This document shows positions 1 to 64,000 of a stretch of 64,000 nucleotides of DNA, piece after piece; the first letter of the stretch is position 1, and the number at the start of each line of letters is the position of its first letter. The position numbers and the translations under genes are program-made. The DNA comes from Aquimarina mycalae (GTDB lineage: Bacteria > Bacteroidota > Bacteroidia > Flavobacteriales > Flavobacteriaceae): NCBI RefSeq assembly GCF_029906345.1, contig NZ_JARYGY010000001.1, positions 594,851 to 658,850 of the forward strand. The letters are read 5' to 3'. A model generated the notes under the pieces. The model was not told the origin of the DNA. It worked only from the letters and a program-made list of their open reading frames with translations, and ran no database searches.

Positions 1-2
1 CC

Positions 3-125
3 ATCCACACCATTATTAATGCTGCAAAAACGGGTGAAATAGGTGATGGAAAAATTTTTGTATCAGACATACAAAATACATATAGAATAAGAACAGAGGA
101 ACAGGGCAATCAAGCTTTAAACTAA
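3..125 (+). CDS. P-II nitrogen regulatory protein, C-terminal end (partial)
   Basis: Only the last 40 codons are in the window. They read [20 protein letters not shown] followed by a short tail that includes YRIRTEEQG. This is the conserved C-terminal signature of P-II (GlnB/GlnK) proteins: [13 protein letters not shown] then RIRTGE. P-II trimers sense ATP/ADP and 2-oxoglutarate and control ammonium uptake or glutamine synthetase. The start and any amt partner lie to the left, so GlnB and GlnK cannot be told apart. The usual RTGE is RTEE here. Confidence 0.85.
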
Positions 126-150
126 TAATAAAATAGTTTATTCTAAAAAA

Positions 151-186
151 GTACAGCATCCAGTCTATTACAGAAGGATGCTGTAC
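151..186 (-). terminator. Intrinsic terminator-like hairpin
   Basis: An 11-bp perfect inverted repeat (GTACAGCATCC / GGATGCTGTAC) has a 14-nt loop. Read on the minus strand it is followed by a run of six T, so it would stop minus-strand transcription. On the plus strand, after the P-II gene, the T-run is missing. Confidence 0.55.
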
Positions 187-245
187 ATTAATTCAGAATA
201 AGAGGTCTATATGGTGGCGAACTCAAATATTCATAAAAGCAAAGT

Positions 246-365
246 TTAATGAAATTGCTTAACAAAAATGGTCTTATTCTGATTATTATTAGTTATCCAC
301 CCTTTATTTGCTGAAAATTCAACGTTGTCAATTAATCCGTCTTTTCTACAAATTAGAGTTTTTAC
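246..365 (-). pseudogene. Start-less coding-like fragment
   Basis: On the minus strand an open frame without a start codon reads IVKTLICRKDGLIDNVEFSA and continues to a TAA stop at 246-248, about 40 codons in all. The residue mix looks like protein rather than random AT-rich sequence, and a stop lies directly upstream in frame. I do not recognise the family. It may be the tail of a decayed gene, or chance. Confidence 0.25.
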
Positions 366-392
366 TATTTAAAAAAATAAATATGTATAAAG

Positions 393-423
393 AATAATGA
401 GGTGAGATAATAACCTCATTATT
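393..423. terminator. Hairpin downstream of the SusC/SusD/lipoprotein operon
   Basis: The inverted repeat AATAATGAGGT / AACCTCATTATT has an 8-nt loop and lies about 57 bp past the stop of the minus-strand lipoprotein gene. The stem is AT-rich and flanked by short T/A runs on both sides. It probably ends the minus-strand operon. Confidence 0.55.
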
Positions 424-479
424 CCTTATTTATCCATATAAATATCTAAAACAATTAATTAAGGAATTTAACTAACATT

Positions 480-1292
480 TTATTGTTTAGTAAATCTATA
501 TGTAGTTTGAACAGGTCCTGAACCACAATCGTTTTGTACATCATTCGAAAAAGTAACTTCAAATACCGAGTCATCACTAGGGTCGTAACTTGAGTTACCA
601 CTTGTGCTTGGTCCAAACCAATCGGTGCCACTATTACAGGCACAATTAGTGTTCTGGATAATTACAACAGTTTCATTACAGACTAAGTTAAAAGTGAAAG
701 GTATCGGTGCAGAGCAAAAATTGGGAAAATTAGGAGTATTAAATACTCTCGTCAATCCATCTGATGTAATTTCCACGACACCTCCATTATTTAATGTCGG
801 GCCACTAAAAGGTAGGAAAGGTGTAATTTCATCAATTCTATACATCCCTGTAAAAAGTGTATCACTCACTGGGCAAACCTGAAAAATATTAACAATCAAA
901 TTCTCATCAGGTGTAACAAAATCCTGACCTTCAATAATTTTCAAAACTAACTTCTCTGGAGTTGGTGTTACATTATCATCTACCCCGTTAATAGTGAGAG
1001 TTCCATGATATGAATTCGCTGGTATCACAATAGATCCAAAAGAATACGTAGTTGGTCCTGCTGTTGTTTCATCTTCTACAACAGCTACATTAAAAGTTCT
1101 TTCAGATGTACTTAACGTAGTTACATTTGCAATTACATCTACAGATCCAGTAGCATCTATCTCGATTGGGAGATCAACTATTCCTGCCGAAAAAGTTACT
1201 AGCGCTTGGTTTCCGTCGAAGAGTATTTTATCCTCTTCACAAGAAGATAAAATAATCGTTGTTAACAATGTTATCAAAAAATATTTTTTCAT
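480..1292 (-). CDS. SusE-position outer-membrane lipoprotein
   Basis: This is a 270-residue lipoprotein encoded directly after a SusC/SusD pair, where SusE-type surface glycan-binding lipoproteins usually sit. I start it at MKKYFLITLL because this gives a classical lipoprotein signal ending LSSCEED with a lipid-accepting Cys. The longer frame upstream would run into susD. After the signal comes a beta-rich stretch of about 110 residues resembling a Calx-beta/DUF1735-like fold, then a C-terminal beta region with several Cys (residues about 135-270). Its ligand is unknown. The susD stop lies about 20 bp upstream, so the two are probably co-transcribed. Confidence 0.7.
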   Translation of the reverse strand: MKKYFLITLLTTIILSSCEEDKILFDGNQALVTFSAGIVDLPIEIDATGSVDVIANVTTLSTSERTFNVAVVEDETTAGPTTYSFGSIVIPANSYHGTLTINGVDDNVTPTPEKLVLKIIEGQDFVTPDENLIVNIFQVCPVSDTLFTGMYRIDEITPFLPFSGPTLNNGGVVEITSDGLTRVFNTPNFPNFCSAPIPFTFNLVCNETVVIIQNTNCACNSGTDWFGPSTSGNSSYDPSDDSVFEVTFSNDVQNDCGSGPVQTTYRFTKQ

Positions 1293-1311
1293 AATTTCTA
1301 TTTCTTCTTTA

Positions 1312-2808
1312 TTAATACCCTGGATTTTGTTGTGCACGCAAACCTGGGTTCGCATTTAGCTCTCTAAGTGGAATTGGTAATGTAAATCTATGATCAGTAA
1401 CTGGCAATGTACATGCTCCATTAAACTCGCAATCCAATGGGTCTTTTGATATTCCTTGACCAGCACGTTCGCCTAATCTCTTTAAATCAAGATATCTATG
1501 ACCTTCAAAAGCAAACTCTATTCGTCTTTCATTCAAAATAGCGGCAAAGGCCTCTGTTTGATTTGCATATACTGGTAAGGTTTGATCACTTCCAAATCTA
1601 GCATCTCGTAATTGCTTTATATATGCAGCTGTAGAGTTACTAGCACCATTAATATTTCCATCATTAGCGCTTGCTTCTGCCAATATTAACACCATTTCTG
1701 AAGATCTAAATATTTTTAAATCGTTCATTAACGGCTGATTGTCAGATCCTTGATACTTATTAATAACCAATACATCTTCATTCACAAAATCCGTAGCATT
1801 TTGATAATCTGGAGATATTATAGAGCTCGGTGAAATGTTCACATTAAACCTAATATCTCCTGTATCTAGTAAATTAAATAAGGATCTACCCATTTCGAAA
1901 TAGGGTCCTCCATCAATTGTAGCATTAGTAAAAGCGAATCGCCCACCTGCCCATCCAGTAGAAGAAACAAGGCCTGATGTACCTTGACGATCATAAGCAT
2001 CACCAACAGTTCGTTCTAATTTAAATATAATCTCACTAACATCTGTATCTAGATACATATTAAAGTATTGTCCTTGATCTGCAAGAGGGTAAGTCGCTAA
2101 AAGTTGGTTTGCATATGAAGCTGCAGCAGTATATTGTTGACGATATGCCGCCATTCTTGCTCTCAAAGCTGTTATGAAATCTTTGGATACAAATATTGAA
2201 CTAGACTGCGTACTCAATAAATTCTCTGCAGTATTTAAATCAGATTCAATCAAAGCAAAAACTTCACCATTTGTATTCCTAAGTAACTTCTGATCAATTC
2301 CTGGCACAAAATCTACAGCAATAACTCCTAATGCATTATCATCCGTAAGGTCGGTAGAATAATACGTCAATAATTTAAAGTGAGAAAATGCTCTCAATGC
2401 ATAAGCTTGTCCTAATATATTATCATATTCTTCCTGTTCATCGGTTTCTGGTGTAACAAACTCTGCTCCTGCGATCAATCTATTCACTCTATTTATTTCA
2501 AAATAACCTCTTGACCAGAACGAATCTGCAGCATTAGAAGTGGCATCTAGTTGAAATGTATAATCTACTAATCCTTGTCCTCCACTTTCAACCCCAATAG
2601 AAACCTCATCCGTAAATACTGCTGAAAATGCTATATCCTGTACGGCATCGTATGCAATGTATACACCGCTTAATCCATCCGACAAATCTTCTAAACTCTG
2701 AAAAGCTACTTCTGGAGTGATCCTTCCTACTTGTTGAATATCTATAGCATCTTCACAACTAGAAAGAAATGCTAAACATAGTATAAGTATAAATCTTAAT
2801 GTTTTCAT
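1312..2808 (-). CDS. SusD/RagB-family outer-membrane nutrient-binding lipoprotein
   Basis: A 498-residue SusD-like lipoprotein. The signal peptide ends in LSSCEDA. Family features that can be read are the N-terminal NRLIAGAEF region, the TPR-like helices around QAYALRAFSHFKLL, and the C-terminal ERRIEFAFEGHRYLDLKRLG motif followed by LPIPLRELNANP. SusD proteins form the lid of the SusC pore and bind oligosaccharides or peptides before import. It lies 12 bp after the SusC gene on the same strand. No enzyme gene is next to this pair, so the substrate cannot be inferred. Confidence 0.93.
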   Translation of the reverse strand: MKTLRFILILCLAFLSSCEDAIDIQQVGRITPEVAFQSLEDLSDGLSGVYIAYDAVQDIAFSAVFTDEVSIGVESGGQGLVDYTFQLDATSNAADSFWSRGYFEINRVNRLIAGAEFVTPETDEQEEYDNILGQAYALRAFSHFKLLTYYSTDLTDDNALGVIAVDFVPGIDQKLLRNTNGEVFALIESDLNTAENLLSTQSSSIFVSKDFITALRARMAAYRQQYTAAASYANQLLATYPLADQGQYFNMYLDTDVSEIIFKLERTVGDAYDRQGTSGLVSSTGWAGGRFAFTNATIDGGPYFEMGRSLFNLLDTGDIRFNVNISPSSIISPDYQNATDFVNEDVLVINKYQGSDNQPLMNDLKIFRSSEMVLILAEASANDGNINGASNSTAAYIKQLRDARFGSDQTLPVYANQTEAFAAILNERRIEFAFEGHRYLDLKRLGERAGQGISKDPLDCEFNGACTLPVTDHRFTLPIPLRELNANPGLRAQQNPGY

Positions 2809-2820
2809 TTTTATATTTTT

Positions 2821-5800
2821 TTATAATCCTAATTCAATTCCGAATGATAATATTCTTGGTGTTGGGTAGGTTCTTGTACCAAAACGAGCCTCTGCATCAT
2901 ACCCTCTCCATTCTGAAAATGTGAATAAATTTTCAGCAGTTCCAAATATTTTTATCCTGTCAATTCTGGTTCCTTTTAAGAATTTTTGTGGAAAAACATA
3001 TCCTACATTTAAAAATCGAAGTCTTAAATAATCAGAGGTTCTTAAAAATCTATCCGAAGCGACATCCAAATTTGTAGCATCTAAACTAGGAATATCTGTT
3101 ATGCGGTTATCTGGTGTCCAGGCATTAAGAATATCACCTGATAATTGAAAATCACCAATAAGATCTCTGTCTATGAAACCAGCATAATCAAAATCAAATC
3201 GATCAACCCCAATTACATAATTCCATTGAGTAGTCAAATAAAAACCTTTATAATTTATGTCAAACCCAAAATTACCAGAAGCATCAGGAGTATTATTTTT
3301 TCCTGTCCATACTGCATCTCTATCAAAATTGGGATTCTCAGTTAAATCGCCATTAACATCCAAAAACAATAAATTACCTGTAGCAGGACTTACACCAGCA
3401 TAACGCACTGTTTTGATTTCAAAGATTCTTCCTCCGTTTCTACCAATACCTAGAATTTCTCCTGTTTCTGATGGTAAATTGGCTAACTCATTTTTATTAT
3501 AGTTCCCTAAAAAGTTTAGTGTTACTTTTAAGTCATTACCTTTAATAAGGTCGTAAGAAAGATTCCAATCTACACCTGTATTGGTTAAATCACCAACATT
3601 GGCATCTACGGTCCCTTGACCATTAATCAAAGTAATTGGTAATGATTGAAATAAATCTTTCGTCTTTTTTCTATAAAAATCAACACTACCTCTAAGTCTG
3701 CTATTAAAAAGTCCAAAATCTAAACCAATATTAGCTTGTGTCACTTCTTCCCATTTTAAAGTATTAACTCCTATTTGATTTGAAAAGATAGCATTTGTAC
3801 CAGCATAGCCTTGACCAGTCCCAAAGAAAGAAAAAGGTAAATCTCCTCCAGAAAAATATGTATTACCCGTTATTCTTTGATTACCTGTAGTACCATAAGA
3901 CAGTCTTAACTTTAAATCATTGAATACAGAATATTCCATAAAATTTTCATTAGAAATATTCCATCGTGCACCAACCGAATAGAATGTACCCCATCTGTTT
4001 GTAGTAGAAAATCTATAAGACGCATCACGTCTTACTGTAGCAGAAATACCATATCTAGTATCATAATCATAATCTACATTACCAAAATAAGAAAATAGAC
4101 CTGCATCTAATCTATTAGAATTTGCTTGATCTACAAAGAAATCATTATCTCCATTATCATCTACAAAACCACTGCCATCTCCAGGAAAAAAAGTTCTTGG
4201 ATTTAAACCATTTGCTCTAAATCCGAATGTGCGAAAATGTGCTTTAAAGTAATCTACAAAAGCACTAGCATCAATAGTGTGTTGACCTAAAATTTTATTG
4301 TAATTTAAAGATACCGTACTATTGAATGCAAAATTTCGTGTTGTTTGTTGATCTTGAAATCCAGGAGTTGTATTTCCGTTTTGGGCAAAACGAAGTGAAT
4401 TTCTAGAATTTGGACCTTCGGATTGAGAGAATATAATGTTTTCATAATCTCCTCCAAAATTGATTTTAGCGGTTAAATCATTAAATATTTTATAGTCGGC
4501 AGAAAATCCTGCAATAATTTTCACTTCTTCTTCTAGACGATCATACGTTAACAGCCTATCAATAATATATAAAGGAGTATTTGCCAGTCTAAAATCCTGA
4601 GCAAGAACCGCACCACCAGGATAATCTTCTGGAGTAAAATAAGGTAATGATGAATTAGCTCCGTAAAATGGATTTCTATTGACCGCAGTACTTCCTACAT
4701 CACCAGCAATATCACTTTTAGAGTAATTTGCAGTAAAATTTGAGGAATAATTAAATTTATCATTTCGTGAAGTCCCACTTACGTTATTTCTAAAATTGAA
4801 ACGTTTTAAGTTTGTATTTCTTAATATTCCTTCTTGATCAAAGTATCCTAGTGATGTAAAGGATGATGATCTTTCACCACCTTTACTAAAAGAAATATTA
4901 TGATTTACGGTCAAGGCGGTTCTTAAAAAGTAATCAAGCCAATCTGTTTCTGGTTGTTCAGCAATCTCAGCATCTGTTAAAGGTCCTCCATTAACACCAC
5001 CTGTTCCTCCTCTTCCTACGTTACGATCCCGTTCTAATCTCAAATACTCAGGAGTTGACAGTAAATTGTAATCATGCCCTTGTAATGTTGCAAAACTTTG
5101 AATTCCTGTATATCTGACCTTTAGACCAGAACCTACAGTTCCTTTTTTCGTTTTTATAACAACAACTCCATTAGCTCCTCTACTACCAAATATTGAAGTT
5201 CCCGCAGCATCCTTAATAACGGATATAGATTCGATATCATTGGGATTTAAACTTCTGAAATTATCTTCATTAATTGGAATCCCATCCATTAAAAATAAGG
5301 GTTCTGTATTTCCATTTATGGAACTAACACCCCTTATCTGAACTAAAGAATTAGCTCCAGGCTGTCCATCTGCTGTAGAAATATCCAAACCAGCCACTTG
5401 ACCTGCCAAACTTTGGATAGTACTTGCATTAGATCTACCTTCAATAGATTCTGCTGTAATGGTAACTGAAGCTATCGTCGATTTAGCTTTTGGCCTAGTT
5501 CGGTACCCTTCAATAACAACTTCCTGTAATGTGGAAAGGTCTTCTTCCATCTTCACATTAATTGTTGCGCTATCGCCTATAATCACTTCAGTATTTTTCA
5601 TACCTATATATGAAAATACTATCGTTTGTCCTTTAGATGCCCTGATAGTGTAATTACCATCAAAATCCGTTTGAACTCCGTTTGTTGTATTTTTAATAAC
5701 AACATTAACACCTGGTAATGGTGCATCATCTAATGATGACGATACATTACCAGAAATGGATCTTTCTTGTGCATAAGTGAAATGTGTCACAAGTATCAGT

Positions 5801-5835
5801 AATAGTACTGACAAACTAACATTTTTTGTTTTCAT
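2821..5835 (-). CDS. SusC/RagA-family TonB-dependent outer-membrane transporter
   Basis: A 1004-residue TonB-linked transporter. It has a signal peptide (residues 1-22), a carboxypeptidase-regulatory-like domain (about 24-97, with GVNVVIKNTTNGVQTDFDGN), a plug domain (about 115-230, with LFLMDGIPI, SISVIKDAAGTSIFGSRGAN and GVVVIKTKKG), then a beta-barrel to the C-terminus. It imports a ligand captured by the SusD partner, using proton-motive force through TonB. It is the first gene of a three-gene operon. No ECF sigma or anti-sigma gene is adjacent, and I saw no clear -7 box in the upstream gap. Confidence 0.95.
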   Translation of the reverse strand: MKTKNVSLSVLLLILVTHFTYAQERSISGNVSSSLDDAPLPGVNVVIKNTTNGVQTDFDGNYTIRASKGQTIVFSYIGMKNTEVIIGDSATINVKMEEDLSTLQEVVIEGYRTRPKAKSTIASVTITAESIEGRSNASTIQSLAGQVAGLDISTADGQPGANSLVQIRGVSSINGNTEPLFLMDGIPINEDNFRSLNPNDIESISVIKDAAGTSIFGSRGANGVVVIKTKKGTVGSGLKVRYTGIQSFATLQGHDYNLLSTPEYLRLERDRNVGRGGTGGVNGGPLTDAEIAEQPETDWLDYFLRTALTVNHNISFSKGGERSSSFTSLGYFDQEGILRNTNLKRFNFRNNVSGTSRNDKFNYSSNFTANYSKSDIAGDVGSTAVNRNPFYGANSSLPYFTPEDYPGGAVLAQDFRLANTPLYIIDRLLTYDRLEEEVKIIAGFSADYKIFNDLTAKINFGGDYENIIFSQSEGPNSRNSLRFAQNGNTTPGFQDQQTTRNFAFNSTVSLNYNKILGQHTIDASAFVDYFKAHFRTFGFRANGLNPRTFFPGDGSGFVDDNGDNDFFVDQANSNRLDAGLFSYFGNVDYDYDTRYGISATVRRDASYRFSTTNRWGTFYSVGARWNISNENFMEYSVFNDLKLRLSYGTTGNQRITGNTYFSGGDLPFSFFGTGQGYAGTNAIFSNQIGVNTLKWEEVTQANIGLDFGLFNSRLRGSVDFYRKKTKDLFQSLPITLINGQGTVDANVGDLTNTGVDWNLSYDLIKGNDLKVTLNFLGNYNKNELANLPSETGEILGIGRNGGRIFEIKTVRYAGVSPATGNLLFLDVNGDLTENPNFDRDAVWTGKNNTPDASGNFGFDINYKGFYLTTQWNYVIGVDRFDFDYAGFIDRDLIGDFQLSGDILNAWTPDNRITDIPSLDATNLDVASDRFLRTSDYLRLRFLNVGYVFPQKFLKGTRIDRIKIFGTAENLFTFSEWRGYDAEARFGTRTYPTPRILSFGIELGL

Positions 5836-6516
5836 ACCTTCTGTTTAGATAATTATTTCAGCAGTGAAATTGTTATATATTATTTATAAATCAAACGATG
5901 ATTAGGGTATTGGGTAAGATCATATTGCAATCAGATAGAATAATATAAAGACCTGCTTCTCTGCACTTCTTAATATCTATTCTTTCTTAAATTCACTTTA
6001 TATCCAGATAAAAAAAATGCCTACAATCTTTCTTTATTTTCTTTTGTGTGGGATAAAAAACGGATAGTTAATCATTCAAGACTTATTAAACCTAGATTGG
6101 TTATTTCGAATGATTTTTGAAATTATTAATACAAACATTCAATTGATTTACTCTATTCTATATATAATTATAGGTATTACATAGAACTCTTAGTCAAGTA
6201 TCGCTAATGATCAAGAAGAGAGTTTTTATAAATAAGTATACTTCAAGGCTCTTATTTATATCCTATTACTTTATTAATGTAATAACAGGATGTTGGTGTA
6301 TAGAATTATTAAATACATCTAACCTTTTTGTTTTATTCTTTAGTGTTTTTATTATTCTGAAAATGGTTAAGGATTTTACTTTCATTTTTAAAGTTTCCAT
6401 AAAAAAGTTAAAAAGTTAGAAAACGCACTTTCAAATTCCTAAAATTTAACCTTATAACCATCAATGCCTAATTTTTTAGGGGGTTAAAATAAAAAATACA
6501 TAAAAATGATGCGTTA
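5836..6516. other. Long intergenic region, no gene supported
   Basis: This AT-rich gap lies between the divergent susC and porin genes. It must hold the susC promoter, but I could not identify a convincing TAnnTTTG box on the minus strand. A 70-codon frame at 6207-6419 has low-complexity, Phe/Ile-rich composition and no visible promoter or ribosome site, so I do not call it. Confidence 0.4.
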
Positions 6517-6538
6517 TACCCCTTTTTTTATTGGGGTA
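6517..6538. promoter_or_regulatory. Inverted repeat TACCCC-N10-GGGGTA, possible operator
   Basis: A perfect 6-bp inverted repeat with a T-rich 10-nt spacer lies 64 bp before the porin start. Its right half overlaps the proposed -33 TTG of the porin promoter, which is where an operator or RNA hairpin could act. No regulator is known from the sequence. Confidence 0.35.
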
Positions 6539-6560
6539 AAATCGTTTTAACATAATTTTA
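6531..6560 (+). promoter_or_regulatory. Bacteroidota-type promoter for the porin gene
   Basis: TTG at 6531-6533 and TAATTTTA at 6553-6560 are separated by 19 bp. This fits the Bacteroidota sigma-ABfr pattern TTG-N19-TAnnTTTG apart from the last base. Transcription would start near 6567, giving a leader of about 35 nt. Confidence 0.5.
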
Positions 6561-6602
6561 CAGCACCAATTAAAAACAAATTAATACCAATTAATGTTTA
6601 TT

Positions 6603-7703
6603 ATGAAAACAAAAACCGTAACAAATCTTTTTAAAAAAGTATCTCTTTTTTCTTTAGCTCTAATTAGTTTCGCTTCAATTGCGCAGGAAGAAGAAGAAAA
6701 AAAATGGTTCGATAACTTTTCTGTTAGTGGATCAGTAGATGGGTATTTTAGATATAATTTTGGAGCACAAAATGACAACTCTACCGCACCAGCTACTTCT
6801 TTTGCAAATCAATCTGGTTTCGCTTTGGGAATGGCTAACGTAATTCTTGGTTATGAAGGAGAAAAAGTAGGATTTGTAGCAGATCTTGTATATGGCCAAA
6901 GAGGTGAAGACGCTGTCTTTAATTCTGATGGTTCTGCTCAAATTGTAAATCAATTATATGCATACTGGAATGTAACCGAAAAATTCAAACTTACTTTTGG
7001 TAATTTCAACACCTTTCTTGGTTATGAAGTAATTTCTCCAGTAGGAAACTTTAATTATTCAACTTCATATATGTTCTCATATGGGCCTTTTTCTCATACA
7101 GGACTTAAGGCAGATTTTGCGCTTAGCGAAAAATGGTCAGCTATGATAGCGGTTATGAATCCTACCGACTACACAGAAAACAACCCTTTTGATACTTATA
7201 TTTTTGGAGCTCAATTAGGATACTCTGCCGACAATGGTAGTGCATATCTAAATTTTAGATATGGAAACGAAGGTGAACCAGGACTTGTTGGCCCAACATT
7301 TCAAGCCGATCTTACTACTGGATGGGATCTTGCAGACAAGTTTTATCTAGGTGTTAATGCAACTTACTTAACAACAGAAGACCAAGGAGATGCTGATGCT
7401 TCGGGATTCTATGGTATTGCATTATACCCACAACTTAAAGCTACAGAAAAATTCACCTTAGGATTAAGAGGAGAATATTTCTCTGTATTTAATAACGGTT
7501 TAACAGGAGTAGTTGGTCTTGATGGAGAAGGTGACGGTAGCGTTATTGCAGCTACACTTACTGGAAGTTACGATATCGGTAATCTAACACTAAAACCTGA
7601 ATTGAGATTAGACACTACATCCGAGGATTTCTTCTTAGATAATGATGGAGAAGCTACAAAAAGTCTTTCTTCTTTTGTTCTGGGAGCAATCTATAAATTC
7701 TAA
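6603..7703 (+). CDS. Outer-membrane beta-barrel porin (OmpL-like bbp2 type)
   Basis: A protein of about 366 residues with a signal peptide (MKTKTVTNLFKK to IASIAQ). The mature part is built entirely from alternating amphipathic strands with aromatic girdles, such as SGSVDGYFRYNF and LGYEGEKVGFVADLVYG, and ends in FVLGAIYKF with the terminal Phe typical of BamA-inserted barrels. It resembles the Bacteroidota putative porin-2/OmpL-like family. An in-frame ATG nine bases upstream (6594) is an alternative start. It is monocistronic, with its own promoter and a strong terminator. In related genomes such porins can sit near ammonium-transport genes; here a P-II gene lies at the window edge, but a Sus operon intervenes. 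Confidence 0.8.
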   Translation: MKTKTVTNLFKKVSLFSLALISFASIAQEEEEKKWFDNFSVSGSVDGYFRYNFGAQNDNSTAPATSFANQSGFALGMANVILGYEGEKVGFVADLVYGQRGEDAVFNSDGSAQIVNQLYAYWNVTEKFKLTFGNFNTFLGYEVISPVGNFNYSTSYMFSYGPFSHTGLKADFALSEKWSAMIAVMNPTDYTENNPFDTYIFGAQLGYSADNGSAYLNFRYGNEGEPGLVGPTFQADLTTGWDLADKFYLGVNATYLTTEDQGDADASGFYGIALYPQLKATEKFTLGLRGEYFSVFNNGLTGVVGLDGEGDGSVIAATLTGSYDIGNLTLKPELRLDTTSEDFFLDNDGEATKSLSSFVLGAIYKF

Positions 7704-7741
7704 TATATTACGATACGTTTAATATATTGTTTGTTTATGCC

Positions 7742-7774
7742 AAAAGCGTTCTGATAGATTCAGAACGCTTTTTT
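7742..7774. terminator. Bidirectional intrinsic terminator
   Basis: AAAAGCGTTCTGA and TCAGAACGCTTTT form a 13-bp perfect stem with a short loop and T/A runs on both sides. It lies between the convergent porin and DUF1684 genes and touches the stop codon of the latter. Confidence 0.9.
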
Positions 7775-8387
7775 ATTTATTTTCTTCGTGTTTCTTATAT
7801 TTCTTAACACCAACTGGAATCTCTAACTCCAAATGATTCTCTTCTGGTGGAATAGGGCAAGAATATCTTGCACTATATGCGCAATATGGATTATAGGCTG
7901 TGTTAAAGTCAATCACAATAGTATCTCCTTCTGGAATTTTAAGATCCATAAAACGTCCACCTCCATAACTAGTTTCTCCATTAGTCAAATCTGTAAATGG
8001 TAAGAACAAATAATCTTTATATTCTGGTTGTGTTTTTAAGCCTTGGTTCTGATATATATTCAAAACCCATTCTTTCTCCTGAAGTACAAAATGAGCCTCA
8101 CCATACTTTACATAAATCGGTTCACGATTGGTTGTCGTTTTCATAATAAAAGGCGTCTCATATGGTGTACGCACAAAGGAAGCTAAAACACTATAAGTAG
8201 TATCAATGTCAAAAAATTCTAATTCTTTAAATTCTTTAAAATCCTTCGGAGTTAATGGTGATTCTTCTTCAGAAGCAAAATCTCTATTAAGTTCCTCTTG
8301 GAATACCAAAACTCTATGAATCGCAGTAGAATCTTGCGCAATTACATTACTAAAAAATAGAATTAATAAAAAAGATAATCTATACAC
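7773..8387 (-). CDS. DUF1684-family secreted protein
   Basis: A 204-residue protein with a short signal peptide (to NVIAQ). The family hallmarks are visible: TPKDFKEFKELEFF near the start, the FLPFTDLTNGETSYGGGRFMDL core and the FNTAYNPYCAYSARYSCPIP motif with conserved Cys. DUF1684 proteins are widespread in Bacteroidota and their activity is unknown to me. The start codon is GTG, with a purine-rich AAGGGGA just before it and a good -7 box about 20 bp upstream. It is likely a single-gene transcript. Confidence 0.85.
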   Translation of the reverse strand: MYRLSFLLILFFSNVIAQDSTAIHRVLVFQEELNRDFASEEESPLTPKDFKEFKELEFFDIDTTYSVLASFVRTPYETPFIMKTTTNREPIYVKYGEAHFVLQEKEWVLNIYQNQGLKTQPEYKDYLFLPFTDLTNGETSYGGGRFMDLKIPEGDTIVIDFNTAYNPYCAYSARYSCPIPPEENHLELEIPVGVKKYKKHEENK

Positions 8388-8407
8388 GTCCCCTTATTTT
8401 TTTTTTG

Positions 8408-8436
8408 CAAAAGTACAAAGCATTAGTAATAAACAA
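8408..8436 (-). promoter_or_regulatory. Bacteroidota-type promoter for the DUF1684 gene
   Basis: On the minus strand TTG (8436-8434) and TACTTTTG (8415-8408) are 18 bp apart. The -7 box is an exact TAnnTTTG match. The predicted start of transcription is about 15 nt before the GTG codon. Confidence 0.65.
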
Positions 8437-8453
8437 GTTAATATTCTCTAAAA

Positions 8454-8487
8454 TTGTATATAATTTTTAGACAAACAGTTACTTTTG
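8454..8487 (+). promoter_or_regulatory. Bacteroidota-type promoter for the MFS/DJ-1 operon
   Basis: TTG at 8454-8456 and an exact TAnnTTTG (TACTTTTG) at 8480-8487 are separated by 23 bp. The end of the -7 box contains the TTG that opens the longest reading frame of the next gene, so that codon lies upstream of the expected transcript. Confidence 0.6.
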
Positions 8488-8517
8488 CGGGTTATTAAAC
8501 AACCAACCTCTTTAAAA

Positions 8518-9735
8518 TTGAAGAAACTTCTACTTAATTATATTGATACTTTTTCAGGTCTTTCCAAAGAGGTTTGGTGGTTAGCACTTATCACATTGAT
8601 TAACAGGATGGGAGCAATGGTAATCCCATTTTTATCTTTATACCTTTCTGATGATTTATGTTTTTCTCTAAGCCAAATTGGTTGGGTAATGACAAGTTTT
8701 GGGCTTGGTTCTTTGCTTGGCGCATGGATTGGTGGTAAATTAAGTGATCAGATTGGTTATTATAAAGTAATACTGGGATCGTTATTTCTAACAGGAATAT
8801 CATTCTTTATAGTTCAATACTTTACCAGTTTTTGGAGTATTTGCATTAGTTTTTTTGTACTTATAGCTATTGCTGATGCTGCTCGACCAGCTTTTTTTGT
8901 TGCACTTAGTGCCTATAGCAAACCCGAAAATAAAACCAGATCTTTAACCTTTATCCGATTAGCAATAAATTTAGGATTCTCTATGGGACCAGCATTAGGA
9001 GGATTAATCATCGCTACGATTGGTTATTCTGGATTGTTTTGGGTTGATGGAATTACTTGTGTTATCGCTGGTTTCATTATGATTAAAACATTACATCCTA
9101 AAAAAGCCAGAATTATTGATAAAGAAATTGTAGTAGATAACCCTACTCCAGCTCACAGTGACGGAATTTACATTCTTTTTCTAATCGCATTGACTTTATT
9201 TGGATTTATTTTTGTGCAATATTTTTCTACAATACCATTATACTACAAAGAGGTGCACCTATTATCAGAAAAAAATATAGGATTGATATTGGCATTGAAT
9301 GGAGCATTAATTTTTGTTTTTGAAATGCCTTTAATTGCCTATCTGGAATCAACATCTCTTTCTAAACTCGGAAATGTAATCAGTGGTTTTATTCTTACAG
9401 GAATTAGTTTTATTTTACTGTTAATCACTCCTTGGGCAGGTATTGTTATTATTGGGATGATTGTCGCAACAATTGGCGAAATGATTTCTTTTCCTTTTGG
9501 AAACGCTTTTGCATTAGATCGATCAAAAAAGGGAAGGCAAGGTGCCTATATGGGATTGTATAGCATGTCTTTTTCGGTAGCACATATCCTAGGTCATAAT
9601 TCTGGAATGCAATTTATCAATATATATGGTTACCATAATGCATGGTTATTTATGGCAGGAATTGCAGCTATTGGAACATTTTTATTGTTTCTTGTAAAAC
9701 GACAAATCAACAAAGAAACAGCTGTACTTTTGTAA
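8518..9735 (+). CDS. Major facilitator superfamily transporter
   Basis: A 12-TM MFS protein of about 405 residues. The loop 2-3 signature appears as GSLLGAWIGGKLSDQIGYYK, with a similar but weaker repeat in the second half. I place the start at the TTG at 8518 (reads MKKLLLNYIDTFSGLSKE). The longer frame begins at a TTG inside the -7 promoter box at 8480-8487. There is no ATG before the first membrane helix. The substrate cannot be read from the sequence; it groups with drug/sugar-efflux-like MFS proteins of Bacteroidota. The DJ-1-like lipoprotein gene follows after 22 bp, so the two are probably one operon. Confidence 0.85.
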   Translation: MKKLLLNYIDTFSGLSKEVWWLALITLINRMGAMVIPFLSLYLSDDLCFSLSQIGWVMTSFGLGSLLGAWIGGKLSDQIGYYKVILGSLFLTGISFFIVQYFTSFWSICISFFVLIAIADAARPAFFVALSAYSKPENKTRSLTFIRLAINLGFSMGPALGGLIIATIGYSGLFWVDGITCVIAGFIMIKTLHPKKARIIDKEIVVDNPTPAHSDGIYILFLIALTLFGFIFVQYFSTIPLYYKEVHLLSEKNIGLILALNGALIFVFEMPLIAYLESTSLSKLGNVISGFILTGISFILLLITPWAGIVIIGMIVATIGEMISFPFGNAFALDRSKKGRQGAYMGLYSMSFSVAHILGHNSGMQFINIYGYHNAWLFMAGIAAIGTFLLFLVKRQINKETAVLL

Positions 9736-9757
9736 CACATTTTTAAGAAATCATCAT

Positions 9758-10522
9758 ATGAAACATCTATGCCTCATTATTATAACCATAATTGTTTTTG
9801 GTTGTAAAGAAAAGAAAACAGAAAAATCTATTGTAAATACAGCTGAACAAGTTAACACAGCTGAAAAGAAAAAAACATTTCCAAAATTAGAGCCTAACCG
9901 TTACAACGTGGCTTTCTTAATTATGGATGGCACCTACAATACTGAATTTACTGCACCTTTTGACATTTTCCAGCATACGCAATATCGTGAAAACATCAAG
10001 CAGATGAATGTTTTTACTGTTGCCAATACAGATGCGCCTATTACAACATTTGAAGGAGTAAAGATCATCCCAGATTATAATTACACAAAAGATTCTTTAC
10101 CAAAAATTGATATTCTGGTTGTACCAAGTGCTGAACATCATTTAGATTCAGACCTAGAAGATGATGTTATGATAAACTTTGTAAAAACGGTCGATAAATC
10201 TGCCACATATATGACTTCTCATTGCGATGGTGCCTTTGTGCTTGCTAAAGCAGGAATATTAAACAATGTTGTTTCGACTACTTTTCCTAGTGATATAGAC
10301 AAGATGCGTACTATGTTTCCTGGTTTAGATATTAGAAAAGACGTTTTATTTGTTCATGATGGTAAATATATTACCTCTGCTGGTGGTGCTAAAAGTTTTG
10401 AGGCGGCTTTATATCTGTGCGAGTATTTATATGGAGCAGAAATAGCAAGATCGCTTGCAAGAGGTCTTGTTATTGACTGGAACCTTGAAGAAGTTCCTCA
10501 TTTGATTATTTCTGAAAAGTAA
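9758..10522 (+). CDS. DJ-1/PfpI (glutamine-amidotransferase-like) lipoprotein
   Basis: A 254-residue lipoprotein; the signal ends in VFGCKEKK. The rest is a DJ-1/PfpI fold: VAFLIMDGTYNTEFTAPFDI as the first strand and nucleophile-side loop, IDILVVPSAEHH, and MTSHCDGAFVLAKAG with the nucleophile-elbow Cys at about residue 156, then FPSDI and YITSAGGAKSFEAALY. Intracellular relatives act as glyoxalases, isonitrile hydratases or the sensory half of AraC regulators. An envelope-anchored version has no clear role. It follows the MFS gene and ends at a strong terminator. Confidence 0.82.
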   Translation: MKHLCLIIITIIVFGCKEKKTEKSIVNTAEQVNTAEKKKTFPKLEPNRYNVAFLIMDGTYNTEFTAPFDIFQHTQYRENIKQMNVFTVANTDAPITTFEGVKIIPDYNYTKDSLPKIDILVVPSAEHHLDSDLEDDVMINFVKTVDKSATYMTSHCDGAFVLAKAGILNNVVSTTFPSDIDKMRTMFPGLDIRKDVLFVHDGKYITSAGGAKSFEAALYLCEYLYGAEIARSLARGLVIDWNLEEVPHLIISEK

Positions 10523-10540
10523 CAAAACATTATACATATA

Positions 10541-10570
10541 AAAAGCGTTCCTTTTACAGAACGCTTTTTT
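10541..10570. terminator. Bidirectional intrinsic terminator
   Basis: AAAAGCGTTC and GAACGCTTTT form a 10-bp stem with a 10-nt loop and T-runs on both strands. It ends the MFS/DJ-1 operon from the left and the first small-RNA-like element from the right. Confidence 0.9.
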
Positions 10571-10738
10571 CAATTTTAGGGCAAATCACGTACTCTCTTT
10601 AGCTTCCAGATTTGGGGTCTTTCAGACTAATGTCCTCACACCTAATGAGCCCCGACGTATTCCAAACTAAAATTTTAAATCTGTATCGTCACACAGGTTA
10701 AAATGTTAATTCTGGCCATACATCAAAGTGTTTTTAAG
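10541..10738 (-). ncRNA. Candidate small RNA, copy 1 of a tandem family
   Basis: On the minus strand a probable -7 box TATCTTTA (10752-10745) is followed by about 200 nt without a reading frame, ending in the hairpin terminator at 10541-10570. Two boxes are shared with copies 2 and 3: GTGTGAGGACATTAG (10641-10627) and CTAAAGAGAGTACG (10602-10589). They are enclosed by a helix in which 10653-10643 pairs with 10588-10578 (GGGC with GCCC, then AUUA with UGAU). Inside, GTC/GAC around a GAA-rich loop can form a small hairpin. A known flavobacterial RNA family such as Flavo-1 is possible, but I cannot check the match. Confidence 0.55.
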
Positions 10739-10905
10739 TTGTAGTAAAGATATTGTAAAAAAACTGTTAATCCAAAAATAATCACGTTAAAAAACATAAA
10801 TATTCGATGAAATACACAAAATAGTGTGTTTTTTAACATTTTAAAGAGAATAAAGACTAAAAATGTCCCGTGAATATATCTATGAATTCCTGATTTTGAG
10901 GTTTT

Positions 10906-11110
10906 ATAAAAAAAGAAAAGTGATCTTAGGTAAGATCACTTTTGCTTATGGGTAAATTACGTACTCTCTTTAGTTATTAGATTTGGGGTCTTTAGACTAA
11001 TATCCTCACACTTAATTTATCCCAATGTGTATTCCAAAAAAAATTTCAAAACCATATCGTCATATTTCTTGAAATCTTATTTTAATGAACACACATTACA
11101 TACTTTTTTA
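10906..11110 (-). ncRNA. Candidate small RNA, copy 2 of a tandem family
   Basis: This has the same layout as copy 1: -7 box TATCTTTA at 11124-11117, about 205 nt to a terminator hairpin (AAAAGTGATCTT / AAGATCACTTTT, 10917-10943), and a minus-strand T-run. The conserved boxes are GTGTGAGGATATTAG (11011-10997) and CTAAAGAGAGTACG (10973-10960). The enclosing helix is kept with different bases: GGGATAAATTA (11023-11013) pairs with TAATTTACCC (10959-10950). That compensatory change argues for an RNA structure rather than a DNA repeat. Shared flanking words TATCGTCA and GGAATAC lie upstream. No protein frame fits. Confidence 0.55.
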
Positions 11111-11229
11111 TAGTTATAAAGATATATTAATTTCTGTACCAAAACGGTAGTAAAACAAAAAGTTATTAACAAAATAACGATTAAGTGTTAATTAAACCCG
11201 TTAAAATACACAAAATCTAATCCAAAAGG

Positions 11230-12654
11230 TTATTCAAAAGAGTGGTATTTAGAGGTGCCTAAATACTTTTTAATTAGTTCATTATACTCTTTAGATAATT
11301 TTAATGCCAATGTACCTTCTATTACATACAGTTGTTCTATGTCCTTAAATCCATGCTGTAACATTTTTTCTAAGTAAAAAAGTGCTGTTTCATAATCTTG
11401 ATCCATCGCACTAAAAGAAATAACATTTCGATACGATTCGAAATCTTCTTTATCCACTATTGTACTCAAAACATTTAAAAATATTTTTTGATCCAATACT
11501 TGTTCTTCTTTAGTCTTATCTTCTTTTTTATATTCTTTAATAAGGTTTTTGAGGTATCCTTTTATTCTAAAAGCCATATTAGTGGCATATTTTTCATTCG
11601 ATACTATTAGCGTATCTAATTCATTCATTCGATATTGCCACCAACCTAAATTCTCATATTGACTAAACTCAACATCCTCTTCTAAAGACAAAAACAATGT
11701 CTCTCGTAGAAACCCTTCTCTATTATGATATTTTGATCTTAATCTTTTTTCTTTTTTATACACACTGAGCTTCTTAATTCTTTTTTGTTCTTCTTTTAAA
11801 AAATCAGTCTCAAAAAATAAATGATATTTATTCCTTATTCTTGTTAACTCATCATATGCATGTAAGTAGGCTTTTTTCTTTTCTAATAATTCTACTTCTC
11901 TAAGGTCTTTTTCATATGCTTGTTTTACCCAAGTAGAATCTGTTAGTATTTTACCTTTTAACATATCTTGTAATGTAAAAGATAACAAAGCTTTTTTCAT
12001 TAGACTTTGTAATGGAAGGGCTTCATTTTTATCATAGACATATATATCTGTAGGTACAGATTTCCTTTTTAAGTACTTTTTTGTATTCAAAAAATATTGA
12101 TACCTAAAATTTTTATCATGTACTACTCCTATATAAGAGAAGTCTTTTCTTACCTTAACAGATTCGTTATAATAGTAAGTGTTATTTATTGCGATTACAC
12201 CATTAAACTCTTTATATATAATAGGTAACAAACTATTTAGTGTCGCATCCTCACCGATACCTGTTACATAAATTCTTCTATTATGAATTGGCAAAAGAGA
12301 AAAAATATGTTCCATAATTAACGGTACATAATCCGATTTATCATTAATGTTTGATTTTTCGGGAAAATCGGCAACTACTACAACATAGTTTAATTCTTCT
12401 GCAGCCTTACTAAACAGTGTAGTGATGGCATTCGCATTGCCTGTAGAATCAAATCCAAAAAGTATTGGCCAAGTTTTACTTAAATCAAAAGATTTGGGCA
12501 AGTATATGCTATAATTACTTCCTTCTTTAGAGGGAATACTTAAAGAATCAATGACTACACCTTTTTTCAATCTTAGCCTTTCTTGACCATATGATTGTGC
12601 AATTGTGCACAAAAATGTACTTAACAAAACAGTTCTAATCAAATGTAATATCAC
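11230..12654 (-). CDS. Secreted alpha/beta-hydrolase-fold protein, catalytic serine missing
   Basis: A 474-residue protein with a signal peptide (to QSYGQ), a hydrolase-like N-terminal domain (about 25-215) and a long charged helical C-terminal half rich in Lys/Glu (about 220-474). It is a paralog of the protein at 17585-18769. Both share IDS-S near the start, YLPKSFD, and the same fold order. At the nucleophile elbow, where the paralog reads SGFSGGS, this protein reads TGIGEDA, with Gly134 replacing Ser. It is therefore probably not a hydrolase; a binding or structural role is more likely. Three genes and an RNA element separate it from the paralog. Confidence 0.65.
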   Translation of the reverse strand: MILHLIRTVLLSTFLCTIAQSYGQERLRLKKGVVIDSLSIPSKEGSNYSIYLPKSFDLSKTWPILFGFDSTGNANAITTLFSKAAEELNYVVVVADFPEKSNINDKSDYVPLIMEHIFSLLPIHNRRIYVTGIGEDATLNSLLPIIYKEFNGVIAINNTYYYNESVKVRKDFSYIGVVHDKNFRYQYFLNTKKYLKRKSVPTDIYVYDKNEALPLQSLMKKALLSFTLQDMLKGKILTDSTWVKQAYEKDLREVELLEKKKAYLHAYDELTRIRNKYHLFFETDFLKEEQKRIKKLSVYKKEKRLRSKYHNREGFLRETLFLSLEEDVEFSQYENLGWWQYRMNELDTLIVSNEKYATNMAFRIKGYLKNLIKEYKKEDKTKEEQVLDQKIFLNVLSTIVDKEDFESYRNVISFSAMDQDYETALFYLEKMLQHGFKDIEQLYVIEGTLALKLSKEYNELIKKYLGTSKYHSFE

Positions 12655-12732
12655 ATCAATTCAATTTTGGTTAAAAAATAACGTCACAAAAAACACCTTT
12701 TATTGCAGCATTAAAAACAATAGTAATGAATA

Positions 12733-13551
12733 CTATACTCCAATACTTCCTAACTCTACTCCTTCAGAATATGCTACTTTTATATTATGTTCGCTAAAAG
12801 CTCTTTTGATCTCTTGATGAGCTACAAAGGTCACTTCCCAAAAATCATCAGGTTTCACATAAGGTCTTACCGCGATTAAAATATTATGAGAATCAAAATT
12901 TTCTATTCCTATTTCAGGAACTGGGGTATCTAATATCTTTTCTATAGGATTTAAGGTATCTTCAATAATTTTTTTGACTTTAGGAAAGTCTTCATTATAG
13001 GGCATCGTAACTCCTATTTCTAATCTAATCAATCCTTTCTTAGAATAATTTGCAACTACATCATCAGTGATCTTAGCATTAGGGATAATTAAAACTTTAT
13101 TTCCTGGAGTTGTTACTATTGTATTAAAAATGCCTATCTCCTGAACTTTTCCAAAAGATTCTCCAACCTGTATCCAATCATCAATTTGATATGGTTTCAG
13201 AAACATAATTAAAATCCCTGAAGCGAAATTTCCTAAACTTCCTTGAAGTGAAAGCCCAACAGCAAAACTAATTGCCGCAAGAATTGCTACAAAACCAGAT
13301 AGATCAGCACCTAATATAGAAATCACAATAAAAAGAATCGCAATTTTTAACAATACCGAAATAATAGAACTAAGAAACGGACGCATCGTATCAGAAATAT
13401 TCATCCGCTTTAATGCAGTATCTATCAATTTCAGTATTCTTTTAATGACCTTGAATCCAATCCAAAGTATTAACGCTGCACCAATAATTCTTGGAGCAAA
13501 AAAGACTATTTTATCAATACCAATCTCTAAATATTCCTGTATTTTATCCAT
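12733..13551 (-). CDS. Small-conductance mechanosensitive channel (MscS family)
   Basis: A 272-residue MscS-type channel of E. coli MscS size. Three membrane segments lie at about 18-40, 62-85 and 88-115. The pore-lining TM3 has the Gly/Ala pattern VGLSLQGSLGNFASGI, followed by the beta domain FLKPYQIDDWIQVGESFGKV and the IPNAKI motif. The cytoplasmic cage runs to about residue 265. It protects cells from hypo-osmotic shock by releasing solutes. It is probably monocistronic, since a terminator and the shortened RNA-like element separate it from the upstream symporter gene. Confidence 0.95.
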   Translation of the reverse strand: MDKIQEYLEIGIDKIVFFAPRIIGAALILWIGFKVIKRILKLIDTALKRMNISDTMRPFLSSIISVLLKIAILFIVISILGADLSGFVAILAAISFAVGLSLQGSLGNFASGILIMFLKPYQIDDWIQVGESFGKVQEIGIFNTIVTTPGNKVLIIPNAKITDDVVANYSKKGLIRLEIGVTMPYNEDFPKVKKIIEDTLNPIEKILDTPVPEIGIENFDSHNILIAVRPYVKPDDFWEVTFVAHQEIKRAFSEHNIKVAYSEGVELGSIGV

Positions 13552-13612
13552 ATATATGTTTTATTGCACCTAAAAATAGGAAAAGAAAAGCATTCTTAAA
13601 TCATATCTATAA

Positions 13613-13644
13613 AAAAACGCTCAACGTTTAAATTGAGCGTTTTT
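13613..13644. terminator. Bidirectional intrinsic terminator
   Basis: AAAACGCTCAA and TTGAGCGTTTT form a stem with an 8-nt loop and A/T runs on both sides. On the minus strand it ends the symporter transcript together with the RNA-like element just before it. Confidence 0.85.
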
Positions 13645-13705
13645 CCTATCTTTTTCCCGTACTATCTTTAGTTTCTAACCTAATGTCCTCACACAAGATG
13701 CAGAT
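13645..13705 (-). repeat. Third, shortened copy of the small-RNA-like element
   Basis: The minus strand carries the same two boxes as the copies at 10.6 and 11.0 kb: GTGTGAGGACATTAG (13694-13680) and CTAAAGATAGTACG (13671-13658). They are separated by only 8 nt instead of 23-24, so the inner hairpin is missing. A terminator follows at once, as in the other copies. There is no clear promoter here; the element may be part of the symporter mRNA 3' end. Confidence 0.5.
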
Positions 13706-13762
13706 AAATTCTATACACTTATATAGTATCAAATCTTATGCCAAAATGAATTAATTAATCAA

Positions 13763-15361
13763 TTATAGAAAAGTATTTTTAGAGATTGCTTCTCTATATT
13801 TCTTAAGTTCTTTTGCCACTCTTGGAGCCATTATAAATAACCCTATCATATTAGGTACAAGCATTGAAAAAATCATTGCATCAGAAAAATCTGTAACTGC
13901 TGTTAAACTCGCTGCGGATCCTATAATTACACAGATGCAAAATATAGTTTTATATATGTACGCTACGTATTTTTCTCTTCCAAACAAATAAGACCAAGCT
14001 TGATACCCATAATAAGACCAGGAAATCATGGATGAAAAAGCAAAAAGAATGACTGCCACACTTAAAACATATGGGAACCAAGAAATACCACTTTCTAACG
14101 CGCTAGCTGTAAGCAATACTCCTTGCTCATCTGATATCTGAGCTCCAACTTCAATCTGTCCAGTGATAATTAAAACCATTGCAGTCATAGTACAAATCAC
14201 CACAGTATCTATAAACGGCTCTAGCAATGCTACCAACCCTTCACTAGCTGCATATTTAGTCTTTACTGCTGCGTGTGCTATAGAAGCAGATCCAATCCCA
14301 GCTTCATTAGAAAAAGCTGCTCTTCTAAAGCCCTGAATCATAACCCCTACTATTCCTCCGCTTATTCCTTCTGCACTAAAAGCGCCATCAACAATAGCAA
14401 GTATAGCTTCAGGTATTATCTTGTAATTAATCGTTATTACCGTAATTACAGCTACTACATACACCACAACCATGGAAGGAACAATCTTATCGGTAACCTT
14501 TGCTATTTTTTTAATTCCTCCAATAATAACAATGGCCACAAAAATTGCCATAATCAAACCAAACAACCATCCTTTTTCATGAATAAAACTATTTTCGGCT
14601 CCAGTCACATGTTCAAACAATTTAAATGCCTGATTCGCCTGAAACATATTTCCTCCGCCAAAAGATCCTCCAACACACATAATAGCAAAAATAATTGCCA
14701 ACACCTTTCCTAAACCACCAAATCCTCTTTCTTTTAAGCCTTTACTCAAATAATACATTGGTCCACCATATACAGTTCCATGTTCATCAATTTCTCTATA
14801 TGCTACACCTAATGTACACTCTACAAACTTCGAAGCCATACCTAGAAATCCTACTAAAATCATCCAGAAAGTAGCTCCTGGTCCACCAATAGATAATGCA
14901 ATTGCAACACCTGCCACATTTCCTAACCCAACTGTTGCTGATAAAGCTGCAGTTAAAGCCTGAAAATGACTTACTTCTCCATCACCTCCTTCTATTCTGA
15001 TTGTATCTGGTAAATCTCCTTCTGTAGTATGAACATTTTCTGAAACCTCTAGAGTGTCGGACTCCTCTAGATCATCATATTTACCCCTAACGATACGAAT
15101 TGATGTTAAAAAGCTCCTAATATTTATCCCTTTAAAGTATATAGTAAAATAAGAAGCTCCTAATAATAAAACAACCAAAACCCAAGGAATTCCAACTTCA
15201 GATGTTATCGGAATTTCTTCAAAAATCGCATCTACAAACCAATCTGTTGCATTTTTAAATCCATCATTGATACGTTGATCTAAAGATTCTTGATATGCTT
15301 CCTGAGCATTAACATAGGTGTATGCAAAAAAAGTAATGCAGCTTACTATTGTTTTCTTCAT
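13763..15361 (-). CDS. Sodium:alanine/glycine symporter (AGCS family)
   Basis: A 532-residue AGCS transporter with about 11 membrane helices. Family motifs include LSATVGLGNVAGVAIAL, GPGATFWMILVGFLGMASKF, TVYGGPMYYL and FRRAAFSNEAGIGSASIAHA. It would import alanine, glycine or similar small amino acids with Na+. The N-terminus has an unusual signal-like segment (to VNAQ) plus an acidic insertion of about 45 residues (EESDTLEVSENV and following) before the first conserved motif. This is common in Bacteroidota members. The gene ends at the shortened RNA-like element and terminator. Confidence 0.93.
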   Translation of the reverse strand: MKKTIVSCITFFAYTYVNAQEAYQESLDQRINDGFKNATDWFVDAIFEEIPITSEVGIPWVLVVLLLGASYFTIYFKGINIRSFLTSIRIVRGKYDDLEESDTLEVSENVHTTEGDLPDTIRIEGGDGEVSHFQALTAALSATVGLGNVAGVAIALSIGGPGATFWMILVGFLGMASKFVECTLGVAYREIDEHGTVYGGPMYYLSKGLKERGFGGLGKVLAIIFAIMCVGGSFGGGNMFQANQAFKLFEHVTGAENSFIHEKGWLFGLIMAIFVAIVIIGGIKKIAKVTDKIVPSMVVVYVVAVITVITINYKIIPEAILAIVDGAFSAEGISGGIVGVMIQGFRRAAFSNEAGIGSASIAHAAVKTKYAASEGLVALLEPFIDTVVICTMTAMVLIITGQIEVGAQISDEQGVLLTASALESGISWFPYVLSVAVILFAFSSMISWSYYGYQAWSYLFGREKYVAYIYKTIFCICVIIGSAASLTAVTDFSDAMIFSMLVPNMIGLFIMAPRVAKELKKYREAISKNTFL

Positions 15362-15464
15362 CTGTTTTTTTGTTATGATTTTCAGACGAAGATTAGGTAA
15401 AAGGAATTATAACAAAAGGTTACGCAGTGATGAAATTTAAAAATCAGAATGCTTAAGTATATGC

Positions 15465-16610
15465 TTAATCAGTATTATCACATTGTATACTAGCATATTG
15501 TAACAGTTGGTTGTTTTTAGCGAATGCTATAAGCTGTTCTTTTCCATCTGCTCCACTAATTTTAAGCACTTTTTTAATTTGATAGATATGAGTCTGGAAA
15601 CCATCTACGCTAATATTCATTTCATCAGCAATTTCTGTATAGGATTTATTAGTGCCGCAAACTCCTAGATTACCTAGCACTTCCTTTTGCCTATCTGATA
15701 ACACTATTCGGGTAGATTCTTTCAAAGAATCAATTTTAATATCTTTTTCTTGTATTCGTTTTTGTAATGAAGAAATTGTATCTAAATGACTTTCGTTAGC
15801 TATCTTAAGTTTTTCCTGAGTACTTAATAATTCAGATTTTTCCTGTAATAGCACTTCTAACTCTGTTTGTTTTAGCTCTTTTTCAGAAAGAAACTTCCAA
15901 CTGTATAAAAGTATAGAGAACAATAAAATAAATAAAAACTTAAACGATAAACCCGTAATTACTCCTAATAAACCCCAAAATTTCTGATCCATAAATTCTA
16001 ACACCTTATCCTGAGGAATAATTCGATGGGTAACCGCAACCACAATTAGTATAAATAAAACAAAACAAGGAAATACCATGAATTTCATATTTCGATTTGC
16101 AAATGCTTTATTCAGTTCATTGAGTAATGCAAATGCTACAATCAAAGAAATTGGAATATCAATTAGCCAAATAAAATTATTGCTAATCTCTGTATTACTA
16201 TATGAAGTGACAATAAAAACAAAAGCAATCATTATAAGTACACCACTAAAAAGAGTAATAAATTCTTTTTCAGAAAAACGTTGTACCATTCTAACCATAA
16301 TGTTACGCTCCTTATGATGCTCAATTGAAGGTAAAGAAAGTAGAATACTAAGAGAATTCGCTAGCGAGATTAGTACTCCCAAATAAATAACAACTTTGTC
16401 TGTTGTTTTTATCTCCATTAGCTGCACTAAAATTATATTAATAAATGCTCCAAAACCCCACAAAAAAATTGCAAAACCAAACCATTTAATCCCAATAATT
16501 GATATCGAAAACTGGTTCTTTATTTTTTCTTTGTAATATATTCGATGAATTACAAAAGCAGTAATTAGGCATACTATTGCTGTTACATAATGTTCTAAGG
16601 TAGCGTACAT
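15465..16610 (-). CDS. Membrane-bound LuxR-type transcriptional regulator
   Basis: A 381-residue protein with seven predicted membrane helices (about residues 8-235), a coiled coil (about 240-295, Leu/Lys/Glu-rich) and a C-terminal LuxR-type helix-turn-helix. The HTH reads LSDRQKEVLGNLGV, then YTEIADEMNISVDGFQTHIY. The layout implies a membrane sensor that acts directly on DNA or releases its HTH. The signal and targets are unknown. The Lrp gene lies 24 bp upstream on the same strand, so the two regulators may be co-transcribed. The symporter gene downstream is a plausible target. Confidence 0.8.
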   Translation of the reverse strand: MYATLEHYVTAIVCLITAFVIHRIYYKEKIKNQFSISIIGIKWFGFAIFLWGFGAFINIILVQLMEIKTTDKVVIYLGVLISLANSLSILLSLPSIEHHKERNIMVRMVQRFSEKEFITLFSGVLIMIAFVFIVTSYSNTEISNNFIWLIDIPISLIVAFALLNELNKAFANRNMKFMVFPCFVLFILIVVAVTHRIIPQDKVLEFMDQKFWGLLGVITGLSFKFLFILLFSILLYSWKFLSEKELKQTELEVLLQEKSELLSTQEKLKIANESHLDTISSLQKRIQEKDIKIDSLKESTRIVLSDRQKEVLGNLGVCGTNKSYTEIADEMNISVDGFQTHIYQIKKVLKISGADGKEQLIAFAKNNQLLQYASIQCDNTD

Positions 16611-16634
16611 AATATTCTAAAGATAGTATATATT

Positions 16635-17084
16635 CTATTTTATTAATTCTCTTCTATCCAGAATTGGGTTATTCTCTACCACATTAGATAAAATAATGTG
16701 TGTTTTAACTTCTCCATAAGTAATAAGCCTATCTATAAAACTCTGAAGATGTGATTGATCCTGTAATACCACTTCCATAATTATATTTTCATTACCAGTA
16801 ATTCGATAACAATTTAAGACTTCATTAAATCCTGAAATTTTTGACAAGAAAGGTTTCAATCGTCCCATAAAAGCTCTTAATGTTATAATTGCCTTTAACT
16901 GATATCCTGTTTTGGCATAAGAAACCTTTGCTGTATACCCTTCTATAATCCCATAATCCTCCATTTTTTTAATTCGCTCAGCAACTGCGGGAGAACTTAA
17001 CCCAACTTTCCTTCCAATTTCTGCATTAGATGATCTGGCATTTTGCTGTAATAGGTGAAGAATTTTCCAGTTTGTTACATCCAT
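16635..17084 (-). CDS. Lrp/AsnC-family transcriptional regulator
   Basis: A 149-residue Lrp/AsnC protein. The N-terminal winged HTH reads LLQQNARSSNAEIGRKVGLS and then SPAVAERIKKMEDYGII. The C-terminal RAM domain (about 65-140) contains NCYRITGNENIIMEVVLQD. These proteins respond to amino acids. With an alanine/glycine-type symporter nearby, amino-acid-dependent control of uptake is a reasonable inference, though not shown. It is divergent from the gene at 17196, with a gap of about 110 bp that must contain both promoters. Confidence 0.95.
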   Translation of the reverse strand: MDVTNWKILHLLQQNARSSNAEIGRKVGLSSPAVAERIKKMEDYGIIEGYTAKVSYAKTGYQLKAIITLRAFMGRLKPFLSKISGFNEVLNCYRITGNENIIMEVVLQDQSHLQSFIDRLITYGEVKTHIILSNVVENNPILDRRELIK

Positions 17085-17179
17085 AACTATTTTAAGTAAA
17101 AAAAGAATTATACATTATTTTTTAAAGCAAATTAACAATTATACCTTAAACTAAAAAGTAATATCCTTATAAATACTCT

Positions 17180-17187
17180 TATTTTTG
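17180..17187 (+). promoter_or_regulatory. -7 promoter box, transcript nearly leaderless
   Basis: TATTTTTG is an exact TAnnTTTG match ending 8 bp before the ATG at 17196. Transcription would begin within about 2 nt of the start codon, so the mRNA should be leaderless or almost so. No TTG is visible at the -33 position. Confidence 0.45.
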
Positions 17188-17195
17188 GAATAGCA

Positions 17196-17579
17196 ATGGA
17201 ACAAAGCCCTAAAAATAAAATTCTGTACAAGAAGGCTCTCGAAATATTGATATTATCGAAGAGTATTTCTAAATATCTTGTGCACGATCTTTCTCCATTA
17301 GAAAAAAATGGAAACGAAAATCCATTTATTTACTTTACTGGAGATATTGTTAAACAGTCAGATTCTTTGGTTCCAGAAATTATTAAGGCAGAAAATCAAC
17401 CTTTTCAGAATGATCGCATTAAACACGCCATTTCGTTGGAGTCTCTAACTAACAAATTATATAAAAACTGCGAAAGACTGGAACGTTCTGAAAGTAATGG
17501 TAAAGACTTTATAAAACTCTTGCGTAAAGAACTCAAAAAATTTAAGAGATTACAACGTAGTTGGATGATGTCTCTGTAA
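17196..17579 (+). CDS. Hypothetical helical protein
   Basis: A 127-residue, Lys-rich, all-helical protein without signal peptide or membrane segment. I do not recognise the family. The helices at about 8-30, 70-95 and 103-125 and the basic end (KELKKFKRLQRSW) suggest a helical bundle, possibly nucleic-acid- or partner-binding. The gene is transcribed away from the Lrp gene and converges on the hydrolase gene that ends 5 bp later. Confidence 0.7.
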   Translation: MEQSPKNKILYKKALEILILSKSISKYLVHDLSPLEKNGNENPFIYFTGDIVKQSDSLVPEIIKAENQPFQNDRIKHAISLESLTNKLYKNCERLERSESNGKDFIKLLRKELKKFKRLQRSWMMSL

Positions 17580-17584
17580 TATCT

Positions 17585-18769
17585 TTATTTAAATTCTGGA
17601 TAGACAAGCTTACGAATTAGATATGTCAATTCTTTTTGTTTTTCATTAGAAGTATACAAATTAGGGTTATTCATAGAATGGGCTATAGCGAAGATTTGAA
17701 AACGTAACCGTTCTAACATTTTTTTCATTTCTATATCCTCATCCTCAAATTTTTCTAATTTGGATAATTCTTTTTGCCACCATTTCACATTAATCTTATC
17801 AGGATTCTTATAATCCTCAAAAAGACGTTTCGTAAACATTTTGGTTAGTTCATTCTCCTTATCAAAGGCTTTGGATACTGATTTCAGCACATTTTTATAT
17901 GCTTTACTATTATGGATTTCTGTAAGCTTATTTTTTATACTATCTAAACGATAAAAAGAATTATATGTAGTAAGTGTACGTTCATAATTTTCTACTGCTA
18001 CTAACAAATCTTCTTCTCTTTCAGCCTTTAATGCAAGATTATACATCTTCTGATAACTTTTATAAATCTCTGAAGTTTCTTTGACCTTAACCTCTTTAAT
18101 ATGTAACTGAATTTCTAACCAATCGAATGCTTTTAGAATCTGATCCGAAGGAGTCCAGCTATGTGTTCCATCGTAAGTAATCAAAGTATTTGTAAAATTT
18201 AATTTCTGTAAATATCCCTTTGCCCTGATCATTTCCTGATAATTCATATCTCTGTTTCCACAAACACCTGCGTAAACAAATCTTTGAGTAGTTGGGATAT
18301 GAGATTGTTCTAAAGAAAAACCAGCTCCGCAACCTATAACTCCAGCGATTTGATCAGTCAATACTGCAATAGCTGAAGCTAGTCGTGACCCACCTGAAAA
18401 CCCTGATAAGTATACTTCATTTTGCTTAATCTTAAAATTAGCAAAGACAAATTCGAATAATCGATTCGTGATTTCAAAATTACGATCGTATGGACCATTT
18501 TTAGTATTATTAGAGCAGACTAAGATATATCCATAGGTTTCTGATGCTTTAATAAATTGAGTAATTCCTCTTTTACCTTCAGCTCCTGGATCAAAAACAA
18601 AAACCACTGGAGATACTATATTCGGATCAAACGATTTAGGTAGATACAATGCAAATGTTTCATCCGTCATTCCCGATACAGAAATAGAATCTACAATTTT
18701 TCCAGATTCATATGTTTGCGCAAAAGTTGTTGCACAAATACAAAGCATTATTATTTGTCGTAAAATCAT
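17585..18769 (-). CDS. Secreted alpha/beta-hydrolase-fold protein (esterase/dienelactone-hydrolase-like)
   Basis: A 394-residue protein with a signal peptide (to TTFAQ). The hydrolase domain (about 22-225) has YLPKSFD, the strand VVFVFDPGAEG, the nucleophile elbow LSGFSGGS with Ser125, and a candidate catalytic His at DGTHSWTP (about 203). A helical C-terminal domain (about 230-394) has no clear homology. It is the active-looking paralog of 11230-12654. Its start codon overlaps the stop of the amidohydrolase by 4 bp (ATGA), so translation is probably coupled and the two may act on the same compound class. Confidence 0.75.
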   Translation of the reverse strand: MILRQIIMLCICATTFAQTYESGKIVDSISVSGMTDETFALYLPKSFDPNIVSPVVFVFDPGAEGKRGITQFIKASETYGYILVCSNNTKNGPYDRNFEITNRLFEFVFANFKIKQNEVYLSGFSGGSRLASAIAVLTDQIAGVIGCGAGFSLEQSHIPTTQRFVYAGVCGNRDMNYQEMIRAKGYLQKLNFTNTLITYDGTHSWTPSDQILKAFDWLEIQLHIKEVKVKETSEIYKSYQKMYNLALKAEREEDLLVAVENYERTLTTYNSFYRLDSIKNKLTEIHNSKAYKNVLKSVSKAFDKENELTKMFTKRLFEDYKNPDKINVKWWQKELSKLEKFEDEDIEMKKMLERLRFQIFAIAHSMNNPNLYTSNEKQKELTYLIRKLVYPEFK

Positions 18770-20082
18770 TTATATTTTTTTCCATGTTTAATCACCATAT
18801 CCACATTTTGCAACAGACTAATATGACGCAGCACATCACCTTTTACTGCAATAATATCTGCATATTTCCCTTCTGTCACTGTACCTACCTTATCAGATAC
18901 TCCCATCCAAACTGATGGCCAATAGGTAGCTGCTTTTATTGCATACATGGGATCAATCCCAAACTCATTGACCCAGACATCCAATTCATTCCAAGTAGAC
19001 TGACTATGAAATTTCATGGGGATACCACTATCTGTCCCTATCATAAGCACTACTCCTGCTTCCATTAATTGTTTAATTTTAGTTTCTAATGTTGGTTTTC
19101 GTAACGGTGTTAATTGAAAATAAGGTAAACGATCTTTATGTGCAAAGCTGTTTTTTATATCTGCTACGATCGTATCGTGTAATCCTCGATGCCACGAATC
19201 ATTATCCAGATGTTCTCCATGATCTCTTACATATTCATAATTATACAAACCTTCTACTGTGGGACACCAAAATAATGGGCCAAGATTCATTTGTGCAGTT
19301 CGTTCTTGTATGGCTTTCATTACATCATCGGGATATCTGGGAGCTGATGATAAGCCTGTATGTTCAAAACAATCTACATTTGCTTTAAGTCCTGCTTTTA
19401 TTTCTTGAGGGCGATGTCCGTGAGCAACCACTTTTAAGTTGTATTTATGGGCTGTATCAACTACAGCTTGTAACTCTGCTGCAGTCATTTGATCCTGATC
19501 GATTAGTTTTACGCAATCTACACCTGCATCAGCTAATTTTTTAATTTTCTTCTTTGCATCTTCTACTCCATTGATTCCCCAACGAAAAGCTTCGGTTCCT
19601 GGATAAGGTTTCTTTTGAATAAACGGTCCTGAAACGTACAACGTAGCACCAGGTATTTCATCATTATTAATGCGATCTCTAACCGAAATACTTTCTTTAA
19701 GAGGAGCTCCAAGATCTCTTGCACTAGTAAATAATTGTTCTGCAGACGAAGGCATAATAACATTTTCCAGTAATGGAGGATATGTTTTATCCCAATATGA
19801 ATAATCTGCATGACCATTGATCATAGTATGTACATGCATATCCCATAATCCTGGTAACACGGACATTCCCTCTGTAGAAATCACCTCTGCATTTGCGGGA
19901 ACTTTTAAGGTTTTAGTTGTACCTACCGCCTTGATTTTGTCATTCTCTATAATAATGACGCTGTTTTTTATAGGAGTTGCACCAAAACCATCAATTAACG
20001 TTCCTCCGACTAATGCTTTTAATGAGTTTTGTTGCCCAAAAGTACTACTACAAATAAGCAAGGTTAGAAGTATTCTTTTCAT
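18766..20082 (-). CDS. Secreted metal-dependent amidohydrolase (imidazolonepropionase/prolidase-like)
   Basis: A 438-residue amidohydrolase-superfamily protein with a signal peptide (to STFGQ). Metal and active-site motifs are in order: LPGLWDMHVHT (HxH), the carboxylated-Lys candidate in VKLIDQD, VVAHGH, FEHTG, and the C-terminal MIGTDSGIP with the catalytic Asp. The ending VGTVTEGKYADIIAV matches the family's small beta-sandwich. Relatives cleave dipeptides or cyclic amides, and the exact substrate is not readable. It is the first gene of a two-gene operon with the hydrolase at 17585-18769. Confidence 0.85.
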   Translation of the reverse strand: MKRILLTLLICSSTFGQQNSLKALVGGTLIDGFGATPIKNSVIIIENDKIKAVGTTKTLKVPANAEVISTEGMSVLPGLWDMHVHTMINGHADYSYWDKTYPPLLENVIMPSSAEQLFTSARDLGAPLKESISVRDRINNDEIPGATLYVSGPFIQKKPYPGTEAFRWGINGVEDAKKKIKKLADAGVDCVKLIDQDQMTAAELQAVVDTAHKYNLKVVAHGHRPQEIKAGLKANVDCFEHTGLSSAPRYPDDVMKAIQERTAQMNLGPLFWCPTVEGLYNYEYVRDHGEHLDNDSWHRGLHDTIVADIKNSFAHKDRLPYFQLTPLRKPTLETKIKQLMEAGVVLMIGTDSGIPMKFHSQSTWNELDVWVNEFGIDPMYAIKAATYWPSVWMGVSDKVGTVTEGKYADIIAVKGDVLRHISLLQNVDMVIKHGKKYK

Positions 20083-20127
20083 GATGAGTTGTGTTTCTCT
20101 AAAGATAGAAAAACTGTTAGAAACGAA

Positions 20128-20153
20128 AAATCCCGTTTTTAAAAACGGGATTT
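20128..20153. terminator. Perfect 26-bp palindromic terminator
   Basis: AAATCCCGTTTTT followed directly by AAAAACGGGATTT gives a perfect palindrome. It lies on the minus strand just after the fused mutase gene and before the amidohydrolase start. Confidence 0.85.
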
Positions 20154-20175
20154 CAAGTATTTCTATGTAGTTATT

Positions 20176-23100
20176 TTACATATTTCTTCGATACTGACCT
20201 CCTACTTCAAATAAAGATGACGTAATCTGACCTAAAGAACATTTCTTACAAACCTCCATCAATGCTTCAAAAATGTTTTGATTATTGATTGCTTTATACT
20301 GTAAATCTTTTAGTAATTCAGAAGTTGCATCTACATTACCTTTATGCAATTCATTCAGCATTGTGATTTGATATTGTTTCTCTTCTTCTGTTGCACGAAT
20401 TACTTCTCCAGGAGTTACTGTTGGAGATCCTTTTGAGCTTAAAAAAGTGTTTACACCAATAATTGGGAACTCTCCTGTATGTTTTAAGGTTTCATAATAC
20501 AAACTTTCTTCTTGTATTTTGCTTCTTTGATACATAGTTTCCATAGCTCCTAATACACCTCCTCGCTCAGTAATTCTATCAAATTCTGTCAATACAGCTT
20601 CTTCTACCAAATCAGTTAATTCTTCAATAATAAATGATCCTTGGATTGGATTTTCGTTTTTAGCCAATCCTAATTCTTTATTGATAATTAACTGTATTGC
20701 CATCGCTCTACGCACAGACTCTTCTGTTGGAGTGGTGATCGCTTCATCATACGCATTTGTATGTAATGAATTACAATTATCATATATCGCATATAATGCT
20801 TGTAAGGTTGTACGAATATCATTAAAATCAATTTCTTGAGCGTGTAATGAACGACCTGATGTCTGTATGTGATACTTAAGCATTTGCGCTCTGGCATTTG
20901 CGCCATATTTATTTTTTAGCGCTTTTGCCCATATTTTACGAGCTACTCGACCAATTACAGCATATTCTGGATCAATTCCGTTAGAGAAGAAAAACGATAA
21001 GTTTGGTCCAAACTTATTGATATCCATTCCACGACTTAAATAGTATTCTACATAGGTAAATCCATTAGCCAATGTAAGTGCTAATTGTGTAATAGGATTA
21101 GCTCCAGCTTCTGCTATATGATATCCAGAAATAGAAACCGAATAAAAGTTTCTAACTTGTTTTTCAATAAAATATTCTTGTACATCTCCCATCAATCGCA
21201 GTGCAAATTCTGTAGAGAAAATACATGTATTCTGCGCTTGATCTTCTTTTAAAATATCTGCTTGTACTGTTCCACGAACTGTATTTAATGTCGTTGCTTT
21301 TATTTCTGTATATACATCTGCAGGTAACACTTGATCACCTGTCACTCCCAATAGCATCAATCCTAACCCATCATTACCTTCTGGAAGATCTCCCTGATAT
21401 GCTGGTCGTGTAATTCCTTTTTCTTTGTATATTTTTTTGATCTTAGCTTCTACTTCAGTTTCTAGACCATTTTCTTTAATGTATTTTTCACAGTTTTGAT
21501 CAATCGCAGCATTCATAAAAAACCCTAACAACATCGGAGCAGGACCATTTATAGTCATACTAACAGATGTCATTGCATGAGTAAGGTCAAAACCAGAATA
21601 TAGTTTTTTGGCATCATCAAGACAGCAAATAGATACTCCTGCATTTCCTATTTTACCATATATATCAGGTCTATGATCTGGATCATTTCCATAAAGAGTT
21701 ACAGAATCAAAAGCCGTAGATAAACGTTTTGCTGGCATCCCTAAACTCACATAATGAAAACGTCTATTAGTTCGTTCTGGACCTCCTTCTCCAGCAAACA
21801 TTCTTGTAGGATCTTCTCCTGTACGTTTAAAAGGATACAATCCTGATGCAAAAGGAAACTCTCCTGGAACATTTTCTTGCAGACACCATTGTAAGATATC
21901 TCCCCAAGCTTGATATTTAGGTAGTGCTACTTTAGGAATTTGACTATGAGAAAGTGACTCAGTATGTGTTTCTATTTTAATTTCTTTATCCCTAACTTTA
22001 AAAGAATAAATAGGGTCTTTATATTTTTGAACTTTTGCCGCCCATCCTATAATTACTTCCCAATTATAAGGATCTAGATTCAATTTGATTCTATCAAACT
22101 CGGCTAACAATAACTTTAAAAAATCTTCATTATCACTGTTCTTAGCTTTTCTTAGACTCTCTTCATCAATACCATTTTTAGATAAGTCTAAAAAATCTAA
22201 GTTAGCAACACTACAAATAGTTTTGTATACACCATATAATTTCTGAGCAACTTCTACCTGTGCGTAGGCCGTTTTATCATAAGCTCTGTTGTTTTCAGAG
22301 ATTTCGGATAAATACCTGGTTCTACTAGGTGGAATTACGAATATTTTTTCAGACATTTCTTTAGAAATATGAAAATCTGAAGAAAGATCAGCTCCTGTTT
22401 TCTCTACAACCTTATCCATAATGGCTTTATAGAGTGTATTCATTCCTGGATCGTTGAATTGCGAAGCAATTGTTCCGTATACTGGTAAATCATCTTGAGG
22501 AATATCCCATAACTGATGATTACGCATATATTGTTTTTTTACATCTCTTAATGCATCAAGAGAACCTCTTTTGTCAAACTTATTGATCGCTACTAAATCT
22601 GCAAAATCTAGCATATCTATCTTTTCAAGTTGTGTTGCAGCTCCGAATTCTGGAGTCATCACATATAAAGACGTATCACTATGCTCAAGAATTTCAGTAT
22701 CTGATTGACCTATACCTGAAGTTTCCAAAATAATAAGGTCAAATTCTGCAGCTTTTAATACTTCAATCGCTTCTGCAACATATTTAGATAAAGCAAGGTT
22801 AGATTGCCTTGTTGCCAATGAGCGCATATATACTCTAGGAGAGTTGATAGCATTCATACGAATACGATCCCCTAACAAGGCTCCTCCAGTTTTTCGCTTA
22901 GATGGATCTACAGAGATCAATCCAATGGTCTTGTTCGGGAAATCTATCAAGAATCTACGAACAAGCTCATCAACTAATGAAGATTTTCCAGCACCACCCG
23001 TTCCTGTAATCCCAAGAACTGGGGTCTTAGAGGTTTTATTTTTTTCATGAATTTGATCTAGAGTATCTTTTGCTATCTCAGGAAAATTTTCTGCTGCAGA

Positions 23101-23610
23101 AATAACTCGGGCAATGGCTCCAATTTCTTTTTCCACAAGATGCTCTGCTTCTCCGTTAAGGTTATCACCTATTGGAAAATCAGATTGCTCTACTAAATCA
23201 TTAATCATTCCTTGTAACCCCAAGGACCTACCATCATCTGGAGAATAGATACGAGTAATTCCGTAATCCATTAACTCCTTAATTTCTTCGGGAAGGATTA
23301 CTCCTCCTCCACCTCCAAATATTTTGATATGAGTTGCTCCCTTTTCTTTTAGTAAATCATACATGTACTTAAAATACTCATTATGACCACCTTGATAGGA
23401 AGTCATAGCTATCGCATTGGCGTCTTCCTGAATTGCGCAATTCACAACTTCTTCAACACTTCTATCATGACCTAAGTGTATTACTTCTACTCCAGTAGAT
23501 TGAATAATACGACGCATAATATTAATAGCCGCATCGTGCCCATCAAATAATGATGCTGCAGTAACAATTCTAACTTTATTTTTGGGTTTATAAGGTGCAA
23601 TTTGTTCCAT
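20176..23610 (-). CDS. icmF: Fused acyl-CoA mutase with G-protein chaperone (IcmF type)
   Basis: A protein of about 1144 residues that fuses three parts. The N-terminal B12-binding domain (about 10-145) has [13 protein letters not shown] with the cobalt-ligating His, SYQGGH and GGGGGVI. A MeaB/MeaI-type P-loop GTPase (about 160-420) has [32 protein letters not shown] and NKFDKRG. The mutase large domain (about 560-1144) has [20 protein letters not shown]. This order defines IcmF, which isomerises isobutyryl-CoA/butyryl-CoA or longer branched acyl-CoAs and repairs its own cofactor. I start at the ATG at 23610, because the longer frame needs a TTG two codons earlier. The gene stands alone. Confidence 0.93.
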
Positions 23611-23883
23611 TGACAATAAAAGATGTTTTTCGAGGTGCTAATTTACGAAATATGCACCAAAAACGATTATTTTTTTAGAATTATATAATTTATTTAACCT
23701 TAGCGGTTGTTTTATTATTTATTGTTCAAATTTAACACTTATTCTTTTCTTTATCTCATATCAAGGGACAAATACGTGTAATAAAGGTTATCAATAAAAT
23801 GTTAATAGAATTGTTAAACACTTTCTTACTATATCGATAAAACGATATCTTGATCACTTATTGAAAAACAAATACATAGTACA

Positions 23884-26496
23884 ATGAAAATTTCATCATC
23901 AAAAAACAAGTTATTTTTCTTATCTATTGTCTTTGTTTTGGGTATCGGTATCCAAAACATACAAGCTCAGAAAAAGAAAAAGAAAAAATCAAAAAAAGGA
24001 GAGACAGAACAAGTTGATACTCCTAAAAAAGACGCCAAAGAAAAAACAATCGAAGAACTTACTAAAAAGAGTAAAAAAATCGAAGGTTTATTTACAATTT
24101 ATCGAGATTCAACAGATGGTTCGACCAAAATGTTGATCAAGAAAGACCAAATTGGTAAAGAATTCATCTATTTCAGTCAAATTTCTGATGGAGTATTGGA
24201 AGCAGGAGCATTTAGAGGAGCATACCTTAATAATAAGGTTTTTAAAATAGAAAAGCACTATAATAAAATAGAGTTTGTAACTCAGAACGCTTCTTACTAC
24301 TTTGACAAAAACAATGCTTTATCTAAAGCCGCCGAAGCTAATATTAGTGAGGGAATTATGGCTAGTTTAAAAATTGAAGCTAAAGACGAAGAAAAAGGAT
24401 TGTATTTAATTAAATCTGACGATCTTTTTCTAAAAGAGACGTTTGAACAGATCAAAGCACCAAATTTTCCAGGACAATCTCCTTTTGCTTTTAAATTAGG
24501 TTCCCTTAGCAAAGAGAAAACTAAAATCAAGACTATCAAGAACTATCCAGAAAATACCAATATTAACAGTCACTTAGTATATTCTAAATCTTCTATTATT
24601 AATGGAGGCTCAAGTGCTGTAACTGATGGTAGAAATGTTACTATTAAAGTTGAACATAGTCTTATTGCTATGCCCGATAATGATTATAAACCAAGATTTG
24701 ATGATCCTAGAGTTGGGTATTTCTTTACGCAGGTTACTGATATGACTTCTGCAAGTCCAACACCGTACAGAGATTTAGTGCATCGTTGGAATCTTATTAA
24801 AAAAGATCCAGGTTTAGCATTATCAGAACCAGTAGAACCTATCACATGGTGGATAGAAAACACTACCCCTATAGAATTTAGAGAAACTATTAAAGAAGCT
24901 GTACTAGAATGGAATAAAGCATTTGAAAAAGCTGGTTTCAAAAATGCAGTAGCGGTAAAGATTCAACCAGACGATGCAGAATGGGATGCTGGAGATATTA
25001 GATATAATGTACTGCGATGGACATCTTCTCCGAGACCTCCTTTTGGTGGATATGGCCCTAGTTTTGTAAATCCAAGAACTGGAGAAATTATGGGAGCTGA
25101 TATTATGTTAGAATATGTATATCATACGAATAGAGTAATGTATGATAAATTATTTAACCTTACCGCTAACAATGAATTAGAACAGAACAATTATCCAACG
25201 GCGATTAAGAATAAACAATTACACTGTTCTTATGGCCACATTATGCAGGAAAATTCTCTTTTTGGACAAGCTGCTTTAGCGGCTTATGGAGCTAATGACA
25301 ATGAAATGAAAGGTATGCGTATGGAGGCTATGAAAGAGCTTATTATGCATGAAGTAGGTCATACATTAGGATTAAATCACAATATGAAAGCCAGTCAATT
25401 ATTCTCGCCAGAGCAATTGAATGACCCTGAATTTATCAAGGGTAAATGTCTTACAGGATCCGTTATGGATTATACGGTAATTAATGTCGCAAACGATAAA
25501 CTAAACCAAGGACAATACTTTTCTACCACTGTAGGACCATATGACGAATGGGCTATTCAGTATGGGTATACTCCTGTAAATTCTAAGGCTGAATTGGAGA
25601 ACATCGCTAATCAATCCAATAAAGCTGAGCTAATCTTTGGAAACGATGCAGATGATATGCGTTCACCAGGTAAAGCAATCGACCCAAGAGTAATGACTGG
25701 TGATCTTTCTAATGATCAAATTACATATTCAATCAACAGAATGGAATTAGTCAATGAACTCATGCCTAAAATCAAATCTAAGTTTAGTAGAAAAGGACAA
25801 TCATATCAAGAGTTAAGACAATCCTTCTACATTTTAAGAGGGCAATATGGTAGAGCTGGAGATGTTATTTCCAGATTTATTGGTGGTGTATATGTAGATC
25901 GAAGTATGGTAGGGCAAGATTCAAATGCAAAACCATTTACTCCTGTAAGTTATGAAGATCAAAAAAGAGCCATGAATGCTTTGAAGAAATACGTTTTTGC
26001 CCCTAATGCTTACAAAGCACCTAATGATCTATATAATCATATTGCTATGCAAAGAAGAGGTTATAACTTCTTTGGTGGCCCAGAAGATCCTAAGATTCAT
26101 GCATTGATTCTTAATTATCAACAAAGAGTTCTGAACCATATTATGCATCCTAATACATTACAACGTATTACGGATTCTGAACTGTATGGTAATACATACA
26201 AATTATCAGAATTAATGACAGATCTTAATACAGCTATTTTTCAAGCGGATGCTGCTGGTTCTATTAATACTTTTAGACAAAATTTACAATTAGAGTATAC
26301 TAAAAGGCTTATTGGTATTGTATCAAAAACAGGAACAAAAGGACCACAATATACATACGCCTCTAAATCAATGGCTCTATACAATCTAAAAAGAATTAGA
26401 GCAATGGTATCGAATGGAACTGGAGATAAATTGTCGAAGGCACACAAAGATCATTTAAGAACTTTGATTAATAATACTATCGAAGAGATTAAATAA
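23884..26496 (+). CDS. Large secreted zinc-dependent metalloprotease (DUF5117/DUF4953 type)
   Basis: An 870-residue protein with a signal peptide (to IQAQ), then a Lys-rich stretch of about 45 residues. The DUF5117-like domain covers about 100-320. The metzincin-like catalytic domain contains HEVGHTLGLNHN, with zinc ligands H489, H493 and H499, preceded by RYNVLRWTSSPRPPFGGYGP. Family members are abundant in Bacteroidota and annotated as zinc-dependent metalloproteases; few have known substrates. It is monocistronic, with a strong terminator downstream. Confidence 0.9.
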   Translation: MKISSSKNKLFFLSIVFVLGIGIQNIQAQKKKKKKSKKGETEQVDTPKKDAKEKTIEELTKKSKKIEGLFTIYRDSTDGSTKMLIKKDQIGKEFIYFSQISDGVLEAGAFRGAYLNNKVFKIEKHYNKIEFVTQNASYYFDKNNALSKAAEANISEGIMASLKIEAKDEEKGLYLIKSDDLFLKETFEQIKAPNFPGQSPFAFKLGSLSKEKTKIKTIKNYPENTNINSHLVYSKSSIINGGSSAVTDGRNVTIKVEHSLIAMPDNDYKPRFDDPRVGYFFTQVTDMTSASPTPYRDLVHRWNLIKKDPGLALSEPVEPITWWIENTTPIEFRETIKEAVLEWNKAFEKAGFKNAVAVKIQPDDAEWDAGDIRYNVLRWTSSPRPPFGGYGPSFVNPRTGEIMGADIMLEYVYHTNRVMYDKLFNLTANNELEQNNYPTAIKNKQLHCSYGHIMQENSLFGQAALAAYGANDNEMKGMRMEAMKELIMHEVGHTLGLNHNMKASQLFSPEQLNDPEFIKGKCLTGSVMDYTVINVANDKLNQGQYFSTTVGPYDEWAIQYGYTPVNSKAELENIANQSNKAELIFGNDADDMRSPGKAIDPRVMTGDLSNDQITYSINRMELVNELMPKIKSKFSRKGQSYQELRQSFYILRGQYGRAGDVISRFIGGVYVDRSMVGQDSNAKPFTPVSYEDQKRAMNALKKYVFAPNAYKAPNDLYNHIAMQRRGYNFFGGPEDPKIHALILNYQQRVLNHIMHPNTLQRITDSELYGNTYKLSELMTDLNTAIFQADAAGSINTFRQNLQLEYTKRLIGIVSKTGTKGPQYTYASKSMALYNLKRIRAMVSNGTGDKLSKAHKDHLRTLINNTIEEIK

Positions 26497-26518
26497 TCTC
26501 AACAAATTTTCAATATAT

Positions 26519-26555
26519 AAAGGCTGATTATTATTAAAATCAGCCTTTATTTTTT
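26519..26555 (+). terminator. Intrinsic terminator after the metalloprotease gene
   Basis: AAAGGCTGATT and AATCAGCCTTT form an 11-bp stem with a short loop, followed by ATTTTTTA. It lies 23 bp past the stop codon. Confidence 0.9.
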
Positions 26556-26682
26556 ATTAATATTTTAGTAAAATTAGTGATATACTTTAAATTAAGTAAA
26601 AACGTTTCTGATGTTTACTCTTTAACTTCTTAAGTAGTAAGTTTATATCCAGAAAACTGAAAACCTTATAGAATTTAGGTAT

Positions 26683-27537
26683 ATGAAAAAGACAACTTTA
26701 CTCATTAATTGTCCTGATAAAAAAGGAATCATAGCGACAGTAACGAATTTCATTTTAGCAAAAAAAGGAAATACTGTATACATTGAACAACACGTGGATA
26801 GAGAGTTAGGTGAATTCTTTATGAGGTTAGAGTGTGAGTTTGATCAGGACGAAGAGAAACTAAAGTTGTTCAAAGAATCTTTTGACAAAGAAGTTGCCCT
26901 TAATTACAATATGCATTGGGAGTTATATAATGCCGAAAAAAAACCAAAAATGGCGCTTTTTGTTTCTAAATATGACCATTGTTTGTATGACATCTTAAGT
27001 AGACATGCTTCTGGTGAACTCTATGCAAAGATTCCTATTATCATTAGTAACCACCTAGATTTAAAACCTATCGCAGACAATTTTAATATTCCGTTTAGGC
27101 ATATCCCTGTAAATAGAGAAAATAAGGAGCAAGCAGAAGCTGCCCAACTAGCATTACTAAAGGAACATAAAGTAAATTTTATTGTTTTAGCAAGGTATAT
27201 GCAGATTCTATCTTCTAATTTTGTAAACCATTTTCCGAATAAAATTATCAATATTCACCATTCTTTTCTGCCAGCTTTCCCAGGTGCTAAACCCTATCAT
27301 TCTGCATACAAGCGTGGTGTGAAGATTATTGGTGCTACAAGTCATTATGTAACTTCTGATCTAGATGAAGGGCCAATTATTGAGCAAGAAATAGTTCGTG
27401 TATCCCATATTCATAACGTACAAGATTTTATTTTGAAAGGTAGAGATCTGGAAAAAATCGTTTTATCCAGAGCAATTAAATATCATATTGAGAGAAAAGT
27501 ACTGGTGTATAGTAATAAAACGGTAATTTTCTCATAA
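26683..27537 (+). CDS. purU: Formyltetrahydrofolate deformylase
   Basis: A 284-residue PurU. It has an N-terminal ACT domain (about 1-80, LLINCPDKKGIIATVTNFIL) and a formyltransferase-like C-terminal domain (about 88-280). The latter has the active-site segment NIHHSFLPAFPGAKPYHSAY (Asn and His catalytic) and GATSHYVTSDLDEGPII with the catalytic Asp. It hydrolyses 10-formyl-THF to THF and formate, balancing one-carbon pools and feeding purine synthesis. The gene overlaps the end of the convergent PqqB-like gene by 6 bp. Confidence 0.95.
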   Translation: MKKTTLLINCPDKKGIIATVTNFILAKKGNTVYIEQHVDRELGEFFMRLECEFDQDEEKLKLFKESFDKEVALNYNMHWELYNAEKKPKMALFVSKYDHCLYDILSRHASGELYAKIPIIISNHLDLKPIADNFNIPFRHIPVNRENKEQAEAAQLALLKEHKVNFIVLARYMQILSSNFVNHFPNKIINIHHSFLPAFPGAKPYHSAYKRGVKIIGATSHYVTSDLDEGPIIEQEIVRVSHIHNVQDFILKGRDLEKIVLSRAIKYHIERKVLVYSNKTVIFS

Positions 27538-28488
27538 CGGAAAAACATCTCCAGTATTTGCAAATCTATATCCTTCTTCTTCTAAACCAAGTCGCTCTTT
27601 GTCATTACTTTGCATTAAAGGATTGGAATGATTGAAGTGAATAAATATCACCTTAGATTTTATGTCTTTATGTTCATTTTTAAACAGCTCAATTGTTTCT
27701 TCGATAAACGGGTGTGGGACTTCTGACATTGGTCTTGGTATCTCTCCATCTTTATAGAAAGTAGCGTCAATAAATGCATAATCAACTTTTTTAACCTCTT
27801 GAACAATATCATTTTCCCAAAGGGACCATTTATTAATATCTGGAATAAAAAGTGCTGATTTTGTTTCTCCATCGATTCTATAACCAACTGTCTCCGAAAA
27901 TTCATCTCGATGAGGAACCAAAAACGGTGTTATTACAATGTTTTTAGTTAATGATACAGGAACCTTGTTCTTGATCGGCTTGATTTTAATATTATCTAAA
28001 TCAACTAATTGAGACCACGGTCCATTATTTTCTAAAAACAATTGCATTCGTGGCATTGCATATACATTAATATGATTCGCTCCCATAGCTTCTCTTCCAA
28101 AATGCATCAGGCCAGTATAATGTCCTATATGTGCATGTGTTAAGAACACTCCATTAATAATAGTACCATTTTCTAAATGTTTATCCTCTAGCATCGCAAG
28201 TTGTTCGGGCATATCAGGAGTAGCTTCTATCAAAAATTTCTTTTTTGACTGTTGATCCACGATACCCATCGCCACCACAAGTTCTCTTGATGTTTCACCG
28301 CTTCTAACAGAACTAAACTCTTGAACATTATTAATATGTGGATATCCGCCATCCTGAGCAATTCCTAAAATAGTGATATATTGGTGTAGGTCTTTATGTA
28401 GTCGAAATTCGTCTTTTGTCGTTTCTTCTTTATTTTTACAAGAAATAAATAAAATAGATAGCATTAAAAAAATTAACTTTGAATCCAT
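27532..28488 (-). CDS. PqqB-like metallo-beta-lactamase-fold lipoprotein
   Basis: A 318-residue lipoprotein (signal ends LFISCKNK). The MBL fold resembles coenzyme PQQ synthesis protein B: ITILGIAQDGGYPHINN near the start, LIEATPDM, the metal-site motif LTHAHIGHYTGL, VPHRDEFSETVGY, IDATFY, and HFNHSNP at the end. No other pqq gene is present and the protein is predicted to be in the envelope. A secreted phosphodiesterase-like or unknown hydrolytic role is therefore more likely than PQQ synthesis. It is divergent from the DUF4197 gene, with a 36-bp gap. Confidence 0.8.
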   Translation of the reverse strand: MDSKLIFLMLSILFISCKNKEETTKDEFRLHKDLHQYITILGIAQDGGYPHINNVQEFSSVRSGETSRELVVAMGIVDQQSKKKFLIEATPDMPEQLAMLEDKHLENGTIINGVFLTHAHIGHYTGLMHFGREAMGANHINVYAMPRMQLFLENNGPWSQLVDLDNIKIKPIKNKVPVSLTKNIVITPFLVPHRDEFSETVGYRIDGETKSALFIPDINKWSLWENDIVQEVKKVDYAFIDATFYKDGEIPRPMSEVPHPFIEETIELFKNEHKDIKSKVIFIHFNHSNPLMQSNDKERLGLEEEGYRFANTGDVFPL

Positions 28489-28524
28489 AGTAAATCATTA
28501 TCATCTCAAATCTAATAAGAAATT

Positions 28525-29244
28525 ATGAAAAGAATTTTTTTAGTACTCGTTATATTTCAACTATCAAGTTGTGCAGAACTACAACAAGTAATAGAAAGTC
28601 TTCCACAGGAAACAACGGGAGCTATAGGTCTTAGCAATATTGATATAGGAAATGGTTTAAGAGAAGCATTAGATAAAGGTATTGATAAGCAAGTGACCAA
28701 ACTAACTCAAAAAGATGGTTTTTTTAGAAATGAGTTGGTTAAAATAGTCCTGCCAGATGAATTACGAAAAGTAGATAAATCGTTAAGAGATATCGGTCTA
28801 GACAACCTTGCCGATGAAGGACTTAAAGTTCTTAACCGAGCGGCAGAAGATGCTGTAAAAGAAGCAACTCCAATATTCGTAAATGCGGTGAAGCAAATCA
28901 CATTTAACGACGCCAAACAAATATTATTAGGTAATAATAATGCTGCAACTCAATATCTAAAGGGTACTACAAAAACTGCGCTTTATGGTAAATTCAATCC
29001 AGTAATCAACAAATCATTATCTAAAGTAGGTGCAGATCGTGTTTGGTCCAATATTATAAAGAAATACAATTCGATTCCGTTTACTAGTAATGTAAATCCA
29101 GATCTTACGGATTATGTAACTAGTGAAGCCTTAAATGGAGTATACAAAATGATTGCGGTAGAAGAAGCTGAGATTAGAACTAAACTTAGCTCTAGAACTA
29201 CTGATTTGTTACGTAAGGTTTTTGCACTTCAGGATAGAAAGTAA
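28525..29244 (+). CDS. DUF4197-family lipoprotein
   Basis: A 239-residue protein with a lipoprotein signal ending in QLSSCAEL. The family pattern is clear: GLREALDKGIDKQVTKLTQKDGF, VLPDELRKVDKSLRDIGL, LNRAAEDAVKEATPIFVNAV, and ITFNDAKQILLGNNNAATQYL, then Ser/Thr-rich helices. The DUF4197 function is unknown to me. The fold is predicted to be helical. The gene stands alone. Confidence 0.88.
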   Translation: MKRIFLVLVIFQLSSCAELQQVIESLPQETTGAIGLSNIDIGNGLREALDKGIDKQVTKLTQKDGFFRNELVKIVLPDELRKVDKSLRDIGLDNLADEGLKVLNRAAEDAVKEATPIFVNAVKQITFNDAKQILLGNNNAATQYLKGTTKTALYGKFNPVINKSLSKVGADRVWSNIIKKYNSIPFTSNVNPDLTDYVTSEALNGVYKMIAVEEAEIRTKLSSRTTDLLRKVFALQDRK

Positions 29245-29492
29245 AATAATCGTATGTAAAGACATCTAGGATTTTGTTCTTTATCGAATCAAACAATGCT
29301 TTTAACGATTTTTAAATTTTTAACAGATATACATGTTTTTTTCAATTTAACTGAAAGAAAATCCGTTTATTGACACTTTTCTTAACAATAAAGAAATGCA
29401 CTTCCTGACGTATTTTAAAAATATGCAAGACGTGGGTGTTACTTAGACTATTCGATTCTTTTGTAGGGGTCTTTTTTAATACGGGATTAACG

Positions 29493-29500
29493 TAATTTTG
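29493..29500 (+). promoter_or_regulatory. -7 promoter box of the second SusC/SusD operon
   Basis: TAATTTTG is an exact TAnnTTTG match. Its last three bases are the TTG that would start the longest susC frame, so the real start must be the ATG at 29525. No properly spaced TTG is visible upstream; the nearest is 29 bp away. Confidence 0.5.
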
Positions 29501-29524
29501 TGCCCGATTTATAAAAACCCAATA

Positions 29525-32500
29525 ATGAAAAGCTTAACCAAACTCAGCATAGCGATAGCTATGGTTATGTGCGTATGTCTTGTACACGCTCAAGAAAAAA
29601 CAATCACAGGAAAAATACTTGATAGGTCAGGAATCCCGCTTCCTGGAACAAATATTTTAGTCAAAAACACCAGTAATGGAGTACAGAGTGATTTTGATGG
29701 AAATTATACTGTTACTGCAAACAAAGGAGATATTCTCATATTTTCTTATATCGGTTTTGTAACACAAGAAATTGTAATTAGTACATCCAACATTATAAAT
29801 ATCACCTTAGAAGAAGACGTTGAAGGACTTGACCAAGTAGTTCTGATTGGATATGGTACTTCTTCCAAAAAAAGAATAACCTCTAGTATCAGTAGCATCA
29901 AGGCCGATGGTCTTGAAGACAGTAATATCCCCAGTATTCAATCCTTAGTTACTAGTAAAGTTACAGGTGTGCAAGTCACTCAACTTTCGGGTAAAGTAGA
30001 ATCAGGAATTAAGGTAAGAATTCGAGGTATTGCTACGGTTGGCGCTTCACAAGAACCATTATATGTATTAGACGGTGTTCCTTTAATAAATGATGATGAA
30101 TCCATAAACAATTCTCCTATTAATCCATTAATTGGGTTAAATCCTAATGATATAGAATCTATTGATTTTTTAAAAGATGCTTCTTCGGCTGCCATTTATG
30201 GTGCACGCGGGACAAACGGAGTTATTATTATTACTACCAAGCAAGGAAAAGAAGGTAAAACAAAAGTTATGCTAAACACTTCCACAGGAAGAAATTTTGC
30301 AACTAACAAAAGAGAACTTCTAAATGCCGATCAATATGTAGAATTATATACCGAAGCAGCTTTAAATAGTGGAATCGCTTTAAGCGAGATAGAAAGCATT
30401 TTTGATGAACTTGCGCTAGGAAGAGATTGGAGAAATGGCGAAGTAAATACCGATTGGCAGGATCTAGCGCTTGTAGAAAGTACATCGCAAAACATCAATT
30501 TATCTGCTTCAGGAGGAACTGAAAATGTTTCATACTTTATGTCTACATCCTACAATAAAACCGAAGGAATTATACTCGGTAATGAGTTGGATCGTTATAC
30601 TTTAAGAGGTAAAGCTGACGCCAATATTACCGACAAATCTTCGGTTGGATTTAATATCAATATTTCTAAAGTAACTATAGATAGATTATCAAACGATAAT
30701 GCATTTATATCACCATTACAATCTATTGCTCAATCTCCTCTCACTCCAGCATTACTCGAAGATGGCACGGCGAATGTTGATGGGAACTCAACATTGTATC
30801 AGAATTTTTTAGGCCAGGAACAAACGGGAAGATTTGTAACGGATATCTGGAGAACTACTCTAAATGTTAAAGGTGATTTTTACATTAATGATCATCTAAG
30901 ATGGAAATCTGAAATCGGATATGATACGAATAAACAAAACGCAGAACGATTTTCTGGTAGTTTAACAGAATTTGCATCTGCTGGAGGAGTAGGAACCGTT
31001 AGTAACGCCATAACAGAACGCTACATTTTCACAAACTACCTAAACTATAAAAGAAACTTTGGAAATACTGTTGACTTTTCTGCAACATTAGGAGGAAGTT
31101 TCGAAGAAACCAATCGTAAAAGCCAGTTTACAATTGGACAAGGGTTTCCTTCTGATGATCTACAAACCTTAGACAATGCGGTTCTGATAACAAATGGAGG
31201 ATCTAACAAAACAAAATACAACTTCTTATCCTACTTTGCGAGATCTCGTTTTAGTATCGCAAATAAATACTTAATTAATCTTAGTATACGTAGAGATGGT
31301 TCTTCAAGGTTTGGAGAAGATTCTCAATTTGGATGGTTTCCTGCAGCATCAGCGGCGTGGATAATATCTAAAGAAAATTTTCTTTCGAATTCTTATACAA
31401 TTTCTAATCTAAAACTAAGAGGTAGTTGGGGGATCACAGGTAATGCGGAAATTGGTGATTTTGCGAGTAAAGATCTATTTGGAGTAACCACTTATAACGA
31501 AAGATTAGGTGTTTCGCCAATTCAATTAGGAGATAGAGAACTACGTTGGGAGAAAACTACACAATACGATATTGGTGTAGATTTTGGTCTTTTTAATAAT
31601 ACAATTACAGCAGAATTCGATTATTACAACAAGACAACTAATGATTTACTTTTTAATCAACCGCTACCAGGTACTTCTGGGTTCACATCAATCGTAAGAA
31701 ATATTGGTGAAATCGTAAATAAAGGTTATGAAATTAGCTTAACAGCAAACCTATTTTCTAAACCCACATTTTCGTGGAGTATGACTGGTCTTTTTACTCA
31801 GAATAAAAATGAAATTACAAGCTTACCTAGCGGTGATATTATAGATGGTATTAATATTCTTAGAGAAAACAAGCCACTATCTTCATTCTATTTATTTGAA
31901 TATGCAGGTGTTGATCCAGATAATGGTGATGCCCTCTTTTATACCAATAACATAAATACGGATGGATCTATTGATAGAACATTAACCACAAACACTTCAA
32001 GAGCTAATAAGATTGTAACTGGAGATCCTTTTCCTGATTATCAAATTGGATTTACGAACAACATTAAAATAAAAAATCTTGATTTTACTTTTACATTTCA
32101 AGGAGAATTTGGAGCTTCTATATTTGATCAAGCAGGTAAATTTAGCTCTAGTAATGCTCAGTTTTTTGACAATCAAACGATAGATCAACTTGATAGATGG
32201 CAGAATCCAGGAGATATTACCAATGTACCTGAAGCTAGACTAAATCAAGAAAACGGTCAACAAGATTCTACAAGATACCTAGAAGAATCGGATTTCATCA
32301 GGCTAAGAAACATTACACTTGGATACACAATAGATCCAGCTTTTTCAAAGAAATTTTATCTAGACAAAGTTAGATTCTATTTTAGTGGTCTTAATTTACT
32401 TACCATAACAGATTACGAAGGTTATGATCCTGAATCTACCGCAGATTTTAATGGTAATTCTGGTATCAGAACAGGAATTGCTTTTTATTCTGCTCCACCA

Positions 32501-32539
32501 GCAAAGACCTATTCTTTTGGTATAAACATAGAATTTTAA
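29525..32539 (+). CDS. SusC/RagA-family TonB-dependent outer-membrane transporter
   Basis: A protein of about 1004 residues starting MKSLTKLSIAIAMVM with a signal peptide to VHAQ. It has a carboxypeptidase-regulatory-like domain (PLPGTNILVKNTSNGVQSDF), a plug (LYVLDGVPLI, ESIDFLKDASSAAIYGARGT, NGVIIITTKQG) and a full barrel ending YSFGINIEF. The upstream frame extension is rejected because it begins inside the -7 box. It forms an operon with the SusD at 32588. No catabolic enzyme is next to the pair, so the ligand is unknown. Confidence 0.95.
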   Translation: MKSLTKLSIAIAMVMCVCLVHAQEKTITGKILDRSGIPLPGTNILVKNTSNGVQSDFDGNYTVTANKGDILIFSYIGFVTQEIVISTSNIINITLEEDVEGLDQVVLIGYGTSSKKRITSSISSIKADGLEDSNIPSIQSLVTSKVTGVQVTQLSGKVESGIKVRIRGIATVGASQEPLYVLDGVPLINDDESINNSPINPLIGLNPNDIESIDFLKDASSAAIYGARGTNGVIIITTKQGKEGKTKVMLNTSTGRNFATNKRELLNADQYVELYTEAALNSGIALSEIESIFDELALGRDWRNGEVNTDWQDLALVESTSQNINLSASGGTENVSYFMSTSYNKTEGIILGNELDRYTLRGKADANITDKSSVGFNINISKVTIDRLSNDNAFISPLQSIAQSPLTPALLEDGTANVDGNSTLYQNFLGQEQTGRFVTDIWRTTLNVKGDFYINDHLRWKSEIGYDTNKQNAERFSGSLTEFASAGGVGTVSNAITERYIFTNYLNYKRNFGNTVDFSATLGGSFEETNRKSQFTIGQGFPSDDLQTLDNAVLITNGGSNKTKYNFLSYFARSRFSIANKYLINLSIRRDGSSRFGEDSQFGWFPAASAAWIISKENFLSNSYTISNLKLRGSWGITGNAEIGDFASKDLFGVTTYNERLGVSPIQLGDRELRWEKTTQYDIGVDFGLFNNTITAEFDYYNKTTNDLLFNQPLPGTSGFTSIVRNIGEIVNKGYEISLTANLFSKPTFSWSMTGLFTQNKNEITSLPSGDIIDGINILRENKPLSSFYLFEYAGVDPDNGDALFYTNNINTDGSIDRTLTTNTSRANKIVTGDPFPDYQIGFTNNIKIKNLDFTFTFQGEFGASIFDQAGKFSSSNAQFFDNQTIDQLDRWQNPGDITNVPEARLNQENGQQDSTRYLEESDFIRLRNITLGYTIDPAFSKKFYLDKVRFYFSGLNLLTITDYEGYDPESTADFNGNSGIRTGIAFYSAPPAKTYSFGINIEF

Positions 32540-32587
32540 ACTAAAAGGTCGTACAAACTTATTTTCAACGTATACAAAAGTAATATC

Positions 32588-33949
32588 ATGAAAACATATA
32601 TAAAAACTATCATCTATACAGTAATTTCTCTTCTAGCAATAAGTTGTGAAAACAGGTTAGATATTGATCCTGATCAGGCACTTACTACTGAAGATGCATT
32701 TAATACTGAAGAAAAAGTATCCAATATACTAGTAGGAGCATATGCCCAAGCTGGACAAGGCGTTAGTTATGGAGGCCAGATATATACAATTTCTGAGCTT
32801 CTAGCAAACAATAATGAACTTGCCTGGAATGGTACTTTTACAGATCCAGGAGAGTTTAATAATAAAAATATAAGTACCGATAATACATTCGTCACCAATT
32901 TTTGGTTAAACGGATACGACATAAGTAATCAAGCTAATATTGTACTGGACAACTTGGATGTTTTTGAAAACATCGATACAAGAAATTCTGTAGAAGGGCA
33001 GGCAAAATTTTTACGAGCAGTAACCTATTTTGATTTGGTTAGGTTTTTCGCGAAGCACAACAATAATGGTGGTAATGGTTCTGAATTAGGTGTCCCGATT
33101 GTTAAAACATCTGTTATTACTTTTGCGGATATTACGTATCCATCAAGAAATACAATAGCAGAAGTATATGAATTCATCATCACTGATCTTGAAGACGCTA
33201 TTGTGTTACTTCCAGAAAACAATGGAGCTTTTGCTTCATCCAACGCAGCCAAAGCATTATTAGCTAGAATACAATTACAAATAGGTAACTATGAGAATGC
33301 AAGAGATCTGGCAAATGATGTTATTACATCTGGACAATATAGTCTTACAGCATCTCTTAGCGACGCCTATAACAACAGTGATAATTCTTCTGAAGATATT
33401 TTTTCATGGCAAGTGACAGATTCTGATGGAGCTAATACTATGAATACTTTTTGGGCAACGGATAGGTTTGGAGGAAGACCTGGGAATCCAGATATTTCTA
33501 TCGAGAATGCTTTCTTTGGAATATTTGATGATTTTAACGACGCAAGAGCAAACTTCTTTTACATTGATAATGAAACAGGTTCTGGTATTGCTTCTACTAA
33601 ATGGATTTTGGGGAATGCAAATATTCCTTTTATAAGATTACCTGAAATGTTGTTAATAAGAGCTGAAAGTAATTTTATACTAGGAACATCAATTGGAGAT
33701 ACACCAGTTAATGACATCGCCGTATTAAGAGCTAGATCAAACGCTAGTGCATTATCCACTGTTGAGTTTATAGATATCATACTGGAAAGATTAAGAGAAC
33801 TGTCATTTGAAGGACACAAACTACACGATTTCAAAAGGCTAGAAATTCCAGTTGGAGCTTTAAATTTTGATGATGATAACTTGGTACTTCCTATCCCACA
33901 AAGAGAAATAAACATCAATCCCAATTTAATTCAGAACGATGGATATTAG
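32588..33949 (+). CDS. SusD/RagB-family outer-membrane nutrient-binding lipoprotein
   Basis: A 453-residue SusD-like lipoprotein. The signal ends LLAISCENR. It shows AKFLRAVTYFDLVRFFAK, the TPR-like helix AAKALLARIQLQIGNYENAR, RLPEMLLIRAE and the C-terminal ERLRELSFEGHKLHDFKRLE followed by LPIPQREININPN. It lies 48 bp downstream of its SusC partner and is followed by a strong terminator. It is shorter than many SusD proteins (about 500), as expected for the short SusD subgroup next to short-plug SusCs. Confidence 0.93.
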   Translation: MKTYIKTIIYTVISLLAISCENRLDIDPDQALTTEDAFNTEEKVSNILVGAYAQAGQGVSYGGQIYTISELLANNNELAWNGTFTDPGEFNNKNISTDNTFVTNFWLNGYDISNQANIVLDNLDVFENIDTRNSVEGQAKFLRAVTYFDLVRFFAKHNNNGGNGSELGVPIVKTSVITFADITYPSRNTIAEVYEFIITDLEDAIVLLPENNGAFASSNAAKALLARIQLQIGNYENARDLANDVITSGQYSLTASLSDAYNNSDNSSEDIFSWQVTDSDGANTMNTFWATDRFGGRPGNPDISIENAFFGIFDDFNDARANFFYIDNETGSGIASTKWILGNANIPFIRLPEMLLIRAESNFILGTSIGDTPVNDIAVLRARSNASALSTVEFIDIILERLRELSFEGHKLHDFKRLEIPVGALNFDDDNLVLPIPQREININPNLIQNDGY

Positions 33950-33969
33950 TGCATCATAGCAAACATTTT

Positions 33970-34009
33970 AAAAGAAGGATGTATCATAAATTACGTCCTT
34001 CTTTTTTTT
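33970..34009 (+). terminator. Intrinsic terminator of the second SusC/SusD operon
   Basis: AAAGAAGGATGTA and TACGTCCTTCTTT pair with one mismatch around an 8-nt loop and are followed by a run of T. It lies 20 bp after the susD stop. Confidence 0.9.
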
Positions 34010-34101
34010 AAACTTAATACGCTTCAAAAGAAGTTATATTTTTTAATACCAAATTATAGAAGCTTAACTTCAAATTAAGAAAACCTAGTAGGATAATAAA
34101 A

Positions 34102-34109
34102 TATATTTG
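34102..34109 (+). promoter_or_regulatory. -7 promoter box of the Lacal_2735-type gene
   Basis: TATATTTG is an exact TAnnTTTG match 29 bp before the ATG at 34139, which gives a leader of about 23 nt. No TTG is visible at -33. Confidence 0.45.
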
Positions 34110-34138
34110 CACCGAAATTTTATTCAAAGAAAGTTACC

Positions 34139-34312
34139 ATGTTGAATCGACTACGAGGAAAGACTGAACTTCAAAAGCTACAGAGCCAATACTGTAAATT
34201 AGTTAAGAGCTCCTATAATCTTGCGATTAAAGACAAAGATAAGAGTGATCATCTCCACAAAGAAGCTATTAAAATTTTAGACCAAATCAAGAAGATAGAA
34301 CATCAGCTATAA
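34139..34312 (+). CDS. Lacal_2735-family small protein
   Basis: A 57-residue, highly charged helical protein beginning MLNRLRGKTELQKLQSQYCK. The pattern of LQ-x2-Y-x2-L, a central SDHLHKEA and a final IKKIEHQL matches the small Flavobacteriaceae family called Lacal_2735. Its function is unknown. It is probably a two-helix hairpin. It is easily missed because of its size. It has its own promoter and converges on the alpha/beta hydrolase gene, 5 bp apart. Confidence 0.8.
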   Translation: MLNRLRGKTELQKLQSQYCKLVKSSYNLAIKDKDKSDHLHKEAIKILDQIKKIEHQL

Positions 34313-34317
34313 TACTA

Positions 34318-35103
34318 TTAGCTCTTTAAATCATGTATAAAATGTAGAGCTTTTTTATTAAAAGTTTCTGGTTGCTCCACATTTACCACATGACCAGAAT
34401 CTTTTACCACCAAAAGATTAGAAAATTCGTGTAGAGCTACTACTTTTTGTATTGATGGCAAAAAAAGATAATCTTCTTCTCCCATAATATACAAGGTTGG
34501 GATTTTGATCTCTTTATCTCTAAAAAAACGTAAAAGCGGATTAATTTCTGAAGTGAGTCTTAACCATCTCAAAAACTCTTTTTGATATATTTTTTTTGCT
34601 TCATTAACAAAAAGCAATCTGGACTGTTTGTGATTTTTTTTAGGCATGATTACAAATGCAAAAAACTTATACAAAAACATATAAGGAATTACAGATTTAA
34701 ACACAACACCTAATCTCATCAGTACTTGGGATCTAAGATTTAATTTCATAATTGCTCCACCCATAATCATACTATCTACTCGATGTGGATGTTTCTCTGC
34801 AAGATTTCTGATCAAAATGGTTCCCAGAGAAATCCCAACAAAATGAGAAGAAATTATATTTTCTTTATCAAGAACTTCTACAATATCTGCTGTGATCGTA
34901 TCAAATGTATATTTAGAATCAAAAGAATCCTTAAGTAATGGTTTAGAGTTACCATGTCCTCGTAAATCAAGAAGTAATATATTATAACACTTCCTAAACG
35001 CTCTAAGTTGTTTAAACCATATAGAAGAACTACCTCCAGCACCGTGTACAAAAGTTACCCAAGTAGCATTCTCTGAATGATGATATAAATAATAATTAAG
35101 CAT
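34318..35103 (-). CDS. Alpha/beta hydrolase
   Basis: A 261-residue cytoplasmic alpha/beta hydrolase. It has the oxyanion-hole motif FVHGAGGSSSIW, LLLDLRGHGNS, the nucleophile elbow FVGISLGTIL (Ser in G-I-S-L-G), the Asp in YIMGEEDYLF and the catalytic His in VKDSGHVVNVEQPE. The substrate is not readable. The layout is that of general carboxylesterase/haloperoxidase-like enzymes. The BtuF-like gene lies 86 bp upstream on the same strand and may share a transcript. Confidence 0.9.
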   Translation of the reverse strand: MLNYYLYHHSENATWVTFVHGAGGSSSIWFKQLRAFRKCYNILLLDLRGHGNSKPLLKDSFDSKYTFDTITADIVEVLDKENIISSHFVGISLGTILIRNLAEKHPHRVDSMIMGGAIMKLNLRSQVLMRLGVVFKSVIPYMFLYKFFAFVIMPKKNHKQSRLLFVNEAKKIYQKEFLRWLRLTSEINPLLRFFRDKEIKIPTLYIMGEEDYLFLPSIQKVVALHEFSNLLVVKDSGHVVNVEQPETFNKKALHFIHDLKS

Positions 35104-35189
35104 ATAATATTTAGAAAGATAAAAGTAATGACTTATTACCCTCTATAAGAAGGGTTAACACTATTTAAGGGATTGTTTAATCTTTATAA

Positions 35190-35972
35190 TTAATGAAGTG
35201 TCTTAAAATAACTAAATGCATCTACTAACCTTGATCCATACCAGGAAAAATATTCTCCGTCTACCAAAGAAACTTTAGTATTAGGAACCAATTCAGTTAC
35301 TTCTATCAAATGTTCGTTAGAAAATGGAAAAGGCTCTGATGATAACAAAACAAGATCCAGATCATCTCTGTTTTGAAGCTCTTCCATAATTACTTCTGGA
35401 TAACGTTCTTGATTACCATAGACATTTACAAATCCGTTAAGTTCTAATATATGATGAATAAATGTACCTCTACCAGCCACCATCCATGGCTTACGCCATA
35501 TAAAATATGCTACTCTTTGTTGCGGCTTGTCTTTTAGAAATTTCTTAAATGATCTTAACTCTGATTTGATTTTAGAAATTAATGCATCAGCTTCGGTTTT
35601 CTTTTCAAATATCTCACCGTACTGTTCAATCATTTCCAGTGATTCTTCCATAGAACCAATATCCGAGACATGAACCGGATATTCCATTTGTAACGTCTCG
35701 ACCATTTCCTTTGTATTTTCTTCTTTATTACAAAGAATAATATCTGGACGTAAGGCTTTAATTTTATCGTAGTGAACTTTTTTGGTTCCTCCGACAATTG
35801 TTTTTTCTTTTCTTATGGAATCTGGATGTACACAAAATTTGGTCACTCCTACTATATGATCAGATAATCCCATGGCAACTAGAAGTTCTGTTTGCGAAGG
35901 AACAAGAGATATAATGCGTACTGGTTTTTTTGCTATTGTAAATTCTCTTCCTAATTGATCAGTATACACCAT
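35190..35972 (-). CDS. Periplasmic-binding-like protein (BtuF/cobalamin-type), no signal peptide
   Basis: A 260-residue helical-backbone binding protein (type III fold). It starts MVYTDQLGREFTIAKKPVRI, then ISLVPSQTELLVAMGLSDHIVG and VGGTKKVHYDKIKALRPDII, as in BtuF/FhuD. No signal peptide or lipobox precedes the fold, and the ATG is immediately before it. The protein seems cytoplasmic, or is exported another way. No ABC permease or ATPase is adjacent. A role in corrinoid handling, useful for the B12-dependent IcmF in this window, is only an inference. Confidence 0.8.
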   Translation of the reverse strand: MVYTDQLGREFTIAKKPVRIISLVPSQTELLVAMGLSDHIVGVTKFCVHPDSIRKEKTIVGGTKKVHYDKIKALRPDIILCNKEENTKEMVETLQMEYPVHVSDIGSMEESLEMIEQYGEIFEKKTEADALISKIKSELRSFKKFLKDKPQQRVAYFIWRKPWMVAGRGTFIHHILELNGFVNVYGNQERYPEVIMEELQNRDDLDLVLLSSEPFPFSNEHLIEVTELVPNTKVSLVDGEYFSWYGSRLVDAFSYFKTLH

Positions 35973-36099
35973 ATTTTACAGACATTTCATATATCATAAA
36001 AAAATCACAAACACCTAATAATTAACTAATTAAAATTAGGAATTCCTACAAAATATCTTTATATTGTAGGAAATAAAAATAATTTAAAATCTTGGGGCT

Positions 36100-36216
36100 A
36101 TGAATTCAATATTACTAAACATTATTGTTTACGGTTTTTTGGCATTTTTTGTGATTTTCATCACATATGGACTTGTTGGTTATGCTAAACAAGTATTTAA
36201 AGCCAATAGACGTTAA
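36100..36216 (+). CDS. Small single-pass membrane protein (38 residues)
   Basis: An ATG-started frame encodes 38 residues: one membrane helix (about 6-28, IIVYGFLAFFVIFITYGLVG) and a basic tail ending KANRR. The positive-inside end and a terminator at 36239 support a real small gene. The function is unknown. It lies between divergent and convergent neighbours as an independent unit. Confidence 0.5.
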   Translation: MNSILLNIIVYGFLAFFVIFITYGLVGYAKQVFKANRR

Positions 36217-36238
36217 TTTTTTTAATTAAAAATTATTG

Positions 36239-36275
36239 AAAAAGGAAATCGAGTATACATTCGGTTTCCTTTTTT
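36239..36275. terminator. Bidirectional terminator between the small membrane protein and pyrF
   Basis: AAAAAGGAAA and TTTCCTTTTT form the stem base, with an imperfect upper part, and there are A/T runs on both sides. The pyrF stop codon lies in the T-run. Confidence 0.75.
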
Positions 36276-37095
36276 ATTTTCGTGCATTCAATATTTCTTC
36301 CATTTGCTGCTGAAGCTCTTTAGCTTTTTCCCCAGCTACTATATCAAAATCCAATCCATCTGAAGCGTAAATTATTCCTCTGGATGAGTTAATCAACAAT
36401 CCAATCTGATCATTAATTCCATACGTACATACATCTTTTAAATTACCACCTTGCGCACCAACTCCTGGAACAAGTAAAAAGCTATCTGGAATAATTTGTC
36501 TAATCTCAGCTAGATATTCTGCCTTTGTTGCTCCCACAACATACATCAGGTTCTTAGCATTATCCCAACCTTTGGAAGTTTCTAATACTTGCTTATACAA
36601 CTCTCTTCCTTCTACGGTTTTGGTTTGAAAATCAAATGCTCCTTGATTAGAAGTCAATGCAAGCATAATCGTATGTTTATTCTCAAAAGCCAAAAACGGT
36701 TCTACAGAATCTTTTCCCATATAAGGAGCTACAGTCACTGAATCAAACTCCAAATCCTCAAAAAAAGCTTTGGCATACATAGAACTTGTATTACCTATAT
36801 CACCACGTTTAGCGTCGGCAATAGTAAAAACTTCAGGATAGTTTGTATTAAGGTATTCTATGGTCTTTTCTAAAGATTTCCATCCCTTAATACCATAAGC
36901 TTCATAAAATGCAGTATTAGGTTTATAACCTACAGCCAGATGATGTGTAGCATCTATGATTTTTTTATTGAACTCAAAAATAGGATCTTCCTCTTCTAAT
37001 AAATGTTTCGGAATTTTAGCAAGATCTACATCCAGACCTACGCATAAAAAGGATTTCTTTTTCCAAATTTGATCAACAAGTTCCTGAGTGGTCAT
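36274..37095 (-). CDS. pyrF: Orotidine 5'-phosphate decarboxylase
   Basis: A 273-residue PyrF of the longer (type 2) form. It has [20 protein letters not shown] at the start, the catalytic [19 protein letters not shown] (Asp-Lys-Asp array), [32 protein letters not shown], and SSRGIIYAS near the end. It makes UMP from OMP in pyrimidine synthesis. It lies 28 bp after the saccharopine-dehydrogenase-like gene on the same strand and probably shares its transcript. Confidence 0.96.
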
Positions 37096-37123
37096 TTTTT
37101 AGTATGATTTGTAATTTATAAAA

Positions 37124-38332
37124 CTATTCTTTTCCGTCTACGTAATCCTGTAAATAAGCATATCTAGTAGTTAGCTTCCCATTTTGTGTCATTCTTGCAC
37201 GATCTAAAACTCCATCAGCATCACTATCAAAAAATGCTGGAATCACATGTTCCAAAAACATTTCACCAAAACCTTCACTAGCATCTTTCGGCAACTCGCA
37301 AGGCAAGTTATCTACCGCCATTACCACAATTGCATCTGGATCTTTAAAATCCACTTCTTGTTCCTTCTCTGGATGGTATCCGTAAATTGGATCCGCTATC
37401 GTAGAAGGTCTAATAGTAGTTGCTACTGGACCATCGATATCACAAGAAACATCTGCTACTACTTTGATATTAAATTCTGCCGATTTTGCATCTTCTCTTG
37501 TATATAAAAAAGGTGCTCCGTCTCCAAAAAAGTGGCCCGCGATATACATATCACTAACTTCAGCGAATTTCATAAAATCGCTCACATATTCCTCAGTATT
37601 GTTATAAAAATCTTTCTTATCAATTACCTTTCCATCTATGCGTTTATTGTAATCCAATACATCAATTTGTGTATATACTGGTTCATCAAAAGTATCCGTA
37701 AGGTATTCCTTTACAGAAACTTCTTTAATCTTCATAGCATCCAAAATTTCTTTGGCTCCACATCCTACTTTACCTTTTCCTGTAAGTACAATCTTTATAT
37801 TCGGCAGATCTATTTTAGATAATTCGGATTCTAATGTTTTTTGATCGGGTAATGTTTCTGCTTTAGGTAGCTCGAAGCTTTCATTTTTAAGCCCTAAAGC
37901 TCTAAAGCCATTGTATGCTCCAACAATACCAGCATATCGACCAAAACCAATAAGTCTGAATCCTTTTTTATTTACAATTACCTCGTGATCATACAGTTCT
38001 ATATCCTTATCCAGGATCGCATTTAATAACGCCCTGTTATAAGGTTGTTTCTTTATAGTATGAGAAAAGAAAAAATATTTTTTATTCGGAATTAATGCAT
38101 CAATAGGAACTTCTTTCACACCTAATAACACTTCACAATCCGAAAGATCATTGACAACATCAAAGCCCATTGCTTTGTATTCTGCATCATCAAAAACCCT
38201 AATATCTGAGTTTTCTACCTTAAAAGATGCTTTCGGAAATTTAGATACTGTGTCGCTAAGGCCCTTTGGTGAGAAGACAACCCGACGATCTGGCGGATTT
38301 TTTCGTTCTCTGATAATACCGAATGTAGTCAT
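37124..38332 (-). CDS. Saccharopine dehydrogenase-like / AlaDH-PNT family oxidoreductase
   Basis: A 402-residue protein. The N-terminus matches the alanine dehydrogenase/PNT fold of lysine-forming saccharopine dehydrogenases: IRERKNPPDRRVVFSP (Arg and Lys substrate-site residues), VLLGVKEVP, YFFFSHTIKKQPYN and IGFGRYAGIVGAYNG. A nucleotide-binding turn follows as VLTGKGKVGCGAKE, and later VADVSCDIDGPVATT. It probably interconverts lysine and saccharopine or a related N-carboxyalkyl amino acid using NAD(P). It shares a transcript with pyrF, which is not an obvious pathway link. Confidence 0.85.
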   Translation of the reverse strand: MTTFGIIRERKNPPDRRVVFSPKGLSDTVSKFPKASFKVENSDIRVFDDAEYKAMGFDVVNDLSDCEVLLGVKEVPIDALIPNKKYFFFSHTIKKQPYNRALLNAILDKDIELYDHEVIVNKKGFRLIGFGRYAGIVGAYNGFRALGLKNESFELPKAETLPDQKTLESELSKIDLPNIKIVLTGKGKVGCGAKEILDAMKIKEVSVKEYLTDTFDEPVYTQIDVLDYNKRIDGKVIDKKDFYNNTEEYVSDFMKFAEVSDMYIAGHFFGDGAPFLYTREDAKSAEFNIKVVADVSCDIDGPVATTIRPSTIADPIYGYHPEKEQEVDFKDPDAIVVMAVDNLPCELPKDASEGFGEMFLEHVIPAFFDSDADGVLDRARMTQNGKLTTRYAYLQDYVDGKE

Positions 38333-38392
38333 ATAGTTTTTGGTATATATTTTGTTTATGTAAAAGCGCGGCTAAGATATGACAAATATGAT

Positions 38393-38400
38393 TATCTTTG
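38393..38400 (+). promoter_or_regulatory. -7 promoter box for tmRNA
   Basis: TATCTTTG is an exact TAnnTTTG match about 78 bp before the mature tmRNA 5' end. It implies a 5' leader of about 70 nt removed by RNase P. No well-spaced TTG is visible. Confidence 0.45.
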
Positions 38401-38477
38401 CCAACCATTTTGGCTTTCTAATGAAGGATTTTAGATCAAATTAACTTCAAATGAAAGGTCAGCTAAAAATGAACATC

Positions 38478-38871
38478 GGGGTCGACTGGTTTTGACAGCG
38501 AGATTAATAGAGTGGTAAGCACGTCGAGCGCTGAGATATAGCTCGTAAATATCATATTTCACCTTTTTTAAACGGCGAGAATAACTACGCCCTAGCTGCA
38601 TAATCCGAATTATAGTAGGATAATGCCTCGGCTCACTAGGTGAGCAAGCAGGATACTCTTCAAAAGCCTTGGTTTATGGCGTTTGGTTTTGAGTATCGTA
38701 AAAGTAGACCTAGAAATTATAGTATCTCGATATAGTTTCGAAACTAAAGAGAATAAGCGATACGTTGGCGGTTTTTGGTCTTTCATATCGACGAAAATTA
38801 AACAAAAACTAAGCGTGTAGAAAGCTATTGTATTACTTGTTTGGACGAGGGTTCGAATCCCTCCGACTCCA
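38478..38871 (+). ncRNA. ssrA: Transfer-messenger RNA (tmRNA)
   Basis: The 5' end GGGGTCG pairs with CGACTCC at 38864-38870 to form the seven-bp acceptor stem. The T-arm reads GAGGGTTCGAATCCCTC. The tag frame at 38574-38603 reads GGC GAG AAT AAC TAC GCC CTA GCT GCA TAA, that is GENNYALAA, typical of Bacteroidota. The length is about 394 nt. The CCA end is not encoded after the discriminator A (CAG follows), so it must be added. The RNA rescues stalled ribosomes with SmpB and marks the peptides for proteolysis. The downstream side is accessory DNA. Confidence 0.97.
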
Positions 38872-38877
38872 CAGAAT

Positions 38878-38912
38878 AACCCTAAATCATTAATGATTTG
38901 GGGTTATTTATT
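38878..38912 (+). terminator. Intrinsic terminator of tmRNA
   Basis: AACCCTAAATCA and TGATTTGGGGTT pair around TTAA, with one G-U or mismatch, and are followed by a T-rich tract. It lies directly after the tmRNA 3' end. Confidence 0.85.
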
Positions 38913-39101
38913 TACAGGTGCTAGTTTTACATTTTATTAATCACAAAAGAAAATGTAAACTTATAAATTAAAGAAAATATTCTAACATCTTTATCATTGG
39001 TTTGGTGTTTAGAGTTCTAAAAACTATCTAAAATAAAAAAAGCAAAAATGCCATCAATTTATATTGGGGATTTTCCCTATTTTTAGCATTTAAAATAAAG
39101 T

Positions 39102-40073
39102 ATGGCAAAAGAAAATAAAATGATCAAATTTCATTTGTTTGATTTTAAATTTACTCCTTTAAAAGAATATGAAAGTTCTAATAATTCATCATCAATTTTG
39201 AAATCTTGTATTGATAGGATAAACAATGAAAGAACACAGAATAACAAGGCAATTGTTGTTGATCGGAATGAAAACCGTGATAGCGAATCTAGACAATTAT
39301 TTGTAAGTAGCGCAGCATATAGATTAAAAGATAAGGTTTACAAATGTAGAATTGCACTTATTAGAGATGGCAAAATCCCGACATTAGTAGATAAAAAATA
39401 TTATACTCTAACTTCGTTTGATCAACTGGGATCAAATTCTATTGCTGAAACCACTAATTTCTACATAGATATGAATTCCAAAGTTCCAATTGTTTGTTGC
39501 GAATTTCATAGTCAAGGACCAAGGATATCAGATATAGAGTACTATTTTCGATATATATCATCCCATAACATGCTTAGATTATCAAAAGCTTGTAAGGCTA
39601 ATATACATATGGAAATGCCCATTAATGATGTTTTAACTTCAATCTCTGAAGTACTTAAGTTTAAAATTAAGGTTAGGCCACAAAGATTAGCATACATAAA
39701 TGATAGCGTAAATGCTGCATTCGTTGGTAATATGTATGCATTAGCAAATACAGTAGATCCAAACTATATAAAAGTGGAAGCTTCATTTAGAGATTTTGGC
39801 AACGTTGCTTTTAAAAAAAACAATAAAGCAAAGACATTCATAAAACGAACATTAAACGCCATAAATAATGATAATCAGGTTGGTGATGATTTTGATGACT
39901 TTTATTTAGAATTTGAAAATAATAAGGGTAATTTTGATACTTTTAGTTTAATAAGCGGAAAAGTAGAACTAGGTGTTAATTGTACTTATTTATCTCCAGG
40001 AAACTTAGACACTAAAGAATTATACAATAGAATAATGGTTGAATTTAATCGTTATTTAGATTCTAAAAAATAA
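39102..40073 (+). CDS. Unknown soluble protein of a two-gene accessory unit
   Basis: A 323-residue protein without signal peptide or membrane helix. I do not recognise the family. The N-terminal part (about 5-110) is mixed alpha/beta. The segment around 125-155 reads FYIDMNSKVPIVCCEFHSQG then PRISDIEYYFRYIS, a layout seen in uncharacterised proteins of defence islands (strand, EFHS-G, then a D-I-E-x-Y helix). An acidic loop (DDFDDFYLEFENN) lies near residue 270. Ten bases separate it from the 4-TM gene, so the two are co-transcribed. Its position beside ssrA and its single-pair layout suggest a sensor/effector system, which is inference only. Confidence 0.7.
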   Translation: MAKENKMIKFHLFDFKFTPLKEYESSNNSSSILKSCIDRINNERTQNNKAIVVDRNENRDSESRQLFVSSAAYRLKDKVYKCRIALIRDGKIPTLVDKKYYTLTSFDQLGSNSIAETTNFYIDMNSKVPIVCCEFHSQGPRISDIEYYFRYISSHNMLRLSKACKANIHMEMPINDVLTSISEVLKFKIKVRPQRLAYINDSVNAAFVGNMYALANTVDPNYIKVEASFRDFGNVAFKKNNKAKTFIKRTLNAINNDNQVGDDFDDFYLEFENNKGNFDTFSLISGKVELGVNCTYLSPGNLDTKELYNRIMVEFNRYLDSKK

Positions 40074-40083
40074 TAATTTGCAA

Positions 40084-40590
40084 ATGGATAAATATTATGA
40101 TCGCCCTGTTTTGTATGATTATTTAATATCGTTTATAGTTATTACAGCTATAATCATTTGTGAATATTATAAAATGTTTTCTATTGATAACTCCGAGAAG
40201 TACGTTAAAATAGCAACTGATATTGGAAGAACTGGTTTAATTGTATCTGGTTTTATTTTAACAATGGTTACCATACTTTTATCCTTAAAATCGAATCAAA
40301 TTATTATGGATAAGGAGCTAAAGAATAGTAGCCCTGCATTTTTGATTTTCTTAGCTTCACCTTTGTTTAAGAAGAGCATTAATATTTTAAAGTATGGTAT
40401 AATATCCTTAGTCACTCTTTCGATTCTATTGTATGTAACAAGTCTAACCGTACCTATTTCTTTTTTTAAATATATGTTATTCTTTGATTTAGTTGGTTTA
40501 ATCATAATATTTCTTACATTTTTGAGGTGTCTATATGTTCTTTCTTTGATTTTAAAAACTCAAGTAGTTCCTAAGAAAGAGTCAAATTAA
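40084..40590 (+). CDS. Four-helix membrane protein, partner of the preceding gene
   Basis: A protein of about 168 residues with four predicted membrane helices (about 12-32, 48-70, 98-120, 128-153) and short soluble ends. Helix 2 reads TGLIVSGFILTMVTILLSLK. I use the ATG at 40084 and not the TTG two codons upstream. It has no recognisable domain. Small multi-TM proteins paired with one soluble partner are common membrane effectors in anti-phage or stress systems, but I see no diagnostic motif. It starts 10 bp after the upstream gene. Confidence 0.65.
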   Translation: MDKYYDRPVLYDYLISFIVITAIIICEYYKMFSIDNSEKYVKIATDIGRTGLIVSGFILTMVTILLSLKSNQIIMDKELKNSSPAFLIFLASPLFKKSINILKYGIISLVTLSILLYVTSLTVPISFFKYMLFFDLVGLIIIFLTFLRCLYVLSLILKTQVVPKKESN

Positions 40591-40681
40591 ATACTTTTGA
40601 GAAATACTAATTATTATACAAGAGGATAAATCTCCTTTTTTTTGCCAAGCTATAATAAAAAAATGAAAGTTCAATAAACCG

Positions 40682-40963
40682 ATGGTGAGTTTTATTAAAT
40701 TGATATTTTTTCTTTTATATTTAGTTATAGGTATTTCAATTACCATAAGGAAGAAAAATGCGTTTCTTTTTTTTATTAAAATGTCTTTGGGGTACTCTAC
40801 ATTGCTGATCTTATTTTTAATTGGAATATTTTATATAGGAAGTTTTTTTTCTAGTAAAATAGATTTTGAGGTATTTAATTTTATCGACATGTATTTCCTT
40901 ATAAGTAGTTTTATGGGTATTTGGGCTTTACTAATAAATGGTAATGATGACAACTGGACTTAA
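40682..40963 (+). CDS. Small three-helix membrane protein
   Basis: A 93-residue protein with three hydrophobic segments (about 4-22, 30-54, 65-86) and a hydrophilic NGNDDNWT tail. It has no recognised family. It lies 91 bp after the 4-TM gene. The 13-bp word AAAGTTCAATAAA precedes it (40666-40678) and recurs before the HNH gene (40995-41007). Confidence 0.45.
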   Translation: MVSFIKLIFFLLYLVIGISITIRKKNAFLFFIKMSLGYSTLLILFLIGIFYIGSFFSSKIDFEVFNFIDMYFLISSFMGIWALLINGNDDNWT

Positions 40964-41015
40964 ATAACTTCTAACTTAAAATTAAAAACAAACTAAAGTT
41001 CAATAAATAAATAAT

Positions 41016-41771
41016 ATGAAATGTCTTTGGTGTTTTAAAACAGAAATAGATGTAACTTTTATAAAGAAAGCACATACAATTCCTAAATCACTAGGCGGAC
41101 AGAAATACAATAATAATGTTTGTGATGAATGTAATAAATATTTTGGCGAAAAGGGAGATGATAAATACTCTATAGAAGAAGCTTTAAAAGAAACCTTCGT
41201 TATCTCAAGAAAAATGCTATATAACCCTAAAGATGGTAAAAGGAAAATAGGGGAATTTAAGTCGAGATTCTTTGAAATAAAAGAACGAAAAGGCAGAAAA
41301 CGATTAATCATAAAACAATCGTTTAGATTTAATAGGCAATTCCAACAACGATTATGTCGAAATTTTAAGAGGGGGTTGTATAAAATGTATTTTGAAGAAT
41401 TGAACAGGCAGAAAGGAGTGGGGTATGATAACAAATATGATATAATTAGAAATTTTGCTCGTTATGATAGAGGCGATTTACCTGTAATTTATTTTGAAAG
41501 ATCTTTTGGAGCTATGATACTATTTAAAAGAGAGGCGGAAACTCCTATTCTATTTTTTGATAGAATGGAATACCTTTTTTCTAATAAGACTTTCGATGAA
41601 ATAGAGTTTTTAAGTCATGTGTTTGGCTTTCCAATAGGAGATTTTAATGAAAATGATTTTGAGAATTATATGCACAAATCAATAGAAATAAAAGATGGTT
41701 TATTCAAAAATGCATTAATTATAAAAAGTCTTCTTGATATTGATTTTACATTAAAAGTAATGAATGACTAA
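41016..41771 (+). CDS. HNH-type endonuclease-like protein
   Basis: A 251-residue protein. The N-terminal 45 residues form a zinc-ribbon HNH motif: CLWC (C3, C6), KKAHTIPKSLGG with H20, and NNNVCDECNKYF (C36, C39, N40). This fits HNH_5-like nucleases. The remaining 200 residues are basic then mixed (RKGRKRLIIKQSF) and not recognised; they may be a targeting or DNA-binding part. Such genes are typical of phage and defence contexts. Downstream it converges on the toxin/immunity array. Confidence 0.7.
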   Translation: MKCLWCFKTEIDVTFIKKAHTIPKSLGGQKYNNNVCDECNKYFGEKGDDKYSIEEALKETFVISRKMLYNPKDGKRKIGEFKSRFFEIKERKGRKRLIIKQSFRFNRQFQQRLCRNFKRGLYKMYFEELNRQKGVGYDNKYDIIRNFARYDRGDLPVIYFERSFGAMILFKREAETPILFFDRMEYLFSNKTFDEIEFLSHVFGFPIGDFNENDFENYMHKSIEIKDGLFKNALIIKSLLDIDFTLKVMND

Positions 41772-41808
41772 AATTTAGTAAATCGATGAAAAAATAAACT
41801 TTAAAGAA

Positions 41809-41892
41809 AGATAATATCGCTATAAACAGTTCAAAAACATTTCCTATTAGGATTTTTCCGAACTTATCTAATATTTCTTTGTTTGTTTTCAT
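41809..41892 (-). pseudogene. Truncated copy of the 109-residue immunity-type gene
   Basis: The minus strand from an ATG at 41892 reads MKTNKEILDKFGKILIGNVF, then E-LFIAILS. This matches the first about 28 residues of the intact gene at 43859-44188 (MKSNQEILDKFGKILIENVF), and the DNA is also clearly similar. Homology stops there, and the rest of the gene is gone. It begins 4 bp after the stop of the gene at 41897-42592. It looks like a relic left by recombination in the toxin/immunity array. Confidence 0.7.
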
Positions 41893-41896
41893 ACAC

Positions 41897-42592
41897 TTAA
41901 TACTTAAAATCAACCATTTCCTTATTAAACCTATCTTTTATTTCTACAAATCTAAAACCAGTAAATTTTTCATGTTTTTTAATTGCATCTTTAAGCTTTT
42001 CAGAAACGATATATTCAGGAATATTAGTATGATGTCCCATAATAAATAGATCATCTGTCACTTTTGATAAATCTATTCTTAGTTTTTCTGGGTAAAATAT
42101 TTTTTTTTCTTTCTGTAGCTTTTCATAATCTTCATTATTATTTATTTCTACGTAAGTTCTATTCGTTTTATCCGTAAAGTGGTGGTATCTACTTGGAAAA
42201 TAAAACACACTATTTTTGTAATCTAAAATATACTCTTTGTTTTGATAACAAAGTCTAAACAATGAATACCCTTCTATAGTTCTTTTGTTTTGATGTGTTA
42301 GAATATTCCAAGATTGAAATTCTTGCGTTTTAAAACCTTTTAAAAACTCTATAAACGATTTTTCAAAAACTCTACTTCCAGCAGGTGTTTTTCCTGCTGT
42401 GTTCAGAAAAGTTGTAAAACCTGCTTCTGGATCTAAAACAAGTTCAGGTAAAGAAGGAAGGGAAATACACCCTTCCTCTTTATAAGCCCATTTTTGTTTT
42501 TTTATATAATCAGCATTATACGTTTCGATAACTTGGGGATAAGCTCCTATTAAGTTAATATTAATACTATTTTTTAAAACAAAAAACTTCAT
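41897..42592 (-). CDS. Putative immunity protein (DUF1629/Imm11-like)
   Basis: A 231-residue cytoplasmic protein. The ending VSEKLKDAIKKHEKFTGFRF resembles the C-terminus of DUF1629/Imm11-type immunity proteins (S-E-K-L-K then T-G-F-x-F). The central part is mixed, without catalytic motifs. It starts 10 bp after the broken AHH-like toxin fragment, the same spacing as the intact toxin/immunity pair at 44.2 kb. It would neutralise that toxin or have become an orphan defence against kin. The family call is tentative. Confidence 0.5.
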   Translation of the reverse strand: MKFFVLKNSININLIGAYPQVIETYNADYIKKQKWAYKEEGCISLPSLPELVLDPEAGFTTFLNTAGKTPAGSRVFEKSFIEFLKGFKTQEFQSWNILTHQNKRTIEGYSLFRLCYQNKEYILDYKNSVFYFPSRYHHFTDKTNRTYVEINNNEDYEKLQKEKKIFYPEKLRIDLSKVTDDLFIMGHHTNIPEYIVSEKLKDAIKKHEKFTGFRFVEIKDRFNKEMVDFKY

Positions 42593-42602
42593 GAAATTTT
42601 AA

Positions 42603-42803
42603 TTATAGTTTATAATTATTTATTACGTCAAGTAAATCAAATGAGCCTAAGTTAAAGGTAGGGTCTCCAGCTCTCATACCAATATGTAATTGTAACAAAT
42701 TCTGGAATTCTGCTACTTCTTTAGCTGCTTCATCTATGTTATTATATGGTAATCGTTCTAAAGCTTCTCTTACTGCATTGTTATAGGCTGAATGTCCAAT
42801 CAA
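42603..42803 (-). pseudogene. AHH-like nuclease toxin tip, N-terminally truncated
   Basis: A frame of 66 codons reads (M)IGHSAYNNAVREALERLPYN, then IDEAAKEVAEFQNLLQLHIG. This fits the C-terminal half of AHH-type HNH/EndoVII toxin domains, whose distal H-x3-YN-x2-V helix comes before a helical tail. The first half, with the A-H-H signature, and any carrier protein are missing. The only possible start is a TTG, and a stop lies a few codons upstream in the same frame. It is therefore a remnant. It is followed 10 bp later by a predicted immunity gene. Confidence 0.55.
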
Positions 42804-42958
42804 ATACGGATATTAAATATTTCATTATCAAACACTATATAATTTAAAGAAAGATTATCAAAGTCTTGAATTCTATACCAGTAGGATAATTGCATACCAG
42901 CTGTTCTTGGATTTTTATTATAACCTAAATGAGTAATTATTCTATCAATAGAAAAAAA
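42800..42958 (-). pseudogene. Start-less coding fragment before the toxin tip
   Basis: On the minus strand a 52-codon open frame without start reads FFSIDRIITHLGYNKNPRTA, then MQLSYWYRIQDFDNLSLNYI and ends at TGA (42802-42800). It overlaps the toxin-tip frame by a few bases in another phase. It may be part of the same broken gene after a frameshift or a piece of another one. No family is recognised. Confidence 0.35.
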
Positions 42959-43096
42959 TCAGATAAAGAAAGTTTTAATAAAGGATAATCATTATTTTAA
43001 TGATAAGGTTTTTAGGGTATATATCTTTTCAAAAAATCACAGGAATTGGATTATTTATATAATATCTAACGATTAATATTTTTATAGTAGTCGTTC

Positions 43097-43795
43097 TTAT
43101 TCCTCAATAAACTCCAAATTATTAAGCTTGTAAAAATCCGTTACCCCTTTGGTAATCTGTTGGACTTTTTTTATCTCTAAAGGATAATACATAGATAGAA
43201 TATCCTTGTTATCAATAATTGGATGAACTTCACTTTGAATCTCTTCTGTTACATACATTTCCAAAATTGTAAAACTAAAAGTAAGAGGCATATCCGAATC
43301 AGCCTCTGCCTGTTGAATATATACCTTATAACAATCAAAACCTTCAATAGTTTTTCTGTCTTCTTTTATCTCTTTAGAATTAATTATAAGCCATTTCAAC
43401 CTATTTTTAAAGCTATTTTTTGAAATCTTTTTTTCACTTAAAACAATAGAGTCTTTTTTTCTAAAAGTATATATAGCAGAATCCTGAACCTTTAAAAAAG
43501 AGATGGAATTGTTTCGTTTTTCAGCTTGAGTAAGGACGTCTGAATGCATCTCCTCTATCATATTATTCAATAGTTCTCCCAATAAAAAATCTCTGGCCTG
43601 TTTGATTTTTACAGAATCATTAGTTTGTTTAAGTTTAGTTAGTTGTAAATCAACTAACTCTTTGTTAGCTTTTTCGATACTTTTCTTGACTTGCAAAGGG
43701 TCAACTGTGTTAGTTTGAGAAAAGCTTATTTGTCTAATTTCCTGAGAATATCCTATAACAGAATATAGAGCTAATAAATAAAAAGTTCTTTTCAT
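43097..43795 (-). CDS. Secreted GLPGLI-like protein
   Basis: A 232-residue protein with a signal peptide (to IGYSQE). Features include a Lys/Glu-rich helix (about 35-80) and WLIINSKEIKEDRKTIEGFD followed by CYKVYI. The latter recalls the GLPGLI family core (I-x-G-Y/F-x-C-x-K-A), although the GLPGLI motif itself is absent. The family's role is unknown; members are exported in Bacteroidota. It lies 63 bp after the intact immunity gene on the same strand, within the toxin array. Confidence 0.55.
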   Translation of the reverse strand: MKRTFYLLALYSVIGYSQEIRQISFSQTNTVDPLQVKKSIEKANKELVDLQLTKLKQTNDSVKIKQARDFLLGELLNNMIEEMHSDVLTQAEKRNNSISFLKVQDSAIYTFRKKDSIVLSEKKISKNSFKNRLKWLIINSKEIKEDRKTIEGFDCYKVYIQQAEADSDMPLTFSFTILEMYVTEEIQSEVHPIIDNKDILSMYYPLEIKKVQQITKGVTDFYKLNNLEFIEE

Positions 43796-43858
43796 AAAAT
43801 TATTGTAAGAATATTGGCTAGGCTATGGAAATATACACCTAGCCAATATCTATAAGTA

Positions 43859-44188
43859 TTAGTTTTTAATAGTTTGACTAAATCGGGAAATCCAACCATC
43901 TTCAATCATATGTTCAGATTTAAGGTCCTCACTTATTTTTAAAAGGTCAACTTCTTTTCCTTCCTCTTTATGAATAATCTTAAATTCCTCGTTTTCATCA
44001 AAGATTCTTAAAAAATCAAAGATCAAACTTTCCAATGAATCTTTTACAAGAGAAGAAGTTTTCTCTTTTAATTCTCCTGACTCTATATTTTTAAGAATAT
44101 TGGTTGACAATATCTCATAATTGTCTTCAAAAACATTTTCTATTAAGATTTTTCCAAATTTATCTAGTATTTCCTGATTCGATTTCAT
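43859..44188 (-). CDS. Predicted immunity protein of the lipoprotein toxin
   Basis: A 109-residue, acidic, cytoplasmic helical protein beginning MKSNQEILDKFGKILIENVF. No family is recognised. It begins 9 bp after the toxin gene stop on the same strand, the classical place for an immunity gene. A truncated copy of its first 28 codons lies at 41809-41892. The assignment rests on position, size and duplication, not on homology. Confidence 0.55.
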   Translation of the reverse strand: MKSNQEILDKFGKILIENVFEDNYEILSTNILKNIESGELKEKTSSLVKDSLESLIFDFLRIFDENEEFKIIHKEEGKEVDLLKISEDLKSEHMIEDGWISRFSQTIKN

Positions 44189-44197
44189 ATTATTAAA

Positions 44198-46054
44198 TTA
44201 GTTTAAATTAATACCATTCCAAGGGATATTCACTATAATAGACACTCCTTGCTCTTTAAGGTCTTTCAAAGCTTCAATTACCCAAAATCTTGCGATGTCT
44301 TGAGGTATTCCAATATCGACCATCGCTTGAATTTCTATATTTGCAACATCCGCTATTGTCATAGTAGAGTTCGGATTTGCCTTTTTCCAAGCAGAATACA
44401 AACTATTTTGTTTACCTGTTATTTTGGCATGAACATTTATTAAATCTGCTAAAGGATTTGCTTCTTTCCATACTTTTTTAAGTGTATTGACGGAAACACT
44501 AAAAGCTGCTCTAAAGTCGTATGCAGATTCTCCTTCAAAAGCTTTTTTTGCTAATGGATGATGACCTTTAACTTTTACATATTCACCTGTCCCTTCTTTA
44601 ACAGACCTTCCAATACCTGATAATAAATCAATTACACCGTCAATTTCATCGCTAAACTTTTTTAGTTTTTCAGCGAGTTTTGCAATTTCTTCGGCACCTT
44701 CTGCAATAATTTTTAAACCTTGTTCACCTCCTTCAGTAGTAACTACTTTAACCACTCCTTTTGCTCCTGTAGAAACCCATCCTACAAATGGAATAGCTGA
44801 AGCTAAACTTAATGAGCCATTTATATTATCTCCTTCTAAAAAATAAATTCCTCCATTAACTAAATCTGCAGCTTCTCCAAAGAAAGGAACTATTCCTGCA
44901 ATATCTAATCCTAAATGAATTAAATCTTTAGATGCTTCCCAATATACTCTAGCGTCTGACCATTCAGGATGAATTGCTTTGAGAGCCGCACAACGCATTG
45001 AAAAACGCATTTGAAAGAATGGATCGGTAGTATCTGTTTCGTAAAAACTATTTATAGAAGTCAGAAAGTCATCGCTATGCTTTTCTAAATTATTTGTACG
45101 AAGAGCTCTAAGAGTTAAATCAGTTGCTTTTATTCCTGCTTCAGAATATTGTTCCTTTGCAAGCAAACTGGCTAATTCTGCTTCCTCTTCAGGGTGAGTG
45201 TCTAGGTATAATGCTGCAGGTGTTCCAAATTCAATATTTAAGTGACTCCTTAATGCAAAAGTGCTAATATCATTGACAGGTGTGGTAATTACAGAATTAG
45301 GCTCGTTGTTATCAGTAGTGCCTGTTCCTCCAGTACCGACACCTCCATTATTTCCATCAGGGTTTCCAGTATCGTTGTTTCCTCCCCCAGAACTACTACA
45401 CCCGTCAGCAGGTTGAAAGGTTTCCGTAACAGGAATACAGACTTCCATTGTCCCTTCATTCCCCGTGCAATTAGGTCCCCAAGGATGATCTTCACCTCCA
45501 TAGTCACAAGAAACAACTGTATAACAAATAGTGTAGTTTAAAATATAAGGTAAACAATCGTTTTTTTGTTGATATACCGAATTTAAATCTAAATCAAGTT
45601 CTTGAATAGAAACCTTGTTTTCAGTAGAAAACTCATTTCCAAAATACAAGTCTTCTCTATCTTTTTTCGTTAGATTATAAGTGTACATATAAGAATCATA
45701 CAAACCATCTTTATTTAAACTAAAAACAAGATTTTTAAGTGTATGACTCGATTCTTCTTCTAAGACACTAAAGGTGTATGAGTGATATGCTCCCTTTTCC
45801 ATATACTTAATATTCTCATTAGATATTAGGAAGCTGTTACCAGAAGCTTTAGAAACCCCATTATTAAAATGTTCTGATACTCGTTGAAAAACTAAATCAT
45901 TTTTTTCAAGCTCTTTCGACCCAATCGTTTTAACTATTAACTCATTTGTTACTTCTTGAGAAACGATAGATTCTTTTTCACATGAAAAAGATATTACTAA
46001 AAGAAATAGTAATAATAATTTCGTTAAATAATTTCTGTTAATTGTCATATTCAT
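44198..46054 (-). CDS. Polymorphic toxin: lipoprotein carrier with HNH/EndoVII-like C-terminal tip
   Basis: A 618-residue protein. The lipoprotein signal ends VISFSC (Cys25). There is a beta-rich and Cys-containing carrier region (about 30-215), a Gly/Asn/Thr linker (about 220-252), and a helical region with a hydrophobic pre-toxin segment (LGLDIAGIVPFFGEAADLVN, then ASAIPFVGWVSTGAK, about 381-432). The toxin tip is about 492-618. The tip starts VKGHHPLAKKAF and has HAKITGKQNSLYSAW and IPQDIARFWVIEALKDL. The GHH-P and later H-A-K-I-T-G fit HNH/EndoVII-like nuclease toxins of the Tox-GHH kind, though the exact family is unsure. The carrier would reach the outer membrane. Its presumed immunity gene follows 9 bp later. 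Confidence 0.7.
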   Translation of the reverse strand: MNMTINRNYLTKLLLLFLLVISFSCEKESIVSQEVTNELIVKTIGSKELEKNDLVFQRVSEHFNNGVSKASGNSFLISNENIKYMEKGAYHSYTFSVLEEESSHTLKNLVFSLNKDGLYDSYMYTYNLTKKDREDLYFGNEFSTENKVSIQELDLDLNSVYQQKNDCLPYILNYTICYTVVSCDYGGEDHPWGPNCTGNEGTMEVCIPVTETFQPADGCSSSGGGNNDTGNPDGNNGGVGTGGTGTTDNNEPNSVITTPVNDISTFALRSHLNIEFGTPAALYLDTHPEEEAELASLLAKEQYSEAGIKATDLTLRALRTNNLEKHSDDFLTSINSFYETDTTDPFFQMRFSMRCAALKAIHPEWSDARVYWEASKDLIHLGLDIAGIVPFFGEAADLVNGGIYFLEGDNINGSLSLASAIPFVGWVSTGAKGVVKVVTTEGGEQGLKIIAEGAEEIAKLAEKLKKFSDEIDGVIDLLSGIGRSVKEGTGEYVKVKGHHPLAKKAFEGESAYDFRAAFSVSVNTLKKVWKEANPLADLINVHAKITGKQNSLYSAWKKANPNSTMTIADVANIEIQAMVDIGIPQDIARFWVIEALKDLKEQGVSIIVNIPWNGINLN

Positions 46055-46763
46055 ATTTTTTTATTTCGCTTACTCTTTTTAGGTTTTCAGTACTCCCCCT
46101 AATTCATTGTTTTCCCAAGACAGACTATCTAGAAAAATGGTTCTAAAATGTTCCTGAACAAAAAAAGCGTACATGTCAACTATGAATATTAATTATTAGC
46201 AGAAAAAATCACCTTAAAACAAATTAAATTGAAATTTAATACAGGCGTAAATAATCTAATTAGTAAAACTTATTATTAATAAAATAGAAAGGTTTCCCTT
46301 TTAAACTGTTAATCTTAAAATTGTTACTAAATGCCAAAAAATCAATATTACAAAGTAATATCTAAAACAAAAAAGTTTTTTTATGTTTTAGATTTAGCGA
46401 TGGTAGTTTAACAAACACTTTTCTTTAGAAAAATATTATTTTTTTCCTCTTGGAGGATAGCTTCCTCTTAATCTTTTTTTCTTCATATTTTACTTCTTTT
46501 AATGTTATAAATTCCCTGGGTAATATATAGTAACTTCTAAAACGAATATGTTACCCTTTTACATCCATTTTTTTCATAAAATAAGTTTACTCTGTACTAT
46601 ATTTTTCAATAAATTTAAGCGAAGACACCAAAGAATTCATCTCTTTTTTAAGAAGGTTTCCGTAGTTGCAGTAAATTATTAAGCTATTTAACTTTTGATC
46701 TAGCTTCAGTGCATTCTTCGGAAAGATTAAAATAAAACTAATTTTCAGGAATCACCTATAAAA
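46055..46763. other. Long intergenic region between chitinase and toxin genes
   Basis: It is AT-rich. It contains the toxin promoter region, a hairpin ATCTAAAACA / TGTTTTAGAT near 46361-46395, the 16-codon frame described separately, and a start-less minus-strand frame of about 54 codons ending at 46587. That frame reads ALKLDQKLNSLIIYCNYGNL, then KKEMNSLVSSLKFIEKYSTE. It looks coding-like but has no start codon. Nothing else is recognised. Confidence 0.35.
46436..46486 (-). CDS. Tiny basic peptide (16 residues), possible
   Basis: An ATG frame encodes MKKKRLRGSYPPRGKK and then stops. A purine-rich AAAAGAAG lies about 6 bp upstream. Composition (nine Lys/Arg, GSYPPRG) is far from what AT-rich random sequence gives. 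It could be a leader, a nucleic-acid-binding microprotein, or chance. There is no neighbour close enough for leader-type attenuation. Confidence 0.3.
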   Translation of the reverse strand: MKKKRLRGSYPPRGKK

Positions 46764-46795
46764 ACAAAGAGATCGTTTATAAACGATCTCTTTGT
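46764..46795. terminator. Perfect 32-bp palindromic terminator
   Basis: ACAAAGAGATCGTTTA is followed directly by its exact reverse complement. It lies 18 bp past the stop of the minus-strand double chitinase. The stem ends in TTTGT without a long T-run. Confidence 0.75.
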
Positions 46796-46813
46796 GAAAT
46801 GTATCACTATGAC

Positions 46814-49800
46814 TTAGTTCTTAAGTAGTTTATATGTGCTAGTTTCTCCATCGATTTTTAACTGAAGAAAGTACATTCCTTCTGAAAAACTACCCATATC
46901 CAATTGATATTCATGAACACCTCTTTTTAGATATTCGTAGTTTGTTAGCACTTTAACTCGGTTACCTAATATATTATAGATACTTACACTAACTTGTCTT
47001 TTCTCTTGTAAATTAAGTTTAAAATTAGCTGTTGTTTTTATAGGATTCGGATATGCTTCAAATAAATTTGATTTGCTCTCCAACAACCCACTTTCTTTAT
47101 TTGCATTTCTTCCCAAAATAGCATCAAAATATGGTCTGTAGTTTGAAGAAAACTCTGTATTAAAGGTAACATCCCAATTGATAGACCAAGTCATTAATCC
47201 TCTCATTTCAGGATAACCGTTAGTGTTAACCATGGTATATCTACCTCCAAATGGAATTCCTTTAATTAGATAATCTAATGCTTGCTTAACCTCAGCAGGA
47301 GATGTATATCCTCCTCCAGCTGCTTGTGGAGAAGCTGGTATTCCAAAAGCCACCTGATCTGGTCGTAATGCTGGAAAATTCACTGAATGTCCAGCTACGG
47401 GAAATCCTTGTAATAGCATTTCAGTCATTGCCACATGAAAATCAGCATTACCTTGTGAGTAACATACACCATCCAAACCTAACATACACCCAGAATTATA
47501 ATCCTGTACATGGATATAATCTAATCTATTCCTAAATTCATAAATCACTGGTAGGTACGCTCCAAATGAACCCGCATATGTGCTATTTCCTCCTTGAACA
47601 AAGGCTGTTTCTGGTGCAGCACTCAAAATAAAATCAGACCCAAAATGATTTATAATTACCTGTGTACCAGCAATAAAATTAGTGATTTTGGGAGATGTTG
47701 GATTTCGGAAATCGTTATCACCTGTAGATAATCCTAACGAAGTTCCTTCAAGGTCTATATCCATTCCATCAAAACCATATTCTTCTATAATAGCGATCAT
47801 AGCGCTTGCAAAGGTTTGTGCATCCTGTGGTGTAAGTAATTCAATTCTTCCGTTAGCCCCACCAATTGAAATCAACACTTTTTGTCCCCTACTTTGTAAT
47901 AATCTTACATCCTGACGAAATCGTGCATCGGTCGTAACATCTGTACTTGGCACAAAAGCCATATCCGCTTGTCCAAAAGTTGCAGGTTCTGCAAATGCAA
48001 TATTTACAACATCCCAATCAGTAGATACATCTCCTAAATTTAATACAGCCGAACCATTATTAAAATTGTGCCAATATCCAACCATAATATGTTTAGCCAG
48101 ATCTGATGGTGGTGGAGGTGTGCCATCTGTTATAGAAACATTTACTACTCCCGAAGTAACAGTTTCGTTAGTGCTGCTAGTAGCTCTAGCTGTCAATGTA
48201 TGATTTCCTAAACTTCCTGAAGACCATGTAATCCCAAACGGAGCAGTAGCATCTTCTCCTAGTTTTATGGTACCATCAAAAAACTCAACTAAAGTGATAT
48301 TCCCATTAGTATCTGATGCATTCGCTGTTATAGAAATTGCATCTCCTTGTGTAAATACCGATCCTGTATTTGGTGATGTTAAAGACACAGATAACGTACT
48401 TGATCCCTCAGTAACAGAGATGTTTATGGTGCTAGAAGTTGTGGTTACACCTTCATTATCAGTGGCTATAGCAAATATTGCATAATCCCCAACAGTAGTG
48501 TTGGTCAAGTTTACACTATAAGGACTTGTTGTATCAGTTCCTAAACTTGTGCTTCCATTAAAAAATTCTACTTGAGAAATACTATCATCATCACTTGCAC
48601 TTGCAACTAATTCTACTACCGTATTTTCTTCAAATACACTACCATTAGATGGAGATGTAATACTAACATTAGGTGGTTGATTGGTATCTCCAGAACAAGA
48701 CCCCAACAACGTCCATGGCTGACCGCTTCCTGTAGGACCATTACTAGTTTCTGGATTGTTTTGTGTCCACCAATTCGCTAGGTATTTCTTATTATTAAGC
48801 TGTACCTCATCTCCTTGAGTATACGTCGCTGATGATGACCATATAGGTATGCCAGTACATCCTTCGTTTGAAATAGGATTTACAATAATTTCTACAGAGG
48901 CAGAATTCCCCGATGCTCCTTGATTATCTATTGCTACCGCAGTTACGTTATGTGAACCAACGGTGGCATTATTCCATATAAAACTATATGGACTAGAAGT
49001 ATCCGTTCCTATACTTACATTATCAACAAAAAACTCAACAGTATCAACTGTTCCGTCTGCATCTGTTGCATTTGCGGTTATTGTAATATTAACTCCTTGA
49101 TCAAAAGTCGCTCCTGCTAACGGAGAAGATATAGTCACTACAGGAACATCATTAGAATTATTGGTAATACTAATGGATATCGGACTAGATGTCCCTGTAG
49201 CTCCTAAATTATCTGTAACTATTGCTGTAAGGCTATACGTTCCTATTCCTCCTGTATCCCAAACAGTACTGTAAGGATTGGTTGTATCCACACCGATACT
49301 TGTGCCATTAGCAAAAAACTCAACTTGGGTAATACTACCATTATCAAAGGCATTAGCAGAGATATTAATAGGTTCTCCAACCCCAAAACTAGAATTATTG
49401 GAAGGAGATGTGATATTTACTGTGGGTAGCGGATTACTATTATCTAAAGCATCTAAATATGCTCTATGCTCATTAGAAAACTCAAAATTATTAAAGGCGT
49501 CCCAATTCACAGACCAAGTCATTAAACCTCTAAGGTTAGGGTATGTTTGAGTAAGTGTATAGTTTCCTCCAAAAGGAATTCCTTTAATTAAATAATCCAA
49601 TGCCTTGTGTACTTCTGCTGGTGGAGCAAAACCACCACCTGCATTAGCATTAGCTGGAAGACCTATCAAAACCTGATCTTGTCTAAGAGCTGGAAAAAAC
49701 TTAGAAGTATCTCTGGTAATAGGAAACCCTTTTAGCAACATATCAACTAACGACACATAAAAATCTGCATTACCCATTGCATAAAACTGATCATCTAAAG

Positions 49801-51388
49801 CCGTAATCGATCCAGAATTATAATATTGAACTTGTAAAAAGGTAAGCTTATCTCGTAATGCATGAATTACTGGAAGATAAGCTCCAGCTCTTCTATCTGC
49901 CCCAGACGAAATACCTCCATAAAAACTATACCCTAATTGCACAAAAAATGTTTCTGGTGCCATGGTAAGCAAGAATTTATCTCCAAAATGATCCGTTATA
50001 GTATTGATAGCATCGATTAGATTTACAATACGAGGAGTGGTTGGGTTTCGGAAATCATCATCTCCTAAATTAAGTGACAACGATTGACCTTCGAAATCTA
50101 TATCCATCCCATCAAAACCATAGTTTTCGATAATTGAAATCATAGAGCTAACAAATTCGTCTCTCTCTGCAACAGTATTTAATTGCACTGTTCCATTTGC
50201 TCCTCCAATAGAAATCACTACCTCTTGCCCTCTGCTTTGTAAAGCTTGAATGCCACTTCTAAAATTTGCATCAGAAATATTAGCTGGATCAGGTGTAAAA
50301 TCTATAAGGGATGTACTACCCGAAACTGGTTCTGCAAAAGAAATATTTACTACATCAAACTTAGATGATACATTTTCAGGGCTAATAAAACCAGATCCAT
50401 TATCAAAATTATGCCAATACCCAACAATTACGCGATCAGGTAATTCTCCATCCGATCCTCCTGTAGGTCTAACTCGTATCTCAATAATAGAAGACGTGGT
50501 TGTGTTACCATCATTATCTGTTGCAACACTTGTTATAGAATAATTCCCTTCGGCTGCTCCAGACCAAGTAAAAGCATATGGCGCAGACGTATCCTCACCT
50601 AATTTAGTAGTACCTTGAAAAAATTCTACCAAAACCACAGAACCATCAGTATCTGAAGCATCTGCAGTAATATTTATGTTATTACCAACTATAAAACTAG
50701 CATTATTAGAAGGAGAGGTAATGCTTACCACAGGCGATTGAGGACCCACAGGGTTTACTGTTATTGCAACTACAGATGATGTAGTTACGGCTCCATTATT
50801 ATCTCTCGCTGTAACAGTAATATTATAATTCCCTGGAGCAGCATTGGTCCAGTTTAGACTATAAGGGCTTGTCGTATCAATCCCAAGGCTTGTTGTACCA
50901 GCAAAGAATTCAACTTCAGAAACAGATCCGTCTGAATCTGAAGCTTCTGCCGCTATCGTAATAGTATCTCCTTGGTCAAAAACAGTTCCATTCGCAGGAA
51001 GTGTAATATTAGCCGATGGCGCTTGATTTTGCCCACTACAAGCTCCTATTAACGTCCAAGGTTGACCACTTCCTGTAGGTCCATTATTGGTTTCAGGATT
51101 ATCTTGAGTCCACCAATTTGCAAGGTATTTATTACCATTAAGCTTTACTTCATTTCCTTGAGTGTATGTATTAGCTGAGGACCATACTGGAGTATTTGCA
51201 CAATCATTTTGAATCAATGTATATTCTGTCTTGGCTAAGGTTCCTTTTATAATTTCATTAATATCATTAACATGTTTAGATGTTATAATATTTGCGTAGC
51301 TATTACCAATACTACACAAGGTCATTAGCATGAACAATGCTATAGGTATGCACAAATTTTTGAATAAATAATGGGAGTTATTTTTCAT
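46814..51388 (-). CDS. Double-GH18 modular chitinase secreted by T9SS
   Basis: 1524 residues. In order: signal peptide (to NSYA, about 32), CBM5/12 chitin-binding module (about 63-117), two Ig-like modules (124-307), GH18 (about 318-648; FDGMDIDFE with catalytic E433), two Ig-like (655-838), CBM5/12 (844-898), two Ig-like (905-1087), GH18 (about 1098-1426; FDGMDIDLE with E1214), and a type A T9SS sorting domain (1443-1524; FEAYPNPIKTTANF, then ending YKLLKN). Both CBMs carry ANWWTQ-NPET-NGPTGSGQPW. The architecture is like Flavobacterium johnsoniae ChiA, a T9SS chitinase with two GH18 domains. The internal CBM-Ig-Ig-GH18 block is duplicated. It is the likely extracellular endo/exo chitinase of the locus. 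Confidence 0.95.
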   Translation of the reverse strand: MKNNSHYLFKNLCIPIALFMLMTLCSIGNSYANIITSKHVNDINEIIKGTLAKTEYTLIQNDCANTPVWSSANTYTQGNEVKLNGNKYLANWWTQDNPETNNGPTGSGQPWTLIGACSGQNQAPSANITLPANGTVFDQGDTITIAAEASDSDGSVSEVEFFAGTTSLGIDTTSPYSLNWTNAAPGNYNITVTARDNNGAVTTSSVVAITVNPVGPQSPVVSITSPSNNASFIVGNNINITADASDTDGSVVLVEFFQGTTKLGEDTSAPYAFTWSGAAEGNYSITSVATDNDGNTTTSSIIEIRVRPTGGSDGELPDRVIVGYWHNFDNGSGFISPENVSSKFDVVNISFAEPVSGSTSLIDFTPDPANISDANFRSGIQALQSRGQEVVISIGGANGTVQLNTVAERDEFVSSMISIIENYGFDGMDIDFEGQSLSLNLGDDDFRNPTTPRIVNLIDAINTITDHFGDKFLLTMAPETFFVQLGYSFYGGISSGADRRAGAYLPVIHALRDKLTFLQVQYYNSGSITALDDQFYAMGNADFYVSLVDMLLKGFPITRDTSKFFPALRQDQVLIGLPANANAGGGFAPPAEVHKALDYLIKGIPFGGNYTLTQTYPNLRGLMTWSVNWDAFNNFEFSNEHRAYLDALDNSNPLPTVNITSPSNNSSFGVGEPINISANAFDNGSITQVEFFANGTSIGVDTTNPYSTVWDTGGIGTYSLTAIVTDNLGATGTSSPISISITNNSNDVPVVTISSPLAGATFDQGVNITITANATDADGTVDTVEFFVDNVSIGTDTSSPYSFIWNNATVGSHNVTAVAIDNQGASGNSASVEIIVNPISNEGCTGIPIWSSSATYTQGDEVQLNNKKYLANWWTQNNPETSNGPTGSGQPWTLLGSCSGDTNQPPNVSITSPSNGSVFEENTVVELVASASDDDSISQVEFFNGSTSLGTDTTSPYSVNLTNTTVGDYAIFAIATDNEGVTTTSSTINISVTEGSSTLSVSLTSPNTGSVFTQGDAISITANASDTNGNITLVEFFDGTIKLGEDATAPFGITWSSGSLGNHTLTARATSSTNETVTSGVVNVSITDGTPPPPSDLAKHIMVGYWHNFNNGSAVLNLGDVSTDWDVVNIAFAEPATFGQADMAFVPSTDVTTDARFRQDVRLLQSRGQKVLISIGGANGRIELLTPQDAQTFASAMIAIIEEYGFDGMDIDLEGTSLGLSTGDNDFRNPTSPKITNFIAGTQVIINHFGSDFILSAAPETAFVQGGNSTYAGSFGAYLPVIYEFRNRLDYIHVQDYNSGCMLGLDGVCYSQGNADFHVAMTEMLLQGFPVAGHSVNFPALRPDQVAFGIPASPQAAGGGYTSPAEVKQALDYLIKGIPFGGRYTMVNTNGYPEMRGLMTWSINWDVTFNTEFSSNYRPYFDAILGRNANKESGLLESKSNLFEAYPNPIKTTANFKLNLQEKRQVSVSIYNILGNRVKVLTNYEYLKRGVHEYQLDMGSFSEGMYFLQLKIDGETSTYKLLKN

Positions 51389-51579
51389 GATTAAAAAGTT
51401 TGATTTACATTTTTTTATATTTTTGAATTCTCGGAATTGCTACTTTACATCTGAAAAAAGTAAAACTTAGCAGACCCGATTGAAGCTGTGGTCTAACGAT
51501 ATTAGATTATATTCAGTTTGAATAGTATTGAGAGAAAACTGCAATACATAACAGAGGAGTTCGCATATAGATGCCCTTA

Positions 51580-51632
51580 AAAAACTCCGAAAATAAGCTC
51601 AATACTGACTGAGTATATTTCGGAGTTTTTAT
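51580..51632. terminator. Hairpin terminator after the GH18 lipoprotein gene
   Basis: AAAAACTCCGAAA and TTTCGGAGTTTTT form a 13-bp perfect stem with a longer loop. It lies about 56 bp after the stop at 51688 on the minus strand. It separates the lipoprotein chitinase from the large chitinase, so the latter probably has its own promoter in the gap of 299 bp. Confidence 0.8.
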
Positions 51633-51687
51633 TTAGAACAATCGTTTAACTAGAAGTTGGCTAATTAAATTCTATGAAATAAAAGAT

Positions 51688-53310
51688 TTAATTACAATTC
51701 TGAATAAACTCCCATGGTTTCCCATCACCTGTATTAGATGGTGGTATGTCTCCTTGTGTCCACCATTTTGCTCGATACAAAGCATTTTGATATACAGCTT
51801 CGGCTCCTCCAGTATATGCTGTAGAAGAATTCCATTGACTAGAGCTACAGCTTCCTGTATCACCATCTCCGTCACCATTTCCATCACCATCGCCATTTCC
51901 ATCACCATTTCCGTCTCCGTCTCCATTTCCATCACCACAATCACTTACAAATTCCCATGGTTGTCCACTACCTGTGCTCGAACTTGGATTGTTTCCTTGT
52001 GTCCACCATTTTGCTCTATACAGTTTATTTTGTTCTATTGCTTCTTGTCCTCCATTATATACAGTTGTACTACTCCATTGTGCCGCATTATCGCAACCTG
52101 TTCCATTACCATCGCCGCCATCGCCGCCACCATCACCACCTCCATCATAAGGTGATTCTGGATAATTTTCTGCATTCGCTATAGCCTGAGATTGAGATAC
52201 TCCATTAAGTACTTGACTAGCAATATGTAAATATCCATAAGCAGAAGATGAATTTCCTTTTAATAACATTTGCCAGATCATTATCCCGTCATTATTCGTA
52301 TTATTAGCTCCTATATGTGCAGAAAGTTCTGCCATATTATCATACGTATATGTATAATATGGTCCCCAAGGTTCATTAGGATAATGTGTTCCAGCAGCAA
52401 TTGAGAAACCATATTTATCTGCATAATGCTTATAGGCATCATACATAATTTTTCTATTACTTGCAGCTCCTGTGTTATAACCTTGATAGGCAATTAAATC
52501 GATTTTATCTCCAACTGCTTCCATAACTGGTATCATATGACCCGTAGTAGCAAATCCAAATAAACTAATAGCTTGATTTGGTGTGGTTGCATTATAAAGA
52601 TTCGCATCAGATTCTCCAGATAAAGTATTTCGATTGCTATGTGCAAAAGGGGATGAAGGATCATCATTATTTACACCTCCTAAGGCACCAACTCCAGCGG
52701 GTGCACAAGCAAGAAGATATTGTCCTTTTGGCATAATAGCTCTAGAATTATTGAAAAAGTCAATAAATCGTTGCACATTAATTGGGTCACCTATTGTAGC
52801 GAAACTACCATTAGGTTCAAAATCCCAATCAATTCCTTCAAATCCCATATCATCCACCAAATCTTTTATTTCCTGATAGTTGATATTGTAAGCTGCATCT
52901 GAACCCCAATAGGTTTCTCCACCGATAGATAATATTACTTTAGTCCCTTTGGACTTTAATGCCGCAACAGATCCTTTTAGCGTTGCTCCATCATAAGGTG
53001 TTTGAATCCCTGTATTGGTGATATCCAAAGAACCTTTTTGATATCTAAGGTTAGGTCTGGCAAAAGCTAAGAATACATGAGTTACATGCTCTGGAATATC
53101 TCTTAGTTTAGATCCGTTATTACCAGATGTCCAACTCTCTGACCAAGAAGGAAAATATCCTAATATGATGGGTTCATTAATCGAAGTCTTAATTGCATTT
53201 GATTCAATTGTACTTAGGCTTTCGTTTTCTATAAAGCTTTCATTTGTGCAGGATAAAAACAGCATTGGTATAATTGCTATTCTCCAAATAAGGTTTTTAA
53301 AATAATTCAT
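51688..53310 (-). CDS. GH18 chitinase lipoprotein with two C-terminal chitin-binding modules
   Basis: 540 residues. The lipobox is LFLSC (Cys21), the GH18 domain about 44-375, then a Gly-rich linker, CBM5/12 (406-458), a Gly/Asp/Asn linker (459-485), and a second CBM5/12 (487-539). Both CBMs have YRAKWWTQG. The catalytic motif reads FEGIDWDFE: D161, D163 and the acid E165 are present, but the first Asp of the usual DGxDxDxE is Glu158. It would sit on the cell surface and trim chitin for the SusC/SusD pair. The ACS gene is 138 bp upstream on the same strand. Confidence 0.93.
   Translation of the reverse strand: MNYFKNLIWRIAIIPMLFLSCTNESFIENESLSTIESNAIKTSINEPIILGYFPSWSESWTSGNNGSKLRDIPEHVTHVFLAFARPNLRYQKGSLDITNTGIQTPYDGATLKGSVAALKSKGTKVILSIGGETYWGSDAAYNINYQEIKDLVDDMGFEGIDWDFEPNGSFATIGDPINVQRFIDFFNNSRAIMPKGQYLLACAPAGVGALGGVNNDDPSSPFAHSNRNTLSGESDANLYNATTPNQAISLFGFATTGHMIPVMEAVGDKIDLIAYQGYNTGAASNRKIMYDAYKHYADKYGFSIAAGTHYPNEPWGPYYTYTYDNMAELSAHIGANNTNNDGIMIWQMLLKGNSSSAYGYLHIASQVLNGVSQSQAIANAENYPESPYDGGGDGGGDGGDGNGTGCDNAAQWSSTTVYNGGQEAIEQNKLYRAKWWTQGNNPSSSTGSGQPWEFVSDCGDGNGDGDGNGDGNGDGDGNGDGDGDTGSCSSSQWNSSTAYTGGAEAVYQNALYRAKWWTQGDIPPSNTGDGKPWEFIQNCN
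51856..51936. repeat. Low-complexity GD/GN-coding tandem repeat (linker)
   Basis: A 6/12-bp periodic CCATC/CCGTC stretch (plus strand) encodes the GDGNGD-type linker between the two chitin-binding modules of the GH18 lipoprotein. It may vary in length between strains by slippage. A shorter similar stretch near 52105-52145 codes the first linker. Confidence 0.8.
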
Positions 53311-53448
53311 AAAATGTTTGTGTTAAAGGTTAATAATTATGTTAACTATCGTTGATAGTGTAGTTTTGAGTCATAGTATGTTGCTTGTACGTTGAGTATG
53401 TATTTTTGAATTAATCATCAAAGAGCTTAGCCTTCTTTTTTTATTGAT

Positions 53449-55365
53449 TTATTTTTTATTTTTAATAATCTCATCCACTACATCTGGATTTAAAAGAGTA
53501 GATGTATCTCCTATCGTTTTTATATCATCTGTAGCAATCTTTCTTAATATTCTTCGCATAATTTTTCCGCTTCGAGTCTTAGGCAAGCCTGTAACGATTT
53601 GAATTTTATCTGGCTTTGCGATCGGACCAACCAAACGGGACACTGTTTCTTTTATCTCTGTATGTAACTTTTCTTCTTTTTCATCTTTGTTATATGTGAT
53701 CACATATGCATATAGTGCATTACCCTTAATTTCATGTGGATAGCTTACCAGTGCACTCTCTACTACTAACGGATGTTGATTGATTGCATTTTCTATGGGA
53801 GCAGTACCTAAATTATGACCTGATACTATAATTACATCATCTACTCGACCCGTAATTCTATAATTCCCTTGTTGATCTCTTAATGCTCCATCTCCAGGAA
53901 AATAGTATTCGGGATATGCAGAAAAATAAACATCCTTATATCGATCCTGATCTCCGTATATTGTGCGAGCAATTCCTGGCCAAGGAAACTTTATTGCCAA
54001 TATTCCTTCAGCTTCTTTTTCTTGTATTTCAATTCCTTCTGGGGTTAATAATGCTGGTTGAATTCCTGGTAATGGTAATGTTGCGAAAGTAGCTTTCTGA
54101 GGAGTTACACCTGCTAAAGAAGAAATCATAATTCCTCCTGTTTCTGTCTGCCACCAAGTATCTACAATTGGGCAGTTATTGTTTCCAACGATATCATTAT
54201 ACCATTCCCATGCTTCGAGATTAATTGGTTCTCCTACGGTTCCCAAAACTTGAAGATTTGAAAGATCATATTTCTCTACAAGTGACGAAGGATGTTTTTT
54301 TAATGCTCTAATAGCAGTTGGAGCGGTATAAAAATGGGATACTTTATGTTTTTCGCATACTTGCCAAAATCGGTCGTAACCAGGATAGTTTGGAATTCCT
54401 TCAAAGACAATCGATGTAGCACCTACCGATAACGGTCCATAGACAATATAACTATGTCCAGTAATCCATCCTATATCAGCTGTACACCAATAAATATTAT
54501 TTTGTTCGTATTGAAATACATTTAGAAAGGAATAGGAGGTATATACCATATATCCAGCAATAGTATGTACCATTCCTTTTGGTTTTCCTGTAGACCCTGA
54601 TGTATATAAAATAAACAAAGGATCTTCTGCATCCATGAGTTCGGCCTCACAATACTCTGAAACGCCTTTTATTTCTAGGTGCCACCAAGAGTCTCTACCA
54701 GGTATCCAATCAACATCTTGTCCTGTGTTTTTCAGAATTATCGTAGATAGTACACAAGGACATTTTAGTAATGCTTCATCAACTATGTTTTTTAAAGCAA
54801 TGTTTTTAGTTCCTCTGTAGGATCCATCAGCAGTAATTAACATTGTACAAGCGGCATCATTTATTCGAGTTGCCAAAGCTTCAGAAGAAAAACCAGCAAA
54901 TACCACAGAATGTACTGCCCCAATTCGTGCACATGCCAGCATTGCAACCGTAAGTTCGATAACCATAGGCATATATATACATACTCTATCTCCTTTTTTG
55001 ATTCCTTTGCTTTTTAACACATTCGCAAATTGACAAACCATTGCATGGAGTTCTCTATATGTATATTTTTCGGAAGATTTATCGGGGTCATTGGGCTCCC
55101 AAATAATTGCAGTTTGATCTCCATTCTGTGCTAAATGTCTATCCAAACAATTTTCAGTAATATTCAATTTCGCATTCGTAAACCATTTTGTTTTAGGAAT
55201 TGTCCAATCGTACTCCAATACTTTATCCCAGGTTTGATGCCAATTAAAAGTTTCTGCGATTTCTGACCAAAAAGACTCAGGATCCGTAATACTTCTTTGG
55301 TAGCTTTTTTTATACTCATCAAAGGAAGAAATCCTTTTTAATTTATGTTTCACAAATGTTTCCAT
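53449..55365 (-). CDS. acs: Acetyl-coenzyme A synthetase
   Basis: 638 residues, the usual ACS size. It has the AMP-binding motif LYTSGSTGKPKGMVHT, DIGWITGHSYIVYGPL (CoA/acetate site), DTWWQTETGG, GRVDDVIIVSGHNLG, and the end motif LPKTRSGKIMRRILRKIA with the catalytic Lys that is often acetylated. It makes acetyl-CoA from acetate, ATP and CoA. Lying between GH20 and GH18 genes of a chitin locus, it would recover the acetate freed by GlcNAc deacetylation. It starts 9 bp after the GH20 gene. Confidence 0.95.
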   Translation of the reverse strand: METFVKHKLKRISSFDEYKKSYQRSITDPESFWSEIAETFNWHQTWDKVLEYDWTIPKTKWFTNAKLNITENCLDRHLAQNGDQTAIIWEPNDPDKSSEKYTYRELHAMVCQFANVLKSKGIKKGDRVCIYMPMVIELTVAMLACARIGAVHSVVFAGFSSEALATRINDAACTMLITADGSYRGTKNIALKNIVDEALLKCPCVLSTIILKNTGQDVDWIPGRDSWWHLEIKGVSEYCEAELMDAEDPLFILYTSGSTGKPKGMVHTIAGYMVYTSYSFLNVFQYEQNNIYWCTADIGWITGHSYIVYGPLSVGATSIVFEGIPNYPGYDRFWQVCEKHKVSHFYTAPTAIRALKKHPSSLVEKYDLSNLQVLGTVGEPINLEAWEWYNDIVGNNNCPIVDTWWQTETGGIMISSLAGVTPQKATFATLPLPGIQPALLTPEGIEIQEKEAEGILAIKFPWPGIARTIYGDQDRYKDVYFSAYPEYYFPGDGALRDQQGNYRITGRVDDVIIVSGHNLGTAPIENAINQHPLVVESALVSYPHEIKGNALYAYVITYNKDEKEEKLHTEIKETVSRLVGPIAKPDKIQIVTGLPKTRSGKIMRRILRKIATDDIKTIGDTSTLLNPDVVDEIIKNKK

Positions 55366-55374
55366 AAAGTAATA

Positions 55375-57708
55375 TTATTTTAAAGAAAGATTAGAAGTAC
55401 GATTCTTATAAAAAATCATGCTTTTATCGACTATGTTAAATATAGAATCGCTTTCTTTTTTATATTTCAGTTCTACAGTATTCCAATCCGTAGCCCATCC
55501 ATTTACTATATTATTGAGGTATACTATTTTTAGTGTATGCTTTCCTTTTTTTAATGGAATTGAACTAGTTTCTGGATGTTTTTTTATATTTTTTTTATAA
55601 TCAATCACTAATCGATCCGCGATCCAAACCTGATCTTGATTACTCGAGAAAAAATACACTCCATCTTCAGGTATTTCTATATATCCATCAACCAATGCTG
55701 CTTTAAAATTTTCTTTGTTAATCTCATGTCCCCAATCATATGTCACATTTACATCTTTGAGTTCGGTAATCTTTCTTTCTATAGGTTCTATTGAATCTAC
55801 TATTTCATTTACATGAGTAAAATGACCTTTTATAGTTTTGACATTAAGTCCTCTATCCAGATTATTCATATTCTCTAAAGAAGGAATTAACTCTTGTTTC
55901 TGGAGTGATAGTTCTCTAGTATTACTCATTTTTCCATGAGGTAATATCGAAGCAATTTTTAAGAAAGTTGACTTATTAAAAGTTAGTGGTTTTGTATACA
56001 CATTGCTATTCTTGTTAGGTACACTACCATCAGTTGTATATACCATTTTTACTGGTGCTGTTGTTCTAAATTCAATGGTTGTTTCGTTCTCAAAAACAAT
56101 ATGATCGGTTATTGGTCCTTCTGGCATTGGTATATGATACTGAAGATTATATCGATCTAATAGGCGATATGTTTTTTCTAATCTACTTAAGAAATTATGA
56201 TAATCTTTATTCTTCTTAGAAGTCCAACCTACTTCTGCGATGGCTAATATTCTGGGATACAATTGATACTCGGCGATAGTATTGCTATCTCCATGTTCTG
56301 TCCAAAAATTACCTTGTAAACCAAGAATATGATGTCTTTTGTTTTTTTCAATAGTTTCTGGTACTGGATTGTAATTATATACTTTTTCTAAAGGGATATA
56401 ACCACCAAATGCCATTGGTTCTACTACATGATCTCCTTGGTAAAAATTTAAATAAGTGAATTGAGATGGTGTCATGATCACATCATGTCCTTCATTAGCG
56501 GCTTTAATACCTCCTTCTTCTCCTTGCCAAGACATAATGCTCGTTGTTGCTGTAATACCTCCTTCTAAAATCTCATCCCAACCTATCATTTTTTTGTTAT
56601 TCTTATACAGCATGCCTTCTACACGAGCCATTAAATGACTTTGCAATTCATTTTCATCGTTCAAACCTTCTTTTTTTATGGTATGCTGGCATAACTTACA
56701 TTGCTTCCAGCTTCTCTTAGGTACTTCATCACCGCCTACATGAAAGTATTGATAAGGAAATAAGGTTGACATTTCATCAATTACATCTTCAATAAATTGA
56801 TATACATGCTCATTACCTGCACAAAGGATATTATAATCCACTCCCCAAATTGGTCTAATCTCGAAAGGCCCTTCTGTACAAGCTAAGCTTGGATACGCTG
56901 ATAAAATAGCAGAAGCATGGCCAGGAATATCAAATTCTGGTATGACATCTATAAATCTTTCTTTTGCATATGAAACTACTTCTCTAATTTCTTCTTGAGT
57001 ATAAAAACCATGATATTTCTGATCATTAATTTCTCCTCTCCTTGCTCCAATCTCAACTAGTTTAGGGTACTTTTTTATCTCTATTCGCCAACCTTGATCA
57101 TCAGTAAGATGCCAGTGAAATTTATTGATTTTGAATGCGGCAAGAACATCTAGTTGCTTTTTTATAAAATCAACAGAGAAAAAGTGCCTTGAAACATCTA
57201 ACATAGTACCTCGCCATCTAAAAGACGGTTCATCCTTGATCCTCACTTTTGGTATATCAATAGTTATATTTTGAGAAGTATTTTCTTCAGGAATTACTGG
57301 TAATAATTGCATAAGGGATTGTAATCCATAAAATATTCCTTTTGGAGATTTTGCTTCTACAATTACATGGTCATCTTCTAAATTTAAAATATACCCTTCT
57401 TCGTTAAGTTCTAATTCATTATTCAGAAGAAGTTGTATATCATTCTTTTCTTTTTTATCCCGTACAGAAATTTGCAATCCAGTTAAATGATGAATCTTGC
57501 TTACAAAAAAATCGGCAATCGGTTGTATAGAAGGGTTTTCATAAAAGAATGAGGTTTTGTTATTTAGAATAAAACTTCCTTCCTTTTTATGAATTGAAAG
57601 AGGTATGGGAATAATAGCTACCTCATCTGAAGCTATAGTATTTTCCTGGATTTGCGTACACGACCCAAAAAACAATACAAAACCTATAATTGCAATGTGT
57701 CTTTTCAT
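55375..57708 (-). CDS. GH20 beta-N-acetylhexosaminidase lipoprotein
   Basis: 777 residues. The lipobox is LFFGSC (Cys17). A GH20b domain (about 33-157) is followed by the GH20 catalytic barrel (about 161-510) with LDVSRHFFSVDFIKKQLDVL, FHWHLTDDQGWRIEIKKYP, IPEFDIPGHASA and the catalytic pair in YFHVGGDEVPK (D327-E328). Next come a chitobiase-like Fn3-associated domain (about 550-620, YTTDGSVPNKNSNVYT) and a PA14-like domain (about 640-770, GVYFFSSNQDQVWI). It splits chitobiose and oligomers to GlcNAc in the periplasm or on the surface. It directly abuts the kinase gene, with no gap. Confidence 0.93.
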   Translation of the reverse strand: MKRHIAIIGFVLFFGSCTQIQENTIASDEVAIIPIPLSIHKKEGSFILNNKTSFFYENPSIQPIADFFVSKIHHLTGLQISVRDKKEKNDIQLLLNNELELNEEGYILNLEDDHVIVEAKSPKGIFYGLQSLMQLLPVIPEENTSQNITIDIPKVRIKDEPSFRWRGTMLDVSRHFFSVDFIKKQLDVLAAFKINKFHWHLTDDQGWRIEIKKYPKLVEIGARRGEINDQKYHGFYTQEEIREVVSYAKERFIDVIPEFDIPGHASAILSAYPSLACTEGPFEIRPIWGVDYNILCAGNEHVYQFIEDVIDEMSTLFPYQYFHVGGDEVPKRSWKQCKLCQHTIKKEGLNDENELQSHLMARVEGMLYKNNKKMIGWDEILEGGITATTSIMSWQGEEGGIKAANEGHDVIMTPSQFTYLNFYQGDHVVEPMAFGGYIPLEKVYNYNPVPETIEKNKRHHILGLQGNFWTEHGDSNTIAEYQLYPRILAIAEVGWTSKKNKDYHNFLSRLEKTYRLLDRYNLQYHIPMPEGPITDHIVFENETTIEFRTTAPVKMVYTTDGSVPNKNSNVYTKPLTFNKSTFLKIASILPHGKMSNTRELSLQKQELIPSLENMNNLDRGLNVKTIKGHFTHVNEIVDSIEPIERKITELKDVNVTYDWGHEINKENFKAALVDGYIEIPEDGVYFFSSNQDQVWIADRLVIDYKKNIKKHPETSSIPLKKGKHTLKIVYLNNIVNGWATDWNTVELKYKKESDSIFNIVDKSMIFYKNRTSNLSLK

Positions 57709-58587
57709 TTATGATATTTTTTCGAGTGAGGTAGAAGTTGAACTAAAAATGAGTGTTTTAATAAGTTCGTCGATAGGTCTTTGTATAAAACTCCTAACTA
57801 CATAACCTTTTTCTTGTAATATTTTATTTATGGTATCTTGAGCATAATAAGCTACCGATCCTACAAAATGAATAGGCGTATTTTTCAATTCTTCGACATA
57901 TAACATCAAATAATTTTCAACGAACATTCGGATTCCTTTATCTAATATTTTTTGAATGAATGGATGTTCTTTATGTTTAAAAATAAAACTCGCGTATGAT
58001 GCTAAATATCGATTAGGATATCGAGAGTTATATAATTTCTGAAAAAGTGTATTAAGATCAGCATCGTATTGTTCTATAAAACTAAAGGCAAGATCTTCTG
58101 GCATCTGATGTAGATAAAAACTTTTCAATAATTCTTTGCCAAAATAATTGCCACTTGCGTCATCCGCAATCATGTATCCTAATGAAGGTGCTTTCTGAAT
58201 TATCTCATCCCCATTAAAGTAGCAGCAATTAGAACCAGTTCCTAAAATCGCAATAACTCCTGGTTTTTTTGTTGCCGCGTATACAGCTCCAACGATATCT
58301 TCTTTGATATCAATTGTTTTGCTGTTTTTAAATACCGAGGATAAGCATCCTTTTATTTTACAATTAGCTTCTACAGTACCACATCCTGCTCCATAAAAAT
58401 AGATCTCAGAAATTAAGTTTTTAAAAGAAACTATTTCTGATGCTTCCCATAATGTCTCTTCTATTTCTTTACTAGATAAAATCAATGGATTTAGCCCTTT
58501 TGTTTTAGATTTGGCTACATATTTCCCTGCTTTATCAGCAATTATCCAGTCACATTTGGATGATCCACTATCTACTACTAATATCAT
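57709..58587 (-). CDS. nagK: N-acetylglucosamine kinase (BadF/BadG/BcrA ATPase family)
   Basis: A 292-residue ASKHA-fold kinase. Phosphate-1 motif is VVDSGSSKCDWIIAD, then GCGTVEANCKI, phosphate-2 GVIAILGTGSNCCYFNG, and the hinge GYMIADDASGNYFGKELL. This is the Bacteroidota GlcNAc/glucosamine kinase type. It would make GlcNAc-6-P from GlcNAc freed by the GH20 enzyme, whose gene follows without a gap. The gene name follows the function; E. coli NagK is a different (ROK) family. Confidence 0.85.
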   Translation of the reverse strand: MILVVDSGSSKCDWIIADKAGKYVAKSKTKGLNPLILSSKEIEETLWEASEIVSFKNLISEIYFYGAGCGTVEANCKIKGCLSSVFKNSKTIDIKEDIVGAVYAATKKPGVIAILGTGSNCCYFNGDEIIQKAPSLGYMIADDASGNYFGKELLKSFYLHQMPEDLAFSFIEQYDADLNTLFQKLYNSRYPNRYLASYASFIFKHKEHPFIQKILDKGIRMFVENYLMLYVEELKNTPIHFVGSVAYYAQDTINKILQEKGYVVRSFIQRPIDELIKTLIFSSTSTSLEKIS

Positions 58588-58614
58588 TAGGTTCTATTGG
58601 TTTTATATTAAAAG

Positions 58615-59466
58615 CTAAAAAATTGTTGTTCGAAACATCTCTAAACAACCTCTATCTTCAAGAGTTACATATGCTATTTTCGAATCATTACTAAATGTTA
58701 TATTCGTTGGTTTTTTTCCTTTTAAAAAAACCTCTTTAACTAATTTTCCTTCTGGAGTAAAGGCAACGACAGTTCCTTTATCATATCGACACACGAATAG
58801 ATGTCCTGATCGTGTACATCGCATACCATCCATTCCAAAATCTTCGAATTTTGCAAAAAGACGTTTGTTCGTAATATCATTATTGTTGGTGATATCATAT
58901 ACCCATATCTTTCGCTGAATTGATTCATTTACATATAAGTGTTTTCCGTCTGGGCTAACTTCTATCCCATTGGTGGTTCCCATATCGGATTCTAGTAACT
59001 CAAAGCCTTTTTCTTCTGTTACTCTCCACAAGTTCCCGTTTTGTTCCTGCCAGTTGGGATCGCTCGCATATATTGTTCCGTTTGGAGAAATTGCTAAATC
59101 ATTTGGCTGATTCGCCAAAGGTTGATTTGCTACTACTTTTATCTCTTTATTCTTCGTATTAATTTTGAGTATATTATGATTCGTATAATCTGCTACATAC
59201 ATTTCGTCTTCTTGCATAAATCGAATTCCATTAGCAATACTGCCATTAGGAAGTTCGAGAAATAGTGAAGTACTGCCTGATTTTGTGACTTTTCCAATGG
59301 TTCCTTGTTTCTTATAGTTCACCACATAAATATTCCCTTCGGTATCAGTTGCAGGCCCTTCAATACCATCCGTAAACTCTCCTTCTTTTGTAAAATCTTT
59401 ACTGGTTATTCTTTTAGAACAACTCATAAGAATCAGAAAGAGTATAAAATATTTACTTGCGTACAT
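58615..59466 (-). CDS. SMP-30/gluconolactonase-like lipoprotein
   Basis: A 283-residue lipoprotein (signal ends LMSCSKR) with a six-bladed propeller of the SMP-30/gluconolactonase type. It has TDGIEGPATDTEGNIYVVNY, LPNGSIANGIRF, YVADYTNHNILKI, NDLAISPNGTIYASDPNW, TNGIEVSPDGKHLYVNES and DGMRCTRSGHLFVCRYDKG. The conserved metal-binding Glu, Asn and Asp residues can be placed. Family members hydrolyse sugar lactones. In a chitin locus it might act on oxidised GlcNAc lactones, for example from oxidative chitin cleavage. That is inference. Confidence 0.85.
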   Translation of the reverse strand: MYASKYFILFLILMSCSKRITSKDFTKEGEFTDGIEGPATDTEGNIYVVNYKKQGTIGKVTKSGSTSLFLELPNGSIANGIRFMQEDEMYVADYTNHNILKINTKNKEIKVVANQPLANQPNDLAISPNGTIYASDPNWQEQNGNLWRVTEEKGFELLESDMGTTNGIEVSPDGKHLYVNESIQRKIWVYDITNNNDITNKRLFAKFEDFGMDGMRCTRSGHLFVCRYDKGTVVAFTPEGKLVKEVFLKGKKPTNITFSNDSKIAYVTLEDRGCLEMFRTTIF

Positions 59467-59546
59467 AGGTTTGAAAATTGGAATCTTTATTTTTTTGAGT
59501 GCGTTTCTTTTTCGGCTTGAATATTATAGAGTATGATACGTTTTGA

Positions 59547-61472
59547 TTACATAAAATGATATCTTTTAAAAGCTTCTATAGCTTCATAGTTGGCCAATCC
59601 AAGATTGTCATATAAGAGCGCTGTGTTTCTATTTCTATCCTGTGCTCTCATCCAAAACTCTCTAAAATCTTCTCCTTGAAACATCACCTGATCTTTTTGA
59701 GATTGATGAAAAAGGATGGCATTTGTTTTTCTACTTACCTCATCTGGACTAAGTGGTACGGCCATTTCTATTTCGTGGATATCCCATTCGTGCCAAGCTC
59801 CTCTGTATAACCATACCCAACAATCTTGCATGAATTCTTGATTTTTGAGCTTACTTAGCGATTCAAATATGGCATCCAAACATAATTTATGAGTTCCGTG
59901 AGGGTCTGCTAAATCACCAGCTGCATATATTTGATGTGGTTTGATTTCTGAAATTAAATTTGAAATAATATTGATATCCTCATCTCCAATTGGGTTCTTT
60001 TTGATTTTTCCAGTTTCATAAAAAGGTAGATCTAAGAAAAAGACTTTGTCATCTGGCAAACCTATATACCTAGTTGCGGCATATGATTCCATTCTTCTAA
60101 TTAACCCTTTTGTTTTACGAACTTGAGGTGAATCTATTTCTCCTTTATTTTTAGATTCAATCGCATTTACTATATCTTGAAAAATCTTACATTCGTTTCC
60201 TGATAAGTTGGATAATTCTTTAGCTACTTCTCCAAACTTAAGTGCTTCTTCATCAGTTACTGCGATATTACCTGAAGTTTGATATGCTACATAAACGTCA
60301 TGTCCTTGATCTATTAACCTAGAAAACGTACCACCCATTGAAATAACATCATCATCTGGATGAGGGCTAAATAACAATACTCTTTTTTTGGATGGAAGTG
60401 ATCTTTCTGGTCTGTTACTGTCATCTGCGTTAGGTTTCCCACCTGGCCATCCTGTGATGGTATGTTGTAGATGATTAAACATTTTTATATTTAATTCGTA
60501 AGCAGATCCTTCTAGAGTAAGTAAACTTGATAGCCCATGATTATTATAATCTTTATCTGTTAGCTTCAGTAGTGGTTTATTCACTATTTGACTTAACCAA
60601 GTAACTGCTTTCAGCTTTAGTTCTTCCTCCCATATACATTGATCTACTAACCAAGGAGTCTTAATTCTGGTTAATTCGCCAGCTGCTTCGCTGTCCATAA
60701 CAACCGTAACATTTTTATGTTCTTGCAAAAAAGAAGCTGGTATCGTAGAAGTAACATCTCCTTCTATCATTTCTTTTACAACAAACGCCTTCTTATGTCC
60801 CCACGCTAAAAGTAGAATCCGTTTGGCATTCATTATTGTGCTTATTCCCATGGTAACCGCACGTTTGGGCACATTCTCTAATCCATTAAAATCTGATGAC
60901 GCATCTCGTCTTGTAATGTGATCTAAGGTAATCACTCTTGTTCCAGAATTCTGATGTGATCCAGGTTCATTAAAACCAACATGTCCAGTTCTTCCTATAC
61001 CTAGCAATTGAAAGTCTAGTCCTCCTAATTGCTTAATTTTCATTTCGTAATCAATACAATATTGATCAATCTCTTCCAGAACAACATTTCCAGAAGGTAT
61101 GTTAATGTTTTGAGGGTTTATATCAATATGATCAAAAAGATGTTGATGCATAAAATGATAATAGCTTTGCTGATTATCAGGGTTCATTGGGTAATATTCA
61201 TCCAGATTAAAAGTGATCACATTTTTAAAGCTCACTTCGCCCTGACGATATAAATTGACTAATTCTTCATACACTTTAATTGGAGATGATCCTGTAGCTA
61301 ATCCAAGAACACAAGGTTTTCCTTCCTTTTCTTTTTGCTTTATGAGATCTGCAATTTCCTGCGCAACTAGCTTAGAGGCATATAAAGAATCTTGAAAAAT
61401 CTCACTGTGAATTTTTTCAAATTTGGTGTCTTCAAACTTACCTACTTGCCTAAATTTAATATCTTTTATCAT
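59547..61472 (-). CDS. nagB: Glucosamine-6-phosphate deaminase fused to a PIG-L/LmbE-type deacetylase domain
   Basis: About 641 residues. The N-terminal NagB domain (about 1-265) has LGLATGSSPIKVYEEL, FNLDEYYPM (catalytic Asp), GIGRTGHVGFNEPG and ITRRDAS. The C-terminal PIG-L domain (about 365-560) has the zinc motif LFSPHPDDDVISMGGT and later GDLADPHGTHKLC. NagB turns GlcN-6-P into fructose-6-P and ammonia. PIG-L domains remove acetyl from GlcNAc derivatives, so one chain could deacetylate and deaminate. No separate NagA gene is visible in the window. The start is the ATG at 61472, since the longer frame needs a TTG. Confidence 0.92.
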   Translation of the reverse strand: MIKDIKFRQVGKFEDTKFEKIHSEIFQDSLYASKLVAQEIADLIKQKEKEGKPCVLGLATGSSPIKVYEELVNLYRQGEVSFKNVITFNLDEYYPMNPDNQQSYYHFMHQHLFDHIDINPQNINIPSGNVVLEEIDQYCIDYEMKIKQLGGLDFQLLGIGRTGHVGFNEPGSHQNSGTRVITLDHITRRDASSDFNGLENVPKRAVTMGISTIMNAKRILLLAWGHKKAFVVKEMIEGDVTSTIPASFLQEHKNVTVVMDSEAAGELTRIKTPWLVDQCIWEEELKLKAVTWLSQIVNKPLLKLTDKDYNNHGLSSLLTLEGSAYELNIKMFNHLQHTITGWPGGKPNADDSNRPERSLPSKKRVLLFSPHPDDDVISMGGTFSRLIDQGHDVYVAYQTSGNIAVTDEEALKFGEVAKELSNLSGNECKIFQDIVNAIESKNKGEIDSPQVRKTKGLIRRMESYAATRYIGLPDDKVFFLDLPFYETGKIKKNPIGDEDINIISNLISEIKPHQIYAAGDLADPHGTHKLCLDAIFESLSKLKNQEFMQDCWVWLYRGAWHEWDIHEIEMAVPLSPDEVSRKTNAILFHQSQKDQVMFQGEDFREFWMRAQDRNRNTALLYDNLGLANYEAIEAFKRYHFM

Positions 61473-61600
61473 ACTCAATTTTAATTTTGATGTTGTATAG
61501 CAAATACTTTTTTGAGATTACCAACCACATCACGAGGATGTATGCATCTGTGATGTGATTGGGTATGAATGTTTTAAATACTTATATTTTGTATGTGAGA

Positions 61601-63136
61601 TTAATCGATATCCCACCACAAACTGGTGGTCATTAAATCTGGACCTTGATTTTGAATAGCTTGTTGAACGTTCGCTTCATTAGCTACCACTTCTGTTGAA
61701 GAGTATGGTAGTCTTTTAGGAACACTGCCATTATTCGGTTCTGTAACGAAAAAAGTGGTATTATCAGTCAGCACAGGTATTAAATTGGTTCTTCTTACTA
61801 AAGACCAAGATTCATAACCATTCATTAAAAGCGCTAACCAACGTTGATTCCACACACTGTTAAGCTGTTGTTCTGTTGAACCTGTTAATGTAACAATAGA
61901 TTCATTGAGTATAAAGGATTCAATATCACCTGAAGGAACTCCCCAAAAACTCATGCTTGCTCTAATTCCTTGTTCATATAAAGATTGCGCATTTCCTGAG
62001 TATCCTAATAGAGCTGCTTCTGCTTGTAAAAAATATGATTCTGCGGCAGAAAATACCTGAGTTGGTAACACGTTTGTTACCTCAGTTGTAGAACCACCTA
62101 TTATTTTTTCGGATGGAATTGCAAGATCATCTCTAGGGATTATTCCTCTTTGTGATATTGCCGTTCCCTCGTACATACCAGAAGAAGAAGGATCAGCCAT
62201 TTGCTCTCTTCTTGGGTCATTATTATCATTTAACAGATTCATATATCGATCAGAAAACACCCACTTAGAACCAAATCCACCAAATCCCCAATACACATCC
62301 TCAAAACCTCCATCAAGGAATGATAATATTAACGGAGATTCTGATTTAGATACCAATGCCTGATTGGATTCATCAATTAGAGGATTGTTTAAACAGTCAT
62401 TAATAATACCGTCTATGAAAGATTGATCTCCTGATTGAATAAACGCATCTCTAGATCTTAATGCTAATCTAAGTCTTAGTGTATTCGCAAAAGTTTTCCA
62501 TTGTTGAGGATCTCCTCCGTATACAAAATCACCTTCACTTCCTTCAATTGTCTCAGTAGAAGATCCAATCGCATCCATTTGCTCTTTAAGATTTGTTAAA
62601 ATACCCATATAGATATCTTTTTGAGCATCATATTTGGGTTGAGGATTATCTAAAATAAGTTCATCTCCTATTACCTCGCTATAAGGAATATCTCCATAGA
62701 TATCGGTCATCTTTTGATAAAACCAGGACATCATAATTCTCGTTACTGCCTCACCATTAGAATCGCCAAGATCTTTATATGTTTTCAATAAGTTTCTAAT
62801 ATTCAAGGATACTTTTTGATATGAAGCATTAAAAACTGCATCGGTCCAACCTTGATTATTTTGGTAAGCATCACCTGCGAACCATGAGCCTTCTGCATTA
62901 TAGCTAAACTGATTCGCAAACTGACTAGAGTATATTAAATTACCTCGCCAGGTTAAAAAACGTGGTTCTGCAAACTCAAAGTATTGAACTCCAGCCATAA
63001 TACCTTCTACAGTTGCATTTTGTGGGTCAACGGGATTTGTATTAATTTCTTCAAAGTCTTCGGTGCAAGAAGACACAGCGAATGTCAGTATAAAAACAGT
63101 AGCTAATGCTAATATTATATTCTGTTTAGTTTTCAT
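61601..63136 (-). CDS. SusD/RagB-family (SusD-like_2) chitooligosaccharide-binding lipoprotein, predicted
   Basis: About 511 residues from MKTKQNIILALATVFILTFA with the lipobox VSSC. An in-frame ATG ten codons earlier would add a charged stretch before the signal. It has MAGVQYFEFAEPRF, MMSWFYQKMTDIYGDIPYSE, LRLRLALRSRD, FSAAESYFLQAEAALLGY and QQLNSVWNQRWLALLMNGYE, as in SusD_2-type proteins. With the SusC fragment it forms the uptake pair of the chitin locus. The substrate is inferred from the genes around it. Confidence 0.88.
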   Translation of the reverse strand: MKTKQNIILALATVFILTFAVSSCTEDFEEINTNPVDPQNATVEGIMAGVQYFEFAEPRFLTWRGNLIYSSQFANQFSYNAEGSWFAGDAYQNNQGWTDAVFNASYQKVSLNIRNLLKTYKDLGDSNGEAVTRIMMSWFYQKMTDIYGDIPYSEVIGDELILDNPQPKYDAQKDIYMGILTNLKEQMDAIGSSTETIEGSEGDFVYGGDPQQWKTFANTLRLRLALRSRDAFIQSGDQSFIDGIINDCLNNPLIDESNQALVSKSESPLILSFLDGGFEDVYWGFGGFGSKWVFSDRYMNLLNDNNDPRREQMADPSSSGMYEGTAISQRGIIPRDDLAIPSEKIIGGSTTEVTNVLPTQVFSAAESYFLQAEAALLGYSGNAQSLYEQGIRASMSFWGVPSGDIESFILNESIVTLTGSTEQQLNSVWNQRWLALLMNGYESWSLVRRTNLIPVLTDNTTFFVTEPNNGSVPKRLPYSSTEVVANEANVQQAIQNQGPDLMTTSLWWDID

Positions 63137-63176
63137 ATTTTTTATATTTACATCAAACATTTTCATTTGTAATCAT

Positions 63177-64000
63177 TTAAAAAGTAAGGTTTACTCTTAA
63201 TCCGTGGCTTGAAGCCGATGGTATTCCGAAGAACTCTAATCCGCTAAAGCTTGTATTAAACCCTGTTTCCGGATCATAATTATCAGTATTGCTATGCAGT
63301 ATCGCTAAGTTTCTTCCAACATAGCTCAATGACAAGTTTGATAAGCTTAATCTTTTAATCATTTTTTTAGGGAATGAATACCCTAAAGTAACTTCTCTTA
63401 ATTTCACGAAACTTCCATCGACAATCCAGTTTTCTGAAATCTGACCTACTCTACCCCAATATGCTTGTGGATTTACACCGTTTGCAACAACGTCTGGATC
63501 TAGAGTTCCATTAATTACCGCATTATCCGGAACAGCAATTCCTTGACCTCCTGTAAAAAACTCTCGTCCTTGAAGTGTTTCTACAGCAGTACCTTGTGTA
63601 TGTCTTTGACTATCTGAAAAAGAGTATATATCTCCTCCAAATCGAGCATCAAATAAAAACCCTAAAGAAAACTGTTTATAAGTAAAGTTATTTCCCCAAT
63701 TTAAAAAAGCATCAGGTGCAGCGTCTCCAATCTTTCCTACAGTGCCAATCTCAGGTAATCCATTAGGATCATAAATAATATTTCCTGCAGCATCTCTATT
63801 AAATGTAGGCCCGAATAAAGCTTGCGGGCTTGTTCCTACCTCTGCAGCTAGTATAATTCGACCATTAAAATCAGTAATTAAAGGATTTCGCGTGATTCCC
63901 TGTGCAAGTTCCTCTACTTGATTTTCGTTCGAAGTATAATTTATAGTTGTCGACCAAGAAAAATCATCAGTTTTAATAATATCTGCTCCCAACGATAGTT
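63177..64000 (-). CDS. SusC/RagA-family TonB-dependent transporter, C-terminal part (partial)
   Basis: The minus-strand frame continues past the right edge of the window. The visible 274 codons are barrel strands: ENQVEELAQGITRNPLI, the plug-to-barrel style segment FGPTFNRDAAGNIIYDPNGL, YKQFSLGFLFDARFGGDIYS, SFVKLREVTLGYSFPKKMI and the terminal HGLRVNLTF ending in Phe. It lies 40 bp (10 bp to the alternative start) before the SusD gene. An internal Met at 63992 is not the real start. Confidence 0.9.
   Translation of the reverse strand, partial: LSLGADIIKTDDFSWSTTINYTSNENQVEELAQGITRNPLITDFNGRIILAAEVGTSPQALFGPTFNRDAAGNIIYDPNGLPEIGTVGKIGDAAPDAFLNWGNNFTYKQFSLGFLFDARFGGDIYSFSDSQRHTQGTAVETLQGREFFTGGQGIAVPDNAVINGTLDPDVVANGVNPQAYWGRVGQISENWIVDGSFVKLREVTLGYSFPKKMIKRLSLSNLSLSYVGRNLAILHSNTDNYDPETGFNTSFSGLEFFGIPSASSHGLRVNLTF

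Follow-up and report, generated by a model that had tools for sequence, protein, structure and literature searches.

Two long elements and a shorter one at a single locus

The window, by which we mean the whole 64-kb stretch of Aquimarina mycalae DNA that was analysed, carries on its minus strand two elements of about 200 nt that a preliminary description had already reported and that can be aligned end to end. They lie in tandem between a DJ-1/PfpI-like gene (9758-10522, plus strand), which is convergent with the second copy, and an esterase-like gene (11230-12654, minus strand), both names coming from reading the translations. The first copy, long RNA A, is a predicted transcript of ~205 nt (10905-11112), and the second, long RNA B, one of ~200 nt (10539-10740). 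The -7 box TATCTTTA that the two copies were said to share is indeed found upstream of each, as a sigma-A type box at 11124-11117 for RNA A and at 10752-10745 for RNA B, with the +1 expected at ~11112 and ~10740, respectively. The sigma-A -33 consensus includes TTTG, and a possible element of this kind lies 20 nt from the -7 box of RNA B (10773-10776, minus strand); for RNA A, no TTTG was seen by eye at the matching spacing. Each copy ends in a terminator-like hairpin of its own, at 10943-10916 on the minus strand for A and at 10569-10540 for B. The hairpin scan lists the latter on the plus strand, so that it may serve as a terminator for the convergent DJ-1/PfpI-like gene as well. As previously stated, no reading frame fits: no ORF covers either copy, and the overlapping ORFs of at least 20 amino acids are all of 48 amino acids or fewer. 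A second esterase-like gene (17585-18769, minus strand) is a distant relative of the one that flanks the tandem, with 23% identity by tblastn.

Copies A and B are 0.722 identical over the columns of alignment A3, which holds 23 distinct long copies, and the long-form model R1 matches them at 11103-10949 (130.6 bits) and 10732-10578 (148.9 bits). Both fold better than all of their 200 dinucleotide shuffles, with z-scores of -5.10 for A and -4.86 for B. Their conserved cores, which read GTGTGAGGAYATTAG...CTAAAGAGAGTACG, lie at 10957-11015 in A and 10586-10645 in B and score 67.4 and 68.4 bits with model R2, copy A being among R2's own sequences. The core box GTGTGAGGAYATTAG is exact at both of the sites first reported. 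When up to two mismatches were allowed, the window gave three matches against 0.17 expected, all of them exact, the third lying at 13694-13680 and being absent from the preliminary description. A BLAST search with copy B locates two sites in its own genome, and the exact core pattern three.

This third site belongs to a shorter minus-strand member with the same core, missed at first reading, that extends over ~13718-13609. At many loci R1 gave weak matches upstream of the long copies and at similar distances, which correspond to a shorter RNA built on this core. The short RNA of the window is not among the R1 matches listed; it was found by eye at the corresponding place and confirmed by the core pattern and by R2. 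It was read in the sequence as a predicted RNA of ~110 nt (13609-13718) flanked by an alanine-symporter-like gene and an mscS-like one, both named from their translations. It contains the exact core site, and its fold beats all 200 shuffles (z -4.16). Its conserved core occupies 13655-13698 (53.2 bits with R2, among whose own sequences it is), and its terminator-like hairpin 13613-13644, listed on the plus strand by the scan and followed by a T run on the minus strand. Upstream, a putative sigma-54 promoter of the -24/-12 type, TGGCATAAGATTTG, lies at 13730-13743 on the minus strand, with the +1 expected at ~13718.

A conserved core with an asymmetric internal loop

The core shared by these elements consists of a closing helix, an asymmetric 7x5 internal loop (5′ GAGGAYA / 3′ AGAKA), an inner UUAG/CUAA helix and a variable apical loop. 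The long RNAs add a long 5′ hairpin to this core, and their usual apical loop is C-rich (CCCCAAA). The helix said to enclose the conserved boxes while its bases change is borne out (GGG/CCC and then AATTA/TAATT), apart from a purine-purine mismatch that sets it off from the GUGU/GUAC helix further in and that is present in 58 of the 84 long copies.

Covariation among relatives was first sought in A4, which comprises the 21 copies of A3 used for the full-length structure and omits two (L008:1929-2084 and L017:1537-1691) whose 5′ hairpin is not alignable. In A4, 92.5% of cells pair, 13 pairs are doubly changed and the covariation score is 0.219 against 0.160 in shuffles; none of 500 shuffles reaches any of the five measures used. 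Sliding the structure along the alignment lowers pairing to 31-50% of cells, although a slide of +1 still gives 11 doubly changed pairs. All 13 doubly changed pairs fall in the two parts of the 5′ hairpin and none in the core helices, which vary too little in A4 to be testable there. Adding short forms and members from other genera gives the core helices covariation support. In A6, a set of 38 cores chosen by eye, for their diversity, among the 107 distinct ones, 93.1% of cells pair and 58 cells are doubly changed against 19.1 in shuffles (0/500), with double changes in 7 pairs, a number reached by 37 of 500 shuffles. The corresponding values for A7, made of 106 distinct R2 matches fitted to the R2 model, are 94.1% of cells, 120 doubly changed cells against 45.9 (0/500) and 8 pairs (reached by 30/500). 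Moreover, position 4 of the closing helix pairs in all 84 long copies (GC 73, AT 7, CG 3, GT 1), the maximum among shuffles being 76.

The proposal that A and B represent a small-RNA gene family thus finds support in conserved promoter boxes and terminators, lack of coding capacity, covariation, conserved synteny and the presence of two copies whose identities make them look older than several species. Judged by their sequences, A, B and the short RNA are very probably genes of one structured sRNA family.

The internal loop is the most conserved element of the core. Among the 106 rows of A7, its 5′ side reads G in 103 (A in 3), A in 105 (T in 1), G, G and A in all, C in 104 (T in 2) and A in all; its 3′ side reads A, G and A in all, G in 96 (T in 10) and A in all. 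Since these positions barely vary, the loop itself gives no covariation evidence. It is not absolutely invariant either, as AGGCA replaces AGAKA at three loci of two other genera (g48 and g122). The letters of the 106 rows fit a kink-turn, with a GAG bulge, a G1b-A1n pair and an A2b-G/U2n pair (A at 1n in 106, G at 2n in 96 and T in 10). This arrangement recalls the Kt-23 kink-turn, in which two helices flank a bulge followed by G-A and A-(U/G) pairs, and in which A is conserved at 1n and 2b while 2n is mostly U and rarely G (PMC3985660). The fit is known from letters alone, and the inner side of the loop differs from the Kt-23 type (C-A, A-G and an extra A). Because the region past the G-A pairs is non-standard, we treat the kink-turn as a hypothesis. 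A sarcin-ricin or loop-E reading of the same loop was rejected, the covarying closing helix using another register.

Such conservation points to a partner, be it a protein or a tertiary contact, and not only to an mRNA seed, and in the most likely reading of these letters the internal loop would bind one common protein. Sponges of the CsrB/CsrC type present many GGA hairpin loops to CsrA; here, the conserved GGA belongs to an internal loop. At the tip of the 5′ hairpin, the motif TGACGRT is kept in 21 of the 23 distinct copies of A3 and in all 21 of A4 despite a changing stem, and could be a second binding site. Both long RNAs of the window have TGACGATA at this tip (10684-10691 and 11055-11062, minus strand).

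The apical loops bear on two other explanations. These RNAs could be ordinary base-pairing sRNAs in which the C-rich loop CCCCAAAUCU is a seed for G-rich sites in mRNAs, the internal loop being only a stability element or a chaperone site and the short and long forms being paralogues with overlapping targets, each driven by a different promoter. Of the 85 long loops, taken from 57 loci without deduplication, 76 do contain CCC; three short RNAs from g48 and g122 have CCCAAA or CCCGAA in the apical loop, and in one g76 short RNA CCCCAAATCT lies immediately 3′ of the core. However, none of the 45 short loops at the 57 loci contains CCC, and the strongest conservation is that of the internal loop, not of the seed. 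We consider this explanation possible, although rather unlikely.

Alternatively, the short RNA could act as an antisense sponge through loop-loop kissing of a short GGG with the long CCC. GGG is found in 31 of the 45 short loops, facing the CCC of the long ones, and duplexes of matched loops have a mean energy of -5.75 kcal/mol; with the letters of the short loops shuffled, the mean is -3.05 kcal/mol. Yet loops from the same genome do no better than loops taken across genomes (-5.78 kcal/mol), and a GGG loop is absent both from the window, with an energy of -4.5 kcal/mol, and from the relatives closest to it by gene identity, with -2.4 to -4.0 kcal/mol among those listed. Kissing between the two forms is thus improbable.

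Distribution and comparison with known RNAs

BLAST found the element in 16 of the 36 genomes searched, its own included, all from one genus. R1 matches 50 of the 66 Aquimarina genomes, or 49 of the 58 of good quality. Twelve of the 16 R1-negative Aquimarina genomes were re-tested with R2, which gave one match (G066) and none in the other 11. Across the family, the exact core pattern occurs in 6 of 397 genomes and 3 of 237 genera (one match for the reversed control), and R1 in at least 4 of 397, a lower bound because only 7 candidates per genome were scored. In the phylum sample, the core pattern is found in 1 of 395 genomes, which is its own. A scan of named contigs yielded 73 stretches, 63 from Aquimarina and 10 from elsewhere, the latter comprising two Kordia MAG stretches, five from Flavobacteriaceae, one from a Bacteroidia MAG and two chance-like ones. 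Viral contigs gave no match to one narrow long-form pattern, a result of little weight for the whole family.

The short form was sought separately, as a sigma-54 site followed after 20-50 nt by GAGGACATTRG. This pattern occurs in 7 of 259 family genomes and 6 of 235 sampled genera, the reversed control giving one match, and in 2 of the 158 genomes of the order sample, with none among the 135 outside the family. The six distant short RNAs so obtained, our own excluded, all have the UUAG partner by eye (one of them via G-U) and all show, again by eye, a downstream hairpin with a T-rich end; the inner helix is in the lowest-energy fold for only two of them (L224 and L225).

Both forms, as defined by the exact core pattern, are present in 40 of the 62 listed sequences, and in all 40 the short form lies upstream on the same strand. 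The surroundings of these 40 loci bear on whether the elements could be cis-acting leaders or attenuators of downstream genes. In the window, ~60 nt separate the end of the short RNA from the mscS-like gene, and 11 of the 40 loci have an mscS homologue no more than 200 nt downstream of the short RNA. At the other 29, however, the closest window-gene homologue on that strand is a different gene or is further away; the esterase-like gene is within 200 nt downstream at 9 loci, and the others are more distant. Moreover, A and B face a convergent gene and each RNA is closed by a terminator-like hairpin, which makes an attenuator role very improbable.

Comparison across species gives a mean identity of 0.90 between A copies (four copies) and 0.92 between B copies (five copies), against 0.75 between A and B. 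A simple reading of these identities, made without a tree, is that the A/B duplication would predate those species and that both copies were retained, which argues that both work. Several variations on this arrangement were observed. In G015 (contig C8, ~25686-25755; L025 and L096), full copies adjoin a partial one, which is reduced to the 3′ half of a long RNA and has a terminator-like hairpin to itself. One locus (L076, G050:C21) has three long copies and a short one, a further long copy being present on another contig of that genome (L077). Six single long copies (L077, L079, L081, L083, L084 and L086) are on stretches without any homologue of the window genes searched and, for this reason, are considered to lie outside the main locus.

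None of these RNAs corresponds to a described family at Rfam thresholds. Indeed, neither the A/B region nor the short RNA has a match at or above the gathering score of any Rfam 15 family, and the tmRNA gene (38478-38874, plus strand; tag GENNYALAA) is the only feature of the whole window that reaches an Rfam cut-off. The suggestion that A and B might be Flavo-1 (RF01705, cut-off 42 bits) did not hold: the genome has nine Flavo-1 matches, seven of them over the cut-off, and none is in the window. Nor does 6S-Flavo (RF01685, cut-off 85 bits) match the region, its one gene being elsewhere, on contig C24, with 95 bits. As both RNAs sit elsewhere in the genome and neither matches here, A and B are neither Flavo-1 nor 6S-Flavo, which are likewise RNAs of Bacteroidetes (PMC2864571). 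A ~200-nt structured intergenic RNA with a conserved internal loop might also be a 6S RNA that has diverged, or some other housekeeping RNA. With a 6S-Flavo gene over its cut-off on another contig, the idea that A and B are the genome's only 6S RNA is refuted; the tmRNA gene is accounted for at 38.5 kb, and 11 of the 12 Aquimarina genomes re-tested match neither R1 nor R2. The housekeeping explanation is therefore extremely improbable.

Permissive Rfam scans of the region returned only sub-threshold matches, far under the cut-offs, and a scan of five loci at E ≤0.01, a weak test, listed none. The short RNA has two sub-threshold matches to Bacteroides RNAs: GibS (RF04182; E 0.039, 27.6 bits against a cut-off of 115), for which the alignment is strongest at the terminator, and BTnc005 (RF04178; E 0.0014, 23.5 bits against 174.8), which vanishes from the list when a shorter stretch is scanned. 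Rfp18 of Flavobacterium is also a conserved, structured sRNA of Flavobacteriaceae (PMC9723704), a likeness drawn from its description rather than from its sequence; the g143 genomes, guessed to be Flavobacterium, gave no pattern match in the family, phylum and order samples. Among the literature matches listed, no such RNA is named in the titles or in the opening lines of the abstracts. Altogether, A, B and the short RNA most likely constitute a new sRNA family.

Promoters and possible mode of action

The two forms differ in what precedes them. We compared 129 distinct pattern-selected members, 45 short and 84 long. Two chance-like matches, L172 (Anaerocolumna) and L197 (Pseudomonadales MAG), were left out of the counts because they have no sigma-54 site. 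The exact motif TGGCAY-N4-WTTG, with GG-N10-G spacing, is upstream of 45/45 short forms and 0/84 long ones. Conversely, in the interval from 140 to 65 nt upstream of the core, TAnnTTTR is present in 65 of the 84 long forms and in 2 of the 45 short ones, and 52 of those 65 boxes are located 114-118 nt before the core. In Flavobacterium psychrophilum, TAnnTTTG spanning -12 to -5 is reported as the sigma-A box and -24/-12 sites as sigma-54 promoters, the region upstream of one operon having been tested there with reporters and by mutagenesis (PMC9723704). The window has two sites for the sigma-54 pattern where 0.58 are expected, so that a lone site is no evidence and the evidence lies in its conservation. 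The genome does encode sigma-54 (PF04552, 175 bits). The short RNA is thus, in all likelihood, predicted to depend on sigma-54, and the motif counts support well a split between short forms with a putative stress-type, sigma-54 promoter and long forms with a mostly everyday, sigma-A type one.

The presence of one core under two types of promoter invites a competition model such as that of GlmY and GlmZ in enterobacteria. There, RapZ binds GlmZ and leads to its degradation, GlmY acting as a decoy (PMC7073468), and GlmY is transcribed from a sigma-54-dependent promoter (PMC6075780). By analogy, we infer with some reserve, and at rather less than an even chance, that the long and short RNAs are transcribed as trans-acting sRNAs that share a protein and act as effectors and decoy, respectively. 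One protein would bind the k-turn-like core common to both and would control the stability or activity of the long RNAs, which would themselves pair with mRNAs through their C-rich apical loop. Upon firing of sigma-54 and its activator, many copies of the core would be produced as short RNA and would draw the protein off the long RNAs.

The likeness to GlmY/GlmZ lies in the existence of two related RNAs, one of them from a sigma-54 promoter and possibly a decoy. The differences are the phylum, the RapZ partner of the enterobacterial pair, the core, which here is a 7x5 internal loop, and the outcome of covariance searches, since neither GlmY nor GlmZ is among the Rfam matches listed for the region or for the short RNA. 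To our knowledge, no equivalent of GlmY/GlmZ is known in Bacteroidota. A bolder version of the decoy model, which we find unlikely although worth stating, is that of a system proper to Flavobacteriaceae, in which a k-turn-like core would serve a sigma-54 decoy in more genera and duplicated sigma-A effectors in Aquimarina and a few relatives. If true, Bacteroidota would have their own, independent counterpart of GlmY/GlmZ.

In F. psychrophilum, protein quality control, envelope stress and gliding all fall within the sigma-54 regulon (PMC9723704), so that the short RNA may report the state of the cell surface. The contrast between sigma-54 and sigma-A promoters makes the decoy mechanism directly testable. 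In our judgement, regulation by sRNAs is poorly mapped in Bacteroidota. The family described here provides a defined RNA module present in several genera, whose near-invariant loop can be used as bait for an RNA-binding protein, and through it one common RNA core may join two control programmes.
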